This document shows, piece by piece, positions 1-64,000 of a DNA stretch of 64,000 bases. The notes under the pieces were generated by a model, which saw only the letters and a list, made by a program, of their open reading frames with translations, was not told where the DNA came from and ran no database searches. The DNA comes from a virus. A program made the translations under genes and the position numbers. The stretch covers positions 1 through 64,000 of IMG/VR virus record IMGVR_UViG_3300021960_007579. One strand, 5' to 3'. The first letter of the stretch is position 1. Each line of letters begins with the position of its first letter.

Positions 1-1
1 A

Positions 2-1453
2 GATAATGCTGGTTTTGGTTTATTAGATTCTGGTGGTAGTTGGAAAGTAAGAGTTGATACAACTTCTATTGAACTGTACGGAACTCAATATGGTACTAAC
101 ATTTATGCATACGCATTTTACGACAGAAACGATACTAGTTATTACTTAGATCCTAATTCGGCTTCTAACCTTAAAACCTTAACTCTTAATAGTTCAGGTG
201 CAGGTGATACCGTCCTTAATATTCAAGGAACAAGTGGACAGTTATTCTCAATCACTGACGATTTAACGGGTGATTTATTCGCAATATCAGACGCATCAGG
301 TGTACCAATCTTCAAAGTAAATGCGGGTGGTTCAGTAACCATGGATAACCTAAGTTCATTCTACGTTGGTAATAATAAAGTTATCAATGGTAGTGGTAAT
401 ATTGTCTTTGACGGTGTCCCAACTACAACCAACCAAGGTAGAGGTATCTACTGGACGGGTTATGATAAAGAAACCGTGGGAGACTTGTCAGATAATGCCC
501 ATATCCTACATACTGTTAACAGCGGTGGGTTATCGGGTTCTGTTATTGAGATCAAATCTCATAATGATTCTAACGATGGTGTTAACTTTGTAACCAACAG
601 TAATGACGGTGTTAGAATTAATGGTAATATTATTGTAAACGCCGCGAACTACACATCATACCAAGTTGATACTGATAGATATGTAAATTCGGCATCATTC
701 AATACAGGGAACGGTGTTCTTACATTAACAAGGGCGGGTTCTGACAGTGCCACTATAACTGTTGATTTGGATGGTAGATATTTGGAGTCTTTATCAGGTG
801 CGGTTCTTACCACTTATAATTCATCCCTTAACTCTGACTCTCGTAACTCACGTGGTGTTACTCGTTTATATCGTAGAGATGATGATTCTGACTTTAGTGT
901 ACAAACTTACTGGACTGGTTCATATTGGTTTTTAAAAGGATATAATGGCGATACTTACCATGCGGGTGTACAAGTAGCATATGCTGATAGTGCGGGAACT
1001 GCCGACAATATTGATGGATGGGCGTTTAGAAACACAGGTGGTAATACTACTATTAACGCTGATACTCTTGATAGTAATGGTATAACGTACTATACTGCCG
1101 GTGTGACTAACTTCTCAGGTAACGCAACTGACGGAGCGTTATACTCTCAGAGACATGATAGTAACTGGCAGCATCAGATCGCTGGTGATTATAGATCAGG
1201 TCAAATTGCTGTTAGAGGTAAAAACGCGGGAACTTGGCAATCATGGAAGAAAGTCGCCTTAGTTAATACCACAACCTTCTCAAGTGTAACTTCCGTATCA
1301 TTCACTCATGGATTAGGTACGGATAATGTTATTGTTCAAGTTTACGATAGTGGTGGAAGTTTATTCTTCCCTTCAGAATTAAGATCTGCCGGTGGTGTTG
1401 TCACTGCAACATTTGAAGTTGCTAGAAGCGGTAGGTTGGTTGTTACTGGATAA
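2..1453 (+). CDS. Tail fibre protein, C-terminal part (5' end outside window)
   Basis: The reading frame is open from base 2, so this is the 3' portion of a longer gene; the internal ATG at 341 is not the likely start. The product is rich in Gly, Ser, Thr, Asn and Asp, with beta-strand repeats such as 'YDRNDTSYYLDPNSAS', which is typical of phage tail fibres of marine and Bacteroidetes phages. The last third has W/G-rich repeats ('QIAVRGKNAGTWQSWKKV') and ends in a compact beta module, a likely receptor-contact region. It heads a fibre operon: the next gene starts 12 bp downstream. The exact fibre class cannot be told from this fragment. Confidence 0.8.
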   Translation, partial: DNAGFGLLDSGGSWKVRVDTTSIELYGTQYGTNIYAYAFYDRNDTSYYLDPNSASNLKTLTLNSSGAGDTVLNIQGTSGQLFSITDDLTGDLFAISDASGVPIFKVNAGGSVTMDNLSSFYVGNNKVINGSGNIVFDGVPTTTNQGRGIYWTGYDKETVGDLSDNAHILHTVNSGGLSGSVIEIKSHNDSNDGVNFVTNSNDGVRINGNIIVNAANYTSYQVDTDRYVNSASFNTGNGVLTLTRAGSDSATITVDLDGRYLESLSGAVLTTYNSSLNSDSRNSRGVTRLYRRDDDSDFSVQTYWTGSYWFLKGYNGDTYHAGVQVAYADSAGTADNIDGWAFRNTGGNTTINADTLDSNGITYYTAGVTNFSGNATDGALYSQRHDSNWQHQIAGDYRSGQIAVRGKNAGTWQSWKKVALVNTTTFSSVTSVSFTHGLGTDNVIVQVYDSGGSLFFPSELRSAGGVVTATFEVARSGRLVVTG

Positions 1454-1464
1454 AGAAAATATGT

Positions 1465-2607
1465 ATGTTAAGAGAAAACGTTATAGTAAGTGGTTCGCTG
1501 GATGTAAGTGGACAGTTTGTAATTCCGAGAGGATCCAGAGCTCAGAGACCCACAAGTCCTGAGTTCGGTTCTTTATATCTCGAGGAATCTGTTAGTGGTA
1601 GTTTTGTCATTACATATACAGGATCATCTAACTATGACGATGGTTGGGAACCGGTAGGAACTCAAAGTACTGATAGAACCGCATTTAAGTATAGACAAAT
1701 ATTAAACTACTCCTATTTGGCGGGTGGTTATAAATCGGGATCTCCGTGGAAGAATGTCCACAAAGCAACTAATGCCACAGATCAAACAGTACATATAGGT
1801 GAATTATTAGATTACCCCGCAAACTATACCTCAGGGGCTTGTAGTAAAACCAAATTATTTATATGGTCATCGAACACGGACAACGCACATAAAGGTGCGA
1901 CAACAGTGTATTCCACATATACATCGGGTGTTGATATGGTTAATGAAACTGCATATGCCCACCAAACCAAATGGGACTTATTAAATGCGAGGGATGATTG
2001 CGGTACTTTGTTTAAAGAAACCGAATTCGCCTACATATTTGGTGGATCGGTTGCTGCGGTTGAAAAGTTTAACCTCACAAACGAAACAATGTATACTTCT
2101 TATTATCCAAGTGGTACCCAACCTTATACAACAACACAAACATCTATAACAAGTACGTTAGGGTGTAGTGGGTTTTCTGATGAAAATTATGGTTATGGAT
2201 ATGGTTCAGAGAGTGCTAATAAATGTCACTTTGCCACAGATACGTTTGAAACAAGAGGTTCTTCATGGGCATCAAGTGGACAACAAAAGGGTATTAGTTC
2301 TAAAGTTGGTAAGGGATATTGTGGTAACGAAGGAACATACCAAGGAGGTTACAATTTAAGAAGATGGGATGCATTTACTGAGACTAATCTTGGGAACGTA
2401 GCAAAACCAAGAGCAAATAGTGGTGAGGAAAATTTCGCATTGGGTCAGGACCACCAATACATGTTGGGGTGTTATGCCGATAGTTTACAAAATAATGATA
2501 GTTGGAAGTTCACATATGCCACGGATACGGGTATTGTAAATCCTGCGGGATTGGCACCTGGAGTTAATGGTGGAACATCATCGGGTCACTGTGGTTGGAG
2601 AAATTAG
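1465..2607 (+). CDS. Tail fibre/receptor-binding paralogue 1
   Basis: 380 aa. The N-terminus holds a short beta region and the motif 'PRGSRAQRPTSPEFGSLYLE', which recurs in the next two genes and probably serves for attachment. The rest is a C-terminal domain ending 'GTSSGHCGWRN'. Conserved blocks include 'YSYLAGGYKSGSPWKNVHK', 'GELLDYPANYTSGACSK' and 'EENFALGQDHQYMLG'. Together these suggest a repeated-blade, propeller-like receptor-binding fold, which is inference. It is one of three tandem paralogues separated by 10-13 bp. No enzymatic motif is visible. Confidence 0.75.
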   Translation: MLRENVIVSGSLDVSGQFVIPRGSRAQRPTSPEFGSLYLEESVSGSFVITYTGSSNYDDGWEPVGTQSTDRTAFKYRQILNYSYLAGGYKSGSPWKNVHKATNATDQTVHIGELLDYPANYTSGACSKTKLFIWSSNTDNAHKGATTVYSTYTSGVDMVNETAYAHQTKWDLLNARDDCGTLFKETEFAYIFGGSVAAVEKFNLTNETMYTSYYPSGTQPYTTTQTSITSTLGCSGFSDENYGYGYGSESANKCHFATDTFETRGSSWASSGQQKGISSKVGKGYCGNEGTYQGGYNLRRWDAFTETNLGNVAKPRANSGEENFALGQDHQYMLGCYADSLQNNDSWKFTYATDTGIVNPAGLAPGVNGGTSSGHCGWRN

Positions 2608-2620
2608 ATACTTATAAGAT

Positions 2621-4102
2621 ATGTTATTTGAGGATTTAGAAATTAGTGGATCATTAAGAGGTCAAGGGGTAACAAAACCACCAAGGGGTTCTCGTGCGGC
2701 AAGACCATCATCGCCGGAGACGGGTTCTTTATTTTTAGAACAAAATAGTCTTAATACTGGTTGGACTGATTATGGTGGAAACTCCGCAAACTACACAGTG
2801 ATAGATGCCGATAACATCATCATAAAAAATACATCAACAGGGTGGATAGGTTATTTTGTTGCCAATACCACAATGATTGCTAAACACGTTGTCCAATTTA
2901 CCTATAGTACATCCTCGGGCACATCATCTTTAGTTGTGGATAATGATGGTATTGACGATAATACATTTAATACAACATTATCGGTAACAACAACCCCACA
3001 GGTTTATAGAGGGGTCGTAACAACCACAACCACAGGACAGATAAGAATGTTCTTAAGACATAACGGTGGGGGAGGTGACATAACCATTAGTAATTTTAGG
3101 TTAGTTGAGGAGATTAATGAAGGTAAAAACTACTTAACGGTCTATACTGGTTTAAGTAACAACGATAGTGGTTGGGAAAGGATCGCCAACCAAAACAAGT
3201 TTGGTAACACGGCTTATAAGTATAGACATGTTATTGCTTATTCATATTTGGCGGGTGGTTATAAATCATCCTCACCGTGGAAGAACGTACATAAGACAGT
3301 AAATGCCACCGACCAAACATCACATGTTGGGGAGTTATTGGATTATCCTGCATCATATACTTCTGGTGCTTGTAGTAGGTTTATATTCTTTATGTGGTCT
3401 GTAAACACGGACAATGCGTGGAAATCCGCGGGGGAGATTCACGGAACATATACATCTGCAGTAAACATGTGGAATGATACAAACTACGCTCACCAAGCTA
3501 AATTTGATACAACAATTGCGAGAAGTGATTTAGGTACTATGTTTAAGGAACAGACCTACGCTTACTTGTTCAGTGGTGGGTCTGCTACCGTTGAAATATT
3601 TGATTTAACAAACGAGAGTTTAATCACATCATACACATTATCAACAATAAATGGTTCTGATGGTGGGTCCGCCTTCTCAGATGAGAATTATGGTTATGGT
3701 TGGACCGCAAGTGCGGGGGTAAAACTAAATTTTGCCACTGAAACATTTACATCGTCTCCTCATTGGGGTAACCACTCACAACAAAAAGGTATTAGTTCAA
3801 AATTGGGTAAAGGTTATGCCGGTAATGAAGGATCATATTCTGGTGGATATAACCTCAGAAGATGGAGTAACAATACAGATACTAACTTAGGTAATGTGGC
3901 GAAACCTGACGGTAACTGTGGTGAAGAGAATTTCACTTTGGGTCAGGATTGGCAGTACATGTTAGGTAACTATAATGGTTTACAAAATAATAATAGTTGG
4001 AAGTTTACATACGCAACTGATACGGGGGTGTTGAATCCTTCGGGATTGTCACCTGGTGTTAATCCAGGTACCTCATCGGGTCATTGTGGTTGGAGAGATT
4101 AA
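2621..4102 (+). CDS. Tail fibre/receptor-binding paralogue 2 with inserted domain
   Basis: 493 aa. It has the same N-terminal 'PPRGSRAARPSSPETGSLFL' block and the same C-terminal domain ('SGHCGWRD' end) as its neighbours. Between them, at about residues 45-165, sits an extra module of about 110 aa that is absent from the two flanking paralogues. That insert is beta-rich with many Thr/Asn residues and looks like a carbohydrate-binding jelly-roll ('FLRHNGGGGDITISNFRLVE'). A domain gained between attachment and tip regions would fit altered host-glycan recognition. The family is inferred from the paralogy. Confidence 0.75.
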   Translation: MLFEDLEISGSLRGQGVTKPPRGSRAARPSSPETGSLFLEQNSLNTGWTDYGGNSANYTVIDADNIIIKNTSTGWIGYFVANTTMIAKHVVQFTYSTSSGTSSLVVDNDGIDDNTFNTTLSVTTTPQVYRGVVTTTTTGQIRMFLRHNGGGGDITISNFRLVEEINEGKNYLTVYTGLSNNDSGWERIANQNKFGNTAYKYRHVIAYSYLAGGYKSSSPWKNVHKTVNATDQTSHVGELLDYPASYTSGACSRFIFFMWSVNTDNAWKSAGEIHGTYTSAVNMWNDTNYAHQAKFDTTIARSDLGTMFKEQTYAYLFSGGSATVEIFDLTNESLITSYTLSTINGSDGGSAFSDENYGYGWTASAGVKLNFATETFTSSPHWGNHSQQKGISSKLGKGYAGNEGSYSGGYNLRRWSNNTDTNLGNVAKPDGNCGEENFTLGQDWQYMLGNYNGLQNNNSWKFTYATDTGVLNPSGLSPGVNPGTSSGHCGWRD

Positions 4103-4112
4103 AATATAGATT

Positions 4113-5228
4113 ATGATATACGAAAACATGTCCGTTAGTGGAAAATTAAAGGTAGATAAGGTGACTGCAAGACCACCCAAAGGACCGAGATCCGCTCGAC
4201 CAACAAATCCGGTCTCAGGTTCCTTATTTTTAGAGGAATCTTCGGAGTATACAAATTATTTAATGGTTTACACGGGTGTAAGTAATATTGATGATGGTTG
4301 GGAAAGAGTGGCAGCACAGGATCGAGTGACTACTAATTTTAAATTTAGACAAATCATCAATTACTCTTACTTGGCGGGTGGATATAAGAGTTCATCCCCA
4401 TGGAAAAGTGTACATAAGGCAACCAACTCAACAGATCAAACAACATACGTTGGGGAGTTATTGGATTATCCTGCGTCGTATACTTCGGGGGCTTGTAGTA
4501 AGTCTATATTTTTCATGTGGTCAGTGAATACGAGTGGTGGATTTATGGGTCCTGGTAGTTTGGATGGTACCACAACTTCCGCAGTTAATATGATCACTGA
4601 CACAAATTATGCACATCAATCAAAATTCAATTTAGCTTATACTAGATCTGATTGTGGTACTATGTTTAAAGAAACTGAGTTCGCTTGGATCTTTGCGGGT
4701 AATAGAACAGAGATTGAGAAATTTAACCTAACTAATGAATCTTTATTCACCTCGTACGCAGCAACAACAATAGGTGGAGGTGATGGTGCATCCGCATTCT
4801 CAGATGAAAATAACGGATATGGTTGGTCTAATGGTGGAAACATTAAAATGAACTTCTCGACAGAGACAATTACATCAGGAACGGCATCTTGGGCCGCACA
4901 CGGACAACAAAAGGGAATTAGTTCTAAAGTATCCAAAGGTTATGCGGGTAATGAGGGTTCATATAATGGTGGGTATAACCTAAGAAGATGGGATTTAAAT
5001 ACTGACACAAATGTTGGTAACATCGCAAAAATAGAGGGGAATACTGGTGAGGAAAACTTCACAATGGGACAAGACCACCAATATATGTTAGGTAACTATA
5101 ATGGACTACAAAATAATAACTCGTGGAAACTATATTATACCACAGACACCGGTACTTTAAACCCCGCAGGATTAAGTCCCGCTGTTAACCCAGGTACTTC
5201 ATCAGGACATTGTGGATGGAGACAATAG
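4113..5228 (+). CDS. Tail fibre/receptor-binding paralogue 3
   Basis: 371 aa, the last of the three tandem fibre paralogues and collinear with paralogue 1. It keeps 'PPKGPRSARPTNPVSGSLFL' near the N-terminus, 'YSYLAGGYKSSSPWKSVHK', 'KGYAGNEGSYNGGYNLRRW' and a 'SGHCGWRQ' C-terminus. The central segments (residues about 145-260) diverge most from the siblings, as expected if they are exposed variable loops. It ends the operon and is followed by a strong terminator hairpin. Confidence 0.75.
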   Translation: MIYENMSVSGKLKVDKVTARPPKGPRSARPTNPVSGSLFLEESSEYTNYLMVYTGVSNIDDGWERVAAQDRVTTNFKFRQIINYSYLAGGYKSSSPWKSVHKATNSTDQTTYVGELLDYPASYTSGACSKSIFFMWSVNTSGGFMGPGSLDGTTTSAVNMITDTNYAHQSKFNLAYTRSDCGTMFKETEFAWIFAGNRTEIEKFNLTNESLFTSYAATTIGGGDGASAFSDENNGYGWSNGGNIKMNFSTETITSGTASWAAHGQQKGISSKVSKGYAGNEGSYNGGYNLRRWDLNTDTNVGNIAKIEGNTGEENFTMGQDHQYMLGNYNGLQNNNSWKLYYTTDTGTLNPAGLSPAVNPGTSSGHCGWRQ

Positions 5229-5254
5229 ATTATCGGTTAATTCAACGATAATCC

Positions 5255-5289
5255 AAAATATCACTTTATTATGTGATATTTTTTTTTTA
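5255..5289 (+). terminator. Rho-independent terminator after fibre genes
   Basis: AATATCAC (5257-5264) pairs with GTGATATT (5273-5280) and a run of ten T follows. A second inverted repeat (ATTATCG...CGATAAT, 5229-5252) lies just upstream. Confidence 0.85.
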
Positions 5290-5312
5290 TATTATAGTAA
5301 AATTTTCAATAC

Positions 5313-6077
5313 ATGGAAGAGACATACAATTACAATAAAGAGAGTGGATTAAAAGACGAAATGAGTAAGAAATTACTCGATATTGCTGAAGAGGTTTCTT
5401 TTGCGTTACCAAAATATAAGGCGGAAAACTTCGTGGGGGGTGCTCAAATAACACCTTACGCCAAACTAAAACAATGGTTACTTGAATTAAGGGGTAGAGA
5501 AGACATTGTTGAACACTTAGAATATACTGTTAAAAAACAAGAATTGGAAATTCAAATACAAGAAGAAAGTAAACAGTTTTTAACCGATCCTAAAAGAAAA
5601 CAATTAGTTGATTTAACCATTGCCGATATGAAGATCGATCTTAGAAAGTTCGTAAGAAACTTGAAGGACGCACATATTGAGAGACAAGGTTTTATTGATT
5701 TAATTAAAGAGTTCTTAAGTAGTGATGATGCTAAATTACCTGATGGAGGATCATTAATGGATGTAATTGGTAATAAAGAATTAGAACACAAGTACGAACA
5801 CGAGTATTGGACTGTACGTATGGCTAAACAGGCGATGTTAGACATGGTGGCTTATGGTAGAATTGGAACGGGTAATCTAGATTCAATATTGATGATGGGT
5901 CCCGAACAACAAAAACAAGTTTTATCACTTGCTTCTTCTTACACGGTATTTATAGATAAAAACATGAATACATTAATGTCTAACGCAACTATGAATAACT
6001 TCTCTATTGAGGATTCATTAAGAGGACAACTTAAGTTGGGTGAGGCGGATAAACCTGATACTGAAAAACTACTATAA
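5313..6077 (+). CDS. Uncharacterised protein, possibly virion assembly
   Basis: 254 aa, not recognised. It is charged and largely helical, with a probable coiled coil at residues about 60-125 ('YTVKKQELEIQIQEESKQFL'). No signal peptide or membrane segment is present. It follows the fibre terminator and has its own TATATTA-type element at about 5289. Its stop overlaps the start of the next gene (TAATGA), so the two are probably co-translated. The position between fibre genes and the radical SAM module suggests a tail or assembly role, but this is inference. Confidence 0.7.
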   Translation: MEETYNYNKESGLKDEMSKKLLDIAEEVSFALPKYKAENFVGGAQITPYAKLKQWLLELRGREDIVEHLEYTVKKQELEIQIQEESKQFLTDPKRKQLVDLTIADMKIDLRKFVRNLKDAHIERQGFIDLIKEFLSSDDAKLPDGGSLMDVIGNKELEHKYEHEYWTVRMAKQAMLDMVAYGRIGTGNLDSILMMGPEQQKQVLSLASSYTVFIDKNMNTLMSNATMNNFSIEDSLRGQLKLGEADKPDTEKLL

Positions 6078-6817
6078 TGAAACACATAATCTTTAAACAA
6101 AGGGGTGATGTACCCGGATACATACAAGTGATAGGTCCTCACATGAATTATTACTACGCCAGAATTGATGATATCTATGATGATATGAGATTACAATTAA
6201 ATGAATTGAATGCTCAAGTCATTTCTGAGGAGGTGGCGTCTGGATTTATTTTCGCCGATAACTATAAAGATTATATCAGTATCAGGACTGAGTCGTCATT
6301 AATGGCTGAGATACCTGAATTGGCCAACTCATCAGAAACAGATGAACAAAAAGTAAAATACTTTTTAACTGAAGAGGACAAATCAAAAGGTGTTGCGTTC
6401 GCAAAGGCGGTTATGATGAAATTCATTGCCGATAGATTTAGTGAAAGACACAAAAACTTAATGGTGGATGCATCTAGTTTAGAGAAGGCAACATGGGAGG
6501 AACAAAAAAGAGAGGCGTTTGGATTTATGTCTGATAACACCTACCCAACACCAATCATCGATACTCTATCAGAAGGTAGAGGTCTTGATAAATCGACACT
6601 AGTACAAAAGATTATAGATAACGTAAATGCGTATAATTTAAAATTAGCTAACCTTCTTTTAGAACAACAATTACTTGAGCAAAGAGTTAAAGATTGTGTG
6701 ACTCTTGCCGATACACACAGACTTAAACATGAGAAGTTTGGTATTGCGATGAGTAAGCAACAAAAGGAGGATGAGGGAATTAACACAACTCCTCTTACGT
6801 TGAAATTGGACTTCTAA
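6077..6817 (+). CDS. Uncharacterised protein paired with upstream gene
   Basis: 246 aa, not recognised. The N-terminus looks like a small beta domain ('IFKQRGDVPGYIQVIGPHM'). The remainder is helical, with a Leu/Gln-rich heptad-like stretch at about residues 190-225 ('LLLEQQLLEQRVKDC'). It overlaps the previous gene by one base and is 10 bp from the radical SAM gene, so all may share a transcript. A structural or chaperone role is possible. Confidence 0.7.
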   Translation: MKHIIFKQRGDVPGYIQVIGPHMNYYYARIDDIYDDMRLQLNELNAQVISEEVASGFIFADNYKDYISIRTESSLMAEIPELANSSETDEQKVKYFLTEEDKSKGVAFAKAVMMKFIADRFSERHKNLMVDASSLEKATWEEQKREAFGFMSDNTYPTPIIDTLSEGRGLDKSTLVQKIIDNVNAYNLKLANLLLEQQLLEQRVKDCVTLADTHRLKHEKFGIAMSKQQKEDEGINTTPLTLKLDF

Positions 6818-6827
6818 AAACTATTAA

Positions 6828-7826
6828 ATGAATTTAGCAATAAATGGTACATGTGCTAAAGGTTGTTCATTTTGTTTCACAAAGGAAGATGCGAGATTAA
6901 AACACACTCTTGGTGAAATGTCGATCGAAAAGGTTGGCGAGTTGATCGATCACTTCCATATAAACAACAATCAAGAAGAGGTTACTATTTTAGGTGGTGA
7001 ACCCACTCAACATTCAAACTTTATGGGTATTATGGATTACATAATATCTAGAGGTATAAAAGTTAATCTTGTCAGTAATCTTCTATTCGGTCAAAAGACG
7101 TTAGACTATATCGTTGAAAATATTCGACATATTCGTTGGATTCTACCTAATGGGGCAGAATTAAATGAAAAAAACAGAATTACACTTTTTAAAAAGAATT
7201 ACTTATCCCTGTATTCCGCTTATGCGAATACGTGGGGTTTCGAGGATAGTCCAAGAATGTTTATTGCCATCACCATGAGTAGTGATTGGAAAGAAAGAAA
7301 CATATATGATTATATAACATGGTTGTATATGGAATTAGGTGGTCGAGTAAATGCGATAAGATTGGGTTTAGATTTGACAGGTACATACCTAATCAACAAT
7401 AAATTAATGGGTGAGGAGATCACTAAAATATTGAAGTTCGGTAAGTATAATAATGTTAGAATAACCTCAGACTGTCAGGTCCCTCCGTGTCTTTGGGAAG
7501 GAGGAACTAAACAAAGTGTTTTAGAAAATTCGTTAGGGTTCGCCACATTTAAGATACCGGGTCACGAAACCATTTGTGGTTTTATGCCTTTAGATATTTT
7601 TCCTGATGGTAGTTCGATCCACTGTTACCCATTACAAGACAAACTAAAAATAGATAATGTCTTGAATATTTCGGGTGAAAATAGTATATTAGGTCTTAGG
7701 GATGAATTTGATAATCTCTATAAAGAAAACCATAAAAATTACGATATCCCCCAGGACTGTATAGACTGTGTTTTTTACGAAACAGAATGTAATGGAATAT
7801 GTGGGGGATGTTTAGAAGGTGAATGA
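6828..7826 (+). CDS. Radical SAM enzyme
   Basis: 332 aa. The [4Fe-4S] cysteines C9, C13 and C16 are in 'CAKGCSFC', the classic CxxxCxxC placed at the very N-terminus. 'ILGGEPTQH' gives the SAM-binding GGEP motif. A Cys-rich C-terminus ('CIDCVFYETECNGICGGC') resembles a SPASM/twitch domain that binds auxiliary clusters and is common in peptide-modifying or sulfatase-maturing enzymes. The stop overlaps the start of the next gene, so coupled expression with the U32-like protein is likely. The substrate is unknown. Confidence 0.85.
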   Translation: MNLAINGTCAKGCSFCFTKEDARLKHTLGEMSIEKVGELIDHFHINNNQEEVTILGGEPTQHSNFMGIMDYIISRGIKVNLVSNLLFGQKTLDYIVENIRHIRWILPNGAELNEKNRITLFKKNYLSLYSAYANTWGFEDSPRMFIAITMSSDWKERNIYDYITWLYMELGGRVNAIRLGLDLTGTYLINNKLMGEEITKILKFGKYNNVRITSDCQVPPCLWEGGTKQSVLENSLGFATFKIPGHETICGFMPLDIFPDGSSIHCYPLQDKLKIDNVLNISGENSILGLRDEFDNLYKENHKNYDIPQDCIDCVFYETECNGICGGCLEGE

Positions 7827-8860
7827 AAATATTCTCTATACCCCTAAATCCAATGATGAGCGCAACCGCGTTCGAACATGTCTTTTACCCTTTTTTAGAA
7901 AAGAATAAAGATTGGATCTACGATATTTATTTTACCTGTAGGATCCCACCCTTCACACAAGACGCGATGGGGTCTGTAATCCAAGAAAACGATTGGGAAT
8001 CGGTCTTTGGAAATGCTATGTATATCCAAGAATCGTTAGGTATAAGGGTGAGTGCCACATTTAATAACTTTAATGTCTCACCAAAATACGATAACTACAA
8101 ACTTTTTATTGAGAACTTAAAACCGTTATACGAAAAAGGGTTAAGGTCGATGACTATACCACATGGTCATTGGGTTGCTATGGGTTTAAAGGAACACTTC
8201 CCCGAAATGGAAATCAAAAACACCATTTTAAGAAAGGTATCAACCGCACAGGACTTTTGGTACAATGCCGAACAAGGGTTCGACTACATTAACGTTGATC
8301 GGATTCTGATGAGGGATGTAGAGGAACTTAAGAATATCAGAAGAGCGCAACTAATGTTCCAACAAAAACATGGTAGATATGTGAAGATAGCACTTCTAAC
8401 TAACGAAGGATGTTTAGGTAGATGTCCTGTAATGGATGAACACTATTCATATAATAACCTAAGACAACCAAACGAACTCCCATACTTTCATCATGAAATA
8501 TCAAAAGTGACCTGTGAATATAAATGGGAAAAAGAGATTGGGGCATTCTTCTTTAAGACTGCGACCATACCACCATTCAAAGAAGAGTTTGATGAATTTT
8601 TAAATCACGTAGATATATTCAAAATGCATGGTAGGGACAGTTTCGATAGATTAAATGAAACTATGGAAATTGTGGAATCATATGTGAAAGGTTCTGATGT
8701 TTTGGCGGATAGTTCTAAACTTTATTTAGATGGTATTCCACATGAAGAACTTAGGGGTTGGAGGAATAAGATTAAGAAGTGTAAGTTCCAATGTTGGGAT
8801 TGTAATTACTGTGACATCGTGGCGGACCATAAAAAGAAAAAGATTTATGGATCTAATTGA
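7823..8860 (+). CDS. Peptidase U32-like / TIM-barrel partner of the radical SAM protein
   Basis: 345 aa. 'LLTNEGCLGRCPVMDEHYS' (around residues 195-210) resembles the Cys-containing signature of the U32 collagenase-like family, several members of which act in RNA or cofactor modification with Fe-S chemistry. A terminal 'CKFQCWDCNYCD' cluster could bind metal or an Fe-S cluster. It overlaps the radical SAM gene by 4 bp and the next methyltransferase by 14 bp. From memory, similar radical SAM plus U32-like pairs occur in marine T4-like phages; the substrate is not known. Confidence 0.65.
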   Translation: MKIFSIPLNPMMSATAFEHVFYPFLEKNKDWIYDIYFTCRIPPFTQDAMGSVIQENDWESVFGNAMYIQESLGIRVSATFNNFNVSPKYDNYKLFIENLKPLYEKGLRSMTIPHGHWVAMGLKEHFPEMEIKNTILRKVSTAQDFWYNAEQGFDYINVDRILMRDVEELKNIRRAQLMFQQKHGRYVKIALLTNEGCLGRCPVMDEHYSYNNLRQPNELPYFHHEISKVTCEYKWEKEIGAFFFKTATIPPFKEEFDEFLNHVDIFKMHGRDSFDRLNETMEIVESYVKGSDVLADSSKLYLDGIPHEELRGWRNKIKKCKFQCWDCNYCDIVADHKKKKIYGSN

Positions 8861-9509
8861 ACATATTGATAAGTCTTTAGAATGGGGTGGTTTAGAAGTA
8901 TCTAAACTAACTCAAGACATATTAGATATCCACGGGATTACATCTAATAAAGTAAGATGTTTTCTAAATAACATATGTTCTATTGGTGGGACTTATTTGG
9001 AGGTTGGTGTCTTCAGGGGTGCCACGTTCTGTTCTGCAATTTATGGTAATAACGTCCACGGAATTGGTTTGGATAACTTCGCTTCCCCAAATCTCATGCC
9101 TATGGGTGTCAGTCAAAAACTGGCAACCTATTTAAGACAGAGACTTGATATACCACCACAAGAAGATTTCATCAACAACGTTAAACGGTTCGGAAGTCCC
9201 GAACACTTAGATGTGTATAAAACGGACTACACCACATTCGATTATTCCCAACTACCCAAACTTGATATTATTTTCTATGATGGAGACACTCGTTTCCACG
9301 ATCAATACACAGTCCTCAAAAAATTAATTCCCCAATTCTCAAAACAAACCATTTTAATTATGGATGATTGGAATTGGAATAGTGGTGCGATTGATAGAAT
9401 TATAGAGGAGGAACAACTTATTGTTACTCACAGACGAGAAGTATTCACAAACGGTGAGGATATTGACTCATATTGGAATGGGTTGGGTATTTTCCTTATC
9501 GAGTCTTGA
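8847..9509 (+). CDS. Class I SAM-dependent methyltransferase
   Basis: 220 aa from the ATG at 8847; the frame extends upstream to 8730 but that part overlaps the previous gene. 'GTYLEVGVFRGATF' (about residues 50-63) is motif I of a Methyltransf_24-type Rossmann fold. 'DIIFYDGDTRFHDQYTVL' supplies the post-IV acidic region. It is the third gene of the radical SAM/U32-like set. The likely substrate is a small molecule or sugar rather than DNA, since no DPPY motif is present. Confidence 0.75.
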   Translation: MDLIEHIDKSLEWGGLEVSKLTQDILDIHGITSNKVRCFLNNICSIGGTYLEVGVFRGATFCSAIYGNNVHGIGLDNFASPNLMPMGVSQKLATYLRQRLDIPPQEDFINNVKRFGSPEHLDVYKTDYTTFDYSQLPKLDIIFYDGDTRFHDQYTVLKKLIPQFSKQTILIMDDWNWNSGAIDRIIEEEQLIVTHRREVFTNGEDIDSYWNGLGIFLIES

Positions 9510-9526
9510 TAAAACCCCTTTTTTTC

Positions 9527-9556
9527 TTTATATTTTAGATGTGTCATTTGACACAT
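9527..9556 (+). promoter_or_regulatory. Promoter-like TATATTTTA with 8-bp palindrome
   Basis: A TTTATATTTTAG element is followed at once by ATGTGTCA-TT-TGACACAT (9539-9556), a perfect 8-bp inverted repeat placed where a transcript would begin. It could be an operator or a 5' UTR hairpin for the outer-membrane protein gene. Confidence 0.5.
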
Positions 9557-9578
9557 AAATTTTCATTAAACAAATAAT

Positions 9579-10505
9579 ATGAAGAATGAAAAAAGACCAT
9601 TGTTATGGTTGGTCAACTCGTTGGATACGATCATGAAGTTCGTTAACAACAAAACAATGTTAGTTTTATTATTGGTGGTTCTGTTTAGTTCAAACTCATT
9701 TGGACAATATACAGGACGAGCCCTAAACAATGGGGAAGAACCCACAGATTCAATTAGAAGTCTAAAAGAGGTCGTAGTAACGGCAAGAAAATATTCTCAG
9801 TTTGAATTAGTGGGGGAAAATCAACAACCCGCGTGGACACTAGTCAGAAAATTTCCATCTACGAGAACTTATATTATGGTGCCAAAGGGTACTGTAATGT
9901 ATGAGAAATGGTTTGACGCAAGAACCAAAAGAAATGATGGTGGAACTGAACTAAGAATGAGGGATGAATTCGCCTTTGGTCTGGCTAAGAGATTAGAATT
10001 AGATTTATACCTCCATACAGTATACAAATACTCGGGTGAGAACTCAACCTACGGTTTTAGAGGTTTTTCATGGGAAGTTAGATACGCACTTGCCGATTGG
10101 GGAAAGTTATGGGGTAATCCAACACTATATTTCGAACACAAATTACTTGATGGTAAGAGAATGGGTATAGAACCTAAATTACTATTAGGTGATCGTATCG
10201 GTAAGAATGGTATATGGGGGGTTAACCTAATCTATGAAGGTTATGTGGCAAAAGACCGAATCAATCAAGAAAGGGAGTACGCCTATACCGCCTCTTATGG
10301 TAAGATCCTCAATGATGATTTAACTATTGGTGTGTCTAATATGTACAGACATAATGATGTGGATGGGTCTAATGAATGGTATTTAGGTCCCGCCCTCCAA
10401 TATAGATTCAACGGAAATGCATATGTTAACTTGGAGGTACTACCAGGACTAAACCAAGACGCTAAACTGTTTAGAAACACAATTATATTCGGATGGAGAT
10501 TCTAA
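9579..10505 (+). CDS. Outer-membrane beta-barrel protein candidate
   Basis: 308 aa, or 290 aa if translation starts at ATG 9633, which gives a more typical signal peptide ('MKFVNNKTMLVLLLVVLFSS', cleavage near SFG|Q). 'SLKEVVVTARK' follows, a segment like the start of TonB-dependent plug regions. The rest alternates polar and hydrophobic residues with many aromatic ends, and the protein finishes in 'TIIFGWRF', a terminal Phe as in Omp85-assembled barrels. Length fits a 10-12-strand barrel. It overlaps the permease gene by 13 bp. An outer-membrane protein is an unusual phage cargo; superinfection exclusion or nutrient uptake are possible roles. Confidence 0.65.
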   Translation: MKNEKRPLLWLVNSLDTIMKFVNNKTMLVLLLVVLFSSNSFGQYTGRALNNGEEPTDSIRSLKEVVVTARKYSQFELVGENQQPAWTLVRKFPSTRTYIMVPKGTVMYEKWFDARTKRNDGGTELRMRDEFAFGLAKRLELDLYLHTVYKYSGENSTYGFRGFSWEVRYALADWGKLWGNPTLYFEHKLLDGKRMGIEPKLLLGDRIGKNGIWGVNLIYEGYVAKDRINQEREYAYTASYGKILNDDLTIGVSNMYRHNDVDGSNEWYLGPALQYRFNGNAYVNLEVLPGLNQDAKLFRNTIIFGWRF

Positions 10506-11497
10506 TAAAAGGACAACACTTTTTACTATACCTAACCTTTATAATGTTTGTGACGGGTATCCTTAAAGATAAAGGGTACCTATCTGACATTTTTAGATGG
10601 TTAGCACAAAATGTGAAGTCAAAGAAGATGGTTGTCTTCTTAGTCTCCCTCTTCGGTGGAGTGTTACCAATACCCGGTAGAGTGGCACTATCGGCAAGTA
10701 TGTTAAACAGTATCGCACCTGTAGATAACAAGAAGAGAAAGAAGTTTGGTATCATTGATTACCTCGCAACTCACCACTACTATCTGTGGTCACCTTTAGA
10801 GAAGACGGTGATTATACCGATGGCGGTTATCGGATTCACCTATAAAGAATTCATGGGTTACGTGTGGCCGCTATTATTAATTAGTGCGATTTATATTCTT
10901 TATTACATAATTACACTAAAGGATGATGAGATCGATATTGAAATAAGGGATGGTGAAATAAATTGGAAAAACTTTTCATTGGTTATTCTACCATTTATTG
11001 GAACTATCCTAATCTCATGTTTTACCGATTTTTACTTTGAGTCGTTTACCCTTTTTACGTTCTACCTAATAACTTATTCTAAGTCGTGGAAAAGTTTGTA
11101 CGGGTATGTAAATGGAGAGTTATTAGTAATTGTTGCGGGAGTAATCATATTAGGTAATATCGCCAACACGTACTATGACGACATTGAGAATTTGATAAGA
11201 AACTACTCAGAACCAGAACACATTGTCATTGTATCGGTTTTAGGGTTTCTTGCATCCTTTTTAATGGGGTCGTCGGCAAAATATGCGAGTATTGTTAGTC
11301 TATTAACAGTTGTATTCGGTGTTGAATATTTTGTCCTGTTTTTTACTTTAGAATATTCGGGATATTTAATATCACCATCTCATAAATGTCTACCGATAGG
11401 ACAAAAATACTTTCACACAGGATTTCTTACCTATCTAAAGGCATTGGTGATTTGGATAGGATTAATGATAACATATTCACTTTTAACAGTGATTTAG
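10493..11497 (+). CDS. Multi-spanning inner-membrane permease, DUF401-like
   Basis: 334 aa with about nine hydrophobic segments. 'FGGVLPIPGRVALSASML' and 'LWSPLEKTVIIPMAVI' resemble the conserved loops of DUF401/ion-transporter-like permeases, and 'MGSSAKYASIVSLLTVVFG' has the re-entrant look of a transporter. The start lies inside the end of the barrel gene (ATGGAGATT at 10493), indicating translational coupling. Substrate unknown. The family assignment is from remembered motifs and needs a profile search. Confidence 0.6.
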   Translation: MEILIKGQHFLLYLTFIMFVTGILKDKGYLSDIFRWLAQNVKSKKMVVFLVSLFGGVLPIPGRVALSASMLNSIAPVDNKKRKKFGIIDYLATHHYYLWSPLEKTVIIPMAVIGFTYKEFMGYVWPLLLISAIYILYYIITLKDDEIDIEIRDGEINWKNFSLVILPFIGTILISCFTDFYFESFTLFTFYLITYSKSWKSLYGYVNGELLVIVAGVIILGNIANTYYDDIENLIRNYSEPEHIVIVSVLGFLASFLMGSSAKYASIVSLLTVVFGVEYFVLFFTLEYSGYLISPSHKCLPIGQKYFHTGFLTYLKALVIWIGLMITYSLLTVI

Positions 11498-11545
11498 GCT
11501 TGACAATTAAATAAATAATAATTATATTTTTAAAAAAGACAAAGA

Positions 11546-11992
11546 ATGACAACAAAATTGACCATCGATGAAATTTTACAATTAGATGCTGAGATTAATG
11601 GGTTCACAACCCCTCAGGGTCAGGTTGTGTATGAGGGTTTTAACAAACAACCTCTATCAATCCTCCTCAAGTACGAACTTTCTGAGTTCTCTAAGAGATT
11701 AAAAGAAGAAAGAGAAACTGTTGAGGGTTTGAGAAATGAATTAATTACAAAATACGGGGAAGCTCAAGAAGACGGATCAATTCAAATCAGTCCTACAATT
11801 GAGGAGAAGAAAGGTAAGAAAAGTGAAGCCGTTAAAAATCCTAAGTATGTTGAATTCATTGAGGAGTATGGTAAACTTCTAAATAAAGAAATTGAGTTGG
11901 ATCATCCCGAAATCAGTAAAGATGATTTAAAAGATGCGGGTAAAACAAAAGATCAATACAATATCCTGTTTAGATTGGTGACCAAGGGTTAA
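11546..11992 (+). CDS. Small uncharacterised protein, possibly tail-assembly related
   Basis: 148 aa, acidic and helical, with 'LLKYELSEFSKRLKEERETV' as a probable coiled coil. Not recognised with certainty. It ends convergently with the glycosyltransferase island, overlapping its last gene by 4 bp, and no terminator hairpin is visible between them. Confidence 0.65.
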   Translation: MTTKLTIDEILQLDAEINGFTTPQGQVVYEGFNKQPLSILLKYELSEFSKRLKEERETVEGLRNELITKYGEAQEDGSIQISPTIEEKKGKKSEAVKNPKYVEFIEEYGKLLNKEIELDHPEISKDDLKDAGKTKDQYNILFRLVTKG

Positions 11993-13083
11993 ACCTTATT
12001 ACGAATCTCAATTAACAAATTTCCGATTTGATATTCTCCTACGTCATAGTGGGGAATTGATAATCGGATTTTGTTTATTGTATATATGTCTTCATCAGTC
12101 ATTGGAGATGTTTCATAAATCATAACATCAACCACGTCAGTCAAGATAAACTTTGATCTTAAATCGTAATTAGTATTTACCTGTTCGTTGTTAATATACT
12201 CTTCAGGTATTCTCCCTAAATCTATTTTATTAAAGTAAGGTTCTACATTGTAGAGTTTACTATCACTCCTGGTAGTCAACCCCATGTTAAAAGTTTTGTA
12301 AGAGAATATCTCGTCCTCCCAATACTTCATCTCATTAAATACCGGAATCGGTATCCCCCATTTTCTTATGAAGTTTCTTATGTTTTTATGTTCGGATAAT
12401 CTACTTGCTTCGGGATTAGATCGACTAGTTTTAGAAACGAAGTGGTAGACCACCGCACATTCAGTGGTCTTTAGTTTATACCCTTTTAGTTTGGCTCTTA
12501 TTAAAAAGTCATCATCTTCACAGAAATAGGGTGAGAAACTAAACCCATCAAACAAACCAATATCAATAAAAGTATTTTTATATCCCGATAAAAAGAAAGA
12601 ACCCCCATTCACCAATGTTTTATTTGATTTGACTTTTTCCACATATTGATTGAACAAACCATAATTAAAGTCAAAGAAGTTATTACCAAAGTCCTGTATC
12701 ACTTTACCCGCCCTTTTATGTCCTTTAAAAATCGGAGGTTCAATAGTTGTGTAAGTGATTAAACTTTTCTCATCTATTAAGTCTGATAGATTCTCTAAGA
12801 AATTCTCACCAATAACCATATCGTTATGAATTAACACTAACTTATCAGTATCAACCAAATTGATTGCAGAATTATAGTTATCTGAAAATGTCAATCTATC
12901 ATCGTCATGTATATAGGAGAGGTAATCATCTGATAAAGACTCCAACCACTCTAAGGTACCATCGTTAGAACCTCCACTACTTATGACCATTGGGGCTTCG
13001 GGATATATTTCCCTAACCCTTTTATAACAATCTTTCGTATAACCTAAATTATTGTATACTGATAAAACTATTGATATATCCAT
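11989..13083 (-). CDS. GT2-family glycosyltransferase
   Basis: 364 aa. 'ISIVLSVYNNLGYTKDCYK' at the N-terminus and 'SSGGSNDGTLEWLESL' are the nucleotide-sugar binding motifs of GT-A fold enzymes. 'LVLIHNDMVIG' holds the acidic metal site (HND in place of DxD). 'FCEDDDFLIRAKLKGYKLKT' is the acceptor/ED motif seen in rhamnosyl- and polysaccharide transferases. It is the last gene of the minus-strand island and begins directly at the stop of the gene before it (shared base 13083). Confidence 0.85.
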   Translation of the reverse strand: MDISIVLSVYNNLGYTKDCYKRVREIYPEAPMVISSGGSNDGTLEWLESLSDDYLSYIHDDDRLTFSDNYNSAINLVDTDKLVLIHNDMVIGENFLENLSDLIDEKSLITYTTIEPPIFKGHKRAGKVIQDFGNNFFDFNYGLFNQYVEKVKSNKTLVNGGSFFLSGYKNTFIDIGLFDGFSFSPYFCEDDDFLIRAKLKGYKLKTTECAVVYHFVSKTSRSNPEASRLSEHKNIRNFIRKWGIPIPVFNEMKYWEDEIFSYKTFNMGLTTRSDSKLYNVEPYFNKIDLGRIPEEYINNEQVNTNYDLRSKFILTDVVDVMIYETSPMTDEDIYTINKIRLSIPHYDVGEYQIGNLLIEIRNKV

Positions 13084-13664
13084 TAATTGTGTACGTATAA
13101 TATTTTTTTAATTTTTATTCTTGGATACTTTGGGTTTTGTTCCAAGAAATCCTCAACAAATTTACCATCAGACGTGGCTTTCTTAGGGTCTAATCTCAAG
13201 TCACCAATTAATCGTGACTTCACCATAAAATTCCCAATATCTATCTTACTTATTACTGGTTTAGAATCAATATAGATATAATCTTCAGATAACCAATTAT
13301 GGACTAAATCACAATAAACAAATCCTACTTTGGGGTTTAATTCCACGGCTTTTATAAAATTATCAACAAATACAGGGACATAATAATTGTCGTCACCACT
13401 CATAACGACCCAATCCTCTTTTAGATTGTCTAAACCGTAATTACGGGCGGTGTGACCCCAATCATTATGAGGTCCCTCTAATACAGATACTCTGAGGTTT
13501 TCATATTGTTTGAAAATATCAATGATTTCCCAAAAACCCTCATACTCAGCATCCGCCACAACATGTACGGTAAAGTTAGGATTGTTCTGACAAAACAGAG
13601 AACTTAAACAAGTCCTTAATTCCTTCGGTCTGTTATAGGTCGGGATAATAAATTCAATCTTCAT
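13083..13664 (-). CDS. GT2-family glycosyltransferase, short
   Basis: 193 aa. 'KIEFIIPTYNRPKELRTCL' is the GT-A N-terminal motif and 'WVVMSGDDNYYVPVF' carries the DxD-like GDD site. It is shorter than usual (about 230-300 aa) and lacks the common C-terminal helices, so it may act as a minimal catalytic domain or partner of a neighbour. Gene junctions on both sides are 0-2 bp. Confidence 0.8.
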   Translation of the reverse strand: MKIEFIIPTYNRPKELRTCLSSLFCQNNPNFTVHVVADAEYEGFWEIIDIFKQYENLRVSVLEGPHNDWGHTARNYGLDNLKEDWVVMSGDDNYYVPVFVDNFIKAVELNPKVGFVYCDLVHNWLSEDYIYIDSKPVISKIDIGNFMVKSRLIGDLRLDPKKATSDGKFVEDFLEQNPKYPRIKIKKILYVHN

Positions 13665-13665
13665 A

Positions 13666-14214
13666 TTAAAATCTATAAATTACAAGTACATCGTCCGAAC
13701 GATTCTTTATTTTTCTATTATCTATGATCTCACAATTTGAATGCATCGAATTAAAATTATCAATAGATGTGTCAATGGATTCGATATCCTCGATGATATA
13801 TAAACCATTGGGATTCATCCTTTTTTTAAAAATATTAAAACTATTAATTTGGTGTTTTAGTTTGTGACTACCGTCGTCAATAATAACGTCAAATTTTAGA
13901 TTGGTGGGAAAACAGTCCAATATGTTGGGTTGAGTGGCGTCACCAATAAAAATAGTAAAACCCCCATCCTCTTTTAGACCTTTCATGAAATTACGATCAC
14001 TTATGTCAATCCCATATATTTGAGAGTCAGTGAAGTATTCAGACCACATCTTTAAAGATAGACCCGTATGTACCCCTATCTCTAATACTGATGAACCACC
14101 CCTATAATCCTCTAATAATTTTGAGTACTCGTTTATATATGTGTGGGCAGTCCCCTTGTCTCCATGACCGTCGGGAAATTGGTAGTTGTCGTATATCTCA
14201 TTTAATGTTTTCAT
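13666..14214 (-). CDS. SAM-dependent methyltransferase of sugar-cluster type
   Basis: 182 aa from ATG 14214; the 3-codon upstream extension would need TTG. 'SSVLEIGVHTGLSLKMW' is motif I, 'IYGIDISD' binds the ribose, and 'FDVIIDDGSHKLKHQI' matches the DDGSH block of Methyltransf_24/cephalosporin-hydroxylase-like enzymes that modify sugars. It overlaps the epimerase stop by 4 bp. The most natural role is O-methylation of a transferred sugar in the same island. Confidence 0.8.
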   Translation of the reverse strand: MKTLNEIYDNYQFPDGHGDKGTAHTYINEYSKLLEDYRGGSSVLEIGVHTGLSLKMWSEYFTDSQIYGIDISDRNFMKGLKEDGGFTIFIGDATQPNILDCFPTNLKFDVIIDDGSHKLKHQINSFNIFKKRMNPNGLYIIEDIESIDTSIDNFNSMHSNCEIIDNRKIKNRSDDVLVIYRF

Positions 14215-15209
14215 TTTTTCCAAAAACTATATATCCCTTTATCTAATTCATATGACGGCCACACAAACCTATCTCTCATGGGTTGTTCTTTCGCCCATTC
14301 CCACATAGTTGTTAGACCTTCCCTCATTTGAGTTCTATATTCAAATCCTAAAAGGTCAATTGATTTTTGGTAGGTGGGAATAGAATGTTTAACCTCGTGT
14401 CTCCCTTCTAAATAAATTACATCACCCTCACCTATAACATCTCTCAGAATATCCGCAGCACTATTGATTGAAACTTCTTCGATACCACCTAAATTGATGA
14501 TCTCTTTCGATGATTCTTCCCTTACCGCAGAATTCCATAATGGTTCTAATGAATCATCAATAAATGAGAATGCTCGAGTTTGATCACCATCACCGAAGAT
14601 CGTCATTGGTTGACCATTTAGGTGTTGGTACATCCAAATTCCTAAAACATTACGGTACTTATCCCAAATATTTTGTTTGATACCGTATACGTTATGGGGT
14701 CTAATTATACACCAATCCAAACCATGTTGTTCTCCCGCAATTTTAATATCCATTTCACAGGCATACTTAGCAACACCATAAGGATCTATTGGATTGGGAA
14801 TCTGACTCTCGTTAAACACCCCCCCATCACCATGTCCGTAAACGGCCAAAGTTGATGTGAACACTAGTCTCTTAACGTCATGTTTTATACATTCGTTAAC
14901 AATCCTTGCGGTTGCCTTTAAATTATTATCATAGTTATAGGATCTGATAAATGGGGATAGTCCCTCGGCGGCGTAGGCTGCGAAATGAAAAACATACTCA
15001 GGTTTGTGGTGTTGGAAGCAATTCTCGATGGGGTGGTTCACTAAGTCCATCTGCCAAAAGTTCACCTTATCATTCACATTTTCCCTATATCCACCACTCA
15101 GGTCATCGATACCGATAACTTTATACTCTGGTTTATTCTCTATAATCCAATCAGCTAATCTACTTCCTAATAGACCTGCAACACCAGTTATTAATATGGT
15201 TTTACTCAT
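14211..15209 (-). CDS. NAD-dependent sugar-nucleotide epimerase/dehydratase
   Basis: 332 aa, an extended short-chain dehydrogenase. 'TILITGVAGLLGSRLADWII' is the Rossmann GxxGxxG. 'AAYAAEG' follows at about residue 75, and catalytic Tyr-x3-Lys is in 'DPYGVAKYACEM', with 'FTSTLAVYG' upstream. The overall resemblance is to UDP-glucose 4-epimerase-like enzymes (GalE/WbpP group); the exact substrate cannot be assigned by eye. It would supply an activated sugar to the adjacent transferases. Confidence 0.85.
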   Translation of the reverse strand: MSKTILITGVAGLLGSRLADWIIENKPEYKVIGIDDLSGGYRENVNDKVNFWQMDLVNHPIENCFQHHKPEYVFHFAAYAAEGLSPFIRSYNYDNNLKATARIVNECIKHDVKRLVFTSTLAVYGHGDGGVFNESQIPNPIDPYGVAKYACEMDIKIAGEQHGLDWCIIRPHNVYGIKQNIWDKYRNVLGIWMYQHLNGQPMTIFGDGDQTRAFSFIDDSLEPLWNSAVREESSKEIINLGGIEEVSINSAADILRDVIGEGDVIYLEGRHEVKHSIPTYQKSIDLLGFEYRTQMREGLTTMWEWAKEQPMRDRFVWPSYELDKGIYSFWKK

Positions 15210-15834
15210 TAGTATTCATGAGGTTTTTATATAAATTATTTTGTCTTTCCTGACGATCAATATCTTTAGGGTGATAAAGACAGAATATCTCCTGATCGGG
15301 TAATCCCGCATAGGTGTTATAATTAGAAAGTCTCTCATGGACTTTACCCACCCACCTAATCTTATTGTTCTTTTTCCAAATCCTACTTTGATAGTCAGGG
15401 AAATTTACCCACCCCTTTGAATTAAGAACCCAATTCCACTTTTCAATATGTTCTTCAGTTATACCTTCTACAGTATTAATTCTCGGAACTAAATAGACTT
15501 CGGTTTTGGGATTTGTCTGTAGTATACCGGGTAAATTAAGGATTAGACTTTTATGTGGCATCTCATCAGCATCTATTTGAAATATATAATCACCGAGACA
15601 CTGTTCAGTCAAAAAGTTCTTCCACTCGGAGAAATCACCACTAAAATCTTTTTTAATTATATTGACATTAGTGGGTGTTTTATTTAAAAAGTTAATTACG
15701 TCTAAACTACCGTTCTTCTGATCAAATAAAACCACAATTTCATCATTAGGTCTTTTATTCTCTAAAAGAAATTGTATGAGACGTTGGATTTCAACAAACT
15801 CATTACATACTGTAATCGCGTAACTTATTTTCAT
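15202..15834 (-). CDS. GT2-family glycosyltransferase (WaaE/KdtX-like)
   Basis: 210 aa. 'KISYAITVCNEFVEIQRLI' and 'YIFQIDADEMPHKSLI' (DAD metal site) mark a GT-A enzyme. The late motif 'NKIRWVGKVHERLSNY' is like the W..x-VHE block of the beta-1,4-glucosyltransferase WaaE/KdtX group. It overlaps the epimerase start by 8 bp. Probably acts on an envelope glycan or on a virion protein. Confidence 0.8.
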   Translation of the reverse strand: MKISYAITVCNEFVEIQRLIQFLLENKRPNDEIVVLFDQKNGSLDVINFLNKTPTNVNIIKKDFSGDFSEWKNFLTEQCLGDYIFQIDADEMPHKSLILNLPGILQTNPKTEVYLVPRINTVEGITEEHIEKWNWVLNSKGWVNFPDYQSRIWKKNNKIRWVGKVHERLSNYNTYAGLPDQEIFCLYHPKDIDRQERQNNLYKNLMNTNE

Positions 15835-15835
15835 T

Positions 15836-17095
15836 TTACTTTTCTATTTTAGTTAGTTCCGGTAAGACTAGATTAGTTTTAGTCGGTTTCGCAACTATTA
15901 ATGGTTCTAAAATTTTTTTAAACTTAGATGTGGTAGACTCTAAGGAAAAATTTTTCTTATTCGTTTTTCTTAGTTCCTCTGATTTGCCCCTAAAATCATC
16001 ATATTTTTCGTATACGATCTTAAGGACTTCTACTGCCTCAGAATAGTTGGCGGTAAACCATTTAGATTCTTTTAGGATAAAATCGTCACTAGCACTTTCA
16101 TGTACATTTGTTAATTTACCACCTACCATAATGGCCTTGTCCATTGGTAGAAAGTCTTTATGACCCGACCAATTAGAGGCAATTACGGGTTTCCCCGTCA
16201 TGGTAAACTCTAAAAGAGGTCTACCAAATCCCTCACCCTTTGTTAGGGTGATCATTGATTTTATTTTAGGGTGATTGTAGAAAGAATTCATCTCTTCGTC
16301 TGTTAATTGACCAAACATCAAATAAACCGACGGAGGTGTAGGGTATTGGTTAGTAACCCTTTGTATCTTCTTCCTGAGTTCTTCTCTTTGTTTTACTGAG
16401 AATGTAGCACTGGATGTTTTTAAAATTAGTGCGGGTCTATCATCACCCTCTTTAAATGACTCACAAAAACATTTAATCAACATAGAAACATCTTTTCTAT
16501 CCTGACCTATATCACCTCTCAACCAATGACCCACAAATAGATACGCGAAATCTTCTTTGATGTCCAATTTAAATTTAGAATCCTCTTTATTATAAATCGA
16601 TACATCAACACCCTCATGAAGTATTTCAATGGGTACCTCTATTTTATGTTGTTTGACTAGCTTACCCGTGACCTTATCGGTTTCATTGTAAACTGTCTGT
16701 AAGAGGACATCTCTAGAGAAAACCGAGGTAGTAATCACCTTATCCATCCTATTTATACCGTCAACCCACGATTTAGGTGCTGCGGTTGTTTCAATACCCG
16801 CGGTGATTCCAATATTATACTTACCCATTCTTTTAAATTCGTTAGGTACGGTAACTTGTATGTAGATATCAGGTGTTTCTCTTAAGGTGGTGACAATATT
16901 AGATTCTATCCATGAATGGAATAAATTGTTTTTAGGATCCAATGCCGACATGGGGGTGTTTCCCCAATTAGAACTATCGATTTTTATATCGAATAGATCC
17001 ATGTCATATAAAGATTTTAGTAGGTCTCTAGAATGAGATCCATAACCACTTAATGTTTTAACGGGTCCTCTAAATAAAATTGATGGCTTACTCAT
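15836..17095 (-). CDS. GT4-family (GT-B) glycosyltransferase
   Basis: 419 aa. The N-terminal 'RGPVKTLSGYGSHSRDLL' is the glycine-rich acceptor loop of GT-B enzymes. The C-terminal nucleotide-sugar site is 'TKGEGFGRPLLEFTMTGKPV' (E-x7-E), followed by 'IASNWSGHKDFL'. Length is normal for the family. It overlaps the next upstream gene by 4 bp, so it is translationally coupled with the other GT4. Confidence 0.85.
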   Translation of the reverse strand: MSKPSILFRGPVKTLSGYGSHSRDLLKSLYDMDLFDIKIDSSNWGNTPMSALDPKNNLFHSWIESNIVTTLRETPDIYIQVTVPNEFKRMGKYNIGITAGIETTAAPKSWVDGINRMDKVITTSVFSRDVLLQTVYNETDKVTGKLVKQHKIEVPIEILHEGVDVSIYNKEDSKFKLDIKEDFAYLFVGHWLRGDIGQDRKDVSMLIKCFCESFKEGDDRPALILKTSSATFSVKQREELRKKIQRVTNQYPTPPSVYLMFGQLTDEEMNSFYNHPKIKSMITLTKGEGFGRPLLEFTMTGKPVIASNWSGHKDFLPMDKAIMVGGKLTNVHESASDDFILKESKWFTANYSEAVEVLKIVYEKYDDFRGKSEELRKTNKKNFSLESTTSKFKKILEPLIVAKPTKTNLVLPELTKIEK

Positions 17096-18471
17096 GATAT
17101 TTTATATAATTCGTATGGTTTTTTCTTCTTATATGTCTTTAGAGTACGATTAATACCTTCTTTAAGACTTTCACACATAACTTTGCTCGAGAAGTGATCG
17201 ATCATGTACTCCCTACCAATTAATCCTCTTCTTTTTCTTTCTTCACGACCCAATTCATACATCTCTTTAATTGCGTCAACCACGTCATAATGGTTGATCC
17301 TATCATCAAAGATGTAAGGGGTGTTAGGTGAACCGTTCAACGTTATAGATGATGGCCAAATAGGACTAACCCATTCACCCCATTTTAAATTTTTAGGTAA
17401 ATCTCTATTGTTGTGTAATGAACCTAATTTAATGTAGTCGTCTGCGCTTAGGTATGAACCTTTAACCTTAAACCCACATTGATCCTGTAGTCCTCCCGTT
17501 ACGTTTACAATAATTGGTGTACCCGCCATTAGAGACTCGGCAGTGGTTAACCCAAAACCCTCATTATTAGCGATGTTGATTGTACAATCAACCATGTTAT
17601 AGATTCTATTGAGTTTATTCTGATCAAACTTGTCGTTCGTAAACTTTACATCATAATCAGGACAAAGCTCATTCACCACCGCAACCAAATCAGTGCCGTT
17701 ACTATCCAAAGAGGCTGTATGCATTACCAAAAGACACTTAGATGATTTCTCTTTAGGTAATGTGTCACAGAACATTTTATAACTATAGATAACGTCTGAA
17801 GGTTGTTTTCTCTTAATGTTTCGATTATTAAAGAATAGAATGAAATCGTATTCTTTATCCCCATGTATAAATTTCTTCATCTCCTCATCCGTTTCGGTAA
17901 TAGGTTTGAAAGACTCGGGGTTAATCCCATGAGGGACATAAGATATTTGCCAATCTTTGAGGGGTTGGTGGGTTAACTCTCTTTTACTTTTACCAACCCT
18001 ATGTACAATTCCATACGTTTGTTTCGATATACAACCTAACCAGTCACATGACTCATAATAATCTCTATTGTAATGTGGGTCAGGTAAATCATCCCAAATG
18101 TGATAGAATAGAATAGGTACCTGTTGTCTTATCTCATGTTCATTATCGTACAACCACTGCCAGTAATGTGGATCAGTAAAATGTAATATTGCATCAGGTT
18201 TTTCCTCGGCTATTAATTCTCTTAATCTGAATATATCCCCATAACCGTTATGTGGGTAGATCTTCACGTTGGCGTCTGAAACACCAGTCCTCTCCCTAAC
18301 ATCATTATTAAGATCGACAATCTTTCCGTACTCGGGGTGTTTGATGGCAGCACCTAACTGAACCCAATCATAGGTGTCGACAGTACCAACCACTAATTCT
18401 TTGGACATGGTCGCGACTCCTGAGGTCATCCTTAAGTCATCGGACAACAATAGAATTTTCTTTTTAGGCAT
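17092..18471 (-). CDS. GT4-family (GT-B) glycosyltransferase
   Basis: 459 aa. 'LLLSDDLRMTSGVATMSKEL' forms the acceptor-side loop. 'DFILFFNNRNIKRKQPSDVI' and 'NIANNEGFGLTTAESLMAGT' (E-x7-E) form the donor site. It is the first enzyme gene of the minus-strand island, starting 3 bp after the small regulator-like gene. Two different GT-B enzymes together suggest an oligosaccharide of at least five additions from this island. Confidence 0.85.
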   Translation of the reverse strand: MPKKKILLLSDDLRMTSGVATMSKELVVGTVDTYDWVQLGAAIKHPEYGKIVDLNNDVRERTGVSDANVKIYPHNGYGDIFRLRELIAEEKPDAILHFTDPHYWQWLYDNEHEIRQQVPILFYHIWDDLPDPHYNRDYYESCDWLGCISKQTYGIVHRVGKSKRELTHQPLKDWQISYVPHGINPESFKPITETDEEMKKFIHGDKEYDFILFFNNRNIKRKQPSDVIYSYKMFCDTLPKEKSSKCLLVMHTASLDSNGTDLVAVVNELCPDYDVKFTNDKFDQNKLNRIYNMVDCTINIANNEGFGLTTAESLMAGTPIIVNVTGGLQDQCGFKVKGSYLSADDYIKLGSLHNNRDLPKNLKWGEWVSPIWPSSITLNGSPNTPYIFDDRINHYDVVDAIKEMYELGREERKRRGLIGREYMIDHFSSKVMCESLKEGINRTLKTYKKKKPYELYKIS

Positions 18472-18474
18472 ATA

Positions 18475-18678
18475 TCAAAATCTTGATCCACTCACCGCTA
18501 AAACGTCGTGATTATCAATCAATTTCTTGAAATCCTCATTCGTGTTGTAAAGATCTAAGGATCTGTTAACCAATTTTTGGAAATTAACACCTTCGGTTTC
18601 TATGGTGTTGATTCTGAATTGTTTGTAAGTGTCTTCAATAACATTTACAGTTGTTAGTTTAGTGTTTGCCTTACTCAT
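18475..18678 (-). CDS. Small ribbon-helix-helix-like protein
   Basis: 67 aa from ATG 18678 ('MSKANTKLTTVNVIEDTYKQ'); an upstream ATG at 18705 would add nine hydrophobic residues and is less likely. The beta strand 'KLTTVNVIEDTYKQFR' followed by two helices fits the MetJ/Arc (RHH) fold. It sits at the head of the glycosylation island with 3 bp to the first transferase, so it may autoregulate that operon. Confidence 0.55.
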   Translation of the reverse strand: MSKANTKLTTVNVIEDTYKQFRINTIETEGVNFQKLVNRSLDLYNTNEDFKKLIDNHDVLAVSGSRF

Positions 18679-18712
18679 ATTAGTATATATTTTTATATAT
18701 ATCACCTAAGTC

Positions 18713-18740
18713 CAAAAAAAGCCACAGTTGTGGCTCCTTT
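18713..18740 (-). terminator. Terminator, minus strand
   Basis: AGCCACA (18720-18726) and TGTGGCT (18729-18735) form a perfect hairpin. On the minus strand it is followed by seven T. It lies after the small gene 18763-18894 and before the glycosylation island. Confidence 0.8.
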
Positions 18741-18762
18741 TAGTTAATTCGTTATTTTCGAA

Positions 18763-18894
18763 TTACGAATTTTTTACTTCCTCCACTTTGACAGTCACAG
18801 GTGATTGTGTGTTTTGTTGTTCAGTAACTGTTTGTTGCTGAGTTGTTGTCGTGGTTTGAGTCGTTTGACTGCTCTTTTTACATCCGCATCCCAT
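18763..18894 (-). CDS. Micro-protein with CxC N-terminus and Gln/Thr tract
   Basis: 43 aa: 'MGCGCKKSSQTTQTTTTTQQ' then a polar tail rich in Gln and Thr. The start codon follows an A/T-rich leader and the gene ends before a clear terminator, which supports that it is real. The N-terminal Cys pair could bind metal or be lipid-modified. Not recognised; Bacteroidetes phages often carry similar tiny Cys-Lys-Gln proteins. Confidence 0.6.
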   Translation of the reverse strand: MGCGCKKSSQTTQTTTTTQQQTVTEQQNTQSPVTVKVEEVKNS

Positions 18895-18919
18895 AGTTGT
18901 AGCTTTTAATTATAATTAT

Positions 18920-18950
18920 TTGGTTTTTAAAAAAACTTTCGTTATGTTTG
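18920..18950 (+). promoter_or_regulatory. Bacteroidetes-type promoter
   Basis: TTTGG at 18920 and TATGTTTG at 18943-18950 match the TTTG / TAnnTTTG consensus with a spacer of about 19 bp. It faces the gene at 18989. Confidence 0.65.
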
Positions 18951-18988
18951 TTAAAGTATAATCAAATTATTTTAAAAAATAAAGTGTT

Positions 18989-19369
18989 ATGTCAGAAAAA
19001 GTCTATGTTCGAAAGTGCGAAAGGTACACTATTTGGGAATCGTCCACCCCTTTAGAGGTTGATGTAGAAAAATTAAAGAGGTGTGATCCACCATATGAGG
19101 GTGAGAGTCATGAAGACCTTCTTAATTACTTATCGGAAAATGTTTTTAATAATTACGATTGGGCGGACAATGAAACTAACAAAGAAGTATATGGTGAAGA
19201 CGAAGCATACGACTTAACTATGGATGATTCCCCTGAAATGGATGTTTATTCAGATAGTCGAGAAAAATCTGCCGACGATTGGATTGAGATTGGTGTACCT
19301 AATGAAGAGTATAGAAAAACGGGGAGGTTTGAAACCTTTGCGGATAACATGCCACGTAATGATTGGTAA
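18989..19369 (+). CDS. Uncharacterised acidic protein
   Basis: 126 aa, strongly acidic (many Glu/Asp, 'DNETNKEVYGEDEAYDL'), no membrane segment. It has its own promoter and is followed by a short tandem repeat and a terminator, so it is a single-gene transcript. Acidic small phage proteins of this type often inhibit host enzymes or mimic DNA; nothing in the sequence proves that here. Confidence 0.65.
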   Translation: MSEKVYVRKCERYTIWESSTPLEVDVEKLKRCDPPYEGESHEDLLNYLSENVFNNYDWADNETNKEVYGEDEAYDLTMDDSPEMDVYSDSREKSADDWIEIGVPNEEYRKTGRFETFADNMPRNDW

Positions 19370-19373
19370 TGCC

Positions 19374-19402
19374 GATTAAAATTCGGTGCCGATTAAAATT
19401 GA
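19374..19402 (+). repeat. Tandem 13-bp repeat
   Basis: GCCGATTAAAATT occurs twice in tandem (about 19372-19384 and 19388-19400), between the stop codon and the terminator. Confidence 0.75.
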
Positions 19403-19408
19403 GTTAAG

Positions 19409-19438
19409 ACCCTCCACGAAAGTGGGGGGTTGTTTTTT
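19409..19438 (+). terminator. Rho-independent terminator
   Basis: CCTCCAC-GAAA-GTGGGGG (19411-19428) is a GNRA-capped hairpin followed by a T-rich run. Confidence 0.85.
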
Positions 19439-19476
19439 ATTTTTAATTTCTTTATCTTTTTACAAAAGGACCAATT

Positions 19477-20172
19477 ATGTCAATGGATAAAGATTTTAAA
19501 ATGGTTAAGAGTGTATACACTTCCAACCAAGAGGCGATTCAAAATATAATGCACCTATACGGTATTGAACAGTTCGATTTGGACTGTACATACTCTAAAG
19601 GTAACTTTTGGAAGGGATTACCCGACCCAAAACACAAAACAGATTTATACCCACACTACGAAAATGTAACTCAAGCCGATTCTGAAGACTTACCATTTGA
19701 GGATAAGTCAATGTCAGCAATTATGTATGATCCACCATTTGTCATTGTCGGTAGTGGTAAAGGTCACAAGAAAAATGGACCAAATAGTTCCATCATTGCT
19801 AAAAGATTTGAGGGTTACGGAACTTATGAAGATCTGAAGATCAACTACTATAACACCCTCAAAGAATTATTTAGATTAACTAAAGATGGTGGATTTGTGG
19901 TTATGAAATGTCAAGATACGGTCTCTGGTGGAAAACAACACTTTAGTCATGTCATGGTAATGAATATGGCTTATCAGATTGGGTTTTACCCAAGAGACAT
20001 GTTTGTACTAACCTCCAATGTCAGAGTTAATGCCTTTAATGGTACAAAATGGACGAAACAATATCACGCACGTAAGTACCATTCATATTTTTGGGTGTTT
20101 GAGAAAATCAAACCTAAAGTAACGTATGATTTTATACCACAGGGTTTTGTGGAGTACCTAAATAAAGATTGA
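19477..20172 (+). CDS. DNA methyltransferase-like protein (N4-cytosine/N6-adenine type)
   Basis: 231 aa. 'SAIMYDPPFVI' is the catalytic (D/N)PP(Y/F/W) motif IV. 'LFRLTKDGGFVVMKCQD' is the following motif with the K-D-G-G turn. The N-terminal 'IEQFDLDCTYSKG' resembles the region where such enzymes read host-like site sequences. No specificity domain is visible, so it may be an orphan phage methylase acting in anti-restriction. Its 3' end overlaps a convergent DUF192 gene by 41 bp. Confidence 0.7.
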   Translation: MSMDKDFKMVKSVYTSNQEAIQNIMHLYGIEQFDLDCTYSKGNFWKGLPDPKHKTDLYPHYENVTQADSEDLPFEDKSMSAIMYDPPFVIVGSGKGHKKNGPNSSIIAKRFEGYGTYEDLKINYYNTLKELFRLTKDGGFVVMKCQDTVSGGKQHFSHVMVMNMAYQIGFYPRDMFVLTSNVRVNAFNGTKWTKQYHARKYHSYFWVFEKIKPKVTYDFIPQGFVEYLNKD

Positions 20173-20491
20173 TTCGATCCCCAACCTTAAAATTTTGACA
20201 AGTCCCCGCAGGAAACTCAACAACATGATCACCTATACCTGTATATCTTTCGGGGCAGTCCATATCACAGGGTTGACAACTATGGTGAATCCTACTGATG
20301 ATATTCTTATTGACAAAAACAATATCTAATGGGATTAGACAATTTTTCATCCAAAATCTATGATGACCCTGTCCCATATTAAAAACGACACACCCATCCA
20401 ATGAGTCCCTACCCATCATTCCTCGTTTTATATCTTCAGGTGAGGTTAGGTATTCCGCGTCAAAGACTTTATCCTTAATCATTACTGCCAT
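20132..20491 (-). CDS. DUF192 family protein
   Basis: 119 aa from ATG 20491 ('MAVMIKDKVFDAEYLTSPED'). 'GMMGRDSLDGCVVFNM', 'RFWMKNCLIPLDIVFV' and 'VVEFPAGTCQNFKVGD' are the successive DUF192 blocks. Family members are small beta-barrel proteins, often exported in bacteria. This one has extra Cys/His ('HHSCQPCDMDC') inside the barrel and no signal peptide. Function unknown; recurrent in phages. Confidence 0.8.
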   Translation of the reverse strand: MAVMIKDKVFDAEYLTSPEDIKRGMMGRDSLDGCVVFNMGQGHHRFWMKNCLIPLDIVFVNKNIISRIHHSCQPCDMDCPERYTGIGDHVVEFPAGTCQNFKVGDRINLYLGTPQNPVV

Positions 20492-20557
20492 AACTATAAT
20501 TATTTGACTTTGAGAATTAATTTGTGTATGTTTTATATATGTCTCTAATTTTTCGAA

Positions 20558-20992
20558 ATGAATGAGTGGATCGTTGATATTGATAAAGTAAATTATTTGG
20601 AAACTTATCCGGATGTTAGGGTGGTCAATCACCCTAACTACGCTGATTTAAGGAGAGAGATTATGTGCTTTAATACCGATATTAAATGGGACGGTATGTG
20701 GACTTATGAGGACGCCATAGAAAGAATAGGTAAGGGTTGGATCTTCGTATGCCTGTTTATAGATCATCAAATAAAGGGGTGGTTATGGTACAATCCTAAA
20801 TCGAATCTCTTTCAGAACATATACGTTAATAAAGAATATAGAAAAATGGGGTATGCCCAACAACTCTTTAAAAGAATGTGTAAAGAATGTCAGTCGAGGG
20901 GAATCAAAGAAGTTAGGGCATACGTCGACGAATGGAACGTTGACAGTAGTAATATCTTAAAAACAAATAACTCAAGATTAAATAATAATTGA
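20558..20992 (+). CDS. GNAT-family N-acetyltransferase
   Basis: 144 aa. 'LFQNIYVNKEYRKMGYAQQL' is the acetyl-CoA binding motif A (R-x-x-G-Y/x-A/G). 'GWIFVCLFIDHQIKGWLWY' is the central beta strand pair and 'RAYVDEWNVDSSNILK' the C-terminal motif B. Acceptor unknown. It is followed 1 bp later by a small ORF and then thyA. Confidence 0.8.
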   Translation: MNEWIVDIDKVNYLETYPDVRVVNHPNYADLRREIMCFNTDIKWDGMWTYEDAIERIGKGWIFVCLFIDHQIKGWLWYNPKSNLFQNIYVNKEYRKMGYAQQLFKRMCKECQSRGIKEVRAYVDEWNVDSSNILKTNNSRLNNN

Positions 20993-20993
20993 T

Positions 20994-21149
20994 ATGTACA
21001 TAGAAAAGTATGTTCACAATAATGTTTGGCATTTATTACCAACAGTATTAATAACAACAGATGGTCCTGTTTATTACAGTATCGATTTTGTTTGGTTAAA
21101 ATGGGGGGTTAGTTGGGTTATTAAAGATAAAATGAGGAGATATGAATAA
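20994..21149 (+). CDS. Small uncharacterised protein upstream of thyA
   Basis: 51 aa, 'MYIEKYVHNNVWHLLPTVLI...'; one hydrophobic aromatic-rich stretch. It begins 1 bp after the GNAT stop and its last codons overlap the thyA start by 8 bp, which supports translation. No known domain. Confidence 0.55.
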   Translation: MYIEKYVHNNVWHLLPTVLITTDGPVYYSIDFVWLKWGVSWVIKDKMRRYE

Positions 21150-22146
21150 CCTAGATAAGCAATACCAAGACCTCTTGGTGGATATTATCACCGAGGGTAA
21201 GGAAAAAAAGGACAGGACCGGCACTGGTACTGTCTCACTTTTTGGTAGACAGATCAGACACGATATGAGTGAAGGGTTTCCTCTACTAACCACCAAAAAG
21301 ATGGCAATCAAAACAATGATGACCGAATTGAGGTGGTTTTTAAAAGGAGACACCAACATTAAGTACTTGGTGGAGAATGGGTGTAACATTTGGAATGGTG
21401 ATGCATTCAAAAACTATATTAGTAAAACAAATGAGTATAAGGGTAAGTGGCCCGATACGATGGAGGAATATCTCGAACGCATCAAAACAGATGACGAGTT
21501 CGCCAAAAGGTGGGGTGAGTTAGGTCCAATCTATGGTAAACAATGGAGACAATTTCAGGGTAAAGACTTTATAGATAATGACCAGATCAAAAATTTAATA
21601 ACTGACCTCATCACCAACCCCGATTCGAGAAGACTAATGGTGTCAGCATGGAATGTCTCTGAATTACATAACATGGTTTTACCACCCTGTCATTATGGGT
21701 TCCAAGTCTATACAAGAGAATTAAATCTTGATGAGAGGATTGATTATTATAATGGTAATTCTGACCCACTTAACCGATCGTCAGATTATTTCCACGAACA
21801 CATGGACATCTATGGTGTACCACGTAGATCAATCTCATTGATGTGGAACCAAAGAAGTGTTGATACCTTCTTAGGTTTGCCCTTCAACATTGCATCTTAT
21901 GCAACATTACTCATTTTGATCGGCAAAGAGGTGAACATGGTCCCCGAACATTTAATAGGTAATTTAGGTGACACTCACCTGTATTCCAATCACATCGAAC
22001 AGGCGAAGGAACAAATATCAAGAGAACCAATGTCACATCTACCTAAACTGAAAGTGAGTAATGTGGATATCCTGAATGGTGAATTTGATTATGAGGTTTT
22101 ACATTACCACTCACACCCAAGTATAAAAGCACCTTTAAGTAATTAG
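21142..22146 (+). CDS. thyA: Thymidylate synthase ThyA
   Basis: 334 aa. It catalyses dUMP to dTMP with methylene-tetrahydrofolate. Present are 'DRTGTGTVSLFG', 'RWGELGPIYGKQWR', the catalytic Cys183 in 'VLPPCHYGFQVY', Asn249 in 'LPFNIASYA' (the dUMP-specifying Asn) and 'GDTHLYSNHIEQ' near the C-terminus. It is longer than the E. coli enzyme (264 aa) because of inserts at about residues 90-130 and 195-220. This is a standard phage dTTP-supply gene, and no frd/dcd partner is in view. Confidence 0.97.
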   Translation: MNNLDKQYQDLLVDIITEGKEKKDRTGTGTVSLFGRQIRHDMSEGFPLLTTKKMAIKTMMTELRWFLKGDTNIKYLVENGCNIWNGDAFKNYISKTNEYKGKWPDTMEEYLERIKTDDEFAKRWGELGPIYGKQWRQFQGKDFIDNDQIKNLITDLITNPDSRRLMVSAWNVSELHNMVLPPCHYGFQVYTRELNLDERIDYYNGNSDPLNRSSDYFHEHMDIYGVPRRSISLMWNQRSVDTFLGLPFNIASYATLLILIGKEVNMVPEHLIGNLGDTHLYSNHIEQAKEQISREPMSHLPKLKVSNVDILNGEFDYEVLHYHSHPSIKAPLSN

Positions 22147-22148
22147 AA

Positions 22149-22475
22149 ATGAAATATTTTGTGGAGATATTAAAACAGTTTACGCAACCACAGAGATTAA
22201 TAGTTTTAATCTTACTGTTGGTTACTGTTATTATGGTACAATACTTCAGAACAGATGATTGTTCTTCCTTAGTTCGTCAAAATAGATTAATGCAGGAAGA
22301 CTTCGTAGTGATAAGTCAATTATTGAGGGAGGAAATGATGAAGGTTTCAACCCCACCGCCAATGACCGATTCAACAACGGTATCTATTGATACTATTCGT
22401 ATTGTTGAACCCCAACACAGTATTAACGATCAGATATTGGAAATCGTAAATAAACATACCGTAGTTTTAGAATAA
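22149..22475 (+). CDS. Single-pass membrane protein with periplasmic coiled coil
   Basis: 108 aa. One transmembrane helix at about residues 17-33 ('RLIVLILLLVTVIMVQYF') and a following charged helix. The topology resembles an i-spanin/Rz-like protein, although no o-spanin lipoprotein is adjacent. It lies 2 bp after thyA and abuts the chorismate mutase-like gene (TAAATG). Confidence 0.6.
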   Translation: MKYFVEILKQFTQPQRLIVLILLLVTVIMVQYFRTDDCSSLVRQNRLMQEDFVVISQLLREEMMKVSTPPPMTDSTTVSIDTIRIVEPQHSINDQILEIVNKHTVVLE

Positions 22476-22772
22476 ATGGACTATAATCAAAAATTAGAGG
22501 AACTAAGAAACACGATTGATGCAATCGATCATGATATCTACACATCAATATTGAAGAGATTCGATGCGATCGTAAAAATCGCAGAACTTAAAAGAGAAAG
22601 TGGCATCATGGAGATGTCACAGCAAAGGAGAGATGAGATTATAATGAAAGTTAAAGAATGGGCCATAAAAGACGGCATACCAACATATCTTGTATTAGGT
22701 ATTTTTAACCAACTCATCGACGCGTCTGTTTTAGAACAAACATTGATTATCCATGAAAAAAAGTACGATTGA
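22476..22772 (+). CDS. Chorismate mutase type II-like protein
   Basis: 98 aa. 'LRNTIDAIDHDIYTSILKRF' then 'IVKIAELKRESG' and 'QQRRDEIIMKVKEWA' follow the AroQ pattern (LR..ID..D..I...L..R...V..IA.LK.......R). The Arg, Lys and Arg/Glu positions that contact the substrate are plausibly kept. Such enzymes convert chorismate to prephenate. An all-alpha family member with a different role remains possible. Its last 20 bp overlap the Smr gene. Confidence 0.7.
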   Translation: MDYNQKLEELRNTIDAIDHDIYTSILKRFDAIVKIAELKRESGIMEMSQQRRDEIIMKVKEWAIKDGIPTYLVLGIFNQLIDASVLEQTLIIHEKKYD

Positions 22773-22986
22773 TTTACATGGGATAGCTCGGGAAGATGCC
22801 TTTATGTTAATAGAGGACGAATTACTATTAATGTCCTCTAGAGGTCCATTTACTCTAGATGTCATTACAGGTAACAGTGAGGGAATGAAAAGAGGTGTTA
22901 TTGATGTATGTGAAAGATATGGGTTTGATTATTATACCTCCGCATACAACATGGGAGTCATAACAATTATGTACCAACCAATCTGA
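22753..22986 (+). CDS. Smr-domain protein
   Basis: 77 aa. 'STIDLHGIAREDAFMLIEDE' is the DLHG motif of the Smr fold, and 'LDVITGNSEGMKRGVIDVCE' replaces the usual TGxGxHS. Minimal Smr proteins are nucleic-acid nicking or RNA-cleaving domains. The changed second motif (TGNSEG) makes catalytic activity uncertain. It is translationally coupled to the upstream gene. Confidence 0.75.
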   Translation: MKKSTIDLHGIAREDAFMLIEDELLLMSSRGPFTLDVITGNSEGMKRGVIDVCERYGFDYYTSAYNMGVITIMYQPI

Positions 22987-23130
22987 TCACTTACCCTGAC
23001 CTCTGTACTTCTTTTCGTAGTGTTTTCCGTTCTTGTGAACTGATCTCTTAGTCTTCGCGTGAACACCAGGTCTCTTTTTTCTGGTTTTACGTCTGAACGT
23101 TGAGCTCGAATTTACCTTTGCCTTTGCCAT
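22987..23130 (-). CDS. Highly basic micro-protein with RPGVHAKTK motif
   Basis: 47 aa, 'MAKAKVNSSSTFRRKTRKKR' then 'PGVHAKTKRSVHKNGKHYEK' and 'YRGQGK' at the end. About 40 percent of residues are basic. The same core (RPGVHAK...Y.K.Y.GQG) is remembered from many large phages as a conserved tiny protein of unknown function, presumably nucleic-acid binding. It starts behind an A/T-rich divergent promoter region facing the PcfJ-like gene and its stop codon abuts the Smr stop. Confidence 0.75.
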   Translation of the reverse strand: MAKAKVNSSSTFRRKTRKKRPGVHAKTKRSVHKNGKHYEKKYRGQGK

Positions 23131-23205
23131 GTTGATAAAAATATACGTATAAATATGTCCATATAATATTAGTTTCTATTATATTTGGGAAATAAATAAT
23201 ACGTC

Positions 23206-25023
23206 ATGAAAGAAACTATATTTTCACAAAGAGTCAATTACGCAATAATAGAGAAGTACAAGAATTACTCTCATCTTTCACAAAAACCAAAAGACATGTC
23301 TATCGACATTGTTGGTAGAGTGTTTGAGACTAACCACCAACCATCGTTTGTCGATATTGTTAATTTACCACCACCCGAGGTTCGAGGTAAAAAACTAAAA
23401 CAACTGTTTCATTTTATATCACCAAAAAAAGATGGGGAAAGACTCAGAGTTTGTAGAGCACCCATGGGTGGGATGTTTTTAACCCAAGATTCACAGAAGA
23501 TAGGTAAAGCGTTGTCGGACCCATTCTCAAACATTAATATTTTTACGAGAGAGAATATAATTACTCGGGAAGGTAATGTTGTTAAATTAGTGATGGATGT
23601 GTACACAAAACACAAAGATTTTAATCACAAATTTGCGAGGAAAAGGATAAATAAGGTAACCATAAAGTTTGATTTTGATAAGGGGAACACCCTGATAATG
23701 AAACAAAGAGGTAACCATAAAGAATTTAGAACCAACTCTTTATGGTTTTTTGACGAAATTGATTTTGAGTACTTTAAAAATCTATTCCCTAAGAGTGCTA
23801 ACTCTCGCAACCAAACGCTATCTAAGAAACATAAGGATATAGAAGTTCTTATGAATATGGGTATCTTGATATTAACCTTAAAGGCGGTTTGTGATCAATA
23901 CATTAAGTTCGATGAACCCACCTCGAAATTGAACTTCTTTACAAAATTGAATGATCACCGTGAAAGGTTCACTCTGAAACAAATATCCCTTCTTAATTTG
24001 GTTAAGGGTAAAGGAATAAAAGTGAACAACAATTACGAAGATATTTTAATAAACCTATACCCCACACAAAAGTATCTTAAACGAAACGGTTACAAACTAA
24101 TACAATCCTGTTTGGATAGAATGGGTATAAAACATTCACCCTGTATTAAAATTGCCCATAATAATTTCACCCATACATGGTTAATCCTAAAAATTAAAAC
24201 CATTGTAGGTAACGACTACTACAGGTATATCTCAAACGTAAAGTGGTCACACGTAACTTTAGATTATGATATTCTCGTAAACGGTAGAATGAGATACCAA
24301 GTGTACGGTGAAATTGATGAAAACCAACCACTAAAAAGTAAAAGGGAAAAAACAAACTTCATTAAAATTTTGAACGAGGTTATTACCAGTGATGTAATGA
24401 CTAACGATAGTCTAACTCAATTTATTGGGGATATCATTGACCACATTAGAATAATGGATAAAATTTCTGATATAAATCCATATATCTCTTTAAATGCGTG
24501 TACATACCAAACCTTTATGGAAGAGCATAGGGTTTACTCTAAGATAGAACGTAGAATGGACAGAGACTCAACAATTCTAATTGAGTATGATGAAAATTTT
24601 ATAGACATAATGAATGAACCATTTGATATGGATGGTTACACCTTTAAACCCGTAGTATTGGTCAATGAGGATCAGTACATTGATGAGGGTGAAGAAATGA
24701 ACCACTGTGTTGCGGGATACATCACAAACAGGAACTCAATAGTTGTTAGTTTATGTGAAACCACAACAAAGGAAAGATCAACCTTAGAGTATGATACCTT
24801 AACAGGTGCATTAAAACAGGAAAGATCAAAGTACAATAAAAAACCTGTAGACTATCTTTTAAGAGCCACTAGAATTATGACTGAAAGGATTAACTCCATT
24901 CAAAGTTCTATGAGAAATGGTGAACGAAAACGTATGGATAGGAATGGAAATTATATCGATTATATACAAGAAAAAAAATGGGGTGATTTCCGCGGTGTAC
25001 AGAGATTTCCCATAGACTTTTAG
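23206..25023 (+). CDS. PcfJ-like protein 1
   Basis: 605 aa. The C-terminal third holds 'YTFKPVVLVNEDQYIDEGEE' and 'MNHCVAGYITNRNSIVVSL', the HCVxxY block of PcfJ-like proteins, which were first named on Gram-positive conjugative plasmids. The N-terminal 400 residues are basic and not recognised. A paralogue follows immediately. The biochemical role of PcfJ-like proteins is unknown. Confidence 0.7.
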   Translation: MKETIFSQRVNYAIIEKYKNYSHLSQKPKDMSIDIVGRVFETNHQPSFVDIVNLPPPEVRGKKLKQLFHFISPKKDGERLRVCRAPMGGMFLTQDSQKIGKALSDPFSNINIFTRENIITREGNVVKLVMDVYTKHKDFNHKFARKRINKVTIKFDFDKGNTLIMKQRGNHKEFRTNSLWFFDEIDFEYFKNLFPKSANSRNQTLSKKHKDIEVLMNMGILILTLKAVCDQYIKFDEPTSKLNFFTKLNDHRERFTLKQISLLNLVKGKGIKVNNNYEDILINLYPTQKYLKRNGYKLIQSCLDRMGIKHSPCIKIAHNNFTHTWLILKIKTIVGNDYYRYISNVKWSHVTLDYDILVNGRMRYQVYGEIDENQPLKSKREKTNFIKILNEVITSDVMTNDSLTQFIGDIIDHIRIMDKISDINPYISLNACTYQTFMEEHRVYSKIERRMDRDSTILIEYDENFIDIMNEPFDMDGYTFKPVVLVNEDQYIDEGEEMNHCVAGYITNRNSIVVSLCETTTKERSTLEYDTLTGALKQERSKYNKKPVDYLLRATRIMTERINSIQSSMRNGERKRMDRNGNYIDYIQEKKWGDFRGVQRFPIDF

Positions 25024-25087
25024 ACTACACATTCCAAAAAATTAAGTTTATATTTTATTGGATGGACTAATTACTCCGTCTAATATT

Positions 25088-26518
25088 ATGGACTTAATAT
25101 TCAATCACACACAAAAAAGAAAGACGGATAAAGGAAAGTGTAATGAGCTATATGAATTAAATATATTTCATAACAACGATCTACTCTTAATAGAGATAGA
25201 TTACTTGTACACGTTTAACAGACCAAAGGACAATAACGACCAAGAAGAGTACACCTTAAGTCGAGAAGTTAAAAACGAATATACTGTAACAATAGACTTA
25301 AGTAATTCAAATGTGTGGACCTACAGTCATATAACCACTAAAGGGTTCTTTGGTGAGAGACACGGAGGTAGGTCACACAAAAAAAGAAACGATTTTAAAA
25401 CTCTATCCGAAATTACAACCGACGCACTCTTTAATGGATGTAAAAAATCAAATGAGTGGGGTAAAAGGTTTGGGACCAAAATCAACGAAGCATTTTATAT
25501 TGTAAAAAACATCCTACAACCACATATTAATAATGAATACCTTAAAAGTAAGGAGTATTATAAGGTTGAGGTAGATCCACTCTTCGACCTAATTGTGGAT
25601 TACCACTTAGATAAAAAACGAATTAAAGGACATAACTTAGTTTATATAGATATCCAACAGGACTATCCTAAAGAAAAGTTCCTGAAGTTAAACGACCGAA
25701 AGTTTGTCCCCGCGATTTTAGATGGGTATGGGATAAAAACTAAACAGTACGTCAGTTTACTAAACAACAATGAAGAGGGACTCCCTATTATTATTAAAAC
25801 ACTAAATTATTTTTGTAAACTCTTCGGTGACAATTACATAGACTTTATGAATAAGATCAATTGGGAGTTACATGCATACACAACACCCCCCACATCAAAA
25901 ACCCATACACTCAAAAATGAGACAGAAAAGAGGAATATGGTTAAACTAATCAGTAATTGGGAGAGTCACAGTCTTAGGGGAACCAACATCTCAAATGATG
26001 GTAGTTTAGTTAAGTGTATACATAATACACTTGAGCTTAGAGATAAAATAGAGAAAAAGGGGATTGAATTAAAATTCACCGCCAAGAGCGATGATGAATT
26101 AGATACCCTTTACGAAGAGTGGATGGGGTTAAAAAAGTATATTACCAGAGGATATAGACTTAGATATGCCTTCCCCAAAGAGTTTGTTAATACCATAGAA
26201 AGGGAAATAAGAATTGGAGATGTGATATACCAACCCATATTATTAAAGAGAGAGGAAGACTTTAAAATAGAGGGACATATTATGAAAAATTGTATGGGAA
26301 ATCAATTTTCCCACGGAGCAATATCTATTTATATATCACTAAGAAAAGGTAAGAGATGGGTTGATGTACAGTATAGGAATGGGGAAAAACATATGTGTTA
26401 CGGTAAAGCAAATTCACCCATACCTAAAGACTTTGTTCAGGCTGTTGAGGTATTAAACAAAAGATTCAAGAAGTTCAAAACCATTGAATGGAATAAAGAA
26501 AAGTACGATTTGATTTAA
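25088..26518 (+). CDS. PcfJ-like protein 2
   Basis: 476 aa from ATG 25088; an in-frame TTG at 25058 would add ten residues, but a TATATTTT element at about 25050 favours the later start. 'YQPILLKREEDFKIEGHIM' and 'KNCMGNQFSHGAISIYISL' align with the PcfJ block of the gene before it (N-C-M in place of H-C-V). The copies are strongly diverged, so the duplication is old. The usual His of the core is replaced by Asn. Confidence 0.65.
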   Translation: MDLIFNHTQKRKTDKGKCNELYELNIFHNNDLLLIEIDYLYTFNRPKDNNDQEEYTLSREVKNEYTVTIDLSNSNVWTYSHITTKGFFGERHGGRSHKKRNDFKTLSEITTDALFNGCKKSNEWGKRFGTKINEAFYIVKNILQPHINNEYLKSKEYYKVEVDPLFDLIVDYHLDKKRIKGHNLVYIDIQQDYPKEKFLKLNDRKFVPAILDGYGIKTKQYVSLLNNNEEGLPIIIKTLNYFCKLFGDNYIDFMNKINWELHAYTTPPTSKTHTLKNETEKRNMVKLISNWESHSLRGTNISNDGSLVKCIHNTLELRDKIEKKGIELKFTAKSDDELDTLYEEWMGLKKYITRGYRLRYAFPKEFVNTIEREIRIGDVIYQPILLKREEDFKIEGHIMKNCMGNQFSHGAISIYISLRKGKRWVDVQYRNGEKHMCYGKANSPIPKDFVQAVEVLNKRFKKFKTIEWNKEKYDLI

Positions 26519-26552
26519 TCAATAAAATTTGTTATATTTTAAATAAAAAATT

Positions 26553-26714
26553 ATGCAAGAGAAAGAATCTAAAACAAAGTCACATTTTTATTTGAGTTTA
26601 CTAAAATCATTTATAAGATTAGGTGCTGCAGTATGTCTAACTCAATCAGAGTTTGGTTGGGCGGGTATACTATTTTTCGTTGCCGAATTAGTGGGAATCT
26701 TAGAAGAAATTTAA
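26553..26714 (+). CDS. Small membrane protein
   Basis: 53 aa with a hydrophobic C-terminal half ('GWAGILFFVAELVGILEE'), probably one membrane helix. A TATATTTT element lies 22 bp upstream. The stop is 2 bp before the Fe-S carrier start. Not recognised. Confidence 0.6.
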   Translation: MQEKESKTKSHFYLSLLKSFIRLGAAVCLTQSEFGWAGILFFVAELVGILEEI

Positions 26715-26716
26715 TT

Positions 26717-27046
26717 ATGGTGACTATTACACAGACCGCCATGGAAAAACTGATCTCTCTTATGATGGATGAGGGAATCACACCAGACACTCACAACTTA
26801 AGGGTTGGAGTGAAGGGAGGTGGGTGTAGCGGGTTATCATATGTTATGGATTTTGATACAGACATTAATGATGGGGATGAGGTTGTCGATTTAGAAGTTA
26901 TTAAAGTTATAATCAATAAACCATCATTATTATACTTAGCCGGAACCATACTAGATTACCAAGGAGGTTTGAATGGAAAAGGGTTTGAGTGGATTAACCC
27001 CAACGCAAGTAGAACATGTGGGTGTGGGGAAAGTTTTAGTTTGTAA
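26717..27046 (+). CDS. A-type iron-sulfur carrier (IscA/ErpA/SufA-like)
   Basis: 109 aa from ATG 26717; the frame extends upstream but overlaps the previous gene. The three cluster-binding cysteines are C37 in 'GGGCSGLSYVMDF' and C101/C103 in 'RTCGCGESF', exactly the family pattern. 'LKVGVKGGG'-like strands precede them. It probably donates Fe-S clusters to client enzymes, possibly the phage radical SAM protein at 6828. Confidence 0.9.
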   Translation: MVTITQTAMEKLISLMMDEGITPDTHNLRVGVKGGGCSGLSYVMDFDTDINDGDEVVDLEVIKVIINKPSLLYLAGTILDYQGGLNGKGFEWINPNASRTCGCGESFSL

Positions 27047-27168
27047 TGGATTATAATAAAAACATATGTGTGTCATGTGGTGAGGAAATACCACCACTAT
27101 TATTGTCACAGAACATATGTTATAAATGTTTATGTAAACCATTAAATGGGGGAGAAAAAACCAGATAG
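27046..27168 (+). CDS. Zinc-ribbon micro-protein
   Basis: 40 aa. 'ICVSCGEEIPPLLLSQNICY' then 'KCLCKPL' gives CxxC...CxxC spacing typical of a zinc ribbon. It starts on the last base of the Fe-S carrier stop (TAATGG) and overlaps the next gene by 23 bp. Confidence 0.65.
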   Translation: MDYNKNICVSCGEEIPPLLLSQNICYKCLCKPLNGGEKTR

Positions 27169-27544
27169 TATTGTATGGAACGAGGAGGATGGATACAACG
27201 CCAATATCCTACCTTACGCATCAAACGTTGGTGCCCCTGCAATAAAACTTGACGACATAGGTGGTTGGAAAAGTAGACAGGTCGTTAACGTAAACCACCA
27301 AATCAAAACAAAATTTGAAGAACTAAAAGACGAATACAATAAATTAATTGATGAGTACAATTGGAATCAATTAATTTATAAATCTAAGTATTCTTTTATT
27401 CCTCTTATTGGTGGCACATATCATCTCTATGTGAATAACAAAGAGGAAGTCTTTCTATCCTTAATTGGTCCTAATGAATGGAATCAAAAATATGTAGGAT
27501 CCTTTAAGTTAGATTCAACGGAAAAATGGATTAAAGTTTCTTAA
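27146..27544 (+). CDS. DUF2452 family protein
   Basis: 132 aa. 'YASNVGAPAIKLDDIGGWKS' at the N-terminus and 'FIPLIGGTYHLYVNNKEEVF', 'LSLIGPNEWNQ' match the conserved blocks of DUF2452, common in Bacteroidetes genomes and their phages. No catalytic residues are known. Middle region is a coiled coil ('KFEELKDEYNKLIDEYNWNQ'). Confidence 0.75.
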   Translation: MGEKKPDSIVWNEEDGYNANILPYASNVGAPAIKLDDIGGWKSRQVVNVNHQIKTKFEELKDEYNKLIDEYNWNQLIYKSKYSFIPLIGGTYHLYVNNKEEVFLSLIGPNEWNQKYVGSFKLDSTEKWIKVS

Positions 27545-27559
27545 AGGATATTTATCTAT

Positions 27560-28051
27560 ATGTTGATATCCGAACAAATCAAACGTATAAGTCAGTTAAT
27601 GGAGGTTAAATCCATCAGTAGACCCGATATAGAGGGTGAGATGGAAGAAATCCAAAGAGTCGCTCAATATCTTAATAGGGAAGAAGGTTTCCACGTTAAG
27701 GTACAAGAGTTGGTCGATATATTCGATAAGTCAACCGAGACTACATTGACCGACGATGTGTGGGAAAAACTTGAAAACACCGAATCTAATGAGATTGAGA
27801 AAGGTGATATGAAGGGGGCTTACAATGTCTCTAAGATGTATGGTAAGAGCAATCCCGATAAACTAAAACGTAAGTTTGAGGATGGTTCATACAAGAGACC
27901 ACTCATTCTAAAGTTCGGAGATAGATACCACTTAGTTGCTGGTAACACAAGACTGTCCACTGCGGCGGGAATGGGTATCAACCCCAAAGTGTTCATTGGA
28001 GTATTAAGTACGGAAGATCAGATGGATACTGACAACAATTTAGATAAATAA
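27560..28051 (+). CDS. ParB/sulfiredoxin-like protein with N-terminal LxE motif
   Basis: 163 aa. The C-terminal 'RPLILKFGDRYHLVAGNTRL' and 'STAAGMGINPKVFIG' carry the G-N-T-R/L..A pattern of ParB-like nuclease/sulfiredoxin folds. The N-terminus 'MLISEQIKRISQLMEVKS' resembles the leader of several other proteins in the window (see the N-terminal motif finding) and could be a capsid-targeting tag processed after LME. It is followed by the 28076 gene, which has a similar leader. Confidence 0.65.
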   Translation: MLISEQIKRISQLMEVKSISRPDIEGEMEEIQRVAQYLNREEGFHVKVQELVDIFDKSTETTLTDDVWEKLENTESNEIEKGDMKGAYNVSKMYGKSNPDKLKRKFEDGSYKRPLILKFGDRYHLVAGNTRLSTAAGMGINPKVFIGVLSTEDQMDTDNNLDK

Positions 28052-28075
28052 AGTATTTATATATAAAAGAATTCC

Positions 28076-29572
28076 ATGGAAGAATTAAGTAAGAAAGATA
28101 TACTCACAATTTTGGGTGAAAACCTTACGGATAACCGTCATGCGGGATACCAAGGTTTTGACGAAGAAGAAGTTGATGAGATGGCACGTACAAAATATAA
28201 GGTCGATAAGAACACGGGACAAATGATTGTTGACCCTAAGTGGCCAAAGAAGGGTATTCCAACAGACGAACCATCTAAAGCGGGTGCTAAATTCCAAAGA
28301 TTTAGACCGATGTACTCACCTCCTTACGAGACTGAAGATGAGAAAGAACCAAGAGAACACGTTGGTTGGTATTATTTTAAAGATGAGAATTCCGAACCAA
28401 TACCATTAGTTTTCACTTGTGAGTGGGATGAATTAACTGAGAGAGAGCCTAAGTTGGTCCCAATGCTTCAGGAAAAATACGGTAATGTCATGCTAGTTAA
28501 TGACAACTGTCCTACCGACGAACCAAGAGGTAAAGGGTCTTATAAGGCCGAGCCAATTCCGGGTGAAGAGGGTGATGAAATGGATATTGAAAAGAGCTTC
28601 ATTACTCCAGGTATCGATAAAGAGACTGGTGCCACGACAACAATCCCAACAAGAACTAAAATATTAAACACATTAAACTCAACATTAAATGAGTTTTCAT
28701 CTGATGAAGAAGTAGTAAACACACTTAAGAAATTAAGTTTACCACCAATTATCACTGATAATAGACAGAACGTAACGGACGATGCAAGGGTATACCCACA
28801 CGTTAATAGATATAGTGAAGTAAATAACGAAGACATTGAATTTGAATCACATTCAATCCAAACCTATCCAAGTCAGGAAATGTTCTTGAGACACACAACA
28901 ACGTCTTTAAGAAAACCGGTAGAACAGATTGAGAAAGTCCCAACATTCGGAATTAGAAGAAAAGTTACACACAGAACACGTAATTGGGATCCACTTATCT
29001 TTACCTCCAGTACTAACTTAGGTAAAACACCCGTTCTTAATTTAAATACATATGATTTCCCTGAAGATGATTTCGAGGTAATGGTTATGTCCCAAATTAA
29101 GATCTCAGGTAAAGCTATTCAAAAGAATCAAAACGATGAGGTTGAAAGATGGGAATGGAGTCTAAAGTATGATGTGGATTATGCAAAGAAATTACCAGGG
29201 GAAAGACAGGCATCGAAACTTAAGAATGATGCTCAGATTGTAAAAAGAGTTGTTATTGATTTAGACAACCCCCAGAAATTTGACGGTAAAACAATTATGA
29301 CAGGAACCGATGATGCATCTACACCTGTTAAAATTGATAGAGAAAGAAGTGATTTCGGTTCGAACCACCCACTGACAGACGAAAAAATTAAAGAAGGTTT
29401 AATAGAGTTATTGGATCAGTTTAAAAACGAACTTAAGAGCACCAATCCAAATATGTCAGTACAAAGAGCATTGGCAACATTTAGAGATGAAGGTGCGATG
29501 GCATTCCAAGAAAGACCAAGTCTTAATGAAAATGAAATTAAGAGTTTGATCCATAAGTTTATGAAGGGTTAA
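28076..29572 (+). CDS. Large uncharacterised protein, candidate virion protein
   Basis: 498 aa, not recognised. Leader 'MEELSKKDILTILGENLTDN' fits the shared N-terminal motif. The protein is hydrophilic, Glu/Lys-rich and without Cys-rich or membrane regions. The middle ('FGIRRKVTHRTRNWDPLIFT') is beta-like. A terminator follows, and the A/T-rich gap after 28051 suggests a separate start. A virion or scaffold function is inference. Confidence 0.7.
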   Translation: MEELSKKDILTILGENLTDNRHAGYQGFDEEEVDEMARTKYKVDKNTGQMIVDPKWPKKGIPTDEPSKAGAKFQRFRPMYSPPYETEDEKEPREHVGWYYFKDENSEPIPLVFTCEWDELTEREPKLVPMLQEKYGNVMLVNDNCPTDEPRGKGSYKAEPIPGEEGDEMDIEKSFITPGIDKETGATTTIPTRTKILNTLNSTLNEFSSDEEVVNTLKKLSLPPIITDNRQNVTDDARVYPHVNRYSEVNNEDIEFESHSIQTYPSQEMFLRHTTTSLRKPVEQIEKVPTFGIRRKVTHRTRNWDPLIFTSSTNLGKTPVLNLNTYDFPEDDFEVMVMSQIKISGKAIQKNQNDEVERWEWSLKYDVDYAKKLPGERQASKLKNDAQIVKRVVIDLDNPQKFDGKTIMTGTDDASTPVKIDRERSDFGSNHPLTDEKIKEGLIELLDQFKNELKSTNPNMSVQRALATFRDEGAMAFQERPSLNENEIKSLIHKFMKG

Positions 29573-29631
29573 ACTTTAACGAAGCCTGCTACCTTAGGCA
29601 ACAAACAACCTCAAATTAAACTTTGAGAACT

Positions 29632-29658
29632 AACCCCTCGAATTCGAGGGGTTTTTTA
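29632..29658 (+). terminator. Rho-independent terminator
   Basis: ACCCCTCG-AATT-CGAGGGGT (29633-29652) is a perfect hairpin followed by a T run. A second hairpin-like repeat (GCCTGCTACCTTAGGC) lies at 29584-29599. Confidence 0.9.
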
Positions 29659-29714
29659 TTGACATATTAAAATAAATTCTTTATATTAGTATCGAAAACA
29701 CAAATTTTCTTAAT

Positions 29715-29924
29715 ATGGTCAGTAAACTAAGAGATGAATGGGTTAACGATCCCGAACTTAAAAAGTGGGATGGTGTAAGTTGTATCGACAAAGGTAGATG
29801 TAGATGTTCTGATGACTCAAGTCACGTTGAGTTATGGGACCATGATCATTCATACAGAGGAAGAATAGATACTGTGGTATGTACTAGTTGTAATGTTATT
29901 ATTAATTTTGATATTATAAGATAA
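29715..29924 (+). CDS. Small Cys-rich protein, zinc-binding candidate
   Basis: 69 aa. Cysteines in 'SCIDKGRCRCSDDSSH' and 'VVCTSCNVI' with His residues between them suggest a treble-clef or zinc-ribbon fold. A TTTATATTAG element lies 30 bp upstream. Stop overlaps the next start by one base. Confidence 0.65.
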   Translation: MVSKLRDEWVNDPELKKWDGVSCIDKGRCRCSDDSSHVELWDHDHSYRGRIDTVVCTSCNVIINFDIIR

Positions 29925-30418
29925 TGGGAACAAATTATTACAGAATTCCTCAAGCAGATGAGGTGAAAAAGAAAAGAGATATTTTAGTTGTTCAGATAGA
30001 AACCATGGAACTTAATCCTTCAGATATTGAAGGTGGGTTTAAGTTCATTAGTCCCAACAAAGATTTGGAATGGTTTAGTCCGTGGGACATGTTCATGGAG
30101 GGTATGTCCATTCATTTGGGTAAACGAAGTATGGGTTGGAAGTTCTGTTGGAATTTCCATAACAATAAATACTACAACAATAAACAGACATTAATTGACT
30201 ATGTGCTGTCGGGTCGAGTGGTGAATGAATATGGTGAGGAGATCGATTCACAAGAATTTCTGAATATGGCTTTTGATTGGGGGGGACCTGATGGTTGGGT
30301 CCACGATGAAAAGTATGAGGAGATACAAAGGTTGGAGGGTGGACACGTATGGGGACCCAAATACCATGATAGAATAATCGATGGACTTAGAGTCTCATCA
30401 TCAACTGAATTTTCTTAA
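29924..30418 (+). CDS. MGTNYY-family phage protein
   Basis: 164 aa. It opens with 'MGTNYYRIPQ', a signature start of a small phage-associated family, and has the usual 'MSIHLGKRSMGWKFCWNF' central block. Function is unknown in the family. The usual Zn-binding Cys pair near the N-terminus is absent here. The Trp/Gly-rich C-terminal half is intact. Confidence 0.75.
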   Translation: MGTNYYRIPQADEVKKKRDILVVQIETMELNPSDIEGGFKFISPNKDLEWFSPWDMFMEGMSIHLGKRSMGWKFCWNFHNNKYYNNKQTLIDYVLSGRVVNEYGEEIDSQEFLNMAFDWGGPDGWVHDEKYEEIQRLEGGHVWGPKYHDRIIDGLRVSSSTEFS

Positions 30419-30420
30419 CC

Positions 30421-31083
30421 ATGATAACACTATTCGATACTTATGAACAAATGTCAGAGTACGTCGCATCAATAGTTGCGGAGGAAATAACAAACAACCC
30501 CAACCTACGTTTAGGTTTACCAACCGGATCGACACCGATCGGGATGTACAAAAACCTAATCCAATTCGACTTGGATTGGTCCAATGTAAAAACTTTCAAC
30601 TTAGATGAGTATGAGGGGATTAGTCATTCACATCCTGAATCGTATCATATGTTTATGAATAAGAATCTATTCCTACATGTGAATTTAAATAAAGAGAACA
30701 TACACTTCCCCGATGATCAGTACGATAAAATTATTGAGGGGTTAGGTGGATTGGACCTAACCATTTTAGGTATTGGTCATAATGGTCACATTGCATTTAA
30801 TGAACCAGGTTCTTCGGTTACCTCTAGAACTAGAAAAGTTAAATTAACTGAAGAGACTATTAGTGCCAACAGTAGATTCTTCGATTCCATAGACGAAGTC
30901 CCAAAGAGGGCGTTTACTATGGGATTAAAGACTATTAGAGAATCAAAGAAAATAATTGTAATTGCCAACGGTCAAAGTAAGTGGGACATTTTAAATGAGT
31001 GTTTCTATGGTGAGTTGAGTAAGGATAGACCCGCAAGTATTTTACAGGTACACCCAAACATTGAGGTCTTTTATGCCGGTTAA
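30421..31083 (+). CDS. nagB: Glucosamine-6-phosphate deaminase NagB
   Basis: 220 aa. It converts glucosamine-6-P to fructose-6-P plus ammonia. 'GLPTGSTPIGMYKNL', 'FNLDEYEG' (catalytic Asp), 'LGIGHNGHIAFNEPG' (catalytic His) and 'FTMGLKTIRESKKIIVIANG' are all present. It is slightly shorter than bacterial NagB (about 266 aa), so C-terminal allosteric parts are missing. It overlaps the PIG-L gene by 11 bp; together they could consume GlcNAc-type sugars. Confidence 0.93.
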   Translation: MITLFDTYEQMSEYVASIVAEEITNNPNLRLGLPTGSTPIGMYKNLIQFDLDWSNVKTFNLDEYEGISHSHPESYHMFMNKNLFLHVNLNKENIHFPDDQYDKIIEGLGGLDLTILGIGHNGHIAFNEPGSSVTSRTRKVKLTEETISANSRFFDSIDEVPKRAFTMGLKTIRESKKIIVIANGQSKWDILNECFYGELSKDRPASILQVHPNIEVFYAG

Positions 31084-31606
31084 TAAACTCATGATTGTTG
31101 CCCACCCAGACGATGAAACCCTATTCGGGGGTGGTGAGCTGTTGAAGTGTAAGGGTGAATATAAGGTTGTTTGTTTGGACTACGGAAACCACTTAGTTAG
31201 GCACAAAGAATTTATTTGTGCTATGGAACTTTTAGGTGTTGAGAAATGGGAGCATTGGGATGGGGAACCCTATAAATCATCAGTCTCCTATAATGAATCG
31301 ATACTCATACCTAGATTGGAAAGGGTATTAAAAGAAAGGGAATGGGAAAAGGTGGTGACTCACAATCAAGGAGGTGAATACGGACATTACAGACACATTG
31401 GAACACATAACGTTCTTGTTCGGTTGTGTCCCGAAAAACTATGGGTCTTCGACACCTGTATTGATTACCCCTTAACTGAGGAGATAAAAATAAAAAAAGG
31501 TGAAATACTTAAAGACTGTTACCCAACACAGAAACAAGTCCTTAGATGGTTCAAATGGGATTGTGAAAGAATAATCAAATATGATGTGAATCAAGTCCAC
31601 ATTTGA
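31073..31606 (+). CDS. PIG-L/LmbE-family deacetylase
   Basis: 177 aa from ATG 31073. 'MIVAHPDDETLFGGGELL' holds the zinc AHPDDE motif, and 'VVTHNQGGEYGHYRHIG' supplies the third His. Members deacetylate GlcNAc-linked substrates. It overlaps nagB by 11 bp, consistent with an amino-sugar module. Length is a little short compared with bacterial members (about 220 aa). Confidence 0.88.
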   Translation: MPVNKLMIVAHPDDETLFGGGELLKCKGEYKVVCLDYGNHLVRHKEFICAMELLGVEKWEHWDGEPYKSSVSYNESILIPRLERVLKEREWEKVVTHNQGGEYGHYRHIGTHNVLVRLCPEKLWVFDTCIDYPLTEEIKIKKGEILKDCYPTQKQVLRWFKWDCERIIKYDVNQVHI

Positions 31607-31640
31607 TTTACCATGTATTTATATATAAGAAAAGAATATT

Positions 31641-31916
31641 ATGGAAATAGATTTAAAAAAAATCATTTCGGCGGTAAGAATTAAGATATCACCTACGGAG
31701 GAGCAGAAAGAATTGGCTCTTAAGAGGTTGGAGGTATGTAACGGATGTGAGTTCAGATCAAGGGATATTAACAATCCCCTTTGTAGATGTCTTTCATGTG
31801 GTTGCTTTATAAATGCTAAAGTATTTACTGATATCTATTCCGATTGTCCGCAAAATAAATGGAGCGAGGTTGACAAACCATACTTCAAAGTAAAAAATGA
31901 GAAAACATTAATATGA
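31641..31916 (+). CDS. Small zinc-binding protein
   Basis: 91 aa. 'LEVCNGCEFRSRDINNPLCR', 'CLSCGCFINAKVFTD' and 'CPQNKW' show four Cys pairs spaced like a double zinc ribbon. The pattern C..CEFR...C.C..CGCF...K....CP...W is familiar from phage genomes but of unknown function. It overlaps the next gene by 4 bp. Confidence 0.7.
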   Translation: MEIDLKKIISAVRIKISPTEEQKELALKRLEVCNGCEFRSRDINNPLCRCLSCGCFINAKVFTDIYSDCPQNKWSEVDKPYFKVKNEKTLI

Positions 31917-33526
31917 AAGGCGTTTTATTAGCAACAGATTACGTTAAAGACAACGATGGATCATTTAAAATTTTAGAAACGAATACCTCAATTGTTGTTG
32001 CCACAACCTACTTCAAAAATTATTTTAACAGCCAATCGTTTATACAATTAATCAATGATAATGGTATCGACGAAGTCTATGTGATCCTACCCAAAGGTTC
32101 TGGAACTGTCGATGTAAATGATTTAAACAAAAATGAAGGTGACAATATAAGTTATTGGGTATATGCAATTAACGATGGTTTGCCGGAGACAACCACGTTT
32201 GAGATAAAAGTAAGTCAAAGTAATCTTTTCCCATCCATTGATGTGGAGGACGCCCCAAATAGACTCCTACTGAGAGTTTGTTTTGATACTAACGCATTAA
32301 TCGACGAGACCTACGCTAAAGACAACTTCAATTTCTTTAAGTTATTACACGATAACAATTCTTCTAACATTTGTCCCACGTACTTTAATGATGGTAATGG
32401 GATATCTATGGATCTATTAGGGACCGACTTAAGAGATAACGGGGCATATCCAAATTATATAATTAAAAACAGATACCCAACATCGGATTATAATGAATAT
32501 CCCAAGGTATTAAAAGTTAACTCGGTGGAGGATTTAAATATTTTAAAAGGTTCTTTATTACCTGACGAATTATTACAGGAGTATATTATTAATACGGATG
32601 ATTTAGTCGAAGGGAAAATAAAAACCTATAGGACTGTACACCTACTTTATGGTAACGAATTAAATGTGTTAGATTTTATGACACCTTATATACACACCAA
32701 TAGGGTATCCATAGATCCCAACGTTGATTACAAACCTAATGGACAAATTGAATTATGGGAAAGACCTAAGTTTATACAAAAGATAGGTAACAAAAATTTA
32801 AACAAAAATTACCACACCTATTCTGTATCTAAGGTTATTGATTCTAACGGAAACCTAAGGACTGTTAACAGTATGTCTGTTGGTGAAAGTGTAAGATCTT
32901 TAAGTTTATACAACCTTAATTTAGATAACGATCACAGATGGCCATCTTATAGTGAACCCGTAAGTCAGGTCTACTCCAATAGTCCACTCGCAAGTTCTAT
33001 CATTATCAGTAATAATTATGGTTCTGATTTGGTGGTAATTAGTGAAATAACATTAGAAGATGGTACGATTTTTTTAAACGGTCTTTTAGGTGTTTGTTTA
33101 ACGGTAGATCCTACGGATAATGTGGTTTTCCAAGAAGTAAAAAACCTTAAGGTGGGGGATAAATTAGTTATTCATAGATTTAGCGACGACCAAATGGAAA
33201 CTAAAACAATCACAGATGTTGGTTTCACATTCAAAGAGGTGACTAGACACTTCTTCGATGTGGAAGAAAGAGATTTGTATTTTATTGTTGAGAACTCCGA
33301 GTCACCAAGCTACTATATGGTACAACATAACCCTCCGGGAGTATGTTCATGTTATAGGTACGGCTCGGGTTGTTTTTGTCCAGAACCTTGTATAACAACA
33401 CTTACGTGTGAACAGCATGGGGATAATTTTGCCCAAAGGGCGGAATGTTGTACCTCGGCTATGATTTGTGAAGGTAAGGCCGCGGTGGATGAGGGTGAGG
33501 CACTTTGTACGGATGGTGAGAAATAA
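31913..33526 (+). CDS. Large Cys-rich protein with Hint-like segment, virion candidate
   Basis: 537 aa. The N-terminal 390 residues are beta-rich and unfamiliar. Cys395 in 'GVCLTVDPTDNVVFQEVKNL' followed by 'KVGDKLV' matches intein/Hint block A, and 'YFIVENSESPSYYMVQHN' resembles blocks F/G (VxHN end). A Cys-rich tail follows ('CSCYRYGSGCFCPEPC', 'AECCTSAMICEGK'). A Hint domain would allow autoprocessing. It may be a surface protein; no signal peptide is present. Confidence 0.55.
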   Translation: MKGVLLATDYVKDNDGSFKILETNTSIVVATTYFKNYFNSQSFIQLINDNGIDEVYVILPKGSGTVDVNDLNKNEGDNISYWVYAINDGLPETTTFEIKVSQSNLFPSIDVEDAPNRLLLRVCFDTNALIDETYAKDNFNFFKLLHDNNSSNICPTYFNDGNGISMDLLGTDLRDNGAYPNYIIKNRYPTSDYNEYPKVLKVNSVEDLNILKGSLLPDELLQEYIINTDDLVEGKIKTYRTVHLLYGNELNVLDFMTPYIHTNRVSIDPNVDYKPNGQIELWERPKFIQKIGNKNLNKNYHTYSVSKVIDSNGNLRTVNSMSVGESVRSLSLYNLNLDNDHRWPSYSEPVSQVYSNSPLASSIIISNNYGSDLVVISEITLEDGTIFLNGLLGVCLTVDPTDNVVFQEVKNLKVGDKLVIHRFSDDQMETKTITDVGFTFKEVTRHFFDVEERDLYFIVENSESPSYYMVQHNPPGVCSCYRYGSGCFCPEPCITTLTCEQHGDNFAQRAECCTSAMICEGKAAVDEGEALCTDGEK

Positions 33527-33552
33527 AATTAATATAATAGAAAAAAAATATC

Positions 33553-33693
33553 ATGTCAAACGAAAATAAAACCTACACAACAATAAGTGAGATAACTCCT
33601 ATTGTTGATAAGACAACAGAGTCAGACACCGCAGCTTTAAATGCAATATTTCATTCATTTGTCCAAATGATCAGAGACAAACATTTGATCTAA
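33553..33693 (+). CDS. Small uncharacterised protein
   Basis: 46 aa, 'MSNENKTYTTISEITPIVDK...', polar then amphipathic helix ('IFHSFVQMIRDKHLI'). It sits between the Cys-rich gene and the next small gene, starting after an A/T-rich leader with TATAATA. Not in a known family. Confidence 0.5.
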   Translation: MSNENKTYTTISEITPIVDKTTESDTAALNAIFHSFVQMIRDKHLI

Positions 33694-33730
33694 ATTTGAT
33701 ATTATAAAATATTTTTTTTATCTTTCTCTT

Positions 33731-34000
33731 ATGAAAAATATTGAGAAGATACATGAGATGTACCCGGATATGGATTTTTTACAAGCCGACGGGTTTGATG
33801 AAGCAATCGTCGGGGTTGAGCCATTAAGTGGTAAATTAATATATAATATTACCAAGATGATGTGGGTTTTAGTAGATGAAGGGCTCTCCACTGAGGAAGC
33901 AATGGAATACTTAGATTACAATGTTCTTAACTCGTATGTTGGAGAACAAACACCGATTTACATACAATCAATAGAAGATTATGATACCAACAATGACTGA
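33731..34000 (+). CDS. Small uncharacterised protein
   Basis: 89 aa, acidic helical protein ('EEAMEYLDYNVLNSYVGEQT'). A T-rich tract with TATCTTTC lies just before the start. Overlaps the next gene. Confidence 0.6.
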   Translation: MKNIEKIHEMYPDMDFLQADGFDEAIVGVEPLSGKLIYNITKMMWVLVDEGLSTEEAMEYLDYNVLNSYVGEQTPIYIQSIEDYDTNND

Positions 34001-34193
34001 AGCCTATGAAAAGGCGATCAAGGTTATTAACAGTTGTAAGAATGAGGTACAATTAGAAGGTGCCTTTAATTACTGTAATAATTTTAAGACCCAATTCACT
34101 ATATTGGGTGGAGATGAAATCCTTATTAATATCTATCACAAAGATCTTTTGTCCCATCTCTCAAATATGATTGGTGAAACTTACAGAAACTAA
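33993..34193 (+). CDS. Small helical protein
   Basis: 66 aa from ATG 33993, with an alternative ATG at 33981. Two or three helices with conserved-looking Cys ('KVINSCKNEVQLEGAFNYCN'). The pattern A..YC....C is reminiscent of short phage helical-hairpin proteins. Overlaps RmlC at its end. Confidence 0.55.
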   Translation: MTEAYEKAIKVINSCKNEVQLEGAFNYCNNFKTQFTILGGDEILINIYHKDLLSHLSNMIGETYRN

Positions 34194-34719
34194 AATAAAA
34201 GATTGTTACATCATTGAATGGGAAAGGTTTGATGATGGGAGAGGATATTTTAATATCCCTTTTAATGTTGACGACTTTAATAGTTTAACAGGATTAAATT
34301 TTTCGGTAGTCCAAGAGAATGAATCCTATTCCATTAAAAACGTAATAAGGGGACTACACTTCCAAAAACCACCGTATGAACAATCTAAATTAGTTAGATG
34401 TACACATGGAATGGTGTTGGATGTGATTGTCGACATAAGAGTTGGATCATCCACCTACGGTAATGTTGTAAAGGTGCCTCTTCATGCGGGGATACAAAGA
34501 TCTGTCTTTGTCCCTAAAGGTTGTGCCCATGGATTCTCAACCAAATCAAAGTCCGCCATTTTTAACTATAAAGTGGATAATCCCTACAATAAAGAAAGTG
34601 AGGGAGGGATTATTTTTAACGATCCCGATTTAAATATTAATTGGGAATTAATTAAGGGACCATTATTATCCCAAAAGGATTTAGAACTACCCTTTTTTAA
34701 AGATTTGGATATTTATTAA
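34174..34719 (+). CDS. rfbC: dTDP-4-dehydrorhamnose 3,5-epimerase RmlC
   Basis: About 181 aa, cupin fold, start GTG 34174 or TTG 34171 (no ATG in the right place; the overlap with the upstream stop supports coupling). 'VIRGLHFQKPPYEQSKLVRC' carries the catalytic His region, followed by 'VLDVIVDIRVGSSTYG' and 'FVPKGCAHGFSTKSK'. The other rhamnose genes (rfbA, B, D) are not in the window, so it probably works with host enzymes or phage genes elsewhere. Confidence 0.92.
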   Translation: MKLTETKIKDCYIIEWERFDDGRGYFNIPFNVDDFNSLTGLNFSVVQENESYSIKNVIRGLHFQKPPYEQSKLVRCTHGMVLDVIVDIRVGSSTYGNVVKVPLHAGIQRSVFVPKGCAHGFSTKSKSAIFNYKVDNPYNKESEGGIIFNDPDLNINWELIKGPLLSQKDLELPFFKDLDIY

Positions 34720-34731
34720 TAAAACATTGTT

Positions 34732-35076
34732 ATGTCAAAGAGAGTAGTCAAATTAAATCAACAGGATATACAATCTATTGTATCTAAGATAATTAAAGAG
34801 CAAGAGGAGTGGAAGGGTTCGACCGATCCTGAGATAATGGCATTAGGAAAACAAGACCCTGAAGAACAACCGGGGTTTGAGGACCACGAAGATCAGAATG
34901 ACATTGACAATTCGGACTTATCACCTGATGATTCAGATAATGAAGAAGTGGCGGGCGGAGACTCTGACGGTATCCCTCTAAAACTCGCTAAAGACCCCAA
35001 CGGTAATTTCTTTATCTTTAAAGACGATGGTACTATGGATAGTAGTGCTTACATGGGTAAGGTTACCAAACAATAA
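34732..35076 (+). CDS. Acidic protein with N-terminal targeting-like motif
   Basis: 114 aa. The leader 'VVKLNQQDIQSIVSKIIKEQ' matches a motif (K-L-x-x-x-D-L-x-x-I-V-x-x-I-I-x-E-Q) seen at the start of many Bacteroidetes-phage proteins. The remainder is a low-complexity acidic tail. A virion-packaged or scaffold-type role is inferred from the leader. Confidence 0.6.
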   Translation: MSKRVVKLNQQDIQSIVSKIIKEQEEWKGSTDPEIMALGKQDPEEQPGFEDHEDQNDIDNSDLSPDDSDNEEVAGGDSDGIPLKLAKDPNGNFFIFKDDGTMDSSAYMGKVTKQ

Positions 35077-35098
35077 TTTTATTTATTAACGTCATGTC

Positions 35099-35953
35099 GT
35101 GGGAATTAAATTACTGCCTTTGGTTGAAAATGATCGTAAGATAGCATACTATAAGAATCTCTTTGAGAGAAACCCATCAGTATTCTTAGAACCAAACGCA
35201 ATTAAAATCCCATTCCAATTAAATCTTTTCGACTTCACATTAGAGATCACTCCTGACGATTTAGATCGTTATTTAGATGGTGATTGGGTAGTTAGAAAAT
35301 ACACCAATAAAGAAGGTAGAACTGTGTCTATCGGTTTCTTTGAAACGGTAATGTCAGGTGATGCGTGGGAGTTATATGATTCACACGGATATGATGGTGA
35401 TTGGGAGAGTGTTTTAGATTATCATATTAATGATGAGAATGAATCTAAAATAAAAGAGATTATAAATAAAATGATAACCGACAATGGTTATGATCTCGAA
35501 GACTTTGCCGATAGTCCATTACAAGATTTGATTAATGAATTTGATGATGATGACGAGATAAAATCCGCTCTGAGATGGTCGTTATCCGACGCCGAATCCA
35601 ACGAGTATGTGGATTATTGTAGAAATCAAATAAAATCCGCATTAGAGGAAGTAGGTAACGTCATTGAGTTTAATGACGAATCGATTAAAATCGAGATTCA
35701 ACTTAGTAAATTAATACCAGATTACTTTAATATCGATATTAATTCTGAAGACCCAAATGAATTTGATGAATTTTTAGATTGGTTGGAGGATAAATTCGAA
35801 TTAAATGATTCAGAAAATATATTCGGAGAGTTGTTTTATGATGGGTATAGTGAAAAACCAAGCGTAAGGTTAGATGATAGATGGTATCCATCTATCGATG
35901 ATAAAGAATTCAACATGATCCTTTCGGATAGGATATCTGATATAAATTATTAA
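35099..35953 (+). CDS. Acidic uncharacterised protein (GTG start)
   Basis: 284 aa from GTG 35099; the ATG five bases earlier is in another frame and soon stops. Leader 'MGIKLLPLVENDRKIAYYKN' has an LVE motif like its neighbours. Very acidic (many Asp/Glu, 'EFDEFLDWLEDKFELNDSEN'). Not recognised. Three bp separate it from the next large gene. Confidence 0.6.
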   Translation: MGIKLLPLVENDRKIAYYKNLFERNPSVFLEPNAIKIPFQLNLFDFTLEITPDDLDRYLDGDWVVRKYTNKEGRTVSIGFFETVMSGDAWELYDSHGYDGDWESVLDYHINDENESKIKEIINKMITDNGYDLEDFADSPLQDLINEFDDDDEIKSALRWSLSDAESNEYVDYCRNQIKSALEEVGNVIEFNDESIKIEIQLSKLIPDYFNIDINSEDPNEFDEFLDWLEDKFELNDSENIFGELFYDGYSEKPSVRLDDRWYPSIDDKEFNMILSDRISDINY

Positions 35954-35956
35954 GAT

Positions 35957-37747
35957 ATGAGATTAATAGATACAGTTTATGATTTAATTATGGAGGCGGC
36001 TCCTGAACAGATCTATCAGAAATACTATTCTGATATTGAAAAGGAGACATTTAATCGTATCATATCTGTTGACCCCGCAACAAAGATCGCGGGAGACCAA
36101 ATTAAAAAGATTGGTAAGTTTTCCAAGTTATTGATTTCCATGTATAAGGACGGTAACTTGAAACCCGAAGATTACCCTAAGGCAACCGACTACTTAAACT
36201 TGGTTTATAAACACCAAGTACCTGTTGATATGACCAAGATTAAAACTCTTGGTGATTTATTCTCATTAGTTGAGAAGTATTATAGTAGAGAGACAGGTAA
36301 TGTGTTTGATCTACTGAATGTTTTAAGTGACGATGAGTTCGATTTAGAACATAGTGGTGATGAATGGTTAATATACATCCCTAAAAATGAGAAGGCGGCA
36401 GCTTACTTAGGGACAGGAACTGAGTGGTGTACTGCATGGGGACCATACTCAACCAACCAAAACTATAAAGACAGAAAGAACCACTTTGCATCACATAGTG
36501 GTCAAGGACCATTATATGTTGTAATAAAGAGAGAAGACCCAACGGAGAAATATCAATTCCATTTTGAAACCAAACAATTCATGGATAAGAACGATAGGGG
36601 TATTAGTCTACCTGATTTCTTTGATAGACAAATTGAGGTTACGGGTTATTTCTACCCTTCACTATATAACAATGAACCAGTTTCAGATGAAGAGACAGAT
36701 AGGATGGGTTTCTTAAGTAATAGACTTTCTGCGACTCTCATTGAGAAAATAGTGGGAGATAACGATAACCCAATTGTCGATATTCTCGTTAATAAAGGGG
36801 GTGATGAACTGGTTGAAGATTTGAAAAACTACATAACAGACGGTGAATTAGAAAACTTAAGTTACGAATATAAAAGAGGTGGAGATTTGTTGGAATTTAG
36901 TTTTGATGGTGAAGATGATGACTTAAATCAGGTTATGGAGACATCAAACTACTATTCATATGACTCAGACCCATATGCAGATCATGGGGAACGTTTAAGA
37001 GAGGATATTACTGAGGCGGATGAGGATTGGCAAGATGAACGAGTAGAAGATTTTATAAAACAATTATGGGATAGTGGGTATGTAACCTTTACCGACGATT
37101 ACGACATGTACAAAGAAATGATGATGGCCCATAAAGATGATATCATAAATGATTTTGCTGACGAACACTCATACCTACACGAGGATAGTGTAAGAAACGA
37201 GGCAGAAACCCAACTCAACTCAATACATAAATTCATTATGATTGATGAGGGTTACATAATTTCAATACCACCGTCACAAATGGCGTTGTTTGTTCATAGA
37301 GAAAAACTAACCGAGATATCTCATTTAGAGTCTTTCTTCTCCGCATATGTTAACTACCATGGGTTAGTATTTGAATATGAAAATCCGATGTGGAACATGA
37401 ATTTAGATTACCCAACCTATGAAGATATGAAATCACATATGGAGGGTTACTGTAAAAAAATACAAGAGGAGTTTGAACAAAGTCCTGATTGTTTAGAGAA
37501 AAGAAGAGAGTTTTCAGAACTTAGAAGTAAGTTCTTTGGTAGTGGTAATCGATATAGTAAAGAGGACATTCGTATAGAGTTACAAGGTAACTACAACTGT
37601 GAAAAAGGAACGGTACCTGTAAAAATTAATTACCTCGAGAAAACTAATCCCGAGGTAAGTAATTGGAGGTACTGGAGTGGTGAGATGACTATGGAAAGAA
37701 TAATCGAATACATCACCAACGAAAGACTTTTAGAGGATTTAAACTAA
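35957..37747 (+). CDS. Large protein with GTxWCTA motif, N-terminal LIME
   Basis: 596 aa. The N-terminus 'MRLIDTVYDLIMEAAPEQIY' again shows the LxE-type motif (LIME|AA). A block at about residues 130-215 ('YLGTGTEWCTAWGPYSTNQN', 'GPLYVVIKREDPTEKYQFHF') matches a conserved phage domain, also seen near PcfJ-like proteins. The rest is acidic. It ends convergently with a membrane-protein gene (9-bp overlap). Probably a virion-associated protein. Confidence 0.6.
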   Translation: MRLIDTVYDLIMEAAPEQIYQKYYSDIEKETFNRIISVDPATKIAGDQIKKIGKFSKLLISMYKDGNLKPEDYPKATDYLNLVYKHQVPVDMTKIKTLGDLFSLVEKYYSRETGNVFDLLNVLSDDEFDLEHSGDEWLIYIPKNEKAAAYLGTGTEWCTAWGPYSTNQNYKDRKNHFASHSGQGPLYVVIKREDPTEKYQFHFETKQFMDKNDRGISLPDFFDRQIEVTGYFYPSLYNNEPVSDEETDRMGFLSNRLSATLIEKIVGDNDNPIVDILVNKGGDELVEDLKNYITDGELENLSYEYKRGGDLLEFSFDGEDDDLNQVMETSNYYSYDSDPYADHGERLREDITEADEDWQDERVEDFIKQLWDSGYVTFTDDYDMYKEMMMAHKDDIINDFADEHSYLHEDSVRNEAETQLNSIHKFIMIDEGYIISIPPSQMALFVHREKLTEISHLESFFSAYVNYHGLVFEYENPMWNMNLDYPTYEDMKSHMEGYCKKIQEEFEQSPDCLEKRREFSELRSKFFGSGNRYSKEDIRIELQGNYNCEKGTVPVKINYLEKTNPEVSNWRYWSGEMTMERIIEYITNERLLEDLN

Positions 37748-38203
37748 GTAAAGTCCTGACACAATCGTTGCGAACGCGGCGATCTCCACCCACCAAATAA
37801 AGTGATTTACTTTTAATAGTTTCAGGATAACCGCTGAGGCTAACCATAGTATTGCTGGTATCCATGTATGGGCTTCGACACCTATACCAACTAGTCCACC
37901 AACAATACCCACTAAGGCACCTAAGTAGTGGATCTTATCTGTGGATCCTATATTTTGTCTGAAAGCCACCATCCCTCCAACAAAACACAAACCTAATCCA
38001 GACAAGAAAAAGTAAATGGTGTCACCACTTCCTTGGAATAACATTGCCCCACCTAAAGACCAACAAAAAACACTAAAAAGTAATTTTTCTTTCTGAGGTA
38101 ATTGGTACCAAGAGTCTGATATGGAGTGGATTGGACCGTTAAATTTTTTCATTATGTATGCCACATATGAAACGAATACGATTAATTGAAATGTTGTTAT
38201 CAT
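37739..38203 (-). CDS. Membrane protein with about five helices
   Basis: 154 aa, with about five hydrophobic segments ('TTFQLIVFVSYVAYI', 'LLFSVFCWSLGGAMLF', 'LGALVGIVGGLVGIGVEA', 'WLASAVILKLLKV', 'EIAAFATIVSGLYLV'). No transporter signature is evident. It is a lone minus-strand gene inside plus-strand genes, convergent with the one at 35957. Confidence 0.65.
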   Translation of the reverse strand: MITTFQLIVFVSYVAYIMKKFNGPIHSISDSWYQLPQKEKLLFSVFCWSLGGAMLFQGSGDTIYFFLSGLGLCFVGGMVAFRQNIGSTDKIHYLGALVGIVGGLVGIGVEAHTWIPAILWLASAVILKLLKVNHFIWWVEIAAFATIVSGLYLV

Positions 38204-38247
38204 AATACTGTTTTAAGATAAATACTAAAAATTTTTTTTTTATTTTC

Positions 38248-38277
38248 TTGGATATATTGAAATTATCATTATCTTTG
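38248..38277 (+). promoter_or_regulatory. Bacteroidetes-type promoter
   Basis: TTG at 38248-38250 and TATCTTTG at 38270-38277, with 19-bp spacing, match the consensus. Transcription would begin about 38284, in front of the gene at 38297. Confidence 0.75.
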
Positions 38278-38296
38278 TGTTATAAACATTACTATC

Positions 38297-38587
38297 ATGG
38301 AACTAAAACAAGTTAATTTCAAACAAAAACCCTACGGTGGTTGGGCTGGTAGAGTACCATTTCCAAACGGTTTAGAGGTTTCTATTGTTGCGGGTCAGTT
38401 CGCATATTCATCCCCACGTATGGATCTGAACGACCCATATGAGTATGATATGTATGAGGTCGCAGTGTTCAAAGATGGAGAATTCACAAGGGAATTCTTT
38501 ATAGACCCATACGACGATGTATTGGGATACCAAGATGTTACTGAAGTTGAAGAGTTACTTACTAAAGTTGAAAATTATGTTCCCTAA
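38297..38587 (+). CDS. Uncharacterised protein
   Basis: 96 aa, 'MELKQVNFKQKPYGGWAGRV...'. Two beta-rich halves with 'YEYDMYEVAVFKDGEFTREF' and an acidic end. No known domain. Its start sits 20 bp from the predicted promoter. The stop overlaps the next small gene. Confidence 0.7.
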   Translation: MELKQVNFKQKPYGGWAGRVPFPNGLEVSIVAGQFAYSSPRMDLNDPYEYDMYEVAVFKDGEFTREFFIDPYDDVLGYQDVTEVEELLTKVENYVP

Positions 38588-38696
38588 GTTTGAAGATTTA
38601 GACCCGAAGCTACAAGGGTTTTTTATCGGTGTGGGTGTCACACTGTTAACAGTATTTGTTTTAGGTTTTTATTTAACTACATTCAATCATGGTTAA
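38577..38696 (+). CDS. Small single-pass membrane protein
   Basis: 39 aa, 'MFPKFEDLDPKLQGFFIGVG' followed by a hydrophobic helix 'VTLLTVFVLGFYL'. It overlaps both neighbours (11 bp with the previous, 8 bp with the next), a pattern common here for genuine micro-genes. Confidence 0.55.
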   Translation: MFPKFEDLDPKLQGFFIGVGVTLLTVFVLGFYLTTFNHG

Positions 38697-39276
38697 AACT
38701 GAAGATAGAGTAGAACTACTCACGGAGATGTTCCATAAGGAGTTAGAGTTCAATAAACTCTACTCTAGAACTGAAATAGAGGAACTTATGGATAAACGAA
38801 TGGATTACTATTATAATGTAACCGCGTTAACCTATAACCGTTGGAATAAGGGGATGTCCTATACATGTCCCTTGTTTGAACACACTGACAGGGGAACTTA
38901 CCGATACTTAGGTTCCAACTATCCCTACTGTGGTATCGTATCACACTTCCCCCAAGGGGTGTCTGAAGAATTTATTATTGGCCGGTGGTGGGAAGGTGAG
39001 TTGAGATTCACAAACCCTAACATCACGACCTTTAAGGAATGGATTAACTCAGATTATGATGGTGAAAGAATCTCTTCCATGGGTTCTAAAGTTGTTGTTA
39101 ACAGGGATGGTAAACAAAATTTTAGGTTCTTACTATCGGAAACTAGTGGTGGACTCACAGATGGTTTCGGTCACATATCAATAGAAAGTGGTTTGGGTAA
39201 AAACCTGAGAGGTAAACAGGTAGGGGAGAACTTTGAGATGGGTGATGTTGTGTACGAAATAATTTCAATTGAATAA
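38689..39276 (+). CDS. Protein with GreA/GreB C-terminal-like end
   Basis: 195 aa. The C-terminus 'ISIESGLGKNLRGKQVGENF' then 'EMGDVVYEIISIE' resembles the FKBP-like GreA/GreB C-terminal domain (SPLG..L.GK..GD...-YEI..I). The N-terminal 130 residues are not the usual coiled coil, so any RNA-polymerase interaction is speculative. Similar domains occur in Rnk-type regulators. Confidence 0.5.
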   Translation: MVKTEDRVELLTEMFHKELEFNKLYSRTEIEELMDKRMDYYYNVTALTYNRWNKGMSYTCPLFEHTDRGTYRYLGSNYPYCGIVSHFPQGVSEEFIIGRWWEGELRFTNPNITTFKEWINSDYDGERISSMGSKVVVNRDGKQNFRFLLSETSGGLTDGFGHISIESGLGKNLRGKQVGENFEMGDVVYEIISIE

Positions 39277-39277
39277 T

Positions 39278-39769
39278 ATGTTACTTTTTGATAATTTAAA
39301 ATACAAGATCTTCTGTGACATGGATGGTGTTATAGTGGATTTTGATAAAGGGTATAGTAGGTTACCTGGGGCTTTAGAATTGGACGGCACTTATCAGAGT
39401 ACTGATGAGTTTTGGTCCCCAATTAATAAGGCTGGAAGTAAATTTTGGGAAGAATTAGAATGGATGAGTGATGGTAAGAGGTTGTGGGGGTATATTGAAG
39501 AATATTATCCCATCTTATTATCTTCCCCCTCTCGTAAAGGTTTTGGGTCTAGAGAGGGAAAAAAGAATTGGGTTGATCGGGAACTACCGGGAACACCGTT
39601 GATTCTAACGTATTCCTTTCACAAACAAAAATACTCGGGACCCAACAACATTTTAATCGATGACAGAGAATCGAATATAAATGATTGGATATCTAAGGGT
39701 GGTATCGGTATCTTACACAAGACCGCAGAAGAAACTATTGACATATTAAATAAAAAATACGGGTTATGA
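39278..39769 (+). CDS. HAD-superfamily phosphatase/5'-nucleotidase-like
   Basis: 163 aa from ATG 39278. 'KIFCDMDGVIVDFDKGYSRL' is HAD motif I (DxDG) and 'NNILIDDRESNINDWISKGG' is motif IV (DD). Motif III Lys may be in 'REGKKNWV'. These are the features of the NT5C-like HAD group found in phages for nucleotide or sugar-phosphate dephosphorylation. Confidence 0.85.
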   Translation: MLLFDNLKYKIFCDMDGVIVDFDKGYSRLPGALELDGTYQSTDEFWSPINKAGSKFWEELEWMSDGKRLWGYIEEYYPILLSSPSRKGFGSREGKKNWVDRELPGTPLILTYSFHKQKYSGPNNILIDDRESNINDWISKGGIGILHKTAEETIDILNKKYGL

Positions 39770-40209
39770 GCACACTAGTAATGAGCAGGGGCATTGTTGA
39801 TCAACCATCACAATGGTTGAACATAGGTTTTATTATCTTAACTGTTGGTCTATACTTTATGCACCCTCTGTTAGGATTTTTGTTTTCATTTTTTCTTTTA
39901 TGGAAAATATTGGTTCTGCGGTTTTGGACGTGGATTTACACTGGAGACTCAATCGTAGAGAGGAAGGGTGTGTTCAGTGTTACTACGGAAGAGATACAAT
40001 ACTTTAGAATTAAGGACGTTGAGTTATATGAACCATTTCTTTATCGTTTAGTGGGTCTCTCAAAGATTTATGTTTATACCTCTGATTGGTCTAAACCAAC
40101 TATTGTTTTAAATGGAATTTATGATGGTCAGACGAAACGAGACATGATTAAGAAGATGGCACTGAATCATCGAAGAAAAGAAGGTGTAAGGGAGTTTGAC
40201 TTTAGATAA
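39766..40209 (+). CDS. bPH2-like membrane protein
   Basis: 147 aa, with two N-terminal hydrophobic stretches ('WLNIGFIILTVGLYFMHPLL', 'FLFSFFLLWKILVL') and a beta domain ('GDSIVERKGVFSVTTEEIQY', 'FRIKDVELYEPFLYRLVGLS') of the YdbS/bPH2 pleckstrin-homology type. Such proteins bind lipids or other membrane proteins. Overlaps the HAD gene by 4 bp. Confidence 0.75.
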   Translation: MSTLVMSRGIVDQPSQWLNIGFIILTVGLYFMHPLLGFLFSFFLLWKILVLRFWTWIYTGDSIVERKGVFSVTTEEIQYFRIKDVELYEPFLYRLVGLSKIYVYTSDWSKPTIVLNGIYDGQTKRDMIKKMALNHRRKEGVREFDFR

Positions 40210-40230
40210 AAAATTCCGTATATTATTCTT

Positions 40231-40413
40231 ATGAGATATCTAGAGTCAGTTGATTGTTATATTGACAATAATAATAGAGTTTATGAGACTGATGTGTACG
40301 GTGTTCCAAATTTAAATGAAAGTAAAAGTCTGAAGGATATGCCTGATGAGTGGTGGGATAGAATGAGTCCTCTCGATTTGGCGAGGATTGATGTTAATGG
40401 TGGTTTATACTAA
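40231..40413 (+). CDS. Small uncharacterised protein
   Basis: 60 aa, 'MRYLESVDCYIDNNNRVYET...'. A TATATTATTC promoter-like element is 12 bp before the start. No motif recognised. Confidence 0.6.
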   Translation: MRYLESVDCYIDNNNRVYETDVYGVPNLNESKSLKDMPDEWWDRMSPLDLARIDVNGGLY

Positions 40414-40448
40414 AAAAAATGGTTGAAATAAACAAGATAGGGGGATCT

Positions 40449-40826
40449 ATGAAGTTCGCTTTAATAGCACACGATAATAAGAAGGCAGACTTAGTTGCCT
40501 TTGTAATGAAAAGGTTAGATTTTTTTAATAGGGAGGATGTCGATATTGTAACCACCGGAACTACAGGTAAACATTGTGAACATGCGGGTATTGATAAAGT
40601 TGAGAAAGTAGCTTCGGGCCCAATGGGTGGAGACGCTGAGATTGGTGCGATGGTAACACGTGGAGAAATAACAGGTGTTATATTTTTCAGAGATCCTTTA
40701 GATAAACACCCACACGATGTGGACATTGCTATGTTAATGAGGGTTTGTGATGTACACAACGTACCCCTAGCGACCAATTATAAAACCGCGAGTATTCTAA
40801 TTAAGTGGTTTAAAATAAATTCCTAA
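40449..40826 (+). CDS. mgsA: Methylglyoxal synthase
   Basis: 125 aa from ATG 40449, preceded by AGGGGG; the frame could begin at ATG 40419, but the family starts at 'KFALIAHDNKKADLVAFV'. 'VTTGTTGKHCE' binds phosphate, 'GPMGGDAEIGAMV' holds the catalytic Asp and 'IFFRDPLDKHPHDVD' the His/Asp region. It converts dihydroxyacetone phosphate to methylglyoxal and phosphate. Slightly shorter than bacterial MgsA (about 150 aa). It is rare in phages. Confidence 0.93.
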   Translation: MKFALIAHDNKKADLVAFVMKRLDFFNREDVDIVTTGTTGKHCEHAGIDKVEKVASGPMGGDAEIGAMVTRGEITGVIFFRDPLDKHPHDVDIAMLMRVCDVHNVPLATNYKTASILIKWFKINS

Positions 40827-40830
40827 ATAA

Positions 40831-41454
40831 GTGAAGAAATCAAAGTTCTACATAAAACATGAAACAACTTTCTCTGATAGGGTAAGGTCTTTATTAGAAA
40901 GTCTCTTATTTTGGAGGGGTCGTTCCAAAGGGATGATTCACACTCGTAATTTAGAGTGGAGTGACCTACGTTATATCTTCTTCCCATCCAATCTAGACAA
41001 GTATGGTTATTTGGGTATCACCTTCTATAAAGAAAGTGAAATGACTAAAGTGCTCCGACCACTTGTACTTGCGATGGACTATGAAGCAAAACCATGGTGG
41101 TGTCCTCGTTGGTTCTTACGATTCCTTCATGTATTCGGAAATGATAAATCAATCGTGAGAGTTCGTAATCGTAGGTTACATAATCTACACAGACATTTGA
41201 CTAAAGGTATCCAATTTTGGGATTGGAAAACTAAATGGACTCACTATGATTTGCGTATTTCCATTGCAGCACCTAAACACTTACAAGATCTTGCGGGTTG
41301 GATTGAACGCGGATTCTATTCCGATGGCCGACAAAAAGAATTGGTTGATCAAATCAAAGCAATCGATCCTAATGCGGGTATCATTTGGGGAAGTGTCAGT
41401 CGTTTAGAAAAACAGTTAGAAGAATTAGAAGATGGTAATAACATTCATATCTGA
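40831..41454 (+). CDS. Uncharacterised Trp/Arg-rich protein
   Basis: 207 aa from GTG 40831, unusually rich in Trp, Arg and His ('DYEAKPWWCPRWFLRFLHVF', 'KGIQFWDWKTKWTHYDL'). No membrane helix is evident. Five bp after mgsA and overlapping the metallophosphoesterase start. Not recognised. Confidence 0.6.
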   Translation: MKKSKFYIKHETTFSDRVRSLLESLLFWRGRSKGMIHTRNLEWSDLRYIFFPSNLDKYGYLGITFYKESEMTKVLRPLVLAMDYEAKPWWCPRWFLRFLHVFGNDKSIVRVRNRRLHNLHRHLTKGIQFWDWKTKWTHYDLRISIAAPKHLQDLAGWIERGFYSDGRQKELVDQIKAIDPNAGIIWGSVSRLEKQLEELEDGNNIHI

Positions 41455-42115
41455 TACACACACTAAACACGCCGAGTTGACAGATCAGTTACCCGGTGGT
41501 GATTTGATTATCCACGCCGGTGACTTTATGAACAGCGGTTACTTTTGGAGAGAGGCATCACCATTTTTGGAATGGTTTGATAGATTAGAGAATTATAAGA
41601 ATAAGGTTCTAATAGCAGGTAATCATGATCGATGGTTTGAGATAAACATGGGATCGATACCAAAACTATTAGAATTATATCCAAACATAAGATATCTCTT
41701 AGATCAGAAGGCCATTATAGATGATTTAGTCTTATACGGTTCACCGTGGCAACCTGAGTTCTATCAATGGGCGTTTAACCTACCAAGAAATGGTGCGGAT
41801 CTTGAAGAGAAATGGTTTTGGATACCTGAAAAGACTGATATATTAATTACACATGGACCACCACAAGATCATTTAGATGTAAGTGGACCTCCATGGAATA
41901 CCCCTCATTTGGGGTGTGAACTACTTAGAGTTAAAGTGGATAAACATCCACCAAAGATTCACGTCTTTGGACACATACATGGGTCTTATGGATATAAATT
42001 CCATAATGGTACTCACTTCATTAATGCTTCGGTATTGAATGAAGAATATGAACAAGTAAATTCTCCCATAACGGTGGATTGGGACCCCGAAACAAATAAC
42101 CTTAAATTTTTGTAA
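41432..42115 (+). CDS. Metallophosphoesterase
   Basis: 227 aa. 'FISDTHTKH' (motif I, D-x-H), 'IIHAGDFMNSG' (GD), 'VLIAGNHDRWFE' (GNHD), 'ILITHGPP' (H) and 'IHVFGHIHGSYG' (GHxH) are the five metal-binding motifs of calcineurin-like phosphoesterases. Length is normal for a UDP-2,3-diacylglucosamine/DNA-phosphodiesterase type enzyme. Substrate unknown. Confidence 0.9.
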   Translation: MVITFISDTHTKHAELTDQLPGGDLIIHAGDFMNSGYFWREASPFLEWFDRLENYKNKVLIAGNHDRWFEINMGSIPKLLELYPNIRYLLDQKAIIDDLVLYGSPWQPEFYQWAFNLPRNGADLEEKWFWIPEKTDILITHGPPQDHLDVSGPPWNTPHLGCELLRVKVDKHPPKIHVFGHIHGSYGYKFHNGTHFINASVLNEEYEQVNSPITVDWDPETNNLKFL

Positions 42116-42116
42116 C

Positions 42117-42641
42117 ATGAAGTTAAAGAAAATCAAAGTTATCCTGAAATCAGGAATGACCCACCCACAAATGTTCGATACTGTTAGTGAAGCGGTTAGG
42201 TCAGTGGGTATCAAGAACATCGGTAAAATGGAGGAGGTGAATGTAGATGTACCTAAAAAGTACGGACACTCCTTTAATAAAGATGAAATGTTAGTTATTA
42301 GTAAACGAAGTAATGAGGATTTAGAAAAATCATTACGTTGCGGATACACCGTAACTTACAATAAACCATCTTTAGAAAAAGTTTATGAAGGGATGACGGT
42401 ATTGGAAACCTCGGATGACCGAGTACTAATCGGTAAGTTCGTCGCACTCCGTAGTTGGGATCCGGGTGTCCACAAAGACTATGTTCCACCAGGTTATAGA
42501 CCCGATAAGGATTGGGAGTGGGCGATCTACAATAAAGACTCGCAGATTCTTAACCGTGAGGAATTAGAGAAGGAAATCGGGAGGATACCAGGAGTACAAG
42601 GTGGGATTGGTTATCATATTCCCCTTAAAGAAAAAGTATAA
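42117..42641 (+). CDS. Uncharacterised protein
   Basis: 174 aa, N-terminal beta/alpha segment ('KKIKVILKSGMTHPQMFDTV') and a C-terminal part with 'DPGVHKDYVPPGYRPDKDWE'. No known motif. Stop overlaps the start of a small membrane protein (TAATG). Confidence 0.65.
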   Translation: MKLKKIKVILKSGMTHPQMFDTVSEAVRSVGIKNIGKMEEVNVDVPKKYGHSFNKDEMLVISKRSNEDLEKSLRCGYTVTYNKPSLEKVYEGMTVLETSDDRVLIGKFVALRSWDPGVHKDYVPPGYRPDKDWEWAIYNKDSQILNREELEKEIGRIPGVQGGIGYHIPLKEKV

Positions 42642-42742
42642 TGTTTGAGTATCTCTTTAATCTTATTCTAGGTGGGTCTTTTTTTATTTTGGTCATGTAC
42701 ATTATTAAATCGATAAAACAAGATGAAAAGAAAAATAGGTAA
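42641..42742 (+). CDS. Small single-pass membrane protein
   Basis: 33 aa, 'MFEYLFNLILGGSFFILVMY' plus a charged tail. Begins on the last base of the previous stop and overlaps the next gene by 20 bp. Confidence 0.55.
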   Translation: MFEYLFNLILGGSFFILVMYIIKSIKQDEKKNR

Positions 42743-42845
42743 GTCTGAAGACGATTTAGAAAACGAGTTTAAAACACAGAGGAATTTACTTTTAGTGGTT
42801 TTAATCGGTACGATCCTATCACTAACATATTTAATAACTCAATAG
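42723..42845 (+). CDS. Small tail-anchored membrane protein
   Basis: 40 aa, charged N-terminal half and a C-terminal hydrophobic helix 'LLLVVLIGTILSLTYLIT'. Ends 4 bp before the 42850 gene. No homologue recalled. Confidence 0.55.
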   Translation: MKRKIGKSEDDLENEFKTQRNLLLVVLIGTILSLTYLITQ

Positions 42846-42849
42846 ATCC

Positions 42850-43356
42850 ATGCAGACGTTCCTCCCATACAGTGATTTTAGAGAATCATTAAAGGTCTTA
42901 GACGACAAGAGGTTAGGTAAACAGAGGGTGGAGGCATTCCAAATAATCTCAGCAATTACGGGTAGACCGCGTAAAGATGGTAAACCTTATAAGGGTTGGG
43001 TTAATCATCCCTGTAGTATCATGTGGGGGAATCATGTGAATGCTTTAAAACTATATTATAATCTCTCCATTGACGAATGGGTAAGAAGGGGCTTTAATAA
43101 CACCATGAAACATGAACCGATCAGGGGTAAAGTTATCGTACCTGATTGGGTTGGTATTGAATTTTTTCACTCATCACATCGATCAAATCTCTTAAGAAAA
43201 GATTTAGTATATTATTCAGAATTTGGGTGGGATGAGAATCCCGATAACCCTTATGTTTGGATGGATGGTGATGGTCGTTGGTACAAACAAATGGTGGGTA
43301 AGAACATCAGAGATTACTTTGACGTAGAAAAAGAATTACAACTTTTTTTAGAATAA
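42850..43356 (+). CDS. MSMEG_6728-family / pyrimidine-dimer glycosylase-like protein
   Basis: 168 aa. 'MQTFLPYSDFRESLKVLDDK' and 'RLGKQRVEAFQI', then 'HPCSIMWGNHVNALKLYYN' and 'HSSHRSNLLRKDLVYYSEF' are the conserved blocks of the family, which is related to T4 endonuclease V-type DNA glycosylases. It would excise UV-damaged pyrimidine dimers, but this is from family knowledge only. Confidence 0.75.
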   Translation: MQTFLPYSDFRESLKVLDDKRLGKQRVEAFQIISAITGRPRKDGKPYKGWVNHPCSIMWGNHVNALKLYYNLSIDEWVRRGFNNTMKHEPIRGKVIVPDWVGIEFFHSSHRSNLLRKDLVYYSEFGWDENPDNPYVWMDGDGRWYKQMVGKNIRDYFDVEKELQLFLE

Positions 43357-43357
43357 A

Positions 43358-43388
43358 TTTGGAATATCATAAAATATACCTATATTTG
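43358..43388 (+). promoter_or_regulatory. Bacteroidetes-type promoter
   Basis: TTTG at 43358-43361 and TATATTTG at 43381-43388 (19-bp spacer). The lipoprotein ATG is 25 bp downstream. Confidence 0.75.
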
Positions 43389-43412
43389 TCATGTACTTTA
43401 AAGAATAAGAAT

Positions 43413-43733
43413 ATGAAAAAGGTATTTTTTATTATTGGTTTGGGGTTACTTATCACCTCTTGTGGGGTCCAAAGAACCGCTATTGATAATCATGGTGTGG
43501 TGGTTAAATACGATAAAACCATGGTTTACTACGATACAATGGGATTCTGTCAACCCACGTTGAGGAATATCCAATCAATGTACGATCGTCGATCAGTTAC
43601 AGGTGAAAATTACTTTTGGTGTGGATGTGATTGGAGAACTAAAAAACAGTGCGATGTACTCGACAGTATTGCATTGGAAGAATCCAATCAACGACTAATA
43701 AAAATGTACCAACACAGTACTATTGTTGATTAG
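43413..43733 (+). CDS. Lipoprotein, small
   Basis: 106 aa from ATG 43413; the frame's earlier TTG would mask a standard signal. 'MKKVFFIIGLGLLITSCGVQ' is a lipoprotein signal peptide with lipobox Cys17. Mature protein has further Cys ('MGFCQPTLRNIQ', 'NYFWCGCDWRTKKQC'). Membrane-anchored, function unknown. It ends within the 3' end of the convergent gene at 43720. Confidence 0.75.
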   Translation: MKKVFFIIGLGLLITSCGVQRTAIDNHGVVVKYDKTMVYYDTMGFCQPTLRNIQSMYDRRSVTGENYFWCGCDWRTKKQCDVLDSIALEESNQRLIKMYQHSTIVD

Positions 43734-45183
43734 TTATTGTTTTACCACAAAGATCTGTCTGTAGGATAACGGTTTCGGCCATGGCGCCCCTGTCCATTTT
43801 GAGGTTTGGTCTTCCTTGGAATCTAACGTCACCTTCCCTACCGACAATCTTAACAGTGGGGACTTCACTATGAGAACCTTGATTGAAGAACATTTTGTAC
43901 GGACCCGTTCTATCAACTTTAGGGACTAAAGAGAAGATAAGTTTATCCTTAACACTTGCGTTTTGAACAATATTTTGGGCCATTGATGTATCTAATTTAA
44001 AGGTTTGAGCCCTTCTACCACCAACCTGATTATCAGTTTCTCTACCCGCTAAGTTTTTTAGGGCCTTTACCGTGTTCCCAACGGTATCAACCTCACTCAT
44101 TTTCTTACCTTTATGATCCCCAAATCCTTTCATAGTCGCAATGAAAGTATCGTCTACAACGGCATCGGGGTTATAAACCACCTTACCCTCAAAATCGTTT
44201 TTCTCGATATACAGTAGAACTAAGTGTAATCTTAGACTGGTTGCCGAGGTTATTCTGGGGGCTCTTGGACCTTCGGTAAAATCACTTGCCTTTTTATTTT
44301 CTATTCCTAACTCAGGTACATTGATTATGGCATCAGCAAATCTCGCGATACGGGTTTTTGCCCTATTGTCTAACCAATTTTTATATTCTCTTTGAGCCCA
44401 TGGGTTTACTAATGGATCGACAATTCTCTTATTGTGGTTATAAATAGCTTGCTCAATATCTACAACTCCAGGGACTTGTTCCTGACCCACATCCTTACGT
44501 CCGTTATTCAAATTGACTATACCTAATAATTGACCATTTACTTTAAGTCCGAAGATCGCCTCATCACACTGGTGACCCGAACCTTTTTCGTATGAAACTG
44601 TAATATCCATACCGATTAAACAATCATAAGAAGCCGTCGCACTTATATTAAGTTTAACGAATTGTTCATTAGTATACTTCTGATCCGACGCCTTATCAAC
44701 CTTTGGATTATAGGCTGTGGTACCTATAACTGTTTTCTTCGTTGGTGTGTTAGGCATGGTTTGGATTAGACCATTTGTTTTTAAATCCTGAAATTTCTTT
44801 AATAGGAAATCATAAACCGATTGTGCTCTGTTATTTGACAACACACCTGGTTGTAGTTTACACGCCTCACTATATACTCCATTACCACAACCCATTTTTT
44901 CTCTATCGAAGTTGGTTACCTGAGATTCACCTGCAATAATCTCAATATTAACCTTTGCCATTGGATTAGACTTTAAGAACTCAACTAACGGGGATAAAGC
45001 AGCATTCATACTTTGTACTTGGGTTGCGGTAACTTTCCATCTACCCGATGACCAAACAGATTTAAAATCAATAGTTTCGGTTTTAGTTTCGGGATTAAAC
45101 CCACCTGTGGGTGCCTGTTCATTTAATGATCTATAATTTCTCATTAAACTACTAATCTGATCTTCACGCAATATAAGTTTCAT
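43720..45183 (-). CDS. Large protein with OmpA-like segment and N-terminal SLNE motif
   Basis: 487 aa. N-terminal 'REDQISSLMRNYRSLNEQAP' carries the LxE motif shared by candidate packaged proteins. Residues about 55-130 ('LVEFLKSNPMAKVNIEIIAG', 'LSNNRAQSVYDFLLKKF') resemble the OmpA/MotB peptidoglycan-binding fold. The rest is beta-rich ('TASYDCLIGMDITVSYEKGS') and unfamiliar. It is a lone minus-strand gene with its own start region at 45184-45240. Function probably envelope-related, delivered with the virion if the leader is a capsid signal. Confidence 0.6.
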   Translation of the reverse strand: MKLILREDQISSLMRNYRSLNEQAPTGGFNPETKTETIDFKSVWSSGRWKVTATQVQSMNAALSPLVEFLKSNPMAKVNIEIIAGESQVTNFDREKMGCGNGVYSEACKLQPGVLSNNRAQSVYDFLLKKFQDLKTNGLIQTMPNTPTKKTVIGTTAYNPKVDKASDQKYTNEQFVKLNISATASYDCLIGMDITVSYEKGSGHQCDEAIFGLKVNGQLLGIVNLNNGRKDVGQEQVPGVVDIEQAIYNHNKRIVDPLVNPWAQREYKNWLDNRAKTRIARFADAIINVPELGIENKKASDFTEGPRAPRITSATSLRLHLVLLYIEKNDFEGKVVYNPDAVVDDTFIATMKGFGDHKGKKMSEVDTVGNTVKALKNLAGRETDNQVGGRRAQTFKLDTSMAQNIVQNASVKDKLIFSLVPKVDRTGPYKMFFNQGSHSEVPTVKIVGREGDVRFQGRPNLKMDRGAMAETVILQTDLCGKTITNQQ

Positions 45184-45220
45184 AGTATCCTAAGTTTTTT
45201 TTAAAATATACCAGAAAAAG

Positions 45221-45251
45221 TTTGGTATATAAATAAATATCACTATCTTTG
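45221..45251 (+). promoter_or_regulatory. Bacteroidetes-type promoter
   Basis: TTTG at 45221-45224, TATCTTTG at 45244-45251, 19-bp spacer. It faces the lipoprotein gene beginning at GTG 45276. Confidence 0.8.
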
Positions 45252-45275
45252 TTTAGAATTTTAAATAATAGTATT

Positions 45276-46520
45276 GTGAAAAATCTTTATTTCTTGTGTG
45301 TGGTTATGGTTATCGGACTGTATTCCTGTGAAAAGGACATTCTAGAACCTATTGACGAATCCACTATTTTAAATGGTGTTGACACATCGTTTAATCCGAT
45401 CGAATATGAAGATGTGGATCCCTTTCTTTCCACCCCCGCAGTTGGGTCGGGTAGAACAGTTAATGTAATTGTGATCAACTACATTCCCACTAATGATAAG
45501 GGTAAAACCTTAAATCAAAACACATTCCCCTTCAACGGAGACAATGGTTTAAATAAGAAATTATCGGTTCAGGAGTATAAGAAGTGGTTATTGAGTACAA
45601 CCGTGAGAGTAAAACATGGTATTGAACAGGGTACGAGATTTCGTGGATATAAAAATGGATCAGACCCGTACATCGGGATTAAAGTTGTGAAATACATCAA
45701 TGTTTACGAGATGCCGAAGATTGCTAGAAATATGCCACAGAATCTATTCGCACAAGATAGTACCGAGGGATACTACCCAGACTACCACAAACTATTTGAA
45801 TCGATAGGTATGGATACTTTGGTTAACGATTATGACGTTAAAGAGGTGTGGTTCAACAGAAAATCGTTGGCGGTCCCCGAATCCAACATGTCCTCACCAA
45901 CATCAGGAGATGTAAGTAACGCTTATTATGGGAGTGAAGCCTATGGACTTGTTAATCAAATACAACCAAACGATCTCCCAATTTATGATAAGACCTATGT
46001 GGTATACTCTCATTGGATGCATAACAGTTATGAAAAAATACTACATGTAAGAGGACATCAAATTGAGGTTCAGATGAGTGCCATGGAAGGTGGGGACTTT
46101 CTTTGGGGTAAATTTAAAGGGTTTACAATGGGTCCCAATGGTCGGGAAAGAGGTTGCGGGACAACCCACCATCCCGTTAATGCCACCAATGACTACCAAT
46201 ATAATAACACACATTCCGTGTTATCCGATATTGAAGATTGGTTACCTGACGGTACAGGAACACAAAAATTGGTCAACAATATGAATTGGACAAGGAATTA
46301 CGTGATAAACTATAACTTCCCCACATCATTATATAAGTCCGAGGTATCTAGAGATGTTATAGGTAACGATGGGGAAGGTGGATGGATGATATATTGGTTC
46401 CAATCTATACCGGGTTATCAAAACAATCTCCCATATAATCAAACTACCTTAAAAAACTGGTGGGATGTACTATACGATTGGGATTACCACTACAGCTCTA
46501 ATAAAAAATTATACAATTAA
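45276..46520 (+). CDS. Lipoprotein, large, uncharacterised
   Basis: 414 aa from GTG 45276, giving 'MKNLYFLCVVMVIGLYSCEK', lipobox Cys18. The mature protein has conserved-looking aromatic and Gly stretches near the C-terminus ('GGWMIYWFQSIPGYQN', 'LKNWWDVLYDWDYHY') and 'GREREGCGTTHHPV'-like Cys/His residues around residue 295 (a metal-binding peptidase is possible). Its strong upstream promoter implies independent expression. Function unknown. Confidence 0.7.
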   Translation: MKNLYFLCVVMVIGLYSCEKDILEPIDESTILNGVDTSFNPIEYEDVDPFLSTPAVGSGRTVNVIVINYIPTNDKGKTLNQNTFPFNGDNGLNKKLSVQEYKKWLLSTTVRVKHGIEQGTRFRGYKNGSDPYIGIKVVKYINVYEMPKIARNMPQNLFAQDSTEGYYPDYHKLFESIGMDTLVNDYDVKEVWFNRKSLAVPESNMSSPTSGDVSNAYYGSEAYGLVNQIQPNDLPIYDKTYVVYSHWMHNSYEKILHVRGHQIEVQMSAMEGGDFLWGKFKGFTMGPNGRERGCGTTHHPVNATNDYQYNNTHSVLSDIEDWLPDGTGTQKLVNNMNWTRNYVINYNFPTSLYKSEVSRDVIGNDGEGGWMIYWFQSIPGYQNNLPYNQTTLKNWWDVLYDWDYHYSSNKKLYN

Positions 46521-46523
46521 TAG

Positions 46524-46552
46524 TTGTATACCAAAAAAATTACCTATATTTG
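46524..46552 (+). promoter_or_regulatory. Bacteroidetes-type promoter
   Basis: TTG at 46524-46526 and TATATTTG at 46545-46552, spacer 18 bp, just upstream of the 46574 gene. Confidence 0.75.
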
Positions 46553-46573
46553 TATCAATATCAAAATAAAATT

Positions 46574-47122
46574 ATGAAAACATTAGTTATTCATCCAAAG
46601 GATTCGACGACATTTTTCTTAGACATTGTCTATAGAAATATAGAAGATCTAACACTAATCACTGGTGGTGTCACTAAAAATTATGTTAAGGAACAGATCA
46701 AACAACATGATCGTGTTATGATGATGGGTCACGGATCCCCTAGTGGATTATTTTCTGTTGGTCAATTTGAGAACACCAACGGTTATATTATTGATCAGTC
46801 CATGGTGGAACTACTGAATGAGAAAAATAACTCAGTGTTCATATGGTGTAATGCCGATCAATTCGTACAGAGATACGATCTCAAGGGATTTTACACGGGT
46901 ATGTTTATTAGTGAAGTGGGTGAGGCATATTATTGTGGTTTACCTGATACAGAACAACCTGAAGTGGATGAATCTAACTACTCTTTTGTTGAGATTATGG
47001 GTGAGTGTATTAATCACGAACCCAAGATAATCCACGAAATAGCCAAAACTCGATATGGGATGTTAATTGAACATAACCCTGTAGCGAAATACAATCACGA
47101 ACGGTTATATGTAAATTACTAA
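46574..47122 (+). CDS. Caspase-fold-like protein (candidate)
   Basis: 182 aa from ATG 46574; the longer frame starting at 46550 overlaps the promoter. His53 in 'VMMMGHGSPSGLF' and Cys92 in 'NSVFIWCNADQFVQRYD' are spaced as a His-Cys dyad of the caspase/gingipain (CD-clan) fold, with 'GFYTGMFISEVGEAYY' after it. From memory the same family occurs in Bacteroidetes and their phages without annotation. Protease activity is not demonstrated. It may be a protease or an inactive relative. Confidence 0.5.
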   Translation: MKTLVIHPKDSTTFFLDIVYRNIEDLTLITGGVTKNYVKEQIKQHDRVMMMGHGSPSGLFSVGQFENTNGYIIDQSMVELLNEKNNSVFIWCNADQFVQRYDLKGFYTGMFISEVGEAYYCGLPDTEQPEVDESNYSFVEIMGECINHEPKIIHEIAKTRYGMLIEHNPVAKYNHERLYVNY

Positions 47123-47126
47123 TTTT

Positions 47127-47636
47127 ATGGATACTACAATTTTATATTTTGTTTTTGGAACTCTTCTCGTAGTTAGTTTAATTATGAGACAGTTATTTGA
47201 TCCGATTAAAAACACGTCTAAATTAAAACTCGTTAATATGGACGATGTTGAAATGGAGGAAATAGGTGTATATGTAATGGATAAGTTATCGGGTGACTAC
47301 AATGTGTCGACACCTAAATTCCAATTAGGTACCCTCAAAGGAACCAATACTATGGGTAACCCTTCAGGTGATGTCGCAGCATCTTATTTGGGTCAAATAG
47401 ACATGATTGTCTTGGACCCGAATATCATGAGAAATTATGACTTATTGGTGGAGGACCTTTTCGGTTACCTCGCACATGAATTCCAACACTATTTAGACAA
47501 GTTAGAGTTGGGTGACTCTAAAAAGTGGGAAAAGGAATATGAAAAAAACGTTGAGTATTATGAACTGAAGGCAGATAACTTCATGAATAAAACTAAATTC
47601 GAGTTAGTTAAAAGTTATGTTAAATCAATTAGTTAA
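47127..47636 (+). CDS. Membrane-anchored zinc metallopeptidase-like protein
   Basis: 169 aa. One N-terminal membrane segment ('ILYFVFGTLLVVSLIMRQLF'), then H117-E118-x-x-H121 in 'LAHEFQHYLDKLE' and 'ELKADNF' as the third-ligand Glu/Asp region. The pattern fits an HExxH peptidase facing the cytoplasm or periplasm. It follows the caspase-like gene by 4 bp. Confidence 0.75.
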   Translation: MDTTILYFVFGTLLVVSLIMRQLFDPIKNTSKLKLVNMDDVEMEEIGVYVMDKLSGDYNVSTPKFQLGTLKGTNTMGNPSGDVAASYLGQIDMIVLDPNIMRNYDLLVEDLFGYLAHEFQHYLDKLELGDSKKWEKEYEKNVEYYELKADNFMNKTKFELVKSYVKSIS

Positions 47637-47641
47637 TAAAA

Positions 47642-48274
47642 ATGGCGAAGTATCGTTTAGAAGTGTATGGTTGGGAGATGGAGGCGATTGGTCATTCCAT
47701 CACTGACGAACAAGTTGACCAGATTGTCGATCTCATGGATGAAAATGAGTACGATGAACTGTGGGAGTGTAGAAACAACGGAGATTTGGAGGAAGAGGGT
47801 ATTATTCCCGACATCTACAATCCCGATCTCTTCCATGTGAGTCGTGGATTAGATAATGGTACCACTTTCTACGTTGTTAAAGATGAGAACGATGAGACTG
47901 TTGTTGAATTCGATCACAAAGATTTAGGAGATCCATACGATTTATTGGGTGATGATGATGTCATTGAAAAGAATTACCCCTACGAGGGTTACCTCTGTAT
48001 TCCTGAAATGATGGAAGGGGTTGACAATATCTTATTCATTGCCGATGAAAACAAAGGTGGGATTGCGTCATTTGAATTTGAAAGTGATGAGGTTCCTACG
48101 GCTAAAGATTTCTGCATATTGAATGGGGACATCGGAACGCCTGATGGGGATTGGGACTTTATTTCAAAGTATTTCTTTAGGGGACAACTATTAGAATATT
48201 GGGACGGGTTGGATAATCGAGGTAAGTCATCCACTGTCGAGATCTACCGAAAAGATGGTACTATAATTAACTAA
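47642..48274 (+). CDS. Uncharacterised acidic protein
   Basis: 210 aa, acidic, 'YRLEVYGWEMEAIGHSITDE' at the N-terminus. No family recognised. It is the last gene before a terminator. Confidence 0.65.
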   Translation: MAKYRLEVYGWEMEAIGHSITDEQVDQIVDLMDENEYDELWECRNNGDLEEEGIIPDIYNPDLFHVSRGLDNGTTFYVVKDENDETVVEFDHKDLGDPYDLLGDDDVIEKNYPYEGYLCIPEMMEGVDNILFIADENKGGIASFEFESDEVPTAKDFCILNGDIGTPDGDWDFISKYFFRGQLLEYWDGLDNRGKSSTVEIYRKDGTIIN

Positions 48275-48283
48275 TCTTAATAA

Positions 48284-48311
48284 AGGGTTGACATCCTCAA
48301 CCCTTTTTTTT
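48284..48311 (+). terminator. Rho-independent terminator
   Basis: GGGTTG (48285-48290) pairs with CAACCC (48298-48303), followed by T-run. Confidence 0.85.
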
Positions 48312-48337
48312 ATATTTTATGTAGAAATACATTTAAT

Positions 48338-48598
48338 ATGAATAGTAATGAATTCGTCAATTGGTTAAAAGGTTTCGTAGATGCCTGTGGTGTAGACCTC
48401 TCAGTAACACAATTAAATAAAATAAAAGACAAGTTGGAAGAGACTTACGACGTGAATTGTCCTCAACAGACTCAACCGACCCTACCATATTCACCACCAT
48501 GGAGTATCGGTGATCAACCCTATGATCCAAATAGAATATGGTATACAACTAGTACTGCGGGACCCTCATTCTCATCTGATCCTGAGGATTACAGTTGA
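48338..48598 (+). CDS. Small protein with WLKGF motif
   Basis: 86 aa. 'NEFVNWLKGFVDACGVDLSV' then 'QLNKIKDKLEETYD' is a pattern recalled from marine phages (FV.WLKGF...), function unknown. C-terminal half is Pro/Ser/Tyr-rich and disordered. TATATTTTAT promoter-like element just before it. Confidence 0.7.
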   Translation: MNSNEFVNWLKGFVDACGVDLSVTQLNKIKDKLEETYDVNCPQQTQPTLPYSPPWSIGDQPYDPNRIWYTTSTAGPSFSSDPEDYS

Positions 48599-48625
48599 CC
48601 TAATAAAGTATTTTACATATATTTG
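48595..48625 (+). promoter_or_regulatory. Bacteroidetes-type promoter
   Basis: TTG at 48595-48597 and TATATTTG at 48618-48625, spacer 20 bp. Faces the histone-like gene. Confidence 0.8.
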
Positions 48626-48657
48626 TACAATATCAATAAAAAATAAAATTTAAAAAC

Positions 48658-48825
48658 ATGAGCGTAAAACAAGATTTATTCGAACAAATCGATTCTCACT
48701 ACCAATCTTTCGTAGAGAATCACAATGGTAACACTAAAGCATCTCAAGCAAGAGCAAGAAAGGCGATTGGTGAGATTAAAAAATTAGTTACCGACTACAA
48801 GAAGGCATCTGTCACAGAACAATAA
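48658..48825 (+). CDS. Histone H1-like DNA-binding protein
   Basis: 55 aa. 'NTKASQARARKAIGEIKKLV' and 'TDYKKASVTEQ' correspond to the Bacteroidetes histone-H1-like (Hc1-type) family, where the core is '(K)xAGTRARKxxxEIxKLxxxxRKxSV'. The N-terminus 'DLFEQIDSHYQSFVENHNGN' also fits. A single-gene unit with strong promoter and terminator implies high expression. It is expected to bind host or phage DNA. Confidence 0.8.
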   Translation: MSVKQDLFEQIDSHYQSFVENHNGNTKASQARARKAIGEIKKLVTDYKKASVTEQ

Positions 48826-48854
48826 TATCGTATATCGAGATACACGATATTTTA

Positions 48855-48884
48855 AACCCCTACAGAAATGTGGGGGTTTTTTTA
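48855..48884 (+). terminator. Rho-independent terminator
   Basis: CCCCTAC (48857-48863) with GTGGGGG (48870-48876), then T7. Also a small upstream repeat (ATCGTATATCGAGATACACGAT). Confidence 0.85.
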
Positions 48885-48954
48885 TAAAAATATTTTTGTT
48901 TTGTTTGTATAATAAAAATTTTTTGTTATATTCGTAAGGTAAATACAATACGTC

Positions 48955-49116
48955 ATGAGAACTGAAGAGATTATTAAGAACTTAAATCAGATTCATTCAC
49001 TTTTGGAGGATGACTGTCCTGCTATGGCTAAGGTGAGAATCAGATCATTAATTTCAGAAATAAAAGATTTTGAATCTAAAAAAACACTATGGAACATTCT
49101 AACAAGAAAGGGGTGA
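48955..49116 (+). CDS. Small helical protein
   Basis: 53 aa, 'MRTEEIIKNLNQIHSLLEDD...' two amphipathic helices. Overlaps the next gene by 28 bp. TATATTCG element lies 21 bp before the start. First of a row of micro-genes. Confidence 0.55.
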   Translation: MRTEEIIKNLNQIHSLLEDDCPAMAKVRIRSLISEIKDFESKKTLWNILTRKG

Positions 49117-49196
49117 GTCTGATTATTGTTGTGGTCCTAACTCTATATCTATTAAGTAGAGTGGCGATGATAATTCGTAACGAATTTTTTCTATGA
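49089..49196 (+). CDS. Small single-pass membrane protein
   Basis: 35 aa, 'MEHSNKKGVSLIIVVVLTLY...', hydrophobic segment at residues 9-27. Overlaps both neighbours. Confidence 0.5.
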   Translation: MEHSNKKGVSLIIVVVLTLYLLSRVAMIIRNEFFL

Positions 49197-49393
49197 AACG
49201 TTATAATAGTAGTGATATTGGTTATATGGATCATGAGTGGAGTGATTGTCCTAAATGTGGACAGACAATTCAAAATTGTGAGTGTCATATTCCGGACTCG
49301 GTTAAACACGCAGGGTTAGTGGAGTTTATCGATAAATTACCCGAGATTTTAGATAAATTGAAAAAAGATTTTAAAAATAGAGAAGAGAAATGA
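49193..49393 (+). CDS. Small zinc-ribbon protein
   Basis: 66 aa. 'SDCPKCGQTIQNCECH' has CxxC...CxCxH ligands, then an amphipathic helix ('HAGLVEFIDKLPEILDKLKK'). Overlaps neighbours by 4 bp at each end. Confidence 0.65.
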   Translation: MKRYNSSDIGYMDHEWSDCPKCGQTIQNCECHIPDSVKHAGLVEFIDKLPEILDKLKKDFKNREEK

Positions 49394-49473
49394 AGTGGTT
49401 ATTTGTTATTGTTGTTATCCTCGTCAGTGTTTTTATGATTATTAAAACAGGTAAAGAAAATGAAAGTATGTGA
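49390..49473 (+). CDS. Small single-pass membrane protein
   Basis: 27 aa, almost all a hydrophobic helix ('MKWLFVIVVILVSVFMIIKT'). Coupled by 4-bp overlap to the previous gene. Confidence 0.45.
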   Translation: MKWLFVIVVILVSVFMIIKTGKENESM

Positions 49474-49534
49474 ACGAATATTACACATCATGGCCGGTAT
49501 CGGCTTGGGGTGGATCATCTTTAGTAACCTTTAA
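49460..49534 (+). CDS. Very small membrane protein
   Basis: 24 aa, 'MKVCERILHIMAGIGLGWII...'. Overlaps the previous gene by 14 bp. Coding status is less certain at this size. Confidence 0.35.
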   Translation: MKVCERILHIMAGIGLGWIIFSNL

Positions 49535-49546
49535 CACCAAAGAGAA

Positions 49547-49705
49547 ATGAAAGAAAGAGATCAATTCATGAGAATCGCAATGGCCACACTTAAACGGAAG
49601 TACCCTTTCCGACCACAAAGGGTGGCGTACGCAGCTAAGTTGTGGACTCGGTACATTGAGAAAAACCTCCTTAATTTTAAGGGGATTGACGGAGAGTATC
49701 TATGA
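49547..49705 (+). CDS. Small basic protein
   Basis: 52 aa, helical and basic ('MATLKRKYPFRPQRVAYAAK'). AGAGAAATG start context; overlaps the next gene by 4 bp (CTATGA). May bind nucleic acid. Confidence 0.55.
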   Translation: MKERDQFMRIAMATLKRKYPFRPQRVAYAAKLWTRYIEKNLLNFKGIDGEYL

Positions 49706-49788
49706 TCATTAAGTTCACATTACTCTTAGTTGTTATAGTATTTATCGTTGCTATAAACTTCATAGTAAAGAATATTGAAGATTTTTAG
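49702..49788 (+). CDS. Small single-pass membrane protein
   Basis: 28 aa, 'MIIKFTLLLVVIVFIVAINF' and a short charged tail. Translationally coupled to the upstream gene. Confidence 0.45.
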   Translation: MIIKFTLLLVVIVFIVAINFIVKNIEDF

Positions 49789-49803
49789 AAAAGAAAAATT
49801 GAT

Positions 49804-50004
49804 ATGTCTTATAGAATATTAAAAAAGTTACCTTCAGGATCGGAGGTCTTTGTGAATGATTCCGATGGGACTCCAATGGAGTGGTCATCCATGGAGGAAG
49901 CTATCATGTATCAGAAACTTTATCAGAAGTTAACAAAACATAATAGTGAGTATGTGTTAGTAAATTTAAGTTCAAGCCAAGAAAAAGAAGAAGAAACAGC
50001 ATGA
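49804..50004 (+). CDS. Small uncharacterised protein
   Basis: 66 aa, 'SYRILKKLPSGSEVFVNDSD' (beta hairpin) then a helix ('EEAIMYQKLYQKLT'). Compact alpha/beta protein; overlaps the lipoprotein start by 4 bp. Confidence 0.6.
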   Translation: MSYRILKKLPSGSEVFVNDSDGTPMEWSSMEEAIMYQKLYQKLTKHNSEYVLVNLSSSQEKEEETA

Positions 50005-50243
50005 AAAAGTTTTTATTACCGATCGTCATCCTACTTGCGGGATGTTCAATGGAAAAAAATTCTTTGGTTCAACAATCTGAATTTGTGATAACAACTCGCA
50101 ATGAAAAGGTTGTGTGGATAAAAGATAGCGATGTAGGTAGAATGATTTACCCAACATGGGAAAGAGGGGTTTATGGGCCGGTAGAGGTTCATTTAGTTGA
50201 TGAGTACAGTTTCAACACACTCCTTAGAAATGGAAGGCAATAA
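50001..50243 (+). CDS. Small lipoprotein
   Basis: 80 aa. 'MKKFLLPIVILLAGCSMEKN' has lipobox LAGC with Cys15. Mature part about 65 aa, no known fold. Overlaps the next gene by 14 bp. Confidence 0.75.
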   Translation: MKKFLLPIVILLAGCSMEKNSLVQQSEFVITTRNEKVVWIKDSDVGRMIYPTWERGVYGPVEVHLVDEYSFNTLLRNGRQ

Positions 50244-50412
50244 GTTTAGAGTTTATTACCGAAGATACCAACATGGTGTTAAACAACACATGGGTAAATG
50301 GGAGAACGTCAATAAAGAATTCAAAACGGAAAAAGATGCTGATCTTTTTCTCAGTAGAATAAAGGACAATGTAATTGTTCTTTGGTCCGTAAAATCAAAA
50401 ATCTATAAATAA
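50230..50412 (+). CDS. Small paralogue A
   Basis: 60 aa from ATG 50230 ('MEGNKFRVYYRRYQHGVKQH'). 'FKTEKDADLFLSRIKDNVIV' and the end 'LWSVKSKIYK' align with the following gene, so the two arose by tandem duplication. The ATG at 50197 would overlap the lipoprotein gene by 47 bp and is less likely. Confidence 0.6.
   Translation: MEGNKFRVYYRRYQHGVKQHMGKWENVNKEFKTEKDADLFLSRIKDNVIVLWSVKSKIYK
50371..50406 (+). repeat. Direct repeat, copy 1
   Basis: 36-bp segment at the 3' end of paralogue A, repeated at 50701-50736 with five mismatches. Confidence 0.8.
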
Positions 50413-50699
50413 TGGAAAAGAAAAAGTACATCATTAAGAACTTATTCCATGCCAAGGATATGAGTCAGTACGTTAATCGAGACACTACAAGTCTTGAGGA
50501 TATTTGGGTAACTCATTGGCCGAACAGTAAAGAGAAAACACCAGAGGAATATCGTCCTATGTTGTTTGAAACCAAACAAGAGGCAAAACGATATTTAACC
50601 GAGATCAAACGTCAAGCTCGAGCGGATTGGTCGGAGAATTCACACATCCACCGTATGTATGGATTTAGAAAACCTGAGTGGGATATTTATGAAATATAA
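50412..50699 (+). CDS. Small paralogue B
   Basis: 95 aa. 'FETKQEAKRYLTEIKRQARA' then 'DWSENSHIHRMYG' matches gene A's C-terminal half. It starts on the last base of A's stop (TAATGG). Probably a cytoplasmic alpha/beta protein; role unknown. Confidence 0.6.
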   Translation: MEKKKYIIKNLFHAKDMSQYVNRDTTSLEDIWVTHWPNSKEKTPEEYRPMLFETKQEAKRYLTEIKRQARADWSENSHIHRMYGFRKPEWDIYEI

Positions 50700-50700
50700 T

Positions 50701-50736
50701 GTAATTGTATCATGGTACGTAAAATCAAAAATCTAT
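50701..50736 (+). repeat. Direct repeat, copy 2
   Basis: 36 bp, 31 identical to 50371-50406 (shared GTACGTAAAATCAAAAATCT-like core). It lies after paralogue B and provides the start of the 50712 ORF. It is the footprint of a tandem duplication. Confidence 0.8.
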
Positions 50737-50813
50737 GGAAGTTCCTCCAATTTATAGAGGAGGAACGAATAAAGGCGGCGATCTATACATGTAGTCCAGG
50801 TCCTTTAATGTGA
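50712..50813 (+). CDS. Small protein, duplication remnant
   Basis: 33 aa, 'MVRKIKNLWKFLQFIEEERI...'. Its first codons come from the repeated segment. Could be a real micro-gene or a by-product of the duplication. A terminator follows. Confidence 0.35.
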   Translation: MVRKIKNLWKFLQFIEEERIKAAIYTCSPGPLM

Positions 50814-50826
50814 AAACAAATCACTA

Positions 50827-50854
50827 AAACCCGTTTACTTAACGGGTTTTTTTA
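50827..50854 (+). terminator. Rho-independent terminator
   Basis: ACCCGTT-TACTT-AACGGGT (50829-50847) followed by T7. Confidence 0.9.
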
Positions 50855-50901
50855 ATTATATTAAAATATATTTATAATAAAAGAAATAAATCCATTTTAA
50901 A

Positions 50902-51171
50902 TTGATTGAATCGTTGTTCCATAACTCAGACGTTGATGATGAATTCGAAGAAAGTTTTAGAAGGGGGATAGACAACTCTTATCTAATCTTTACGGGGCAG
51001 AAAACCTACCCCGAGATCCTTTCTGATGGGGATGACTCTCACTTTTTCTTCTTTGACCCAGACACTCAGCCCACCAAAGAAGATGTGTGGGACCTTATTT
51101 ATATTTATGAGGAATATGAAGAGTACGAAAAGTGTGGAGAACTATTAAACCTTATTAAAGTTTTAAAATGA
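50902..51171 (+). CDS. Uncharacterised acidic protein (TTG start)
   Basis: 89 aa from TTG 50902; no ATG or GTG is available in frame near the 5' end. Very acidic C-terminal half ('YIYEEYEEYEKCGELLNLIK'). Its ATGA overlap with the next gene supports translation. Confidence 0.55.
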   Translation: MIESLFHNSDVDDEFEESFRRGIDNSYLIFTGQKTYPEILSDGDDSHFFFFDPDTQPTKEDVWDLIYIYEEYEEYEKCGELLNLIKVLK

Positions 51172-51419
51172 AGTTACACAACTTAAACACCCACGAAGAA
51201 ACACCATCCAAACTAAGACACCTCTCACATAACCCAACAGGAGAACTAATCAAACTCTTCACCGAAAAAATGGGTGTTATAAAGAGACATAGAAGGATTA
51301 ATGAAAAAATTATTGATGGTCAATGGTCATCCAATGGACACAAAACATTCTACCTCAAGATGTTAGAAAATTTCAAAAAAATTTTTAATATTTTTTTTAT
51401 TTCGTGCTTGACAAACTAA
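51168..51419 (+). CDS. Small basic protein preceding the ncRNA
   Basis: 83 aa, basic ('MGVIKRHRRINEKIIDGQWS'). Its last codons overlap the ncRNA promoter (TTGACA at 51408). Not recognised. Confidence 0.5.
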   Translation: MKLHNLNTHEETPSKLRHLSHNPTGELIKLFTEKMGVIKRHRRINEKIIDGQWSSNGHKTFYLKMLENFKKIFNIFFISCLTN

Positions 51420-51437
51420 AAATACTTCATATATTTG
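51408..51437 (+). promoter_or_regulatory. Promoter of the giant ncRNA
   Basis: TTGACA at 51408-51413 and TATATTTG at 51430-51437, with 19 bp between TTG and TATATTTG. One of the best matches in the window to the Bacteroidetes consensus. Transcription should begin near 51443. Confidence 0.85.
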
Positions 51438-51815
51438 TACAAGAATTGAGAAATCAATCAATCGTTCTTTGATTTAAAGATATTGGCCGCCTATGGTCAC
51501 TAAATAAACCACGAAAGTGGGATAAAGTGATGTCCTCATTTACAGAGGGGATGTTGCGGCTTCGGTAACGGAGCTCGAGTAGGCAAGCGGGATATCATTT
51601 CATCTTTAGTATCGAGGGTAACACTGTAGAGAAAGTGATGTAATGACCGGGTGATGTGGGTCATTCGGTTGAGGTGGGAACACCAATAAGAATAACTCGT
51701 AGGATGTTACAGGAAACATGACTCCAATCATGTGATTGTGTATTCCAATATGATGGGAATCTTAAAACCGAAAGGTAAGATGGTGTACAGGTGGTGCTGT
51801 TATCATCCTTTAATT

Positions 51816-51835
51816 AACCCTACCAAGGGTTTTTT
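51816..51835 (+). other. Terminator-like hairpin inside the ncRNA
   Basis: AACCC-TACCAA-GGGTT followed by T6. It could end transcription early and leave a 5' product of about 390 nt, or be an internal stem of the full RNA. Confidence 0.5.
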
Positions 51836-52365
51836 AATGAAGGGGTCCAAAAGTATGGAGGTCGGGAGGTCTCAGAGAGTAGTTTAGTATCGTGTCGTTC
51901 AAAAGATGACATGGCTGGTGATGGGCCGCTACTTTCACAATCCACAAGTAAAACTTTATTTGGATATGCAACTTCCAAAGTTAATTAAACAGACAAAGGA
52001 AAAGTGTCCATCAGTCATTCGGAGAAAGGTGACTACTTAGTCGTGAGGGGTTCACGGCCATAAAGGTTCCCAAGACCAATATGATTTTTGAGAAAGTTCT
52101 CTAAACCCGCAAGGTCCAATCAGGGAGGCATCCTTGAAGAGCAACGAGTAACGAAAGAGTATCCAATGACTCAAGGAGTGGTAGGTCTAACTTACCGTCA
52201 CTGAATCGATACTGTTCAAAAGACAGTGGATAAGAAGGGAAACAATAATCCTTCAAAAGATGGTTCACTAAAACGTATAATCTCAGCGTTTTTATTTTTA
52301 TCGCACACAAGATCACCTAAAGATAATGAGAGGTCTTTGACGTAACACCCGAAGACTAATCACCA

Positions 52366-52398
52366 AACCCTCGTCCGTAACACCGCGAGGGTTTTTTT
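52366..52398 (+). terminator. Terminator of the giant ncRNA
   Basis: CCCTCG (52368-52373) and CGAGGG (52386-52391) with T7 after it. Confidence 0.9.
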
Positions 52399-52442
52399 AT
52401 GCCCAAATTTTACTTTTTAAAAACTTTCATGTATCTTTTTGC

Positions 52443-52742
52443 ATGATTAATCCTATTACATTATATCAATGGGCAAAAAGGAGGTTTGGAAAAAGTAAAT
52501 GTTTAAAGGTTGTTTACCACAATAACAAACAGAGTTATTATGGTGAATATGATTTTGAGAAAAGAGTGATTAGGTTAAACCTAAGGTACATTCAAAGTTA
52601 TGGAACACTTTACAGAACAATGGCCCATGAGTGGACTCACGCACAGCAAAGTGAGTATAGGTATTATAAACTATTAAAAAAATACGGATATAAAAACCAT
52701 CCCTACGAGATTATGGCACGTAATAGGGAAAAAAAAGTTTGA
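52443..52742 (+). CDS. SprT-like zinc metallopeptidase
   Basis: 99 aa. H62-E63-x-x-H66 in 'TMAHEWTHAQQSEYRYYKLL', with 'PYEIMARN' as the third-ligand Glu context. 'YDFEKRVIRLNLRYIQSYG' is the beta hairpin that precedes the active helix in SprT-like folds. It has no Zn-ribbon tail and is a minimal version of the family. Confidence 0.75.
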   Translation: MINPITLYQWAKRRFGKSKCLKVVYHNNKQSYYGEYDFEKRVIRLNLRYIQSYGTLYRTMAHEWTHAQQSEYRYYKLLKKYGYKNHPYEIMARNREKKV

Positions 52743-52761
52743 TATAATCGAATATATTTTT

Positions 52762-52769
52762 TATATTTG
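52762..52769 (+). promoter_or_regulatory. TATATTTG -7 element
   Basis: A consensus TATATTTG lies 15 bp before the start of the 52784 gene; an upstream TTG-like -33 box is not obvious. Confidence 0.5.
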
Positions 52770-52783
52770 GTGAAATAGTTCAT

Positions 52784-52954
52784 ATGAGTCGAGTGTTATC
52801 AGTAAAGAATGGTATAAAGTATTTCAAAAACCAGAGAGAAAAGTCAAACTCTCAGGATAAATGGGATTATTACAATGATGAGATTTATCGTTTAGAAAAA
52901 AAACTTTACGAGTTACAATTAATAGAAGAACTCAAGGAGTATGAAAGTAGATAA
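52784..52954 (+). CDS. Small coiled-coil protein
   Basis: 56 aa, charged helical ('DEIYRLEKKLYELQLIEELK'), overlaps the next gene by 14 bp. Not recognised. Confidence 0.55.
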   Translation: MSRVLSVKNGIKYFKNQREKSNSQDKWDYYNDEIYRLEKKLYELQLIEELKEYESR

Positions 52955-53192
52955 GACTCCACTTGAGATGGTATCCTCCCAATTAAAGGATTGGGTTGAT
53001 AGGACAGAAGACGAAATCGCTACATATCCTCTAATTGCTGCCATTGAGATCGTACATAGAGCAATGGCATATGAAGAAGAGTTCGCCTCTAAAATTTATG
53101 ATGATGGTGCCAGTTCCATTTATGGATATGAGACTGGTAGAAAATATTTTTTAGATCAGTTTAAAAAAGGTGGACCAACCAATAACAAATAA
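52941..53192 (+). CDS. Uncharacterised protein upstream of the nuclease
   Basis: 83 aa, helical, 'KVDKTPLEMVSSQLKDWVDR...'. Its end overlaps the nuclease start by 23 bp, so the two are likely co-translated. Could be a small partner protein, e.g. an accessory or immunity factor (inference). Confidence 0.6.
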   Translation: MKVDKTPLEMVSSQLKDWVDRTEDEIATYPLIAAIEIVHRAMAYEEEFASKIYDDGASSIYGYETGRKYFLDQFKKGGPTNNK

Positions 53193-53907
53193 TCAAAAAA
53201 CCGAAGAAGTTAAATCAGTTCTTAAGGGTGTCCTTAATGAACAGGCAAACACATGGAATGCCAAGGCTCGGGAAAAGTTAACTTTTAGAAAACTTTTAGA
53301 GTTGGAGTGGTTACACGATGGAACATTTGTTAAGTCTGATAAGAAGTTCATCGATAATCTTAAATCACTTTATTTCTCCTATCAACAGACCTCATTCACA
53401 ACCTCAAGTATGGTTGAAGATTATTATGTGGTCCATGAGATTTTTGGTCCGAAACAATCACCGGACTATATGTTCATTACTCCCAAGGGATTCTTCGGTA
53501 TTGAGGACAAATCGGGGAAGAATGGAAACATAGAATGGAACACAGGTAGTCCGGGGGAAAACAAAATCATTACTTTTTTTCATAAAAAAGAAAAGACGGT
53601 TCATTTGATTAGTAGTTACGAATATAATTGGACCATTGAACGTCAAATAAAGTATAAAGAACTTAAGAAAGACGTAATAGACTATGGATACCGTAAATGG
53701 GCGGAAATGTATCCTAACAGTAATGAGAAGGTTTTACAGAAAATGACTTACTACGCTCGACCTATGTTAAGGGATGCCAATAAGGTGGTTGACCTTTACG
53801 ATCCCGAAGAGAAGGGTGTCAATAAAATATTAAATCAATTCTTTGACGAGAACACCCCAATTGATCCTATTGACCCCATGATTGGTGGTCAACTTTCTTT
53901 ATTTTAA
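53170..53907 (+). CDS. PD-(D/E)xK nuclease-like protein with C-terminal clamp-binding peptide
   Basis: 245 aa from GTG 53170. Asp99 ('SPDYMFITPKGFFGI') followed by E112-D113-K114 ('IEDKSGKNGNIEW') forms the PD...(D/E)xK active-site pattern of restriction-type nucleases. The protein ends in QLSLF, the consensus beta-sliding-clamp-binding pentapeptide (QL(S/D)LF). Together these suggest a nuclease recruited to a replication clamp. Cleavage specificity unknown. A repair or restriction-like role is possible. Confidence 0.65.
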   Translation: MDQPITNNQKTEEVKSVLKGVLNEQANTWNAKAREKLTFRKLLELEWLHDGTFVKSDKKFIDNLKSLYFSYQQTSFTTSSMVEDYYVVHEIFGPKQSPDYMFITPKGFFGIEDKSGKNGNIEWNTGSPGENKIITFFHKKEKTVHLISSYEYNWTIERQIKYKELKKDVIDYGYRKWAEMYPNSNEKVLQKMTYYARPMLRDANKVVDLYDPEEKGVNKILNQFFDENTPIDPIDPMIGGQLSLF

Positions 53908-53911
53908 CTAA

Positions 53912-54139
53912 ATGTATTTATTCGTTATGAAACCAAGAACACTAAAACCATGGTCCTATGTAAAAGAACGTAGGTACGATTTATCTTCACTAACTAAGGG
54001 ATGGGGGGCAACGAATCCTGATGACTATTATTTTCAGTTGGACCATTCTTCGATGACCTACACCCCTGCGGTTTTAAAAGTAGATTTGGACAATTTACCA
54101 GAACCGACATTTAAACCCCAAAGAGAAAAGTTTCATTAG
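53912..54139 (+). CDS. Small uncharacterised protein
   Basis: 75 aa ('MKPRTLKPWSYVKERRYDLS' from Met6, alternative start 53927). Proline-rich, no motif. 4 bp after the nuclease gene. Confidence 0.55.
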   Translation: MYLFVMKPRTLKPWSYVKERRYDLSSLTKGWGATNPDDYYFQLDHSSMTYTPAVLKVDLDNLPEPTFKPQREKFH

Positions 54140-54158
54140 TTTTAGATATTTATAAAAT

Positions 54159-55451
54159 ATGAAAAAAACCCTAAAAGAGGAGTTGGAGAGAATCCACACA
54201 TTAACCTATGGTAAAACCATGGGATCTACTCTTATTGAGGGTATCTTCTCTGAAGAAAATAAAGACGAAAAGAAGGCCGATACAGTACCACCAGATGTCC
54301 AAGAGTTTTTTGATACTTTAGAAGGGGCAATAAGTAGTGGTGGGTTATCACAACAAAAATCTGGATCTTATGATTTTGTAAAGGGTGTTGAGTCTATGCA
54401 AATAGGTCTCACACTTTTAGGATATGAATTACCTCGTCACGGTGTTGACGGTTTATTTGGTCCTGAGACTGCCGCCGCGGTTAGTAAGTTTAATGAAGAT
54501 AATAAAGTTTTATCTGAAGCCGTTGAGTATGATGCCACAGGATTAATTGGTAAACCTGGTCAGGGAACACATAATGCGTCTGATTGGCAAAGTAGAAATG
54601 CGTGGGATGTTAAGATGGATGTGGGTTCATCTGTTAAATCAATCACTAATGGTACAGTATCCAAAGTATACAGTGCGGGTAGTGGTATGGTTAGAAGGGG
54701 TAATAAGAAGATATATGGTGATCAAATCACCGTCAAAAGTTCAGATGGTCCCGATGTGTTCTATACCCACGTAGAGTCAAGTGTCAGTAAAGGACAAAGT
54801 GTTAGTATAGGTGATGAGATTGGTAAGATTATGACATTACCAGGTATGCCGTCACACGTTCACATTGGATTATCTAGTGGTAATCTCTCTGATTATATTT
54901 CTAATTTACCAAATGCAACAGGTGGAGGAGATTCCGAGGTTATGTCCAAAGCATCACCCAATATGTTGAGAAAATTAGTGGACCAATTAAAGTCAAAAGA
55001 TCTTAAATCTGAAGACATTAAAAAGTATACTAATATGGGTATTGATACTGAAGGTTTAGTCGATAAGAATTTCTATGAGAAATTATTGGAAAATCTCGGA
55101 GCACCTGTAAGTGAGGAAAACTTAAAATATCTATACGCTTGGAGACAGGCAGAGGGTAAGGCGGGTGACTTTAACCCATTTAATACAACACAACCAATGG
55201 ACGGTGCCACGAAATTTAATAAGGTTGGTGTAAGAAACTATGTATCGTTGGAACAGGGTATGGTTGCCACAATTAAAACACTTAAGAATGGCTATTATGA
55301 TTGTATCGTAGAAGGTCTACGAAACGACATAGGGGCTGATAAGATCGCACAATGTCCTTCTCTTAAAACTTGGGGTACAGGTGGGTTAGTGGCCAAGGTA
55401 TTAAATAGTTACAATAGAGGGGCCTCCCCCAAAGTCTCATCCCTTGCGTAA
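54159..55451 (+). CDS. Multidomain peptidoglycan hydrolase, M23-type with N-terminal LIE tag
   Basis: 430 aa. N-terminal 'LKEELERIHTLTYGKTMGST' then 'LIEG' fits the shared leader. Residues about 65-115 are a peptidoglycan-binding type 1 domain ('GVESMQIGLTLLGYELPRHG', 'FGPETAAAVSKF'). Residues 125-250 form an M23 (LytM) metallopeptidase: H138, D150 ('NAWDVKMD'), H233 and H235 ('SHVHIG'). The C-terminal 100 residues ('YLYAWRQAEGKAGDFNPFNT', 'GVRNYVSLEQGMVATIKTLK') resemble a lysozyme-like family. It is likely a virion-borne lysin or endolysin, with no signal peptide. Confidence 0.85.
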   Translation: MKKTLKEELERIHTLTYGKTMGSTLIEGIFSEENKDEKKADTVPPDVQEFFDTLEGAISSGGLSQQKSGSYDFVKGVESMQIGLTLLGYELPRHGVDGLFGPETAAAVSKFNEDNKVLSEAVEYDATGLIGKPGQGTHNASDWQSRNAWDVKMDVGSSVKSITNGTVSKVYSAGSGMVRRGNKKIYGDQITVKSSDGPDVFYTHVESSVSKGQSVSIGDEIGKIMTLPGMPSHVHIGLSSGNLSDYISNLPNATGGGDSEVMSKASPNMLRKLVDQLKSKDLKSEDIKKYTNMGIDTEGLVDKNFYEKLLENLGAPVSEENLKYLYAWRQAEGKAGDFNPFNTTQPMDGATKFNKVGVRNYVSLEQGMVATIKTLKNGYYDCIVEGLRNDIGADKIAQCPSLKTWGTGGLVAKVLNSYNRGASPKVSSLA

Positions 55452-55630
55452 TGAAGTTACTAATAACAGAACAACAGCTCAGTAAGATTGTAGAAGATAA
55501 AAAGAAATCCAAGAAGAAAAAAGACTTCGATCGTGTGGATTTCTACTTTGGTTATTATAAGAACTTAACCCCATCAGATTTTGATATCTGTAAAAAAGGT
55601 GACGATATAATCATCACTATCCCCAAGTAA
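55451..55630 (+). CDS. Small protein with LITEQQLSKIVE leader
   Basis: 59 aa. 'MKLLITEQQLSKIVEDKKKS' is the common Bacteroidetes-phage leader with a KIVE cut-like site. A Lys-rich tract and a short beta segment follow. Starts on the last base of the lysin stop, so it is co-expressed with it. Confidence 0.65.
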   Translation: MKLLITEQQLSKIVEDKKKSKKKKDFDRVDFYFGYYKNLTPSDFDICKKGDDIIITIPK

Positions 55631-55671
55631 TATTTGTTGACTTTATGGTTTTAATTTCATATATTTTTTAT

Positions 55672-55974
55672 ATGAGATTAAATAGAGACCAAAAAAAAGA
55701 ATTGGCCGTTGAACATCTTATAGATAAGATGTTTGAAATCGCGGGACACGATGTCACCTTCCAAGATATAAAGGGAAGGGAGGATAATTGGTTCCAAGAG
55801 TGGACTATGACAGTGGAACAATCTGAACAATGGAAAAAGTATGGTTCAGATTACCTGAGAAAACTTTTTAGATGGAATAAAAAAATGGCAGATAATGAAA
55901 TGCTATGGTTCAACCTGCAATGGGGATTAAAATACAGTGATTTTGGGAGCGTCAGCGGAAATAAAACTAATTAA
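55672..55974 (+). CDS. Uncharacterised protein
   Basis: 100 aa from ATG 55672 ('MRLNRDQKKELAVEHLIDKM'), just after TATATTTTTTATA. Trp-rich C-terminal half ('RWNKKMADNEMLWFNLQWGL'). Not recognised. Overlaps the methyltransferase start by 38 bp. Confidence 0.6.
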   Translation: MRLNRDQKKELAVEHLIDKMFEIAGHDVTFQDIKGREDNWFQEWTMTVEQSEQWKKYGSDYLRKLFRWNKKMADNEMLWFNLQWGLKYSDFGSVSGNKTN

Positions 55975-56569
55975 ATACTTAGATCAATTAACTGAGGGTT
56001 CTACTTTCATTGAAATTGGTTCCACATCACCACCTGGACCATTTGGATCCACCTGTTTCTTTAGGAGATTATGTACGGGTAATAACTTTAGGTTTTATTC
56101 CATTGATATAGATGAGGATAACCACAAAGAACTATTAGAAATTGATCCGCACTTAGAGGGTCATTTGATTCATGCGTATGGGGAGGAGTTTCTTCAAAAC
56201 TATAACATGGAGGAGTATGGTCCAATCTCATGTGCTTATTTAGATGGGTTTGATTGGGTGTACAATTTAAATGATTTAGATCTCGATCAGGTTCAAAGTT
56301 ATAAGGATCGGGGGGAAGAACTAAACAATACAAACTCACAGGTTTCTCATTTAAAACAAACCATGTACATCGAACAGTATTCCGATGAGAAATGTATCAT
56401 ATTATACGATGATACCTGGTTATGTCCCCAACAAGATATCTACATTGGTAAGGGAGCTGCATCCATTTACTACCTATTATCATTGGGATGGAAAATCATC
56501 GATTTTGATCGTAGTGGTTTAGAAGTCCCTCACCAAGCCATGATGATAGGTAAAAATATCAATGAATAG
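55937..56569 (+). CDS. SAM-dependent methyltransferase-like protein
   Basis: 210 aa from GTG 55937. 'GSTFIEIGSTSPPGPFGSTC' resembles motif I, 'FYSIDIDEDNHKELL' the ribose-binding acidic turn, and 'KCIILYDDTWLCPQQDIYI' the post-IV strand. It sits next to a glycosyltransferase-like gene, so a sugar methyltransferase is plausible. The glycine-rich loop is atypical, so confidence is moderate. Confidence 0.6.
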   Translation: MILGASAEIKLIKYLDQLTEGSTFIEIGSTSPPGPFGSTCFFRRLCTGNNFRFYSIDIDEDNHKELLEIDPHLEGHLIHAYGEEFLQNYNMEEYGPISCAYLDGFDWVYNLNDLDLDQVQSYKDRGEELNNTNSQVSHLKQTMYIEQYSDEKCIILYDDTWLCPQQDIYIGKGAASIYYLLSLGWKIIDFDRSGLEVPHQAMMIGKNINE

Positions 56570-57689
56570 TTTAAAAGTATATCGGGTTTCAGAGGATTCC
56601 GATTTACGGAGTCATCGGTTTTTGGATCAACACCATTCACTTCCCTTTATTTTAGAGGGAAGTCATTTTAATTTTGTTACCTCTGTGGAAGAATCGGACA
56701 TTGTTGTTATTCTTTCGGACACGGGGGATTTGGAATTCCAAAGAGATTTTATTCAACGACATTATGGGGGACAACTTATATTGGTTCTTCATATCTTTCA
56801 TTCGGAGGAGAACTTCTCTGCTCAGTCGGTACTAAATCGGTATGTGGAGGTGTTTGATTTCACTACTCGTTTGAAGATTGTTCATACGGAATTGAATTTT
56901 CAAGGGGGGATTTACTACGATTGGTTATGGAACAGACAGAAAATGTTATTTACCGATTATACCACTTATCGTTTAGAGAGTTACAATTATATGGATCGAG
57001 CATCCAAGAAGATGTATCAATTGGGTGAGATAGTTCCAAAGACTTGGGGATGTAGGAAGTTCTTATGTATCAATCGAATAAGAAAGGACGACTTCACGGA
57101 CAGGAATGTACGTAGAATATTTCTACGGGAATATCTAAAATTAAAGGACGGGTATATCAACGATCCCGAGAACAACATCAAGTACATCTCACAGGAATCT
57201 GTCCCTTATTATACTCACACCCTTTCTTCTGTTACCACCGATTTTCATTTGGATGCGGGATTTGGTAAGGTACATCCCATTCACGACATCTATTATCAGG
57301 ACACGGTTTTCAGTATTTATGTAGAGACCTTAACTTACTTTGGTCAAGAGAGGATGAGGACCATCACTGAGAAGACGTGGAATCCTTTGATTAAAGGACA
57401 CTACATTCTTCCCTACGGGTATTGTGGGATGATCAAAGACATTCGGGGGTATGGGTTTATGTTACCTGATTGGATAGATTACTCTTACGATTCGATAGAG
57501 AATGATTCGATTCGGTTTATGAAGTACATTGAATCCATCAATAAGTTACTTGATTTATCCAATCAGCAATTGATTACCTTAAATGACAATGGGTTGGATA
57601 TGTTAAGGTACAATAGGAGGTTATTCTTTAAAAGGGATTACCATAGTTTATATTCTTCGGTGGTTAAGGAGTTTACCGATCGGGAATAA
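56562..57689 (+). CDS. Putative glycosyltransferase (exostosin/fucosyltransferase-like)
   Basis: 375 aa. The C-terminal 'ERMRTITEKTWNPLIKGHYI', 'GFMLPDWIDYSYDSIENDSI' pattern (xITEKTxxPLxxG...GFxxF/LxxxxDxSYD) is recalled from a phage glycosyltransferase family. 'RKFLCINRIRKDDFTDRNVR' is the donor-side strand. The gene is the second of a short glyco/methyl pair. The donor sugar is not predictable. Confidence 0.6.
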   Translation: MNSLKVYRVSEDSDLRSHRFLDQHHSLPFILEGSHFNFVTSVEESDIVVILSDTGDLEFQRDFIQRHYGGQLILVLHIFHSEENFSAQSVLNRYVEVFDFTTRLKIVHTELNFQGGIYYDWLWNRQKMLFTDYTTYRLESYNYMDRASKKMYQLGEIVPKTWGCRKFLCINRIRKDDFTDRNVRRIFLREYLKLKDGYINDPENNIKYISQESVPYYTHTLSSVTTDFHLDAGFGKVHPIHDIYYQDTVFSIYVETLTYFGQERMRTITEKTWNPLIKGHYILPYGYCGMIKDIRGYGFMLPDWIDYSYDSIENDSIRFMKYIESINKLLDLSNQQLITLNDNGLDMLRYNRRLFFKRDYHSLYSSVVKEFTDRE

Positions 57690-57693
57690 TTCC

Positions 57694-58377
57694 TTACCTA
57701 AAGGTATATAACTCAGATAATAATCCCGATAGGTAATAATTGTCGGGGTGTCTATTGGTATTCCACCCACCGCTAAAGGTGACACCTTGCGAGGGGGAGA
57801 TGGTATTGAGTTCAATAAAGTCCACGGGACCTTCGATGAATTGTTCATAGGTTTGAATCTCATTCCCACCAAAATTCATAATGACCACCAGTTTATAGTT
57901 GGAGGTTACTTTATTGAGGGAATCTCGTATGATTCTACCTCTGTGTTTAATCTCTTCTATAATTTGGTCTTTGGATTTATCCAATGAGATTTTATACAGG
58001 TCTAGTGGATGTTGGGTTAATTCGGGGGAGAACATAACAACAAAGAGTTTCTTATCGGGACTTTGACACATAGTTCTAAAACGATTCACGCATCTATGGT
58101 AATAAGAATAATGTTCATCGGTTCGTGGGTCTTTATGGAAGAAGAAGTCTTCGTGGTAGAGACTATGTCCACAGGATTGTGGGTGGTATGGATGGGCAAC
58201 ATCCACATAATAGGATGGGTCCAAGAATTTGTTAAAGTCATCTTCCAAACAATCCTTAATGATTTTCTCATCACTGAAGACCCAATCAAAGGGATAGGAT
58301 GTATTCTTTAGTTTAAGTCTTTGTAAGAGTCTTCCCGTGTGACAGATGGTTCCCAAAGAACAGATATATTTGTACAT
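57694..58377 (-). CDS. DUF1796-like putative cysteine peptidase
   Basis: 227 aa. 'YICSLGTICHTGRLLQRLKL' then 'SYPFDWVFSDEKI' is the signature of DUF1796/putative papain-fold proteins (SLGxxC...R..SyPFDW..S). The Cys in GTIC would be nucleophilic. It is convergent with the glycosyltransferase (4-bp gap), and a bidirectional terminator is not seen. Confidence 0.75.
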   Translation of the reverse strand: MYKYICSLGTICHTGRLLQRLKLKNTSYPFDWVFSDEKIIKDCLEDDFNKFLDPSYYVDVAHPYHPQSCGHSLYHEDFFFHKDPRTDEHYSYYHRCVNRFRTMCQSPDKKLFVVMFSPELTQHPLDLYKISLDKSKDQIIEEIKHRGRIIRDSLNKVTSNYKLVVIMNFGGNEIQTYEQFIEGPVDFIELNTISPSQGVTFSGGWNTNRHPDNYYLSGLLSELYTFR

Positions 58378-58398
58378 GTTGTTTTTAACTATAAATAT

Positions 58399-58424
58399 CC
58401 CCGAAGGGTCCGTTTCGGTCGGGG
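58399..58424. other. Hairpin in the divergent intergenic region
   Basis: CCCCGA (58399-58404) pairs with TCGGGG (58419-58424), loop AAGGGTCCGTTTCGG. Near the starts of both divergent genes; could be a regulatory hairpin or terminator. Confidence 0.5.
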
Positions 58425-58435
58425 TTTAACTATTT

Positions 58436-58564
58436 ATGAGGATGAAGGGTATACTTAACTTCTTGGTATTCATTTGTGTAATTTCTTTATACATGTTTAC
58501 CATACTTTGTTTCACATTATACTTCCCAATATACCATTTTGTTAGGGGGATTAGGGGGAAGTAG
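58436..58564 (+). CDS. Small membrane protein
   Basis: 42 aa, 'MRMKGILNFLVFICVISLYM' then another hydrophobic stretch 'FTILCFTLYFPIYHFV'; probably a two-helix hairpin. The opposite-strand frame over this stretch is regarded as a shadow. A hairpin at 58587-58609 (TGGTCCCC...GGGGAACCA) follows. Confidence 0.5.
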   Translation: MRMKGILNFLVFICVISLYMFTILCFTLYFPIYHFVRGIRGK

Positions 58565-58638
58565 ATCAAGGTAGGCAGTAACTGATGGTCCCCTTTCAGG
58601 GGAACCATTATCCACATAAGGTATATTTATGGGGTAGT

Positions 58639-58734
58639 ATGTTAGGTATTGCATTTTCCTTTTGTCTTATTATGGGTTTAGTATTAATTCCGATCCTTAT
58701 GATCGAGTATGTGACCCGAAAAAAAAAGAAGTGA
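58639..58734 (+). CDS. Small single-pass membrane protein
   Basis: 31 aa, 'MLGIAFSFCLIMGLVLIPIL' with a C-terminal Lys cluster. TATTTATGGGG context upstream. 51 bp before the secreted-protein gene. Confidence 0.5.
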   Translation: MLGIAFSFCLIMGLVLIPILMIEYVTRKKKK

Positions 58735-58785
58735 GGGCTTGATTCCCAACTTCGCGGGGAGTATCTTTATAACAAAAATACTGTT

Positions 58786-59724
58786 ATGAAGAAACTTCTT
58801 TTCTTAGTTACCATATTGTATAGTGTCAATGTGTACTCTTCTCATATTCTCGGGGGGTTTATCAATGTGGCTCAAACTTCCTATGATTCTACCAGTATAG
58901 GACTAACTCTTTTATTAGATCATCAAGGGGTAATTCCCAACAGTGTTACGGTTTCCAAGTGGGAAAAAAACAGCGTGGGGTTTTACGTACAGAATGGTTA
59001 TATCACATTAACCCAAGGTCATGTTGCCATTCCTTATCAGGGGGATTACTTAGTTACGTATGTGTCGAATTATTTAGATTTAGATAGTAATGCCTATAGG
59101 TTTATCTATCAGAATTGTTGCTGGGGGATGATCTCTAACAGTACAAGTAGTCAAAACAGTAGTGTAGTTATATCTGCCGACTATCTCCACATACCCAATA
59201 ATTCCACTCCGAATATAGGAGATATGAATGTATTGTTTCATAATCAACAGGTATCCATTAGAAATACGATGAAACCATTAATGGATATCAATCCGATAAA
59301 GGGATATTTTCGTAATAAGGATCCTTTCGATGTGGTGGTTATCTCTCAGGATGATCTTTTCGGGGGTCATGCCAATAATGTATTTGTTCCTCAGGTATAT
59401 AACTACAATAATATGAGTCTTCACATAGACAATGACAGTATTAGTTGGATTCCTCCTGCACTGGGTCAGTATGGTATAGGGATAAAGGTGGAGGATTACC
59501 GAAATGGGACTTTAATCGGTACTCAGAGAATACAGTGGGTCTTTAATGTGGTGACTTCTACCGTAGGTATAGAGGAGTTAACCAAATCGGGGGAGTACAA
59601 GATATATGATTGGTATGGAAATTATATGGGATCACATATAAAAGACTTAGAAAGGTCAGGATTATATGTATTAAGATATAGTAATGGGTATGTAGAAAAA
59701 ATCTATTATATGTTTGATTTTTAA
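58786..59724 (+). CDS. Secreted protein with C-terminal type IX-like sorting domain
   Basis: 312 aa. Signal peptide 'MKKLLFLVTILYSVNVYS' followed by 'SHILGGFINV', a start seen in Bacteroidetes secreted proteins. Residues about 40-260 are beta-rich, Asn/Ser-rich. The last about 45 residues ('YKIYDWYGNYMGSHIKDLER', 'SGLYVLRYSNGYVEKIYYM') match the shape of the T9SS type A domain (vYd..G......l..GiYvlr...G...kki). A TATCTTTA element is 26 bp upstream. Export by the host's T9SS is inferred. Confidence 0.7.
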   Translation: MKKLLFLVTILYSVNVYSSHILGGFINVAQTSYDSTSIGLTLLLDHQGVIPNSVTVSKWEKNSVGFYVQNGYITLTQGHVAIPYQGDYLVTYVSNYLDLDSNAYRFIYQNCCWGMISNSTSSQNSSVVISADYLHIPNNSTPNIGDMNVLFHNQQVSIRNTMKPLMDINPIKGYFRNKDPFDVVVISQDDLFGGHANNVFVPQVYNYNNMSLHIDNDSISWIPPALGQYGIGIKVEDYRNGTLIGTQRIQWVFNVVTSTVGIEELTKSGEYKIYDWYGNYMGSHIKDLERSGLYVLRYSNGYVEKIYYMFDF

Positions 59725-59751
59725 TATCTTTTTTAATATTTTTGTTATGGG

Positions 59752-59838
59752 ATGAAATATATCATTAACGATTTAGAATTTAGTAGTAAAAAAAGTATAA
59801 AAGAATGTCGAAACAGAATGACAAAAAGCGGTGGGTAA
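59752..59838 (+). CDS. Very small basic protein
   Basis: 28 aa, 'MKYIINDLEFSSKKSIKECR...'; overlaps the 59805 gene by 34 bp. The 'INDLEFSSKKSIKE' start recalls DUF3223-like homing-associated domains; could be a fragment. Confidence 0.35.
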   Translation: MKYIINDLEFSSKKSIKECRNRMTKSGG

Positions 59839-60041
59839 ACCTACCATCTTTAGGAAGAACAAGGTTATTTACAAAGAAGATTACCATAAACGGTATGGAG
59901 GATCTAAATGTGGCCAAAGTAAAGGTACATGATATATGGATGATCTTTGATATAGAAACGGAAGAAGTTATTGGTCAGGGACTCACATGGACTGATTGTT
60001 TAAATATGGTAAAATCTAGGGGACTCATCAATCAAAGGTAA
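59805..60041 (+). CDS. Small uncharacterised protein
   Basis: 78 aa, basic N-terminus ('KKRWVNLPSLGRTRLFTKK') then a beta-alpha motif ('HDIWMIFDIETEEVIGQG'). Immediately upstream of an HNH-like gene. Possibly a DNA-binding partner. Confidence 0.55.
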   Translation: MSKQNDKKRWVNLPSLGRTRLFTKKITINGMEDLNVAKVKVHDIWMIFDIETEEVIGQGLTWTDCLNMVKSRGLINQR

Positions 60042-60045
60042 TGGT

Positions 60046-60717
60046 ATGAGTAGATTAACCATATGGACCTATGAAAAGGTTAAGGAGATAACCAAAGAAT
60101 TTCAGGGGGAGACCCTAAGTAGTTTAAAAAAGAAACACGGGTATTCAGGTATGGTAAGTTTTATAAAAAGGAATGGATATACTTCTGAGGAGTTTGGTTT
60201 AGTAAATCGAAAGATTCGGGAGGATCATCAACATCGGGGGAAGTACTCCAATTCATCTGAATGGTCTTCATATAAGAATATGAGGTTACGTTGTTATGAT
60301 TCCAATCACAGATCCTATAGATGGTATGGTGCTAAGGGAATAAAGGTATGTGATAGATGGATGGAAACTCCCTATGGATTTTTAAATATGATTTCAGATT
60401 TGGGGGAGAAACCTAACCAGTCCTATCAGATAGATCGTATAGATGAAGATAAGGATTATTCTCCTGAGAACTGTATGTGGTCTACTCATTTAGAACAGCA
60501 ACATAGGAGAGGTAAGAAAAGGAGATATCCTAATTGTAGAAAACCATTTAAACATAACATACAACCTAACGATAGGTATGGGAAACATATCGTGATTAAA
60601 GAATTGGAAAGTATACGAAGAAGAAAATTCTTATGTAGAGAGGAACATACGGGAAAGACTGTTCAGGTTCGTATAGATCGATTATTGGAATCGCGGGGGA
60701 AGAATCAATATGAATAG
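60046..60717 (+). CDS. HNH/homing-endonuclease-like protein
   Basis: 223 aa. 'WSSYKNMRLRCYDSNHRSYR', 'WYGAKGIKVCDRW', 'SYQIDRIDEDKDYSPENCMW' is the YGxRGIxVCxxW...IDRxDxxxxYxPxNCxW family of phage HNH-like endonucleases, with C-terminal Lys/Arg-rich AP2/NUMOD-like repeats. Free-standing homing enzyme is the likely role; next gene overlaps by 8 bp. Confidence 0.75.
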   Translation: MSRLTIWTYEKVKEITKEFQGETLSSLKKKHGYSGMVSFIKRNGYTSEEFGLVNRKIREDHQHRGKYSNSSEWSSYKNMRLRCYDSNHRSYRWYGAKGIKVCDRWMETPYGFLNMISDLGEKPNQSYQIDRIDEDKDYSPENCMWSTHLEQQHRRGKKRRYPNCRKPFKHNIQPNDRYGKHIVIKELESIRRRKFLCREEHTGKTVQVRIDRLLESRGKNQYE

Positions 60718-61297
60718 TGGTATATACATAGTAAAGATAGAAGGATTTGATTACCATAAGATAGGTAGATCAAATAATATAAAGAGTAGATTAATGAAAT
60801 ATACTGAAATCCCTTTTAATTTAGATTATGTACTAAAATACCCATTAGAGAAATCACTAACAAGTTTAGTAGAAAAACATCTCCATACAGTATTCAAAAA
60901 AAGTAGAGTAAAAGGAGAATGGTTTACCCTATATGAGGATGACATAAAAAGAGTTCCTAAGATCATAGATGAATTCTTAAAAAGTAATCATCATGAATTC
61001 AGAAAAAGAGTATGGAAGTATAGGGATAATGTTCGTCACCCTCCTATAGAAAATCCATACAAAGTATTCCTTGACTATAAGGAAAAATTTAAAGAAGTAA
61101 AGAAGAGAACAAAGAAGAATCACATGACTCGTACAACGTACGCACATGAGAATAATATCTCTGATGGTCAGTTGGCAAGGATTCTCTTTTGTGGTAATAA
61201 CAATGAAGAACTCTTTAAAACTTTCTCCGATAAGGGTATGTCCATTAATGAGACTTACCTCATTATAAGAGACGTATCGCGGGGGAAGACTGACTAA
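60710..61297 (+). CDS. GIY-YIG/T5orf172-like protein
   Basis: 195 aa. 'GIYIVKIEGFDYHKIGRSNN' and 'IKSRLMKY' match the T5orf172/MUG113 branch of the GIY-YIG fold (G-I-Y-I-V...KIG.S....R). 'LVEKHLHTVFKKSRVKGEWF' supplies the catalytic Glu region. The C-terminal half is a helical, basic DNA-binding segment. Its 3' end overlaps the convergent SGNH-like gene by 35 bp. Confidence 0.75.
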   Translation: MNSGIYIVKIEGFDYHKIGRSNNIKSRLMKYTEIPFNLDYVLKYPLEKSLTSLVEKHLHTVFKKSRVKGEWFTLYEDDIKRVPKIIDEFLKSNHHEFRKRVWKYRDNVRHPPIENPYKVFLDYKEKFKEVKKRTKKNHMTRTTYAHENNISDGQLARILFCGNNNEELFKTFSDKGMSINETYLIIRDVSRGKTD

Positions 61298-62045
61298 TAT
61301 AGTTAATGATATAGTTCCCAATGATAGAATGACCATAGATAGATAAGTGAGAATCCCTATGATTAAAAGAAGTATAATCACTTATAGTAAGTTTCTCTCT
61401 ATCTATGTAATCCCTAAGATGTAAATTATCAAATAGAATAAACCTATCCATATAGGAAACATCTCCAATATCCTCATAAGAGAAAAGGTATAGGTTAGGA
61501 TTAAAAGAATGTAATAGGTTAGAGAGTCTATGTATGTTCTGTTTCTCATAGGTATAATCATATACATACATAAGGTAATCCCTATAGAAGGAAGAAAGGT
61601 TCTCATAGATAGGATCATATAGAATATCTTCCTTATCCTGATTGAAGATATGAATCAGATCCATAGTACCCTGAACCCTTAAAGTTTCCTTAGTAGACTC
61701 ATAGAAGAAATTCCTTCTTGAAAGAATGGTCCATTGTAGAATGTGAATGTCATTAGGGTATTTTACCATAGAGTCATAACATACCTGAAAGATGTAGTCA
61801 TTGTTGTTGGCCGTAATGGAATGGTTAATAATCTCTACACCTAAAACCCTCCCTATATGAGAAGGAAAATTGAAATGATCTCCGTACTCTGTATAGGGTT
61901 CTTTACCGTATAGAAAAAACTCTTTCCCCCTTTCTGACCAGTCCTTAGGATACCATACTTTTTCATAGTGACTATGGTATTCCTTAGAGTGAAGTCCCCC
62001 TCCTTTGGTGAATGAACAACCGTAAAAATGTATCCTCATATTCAT
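61263..62045 (-). CDS. SGNH/GDSL-hydrolase-like protein
   Basis: 260 aa; M3 at 62039 is an alternative start. 'RIHFYGCSFTKGGGLHSKEY' is block I (G-x-S-F/T nucleophile Ser in place of GDS) and 'HRDSHLSIYGHSIIGNYIIN' is block V (D-x-H-x-S..GH). 'NHSITANNNDYIFQV' is block II (G/N). It could remove acyl groups from envelope glycans. The family is inferred from the spacing of these blocks. Confidence 0.65.
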   Translation of the reverse strand: MNMRIHFYGCSFTKGGGLHSKEYHSHYEKVWYPKDWSERGKEFFLYGKEPYTEYGDHFNFPSHIGRVLGVEIINHSITANNNDYIFQVCYDSMVKYPNDIHILQWTILSRRNFFYESTKETLRVQGTMDLIHIFNQDKEDILYDPIYENLSSFYRDYLMYVYDYTYEKQNIHRLSNLLHSFNPNLYLFSYEDIGDVSYMDRFILFDNLHLRDYIDREKLTISDYTSFNHRDSHLSIYGHSIIGNYIINYISQSSPAIRLL

Positions 62046-62592
62046 AAGTATCTGTCCCCGCAGGATGGGTCCTTAGGACCCCATTAGAACCCCTCTGATG
62101 TCATACAAACGATAAGTGTAATACATCCCCATAATGTCATACAAAAGGGTCTTAGAATGTCTGTATTACAGTGGTTATTTGTCGGAAAAAACTTTTCTGT
62201 GATAACTACCCCGCAATCGGTACTTTTTTACGATTCCATATATACCAGCCGTAATACACCCACATTTTACCACTTTCTGCCACCTCGTAGGGTATTGTGT
62301 CCTGTGTGAAATAAAGACATAAATTTATAAAAATTTTAAAATTATACTCTTTTTAGGTTCTGAAACCGTATAATAGTATCCCTGTTATATGTCATACAAG
62401 GGGGATCACGGTATAATGATTATAGTATTATACGGGGGTAGATTGTCATACACTGTATAATGGTTTTAATGTAATACACCCCACTAATTCCCACCCCGTA
62501 AAAAAGTATACAGATTATTTTATTATACCCGTGAAGGTATAAAATGATATAACGATAATGACATTATACCCGTTCGGGTGTCATACGTAGTT
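62046..62592. repeat. Gene-free region with TGTMATACA repeat array
   Basis: No gene is supported here. TGTCATACAA/C/G occurs at 62099, 62135, 62390, 62444 and 62579, TGTAATACA at 62117 and 62470, GTAATACACC at 62251, and CTGTATTACAG, an 11-bp palindrome, at 62161-62171. GTATAAT and ATTATAC words are interspersed (62368, 62411, 62455, 62522, 62563). The density is far above the neighbouring genes and suggests protein-binding iterons, an origin, or a cluster of operators with promoters. Confidence 0.65.
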
Positions 62593-62605
62593 TGCGGATA
62601 AAAAC
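62593..62605. repeat. TGCGGATAAAAAC repeat, copy 1
   Basis: Immediately downstream of the 62607 gene's stop. GATC follows 5 bp further on the plus strand. Intergenic copy bordering the repeat-rich region. Confidence 0.8.
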
Positions 62606-62606
62606 T

Positions 62607-63335
62607 TCAGGATCTGTACGGCCACGGTTCGATCAGAACATTTACGCCGTACTCGGTTAGTAGGGATGTAAGGAAGGTGTTATACTTCTGAACTTCATCC
62701 TCTGATTTAAGAAGGGTATCACTTGTGAACATTCCTCTTACACTATAAGTAAAAGGTTTCTGTGAAAGGTCTTTAGTAGGATCCACCCATATTGACTTTC
62801 TGACGTTCTCAATTTTCAATCTCCTAATGTGACCTTCGATTGTACTAACAGAACGTTTAACATTGTCATACCACTTAAGGATATCTGTAGAGACCTGTAC
62901 GGGGGAACGGAAGTTGTAGTTAACTGCGGATAAAAACTCACTCCTGTGTAGATCCCCTTCTTCAGAGTTGTCTACTCTGAATATACCTTGGGGACTAACT
63001 CCACTAACCTTACTAGTAAGGTCTATGTAATCTTCTGTATTTGGGATCTTATACTTAACACTTAATGGTTCTACAATGGGTTTTAAAAACATGAAGGTAG
63101 GTTTATCCCCCGCTTCGACTGCGGATAAAAACTCGACAGGTAGCTTGCTGTACAGATCCTTCAGGGTGTCGGTTACATTATCGAGACTTAAGAGCTCGAT
63201 CGATACGTTTACGTCGTAAGCAATCTCATCCTGTATAGGATTGATACCTTTCCTATCCATCTTAACGATCATACGTGCATCTTTATTTTGAACGTCTGTC
63301 TCTATATAACCTTCTATCTGTTCTAAAAGTCTCAT
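62607..63335 (-). CDS. Uncharacterised protein
   Basis: 242 aa from ATG 63335 ('MRLLEQIEGYIETDVQNKDA'). A longer frame to 63458 runs through the terminator of the upstream gene and is rejected. Mixed alpha/beta; 'SVSTIEGHIRRLKIENVRKS' helical. It contains two in-frame copies of the TGCGGATAAAAAC repeat, each encoding FLSA ('PVEFLSAVEAGD', 'RSEFLSAVNYNF'). Not recognised. Confidence 0.65.
   Translation of the reverse strand: MRLLEQIEGYIETDVQNKDARMIVKMDRKGINPIQDEIAYDVNVSIELLSLDNVTDTLKDLYSKLPVEFLSAVEAGDKPTFMFLKPIVEPLSVKYKIPNTEDYIDLTSKVSGVSPQGIFRVDNSEEGDLHRSEFLSAVNYNFRSPVQVSTDILKWYDNVKRSVSTIEGHIRRLKIENVRKSIWVDPTKDLSQKPFTYSVRGMFTSDTLLKSEDEVQKYNTFLTSLLTEYGVNVLIEPWPYRS
62925..62937. repeat. TGCGGATAAAAAC repeat, copy 2
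   Basis: Within the 62607 gene, encodes FLSA on the minus strand; GATC at 62951. Confidence 0.8.
63120..63132. repeat. TGCGGATAAAAAC repeat, copy 3
   Basis: Within the 62607 gene, same codon phase as copy 2 (195 bp apart), encodes FLSA; GATC at 63155. Confidence 0.8.
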
Positions 63336-63374
63336 TGCATTTGTTTTATTAATAAATATTCCCCCCGAGTTGTT

Positions 63375-63386
63375 TGCGGATAAAAA
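63375..63386. repeat. TGCGGATAAAAA repeat, copy 4
   Basis: Intergenic, between the terminator at 63420 and the 62607 gene start. Followed by CAGTGGATCTCCTCC, shared with copy 5. Confidence 0.8.
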
Positions 63387-63419
63387 TCTACAGTGGATCT
63401 CCTCCCCGTGTTCAGGGAT

Positions 63420-63449
63420 AAAAAAAAGGGACCACATTGTGTGATCCCC
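63420..63449 (-). terminator. Terminator, minus strand
   Basis: GGGACCACA (63428-63436) and TGTGATCCC (63440-63448) with T8 on the minus strand, 27 bp after the 63476 gene. Confidence 0.85.
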
Positions 63450-63475
63450 TTCTTTCATTAACTCTTCAGTACAAC

Positions 63476-63658
63476 TTAAGCCGTTGCTTTCTGCTGTCTG
63501 AGTAACTCATTACGGAACTTCAGTGCTTTCGCTTTGTTAGTGAAGTACTGATCATACTGAGTACCGTTAATCGATACTCTAACTCTGTAACGGTTACCGT
63601 TGGAGTTAGTTACCTGGTAAATGTTGTTACCTAGGTTGGTGTAACTGTAGTTTGACAT
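63476..63658 (-). CDS. Small AP2/arm-type DNA-binding-like protein
   Basis: 60 aa. 'YRVRVSINGTQYDQYFTNKA' followed by a helix ('KALKFRNELLRQQK') is the three-strand plus helix pattern of AP2 or integrase-arm DNA-binding domains. It has its own promoter region (TTTATATTTTTTAA, about 63690-63705) and a terminator, so it is a stand-alone unit, perhaps a regulator. Confidence 0.65.
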   Translation of the reverse strand: MSNYSYTNLGNNIYQVTNSNGNRYRVRVSINGTQYDQYFTNKAKALKFRNELLRQQKATA

Positions 63659-63767
63659 ACCTTTTAAATTTAATTTATACTTTATTACATTAAAAAATAT
63701 AAAGAAAACTTTTTAATAAGTCAAGCTCCCATAACCAAAAAGAAGGGAAATATTTCAAAGAACTATT
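63659..63767. other. Intergenic region with minus-strand promoter-like element
   Basis: A/T-rich. On the minus strand TATATTTTTTAATGTAAT lies about 35 bp before the 63658 start. No gene is seen. Confidence 0.5.
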
Positions 63768-63780
63768 TGCGGATAAAAAC
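63768..63780. repeat. TGCGGATAAAAAC repeat, copy 5
   Basis: Intergenic, 5 bp downstream of the 63799 gene's stop after the shared GTGGATCTCCTCC block. Confidence 0.8.
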
Positions 63781-63798
63781 CCACAGTGGATCTCCTCC

Positions 63799-63945
63799 TC
63801 AGATCAGAGTTTCGATTAAGATCATAATTATCACGGTTACAAACATAACTGAGTATGCAACCCCCATAATATAATAGGAATCTTCCACCTGTTTAAGGGA
63901 CCGTCCTTGACGGTAATCCTTGTCTTCTTGTGTCATCTGTCTCAT
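63799..63945 (-). CDS. Small membrane protein
   Basis: 48 aa, 'MRQMTQEDKDYRQGRSLKQV' charged, then a hydrophobic helix 'GVAYSVMFVTVIIMILIETL'. Overlaps the previous gene's stop (ATGA), so it is co-translated with it. Confidence 0.55.
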   Translation of the reverse strand: MRQMTQEDKDYRQGRSLKQVEDSYYIMGVAYSVMFVTVIIMILIETLI

Positions 63946-63998
63946 ACTAATTGTAGTTTTAAGAATTCCTCAAGTTCTGATCTCTTCACGTATAATGA
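63942..63998 (-). CDS. C-terminal end of a gene continuing beyond the window
   Basis: The last codons read 'SLYVKRSELEEFLKLQLV', ending in TGA that overlaps the next ATG by 3 bp. Short fragment, identity unknown. Confidence 0.45.
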   Translation of the reverse strand, partial: SLYVKRSELEEFLKLQLV

Positions 63999-64000
63999 TT

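Follow-up and report, generated by a model that had tools for sequence, protein, structure and literature searches.

GOLLD and ROOL are giant phage-associated RNAs that form cages, and OLE is a further large and ornate RNA that multimerises and is mainly found in extremophilic bacteria (PMC12286853). The GOLLD structure solved by cryo-EM is a hollow RNA cage of 14 copies, and for the GOLLD RNA env-38 a 5' region (nucleotides 1-420), a 3' region (421-833) and a disordered linker (497-538) were delimited in the same work (PMC12286853). Among the contacts described there, bridge B7 is intermolecular and connects L20 with J13/15, and bridge B8 is a self-kissing L21a loop, for which a GC-to-CG switch was described (PMC12286853).

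The DNA analyzed here is a stretch of 64,000 nucleotides (the window), which covers nearly all of a linear virus record of 64,772 bases. On its plus strand, the locus 51408-52399 consists of a promoter, about 957 nt of putative RNA and a terminator, and the initial annotation had taken it for a GOLLD- or ROOL-like RNA or a new class. The scan with all 4227 Rfam families returned a single match in the window, GOLLD (RF02032) at 51875-52289 (+), which comprises positions 1-416 of the 416 in the model and, with 316.3 bits (E = 1e-89), exceeds the gathering score of 150. The ROOL and OLE covariance models had no match in the window at the Rfam gathering threshold, which separates the locus from these two RNAs. 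We are highly confident that the locus, which lies on viral DNA, is a GOLLD member with a two-domain fold. The first part of the initial proposal thus stands and its second part does not, since the GOLLD of this presumed Bacteroidota phage is, judged from its sequence, a further member of a known RNA family and not a new class. It shares with described GOLLDs the complete 3' domain, a 5' domain of matching size, the position of the linker, a pseudoknot, the positions of bridges B7 and B8 and the location on a phage. GOLLDs are encoded by phages or prophages and often lie near tRNA genes; the present GOLLD differs in that no tRNA occurs beside or inside it in the window, and in its leader, which combines a Bacteroidota-type promoter with a hairpin and a boxA-like element. 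Its core measures 803 nt, within the 765-842 nt of the homologue cores.

The Rfam model represents the 3' domain only. The 5' domain, at 51485-51874 (+) and with about 20 helices, lies outside of it and was traced by profile searches and covariation. By BLAST against phage records, the 5' part has counterparts with 71-72% identity in two phages (634,780 and 642,428 bases), and Acinetobacter phages matched the 3' domain only. Two degenerate patterns of the 5' domain each hit at least about 120 viral contigs of up to 385 kb, and the pattern TCACTNAAANNGTNTAATCTCAGC had no match in viral_contigs. Among the loci collected, nhmmer detected 199 with the 5' profile, 195 with the 3' profile and 180 with both, and the resulting homologue set comprises 156 full-length sequences, with 76 non-redundant ones. 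In nearly all loci with both domains detected, these are spaced by about 0-15 nt. The present type of 5' domain was not found by nhmmer in the GOLLD loci of Lactobacillales or of Acinetobacter phages, in which respect they differ from the locus described here. When 84,980 genomes of bacteria and archaea were searched with a 5' pattern, five chance matches came up, none of which is a GOLLD by profile; hence, the host chromosomes in this set showed no GOLLD of the present type, a result that fits with non-integrating phages.

Covariation in the 5' domain is overwhelming. The 40 strongest covarying column pairs, ranked by an APC-corrected G test, all belong to the RNAalifold consensus structure, as do 57 of the top 60. 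A second alignment (MAFFT, 39 sequences) with 109 predicted pairs was compared with 500 shuffles and with slid structures. Canonical cells amounted to 96.6% (76.7% in shuffles), about 88-89 of the 109 pairs showed changes on both sides, and such changes totalled 911, compared to 250 in shuffles and 104-139 in slid structures. The covariation score was 0.639 (shuffles 0.239, slid structures 0.096-0.116), and none of the 500 shuffles reached the observed canonical fraction, number of both-sided changes or covariation score. The 5' domain, though not modelled by Rfam, is a real structured domain.

Within this domain, the GAAA-capped stem noticed initially is the conserved hairpin CCAC-GAAA-GTGG of helix 2 (51509-51520, +), in which all cells are paired and three of the four pairs are changed on both sides. 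A second conserved GAAA-capped hairpin, ACC-GAAA-GGT in helix 16 (51767-51776, +), possibly corresponds to L11a of the solved structure; this name, like B7, B8 and L21a below, rests on position and the published text rather than on an alignment to env-38. The features compared between the two 5' regions, length (420 versus about 420-433 nt) and GAAA loops, agree. Helix 19 (51816-51831, +) is kept in homologues, with its UACCA loop conserved and its stem variable; the scanning tool marked it as terminator-like, and we rejected it as internal terminator. A 21-nt hairpin, GAGTGGTNNGNCTAACNNACC, resembles one GOLLD stem-loop and is also present in unrelated viral contigs that lack GOLLD (L007, L008, L010, L012, L016, L018, L019, L023, L027 and L028). 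No Rfam family was found at this hairpin in the six contigs scanned, and some matches of its pattern belong to this unrelated hairpin.

Contacts of the cage could be located in the 3' domain. When the env-38 positions are transferred, the variable linker, a part of the solved GOLLD that is disordered within the cage, falls at about 51938-51996 (+), here without a tRNA, and the L21a dinucleotide (52109-52110) is no more than a base away from its expected place. Directly after the linker, GG at 51998-51999 (+) pairs with CC of the L20 loop at 52070-52071, the B7 position; one of these two column pairs is canonical in all 76 homologues and the other in 75, with swaps among CG, GC and AU. The arm GUGAC (52029-52033, +) forms a pseudoknot with GUCAC (52197-52201), and each of its five pairs is canonical in 75-76 of 76 homologues with several pair types. 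Pseudoknot and L20-junction pairs are among the strongest covarying pairs of the 3' domain outside the nested structure. The L21a loop carries GC at 52109-52110 (+), the self-complementary dinucleotide of B8; of 76 homologues, 55 have the loop sequence CGCAA and 15 have GTCGA, which equals the published GC-to-CG switch (PMC12286853). The positions of bridges B7 and B8 are retained here, as assigned by position. Because contacts at known bridge positions covary, the structure is best read as a self-assembling RNA cage, on the strength of homology to the solved 14-mer. The RNA would fold into its 5' and 3' domains, and copies would associate via the conserved kissing and loop contacts to a hollow cage with the variable linker inside; such assembly in the present phage, and any cargo, are extrapolated from that homology.

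The locus is best explained as a single-gene transcription unit for the GOLLD RNA. Its promoter (51408-51437, +) is of the Bacteroidota type TTG-N19-TAnnTTTG. Both boxes marked initially, TTGACA at 51408-51413 and TATATTTG at 51430-51437, are present, with a spacing that is Bacteroidota-like rather than that of a classical sigma-70 box. The plus strand of the window contains nine TTG-N19-TAnnTTTG sites (shuffle mean 2.1, maximum 5), and TTG-N18-20-TAnnTTTG occurs upstream of GOLLD in 49 of 75 homologues against a background of 5.8%. The intrinsic terminator AACCCTCG...CGAGGGTT with its T-run (52366-52398, +) is also plain, with a stem formed by 52366-52373 and 52386-52393 followed by T's to 52398; it exceeds the loop limit of the scanning tool and was called from the sequence itself. 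Host RNA polymerase would start near 51441-51443, giving a transcript of about 957 nt that would end at this terminator.

In bacterial rRNA leaders, boxA is an established antitermination element. A boxA-like element, GTTCTTTGA (51464-51472, +), lies downstream of the GOLLD promoter, as in an rRNA-type leader, and is the only such site on the plus strand of the window. Its core GTTCTTT was found between promoter and 5' domain at 73 of 75 loci compared to 4.5% of background windows, it is absent from two leaders including that of L004, and the consensus is [AC]GTTCTTT[GA]AA. The E. coli-type spelling [GT]CTCTTTAA occurs in none of the 75 leaders. One locus, L031, has a different 5' domain, yet boxA is present. 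Between promoter and boxA, in a boxB-like position, the leader forms the hairpin ATTGA-GAAA-TCAAT (51445-51458, +); among the 33 homologues whose promoter-boxA spacer is short, 29 have a stem of at least 4 bp, the stem sequence varying with the pairing kept. In genomes of the phylum to which a "Bacteroidetes bacterium" MAG belongs, the GTTCTTT core precedes the 16S gene in nine of 15 readable leaders, with close variants in others, and in sister phages tmRNA and tRNA-Met genes follow the promoter-boxA unit at distances of 6 nt and 8-15 nt, respectively. Order of elements (promoter, boxB-like hairpin, boxA) and GTTCTTT core are thus alike in GOLLD and rRNA operon leaders, the difference being that the GOLLD leader drives a non-ribosomal phage RNA. 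The literature search found no earlier report of an rRNA-style leader on a GOLLD, and none pairing boxA with GOLLD. Since boxA serves antitermination in rRNA leaders, we consider it rather probable, from motif and position, that the GOLLD boxA does so too. The hairpin-boxA leader would most likely recruit the host rRNA antitermination factors (NusB-S10 and partners), permitting synthesis of a long untranslated RNA without Rho termination, as for rRNA.

Other readings of the locus have to be weighed. It could be a non-coding spacer structured by chance or a decayed protein gene, and no protein function was found there. As the initial annotation had stated, a credible reading frame is missing; no stop-free run in the RNA core exceeds 63 codons, and in the homologues the longest such runs are scattered over different strands and positions without a conserved frame. 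The fold of the single sequence beats that of shuffles (MFE z = -3.9), a value that alone is insufficient to exclude the spacer, because AT-rich spacers often fold; together with the massive covariation across homologues it nevertheless bears out the claim of structure beyond chance. The Rfam match and a covariation that no shuffle reached refute the spacer or decayed gene, whose probability we regard as negligible. It is also very improbable that the RNA represents a new GOLLD-like class related in its 3' half only, with the 5' half being a separate gene or regulatory RNA that ends at 51816-51831. The terminator-like call at this site, the restriction of the Rfam model to the 3' half and the lack of this 5' domain at the Lactobacillales and Acinetobacter-phage GOLLDs would agree with such a division. 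However, helix 19 is a conserved structural hairpin whose relatives have no comparable T-run, the two domains keep their close spacing in nearly all loci that have both, and the published GOLLD 5' region, with 420 nt and less conserved, has the size found here (PMC12286853).

For the leader, it might be asked whether GTTCTTT is part of the GOLLD fold or a signal for RNase processing instead of an antiterminator. The element sits within the transcript, and UCUUU in the window is able to pair with AAAGA directly downstream. Against this stand its variable distances of 17 to 135 nt from the promoter and about 20 to 120 nt from the 5' domain, its occurrence ahead of tmRNA, tRNA-Met and 16S genes as well, and the result that boxA was not found within 750 nt upstream of the Lactobacillales and Acinetobacter-phage GOLLDs. 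A role in folding or processing is hence unlikely, and we keep to antitermination as the favoured function of the leader element.

Regarding the host, the TAnnTTTG promoter element is discussed in papers on Bacteroidetes, and Shine-Dalgarno sequences are lacking in members of this group (PMC6847099). Only four of the 52 ORFs in the window have a Shine-Dalgarno-like sequence. The TAnnTTTG-type promoters, this low usage and boxA suggest that the phage infects Bacteroidota; NCBIfam protein families gave no host clue in the window, for example no T9SS sorting domain. The phage is tailed and probably a jumbo phage, a size taken from its relatives, the record itself being a fragment of 64.8 kb. Close to the start of the window, the products of two genes are similar to proteins of cyanophage myoviruses, which fits with a T4-like phage and says nothing firm on the host. 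Three tandem paralogous fibre-like proteins at 1465-5228 share YSYLAGGYKS...GTSSGHCGWR and are related to a cyanophage myovirus protein. Two regions hold sugar metabolism genes: at 30421-31603, the gene for NagB, a glucosamine-6-phosphate deaminase scoring above the NCBIfam cut-off, precedes a deacetylase-like gene, and 11989-18471 contains a run of glycosyltransferase- and epimerase-like genes. Downstream of GOLLD, the ORF 52443-52742 encodes a small putative metallopeptidase, below Pfam cut-offs, and 54159-55451 a Peptidase_M23 protein with endolysin-like PHROG matches.

The tRNA and tmRNA search detected neither in the window. Among 76 homologues, no tRNA lies inside GOLLD and 43 have one within 600 nt, most often tRNA-Met. 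In the carrier phages, tmRNA (RF00023) is often close to GOLLD (L013, L045, L063, L075, L079, L094, L105 and L135, also L137 and L166), in several cases with promoter and boxA directly upstream. A further RNA of about 130 nt, conserved but unclassified (GGTTATAGAAACAGTCTAGGTCCG...GAGGAAAGTGACTACGG...TATAATAACC), is preceded by boxA and located a few hundred bases upstream of GOLLD (L135:5055-5190 (+); also L065, L079, L081, L105, L112, L115, L118, L128 and L142). It matched no Rfam family, loose threshold included, and its GAGGAAAGT is reminiscent of an RNase P RNA motif. Unannotated GOLLDs were also noticed within the tRNA arrays of the Acinetobacter phages Herod and vB_AciJM_313 (L005 and L006), and in L005 a group I intron adjoins the terminase gene.

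With regard to function, a published pull-down with ribosomes is cited in PMC12286853. Because of this pull-down, the tRNA and tmRNA company and the rRNA-style leader, a translation-linked container or scaffold (tRNA- or ribosome-related) during infection may be offered as a tentative first guess for the role of GOLLD. We lean more clearly towards the view that the GOLLDs of Bacteroidota jumbo phages are rRNA-mimicking units, in which the leader would capture host antitermination, and that the leader shared with tmRNA and tRNA genes would tie the cage to phage stable-RNA synthesis and translation control. The more than 150 full-length GOLLDs and the deep alignment of the 5' domain could serve to build a covariance model of the entire RNA and to test the cage contacts. 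Moreover, the rRNA-style leader offers a handle on GOLLD expression and suggests a link to translation.
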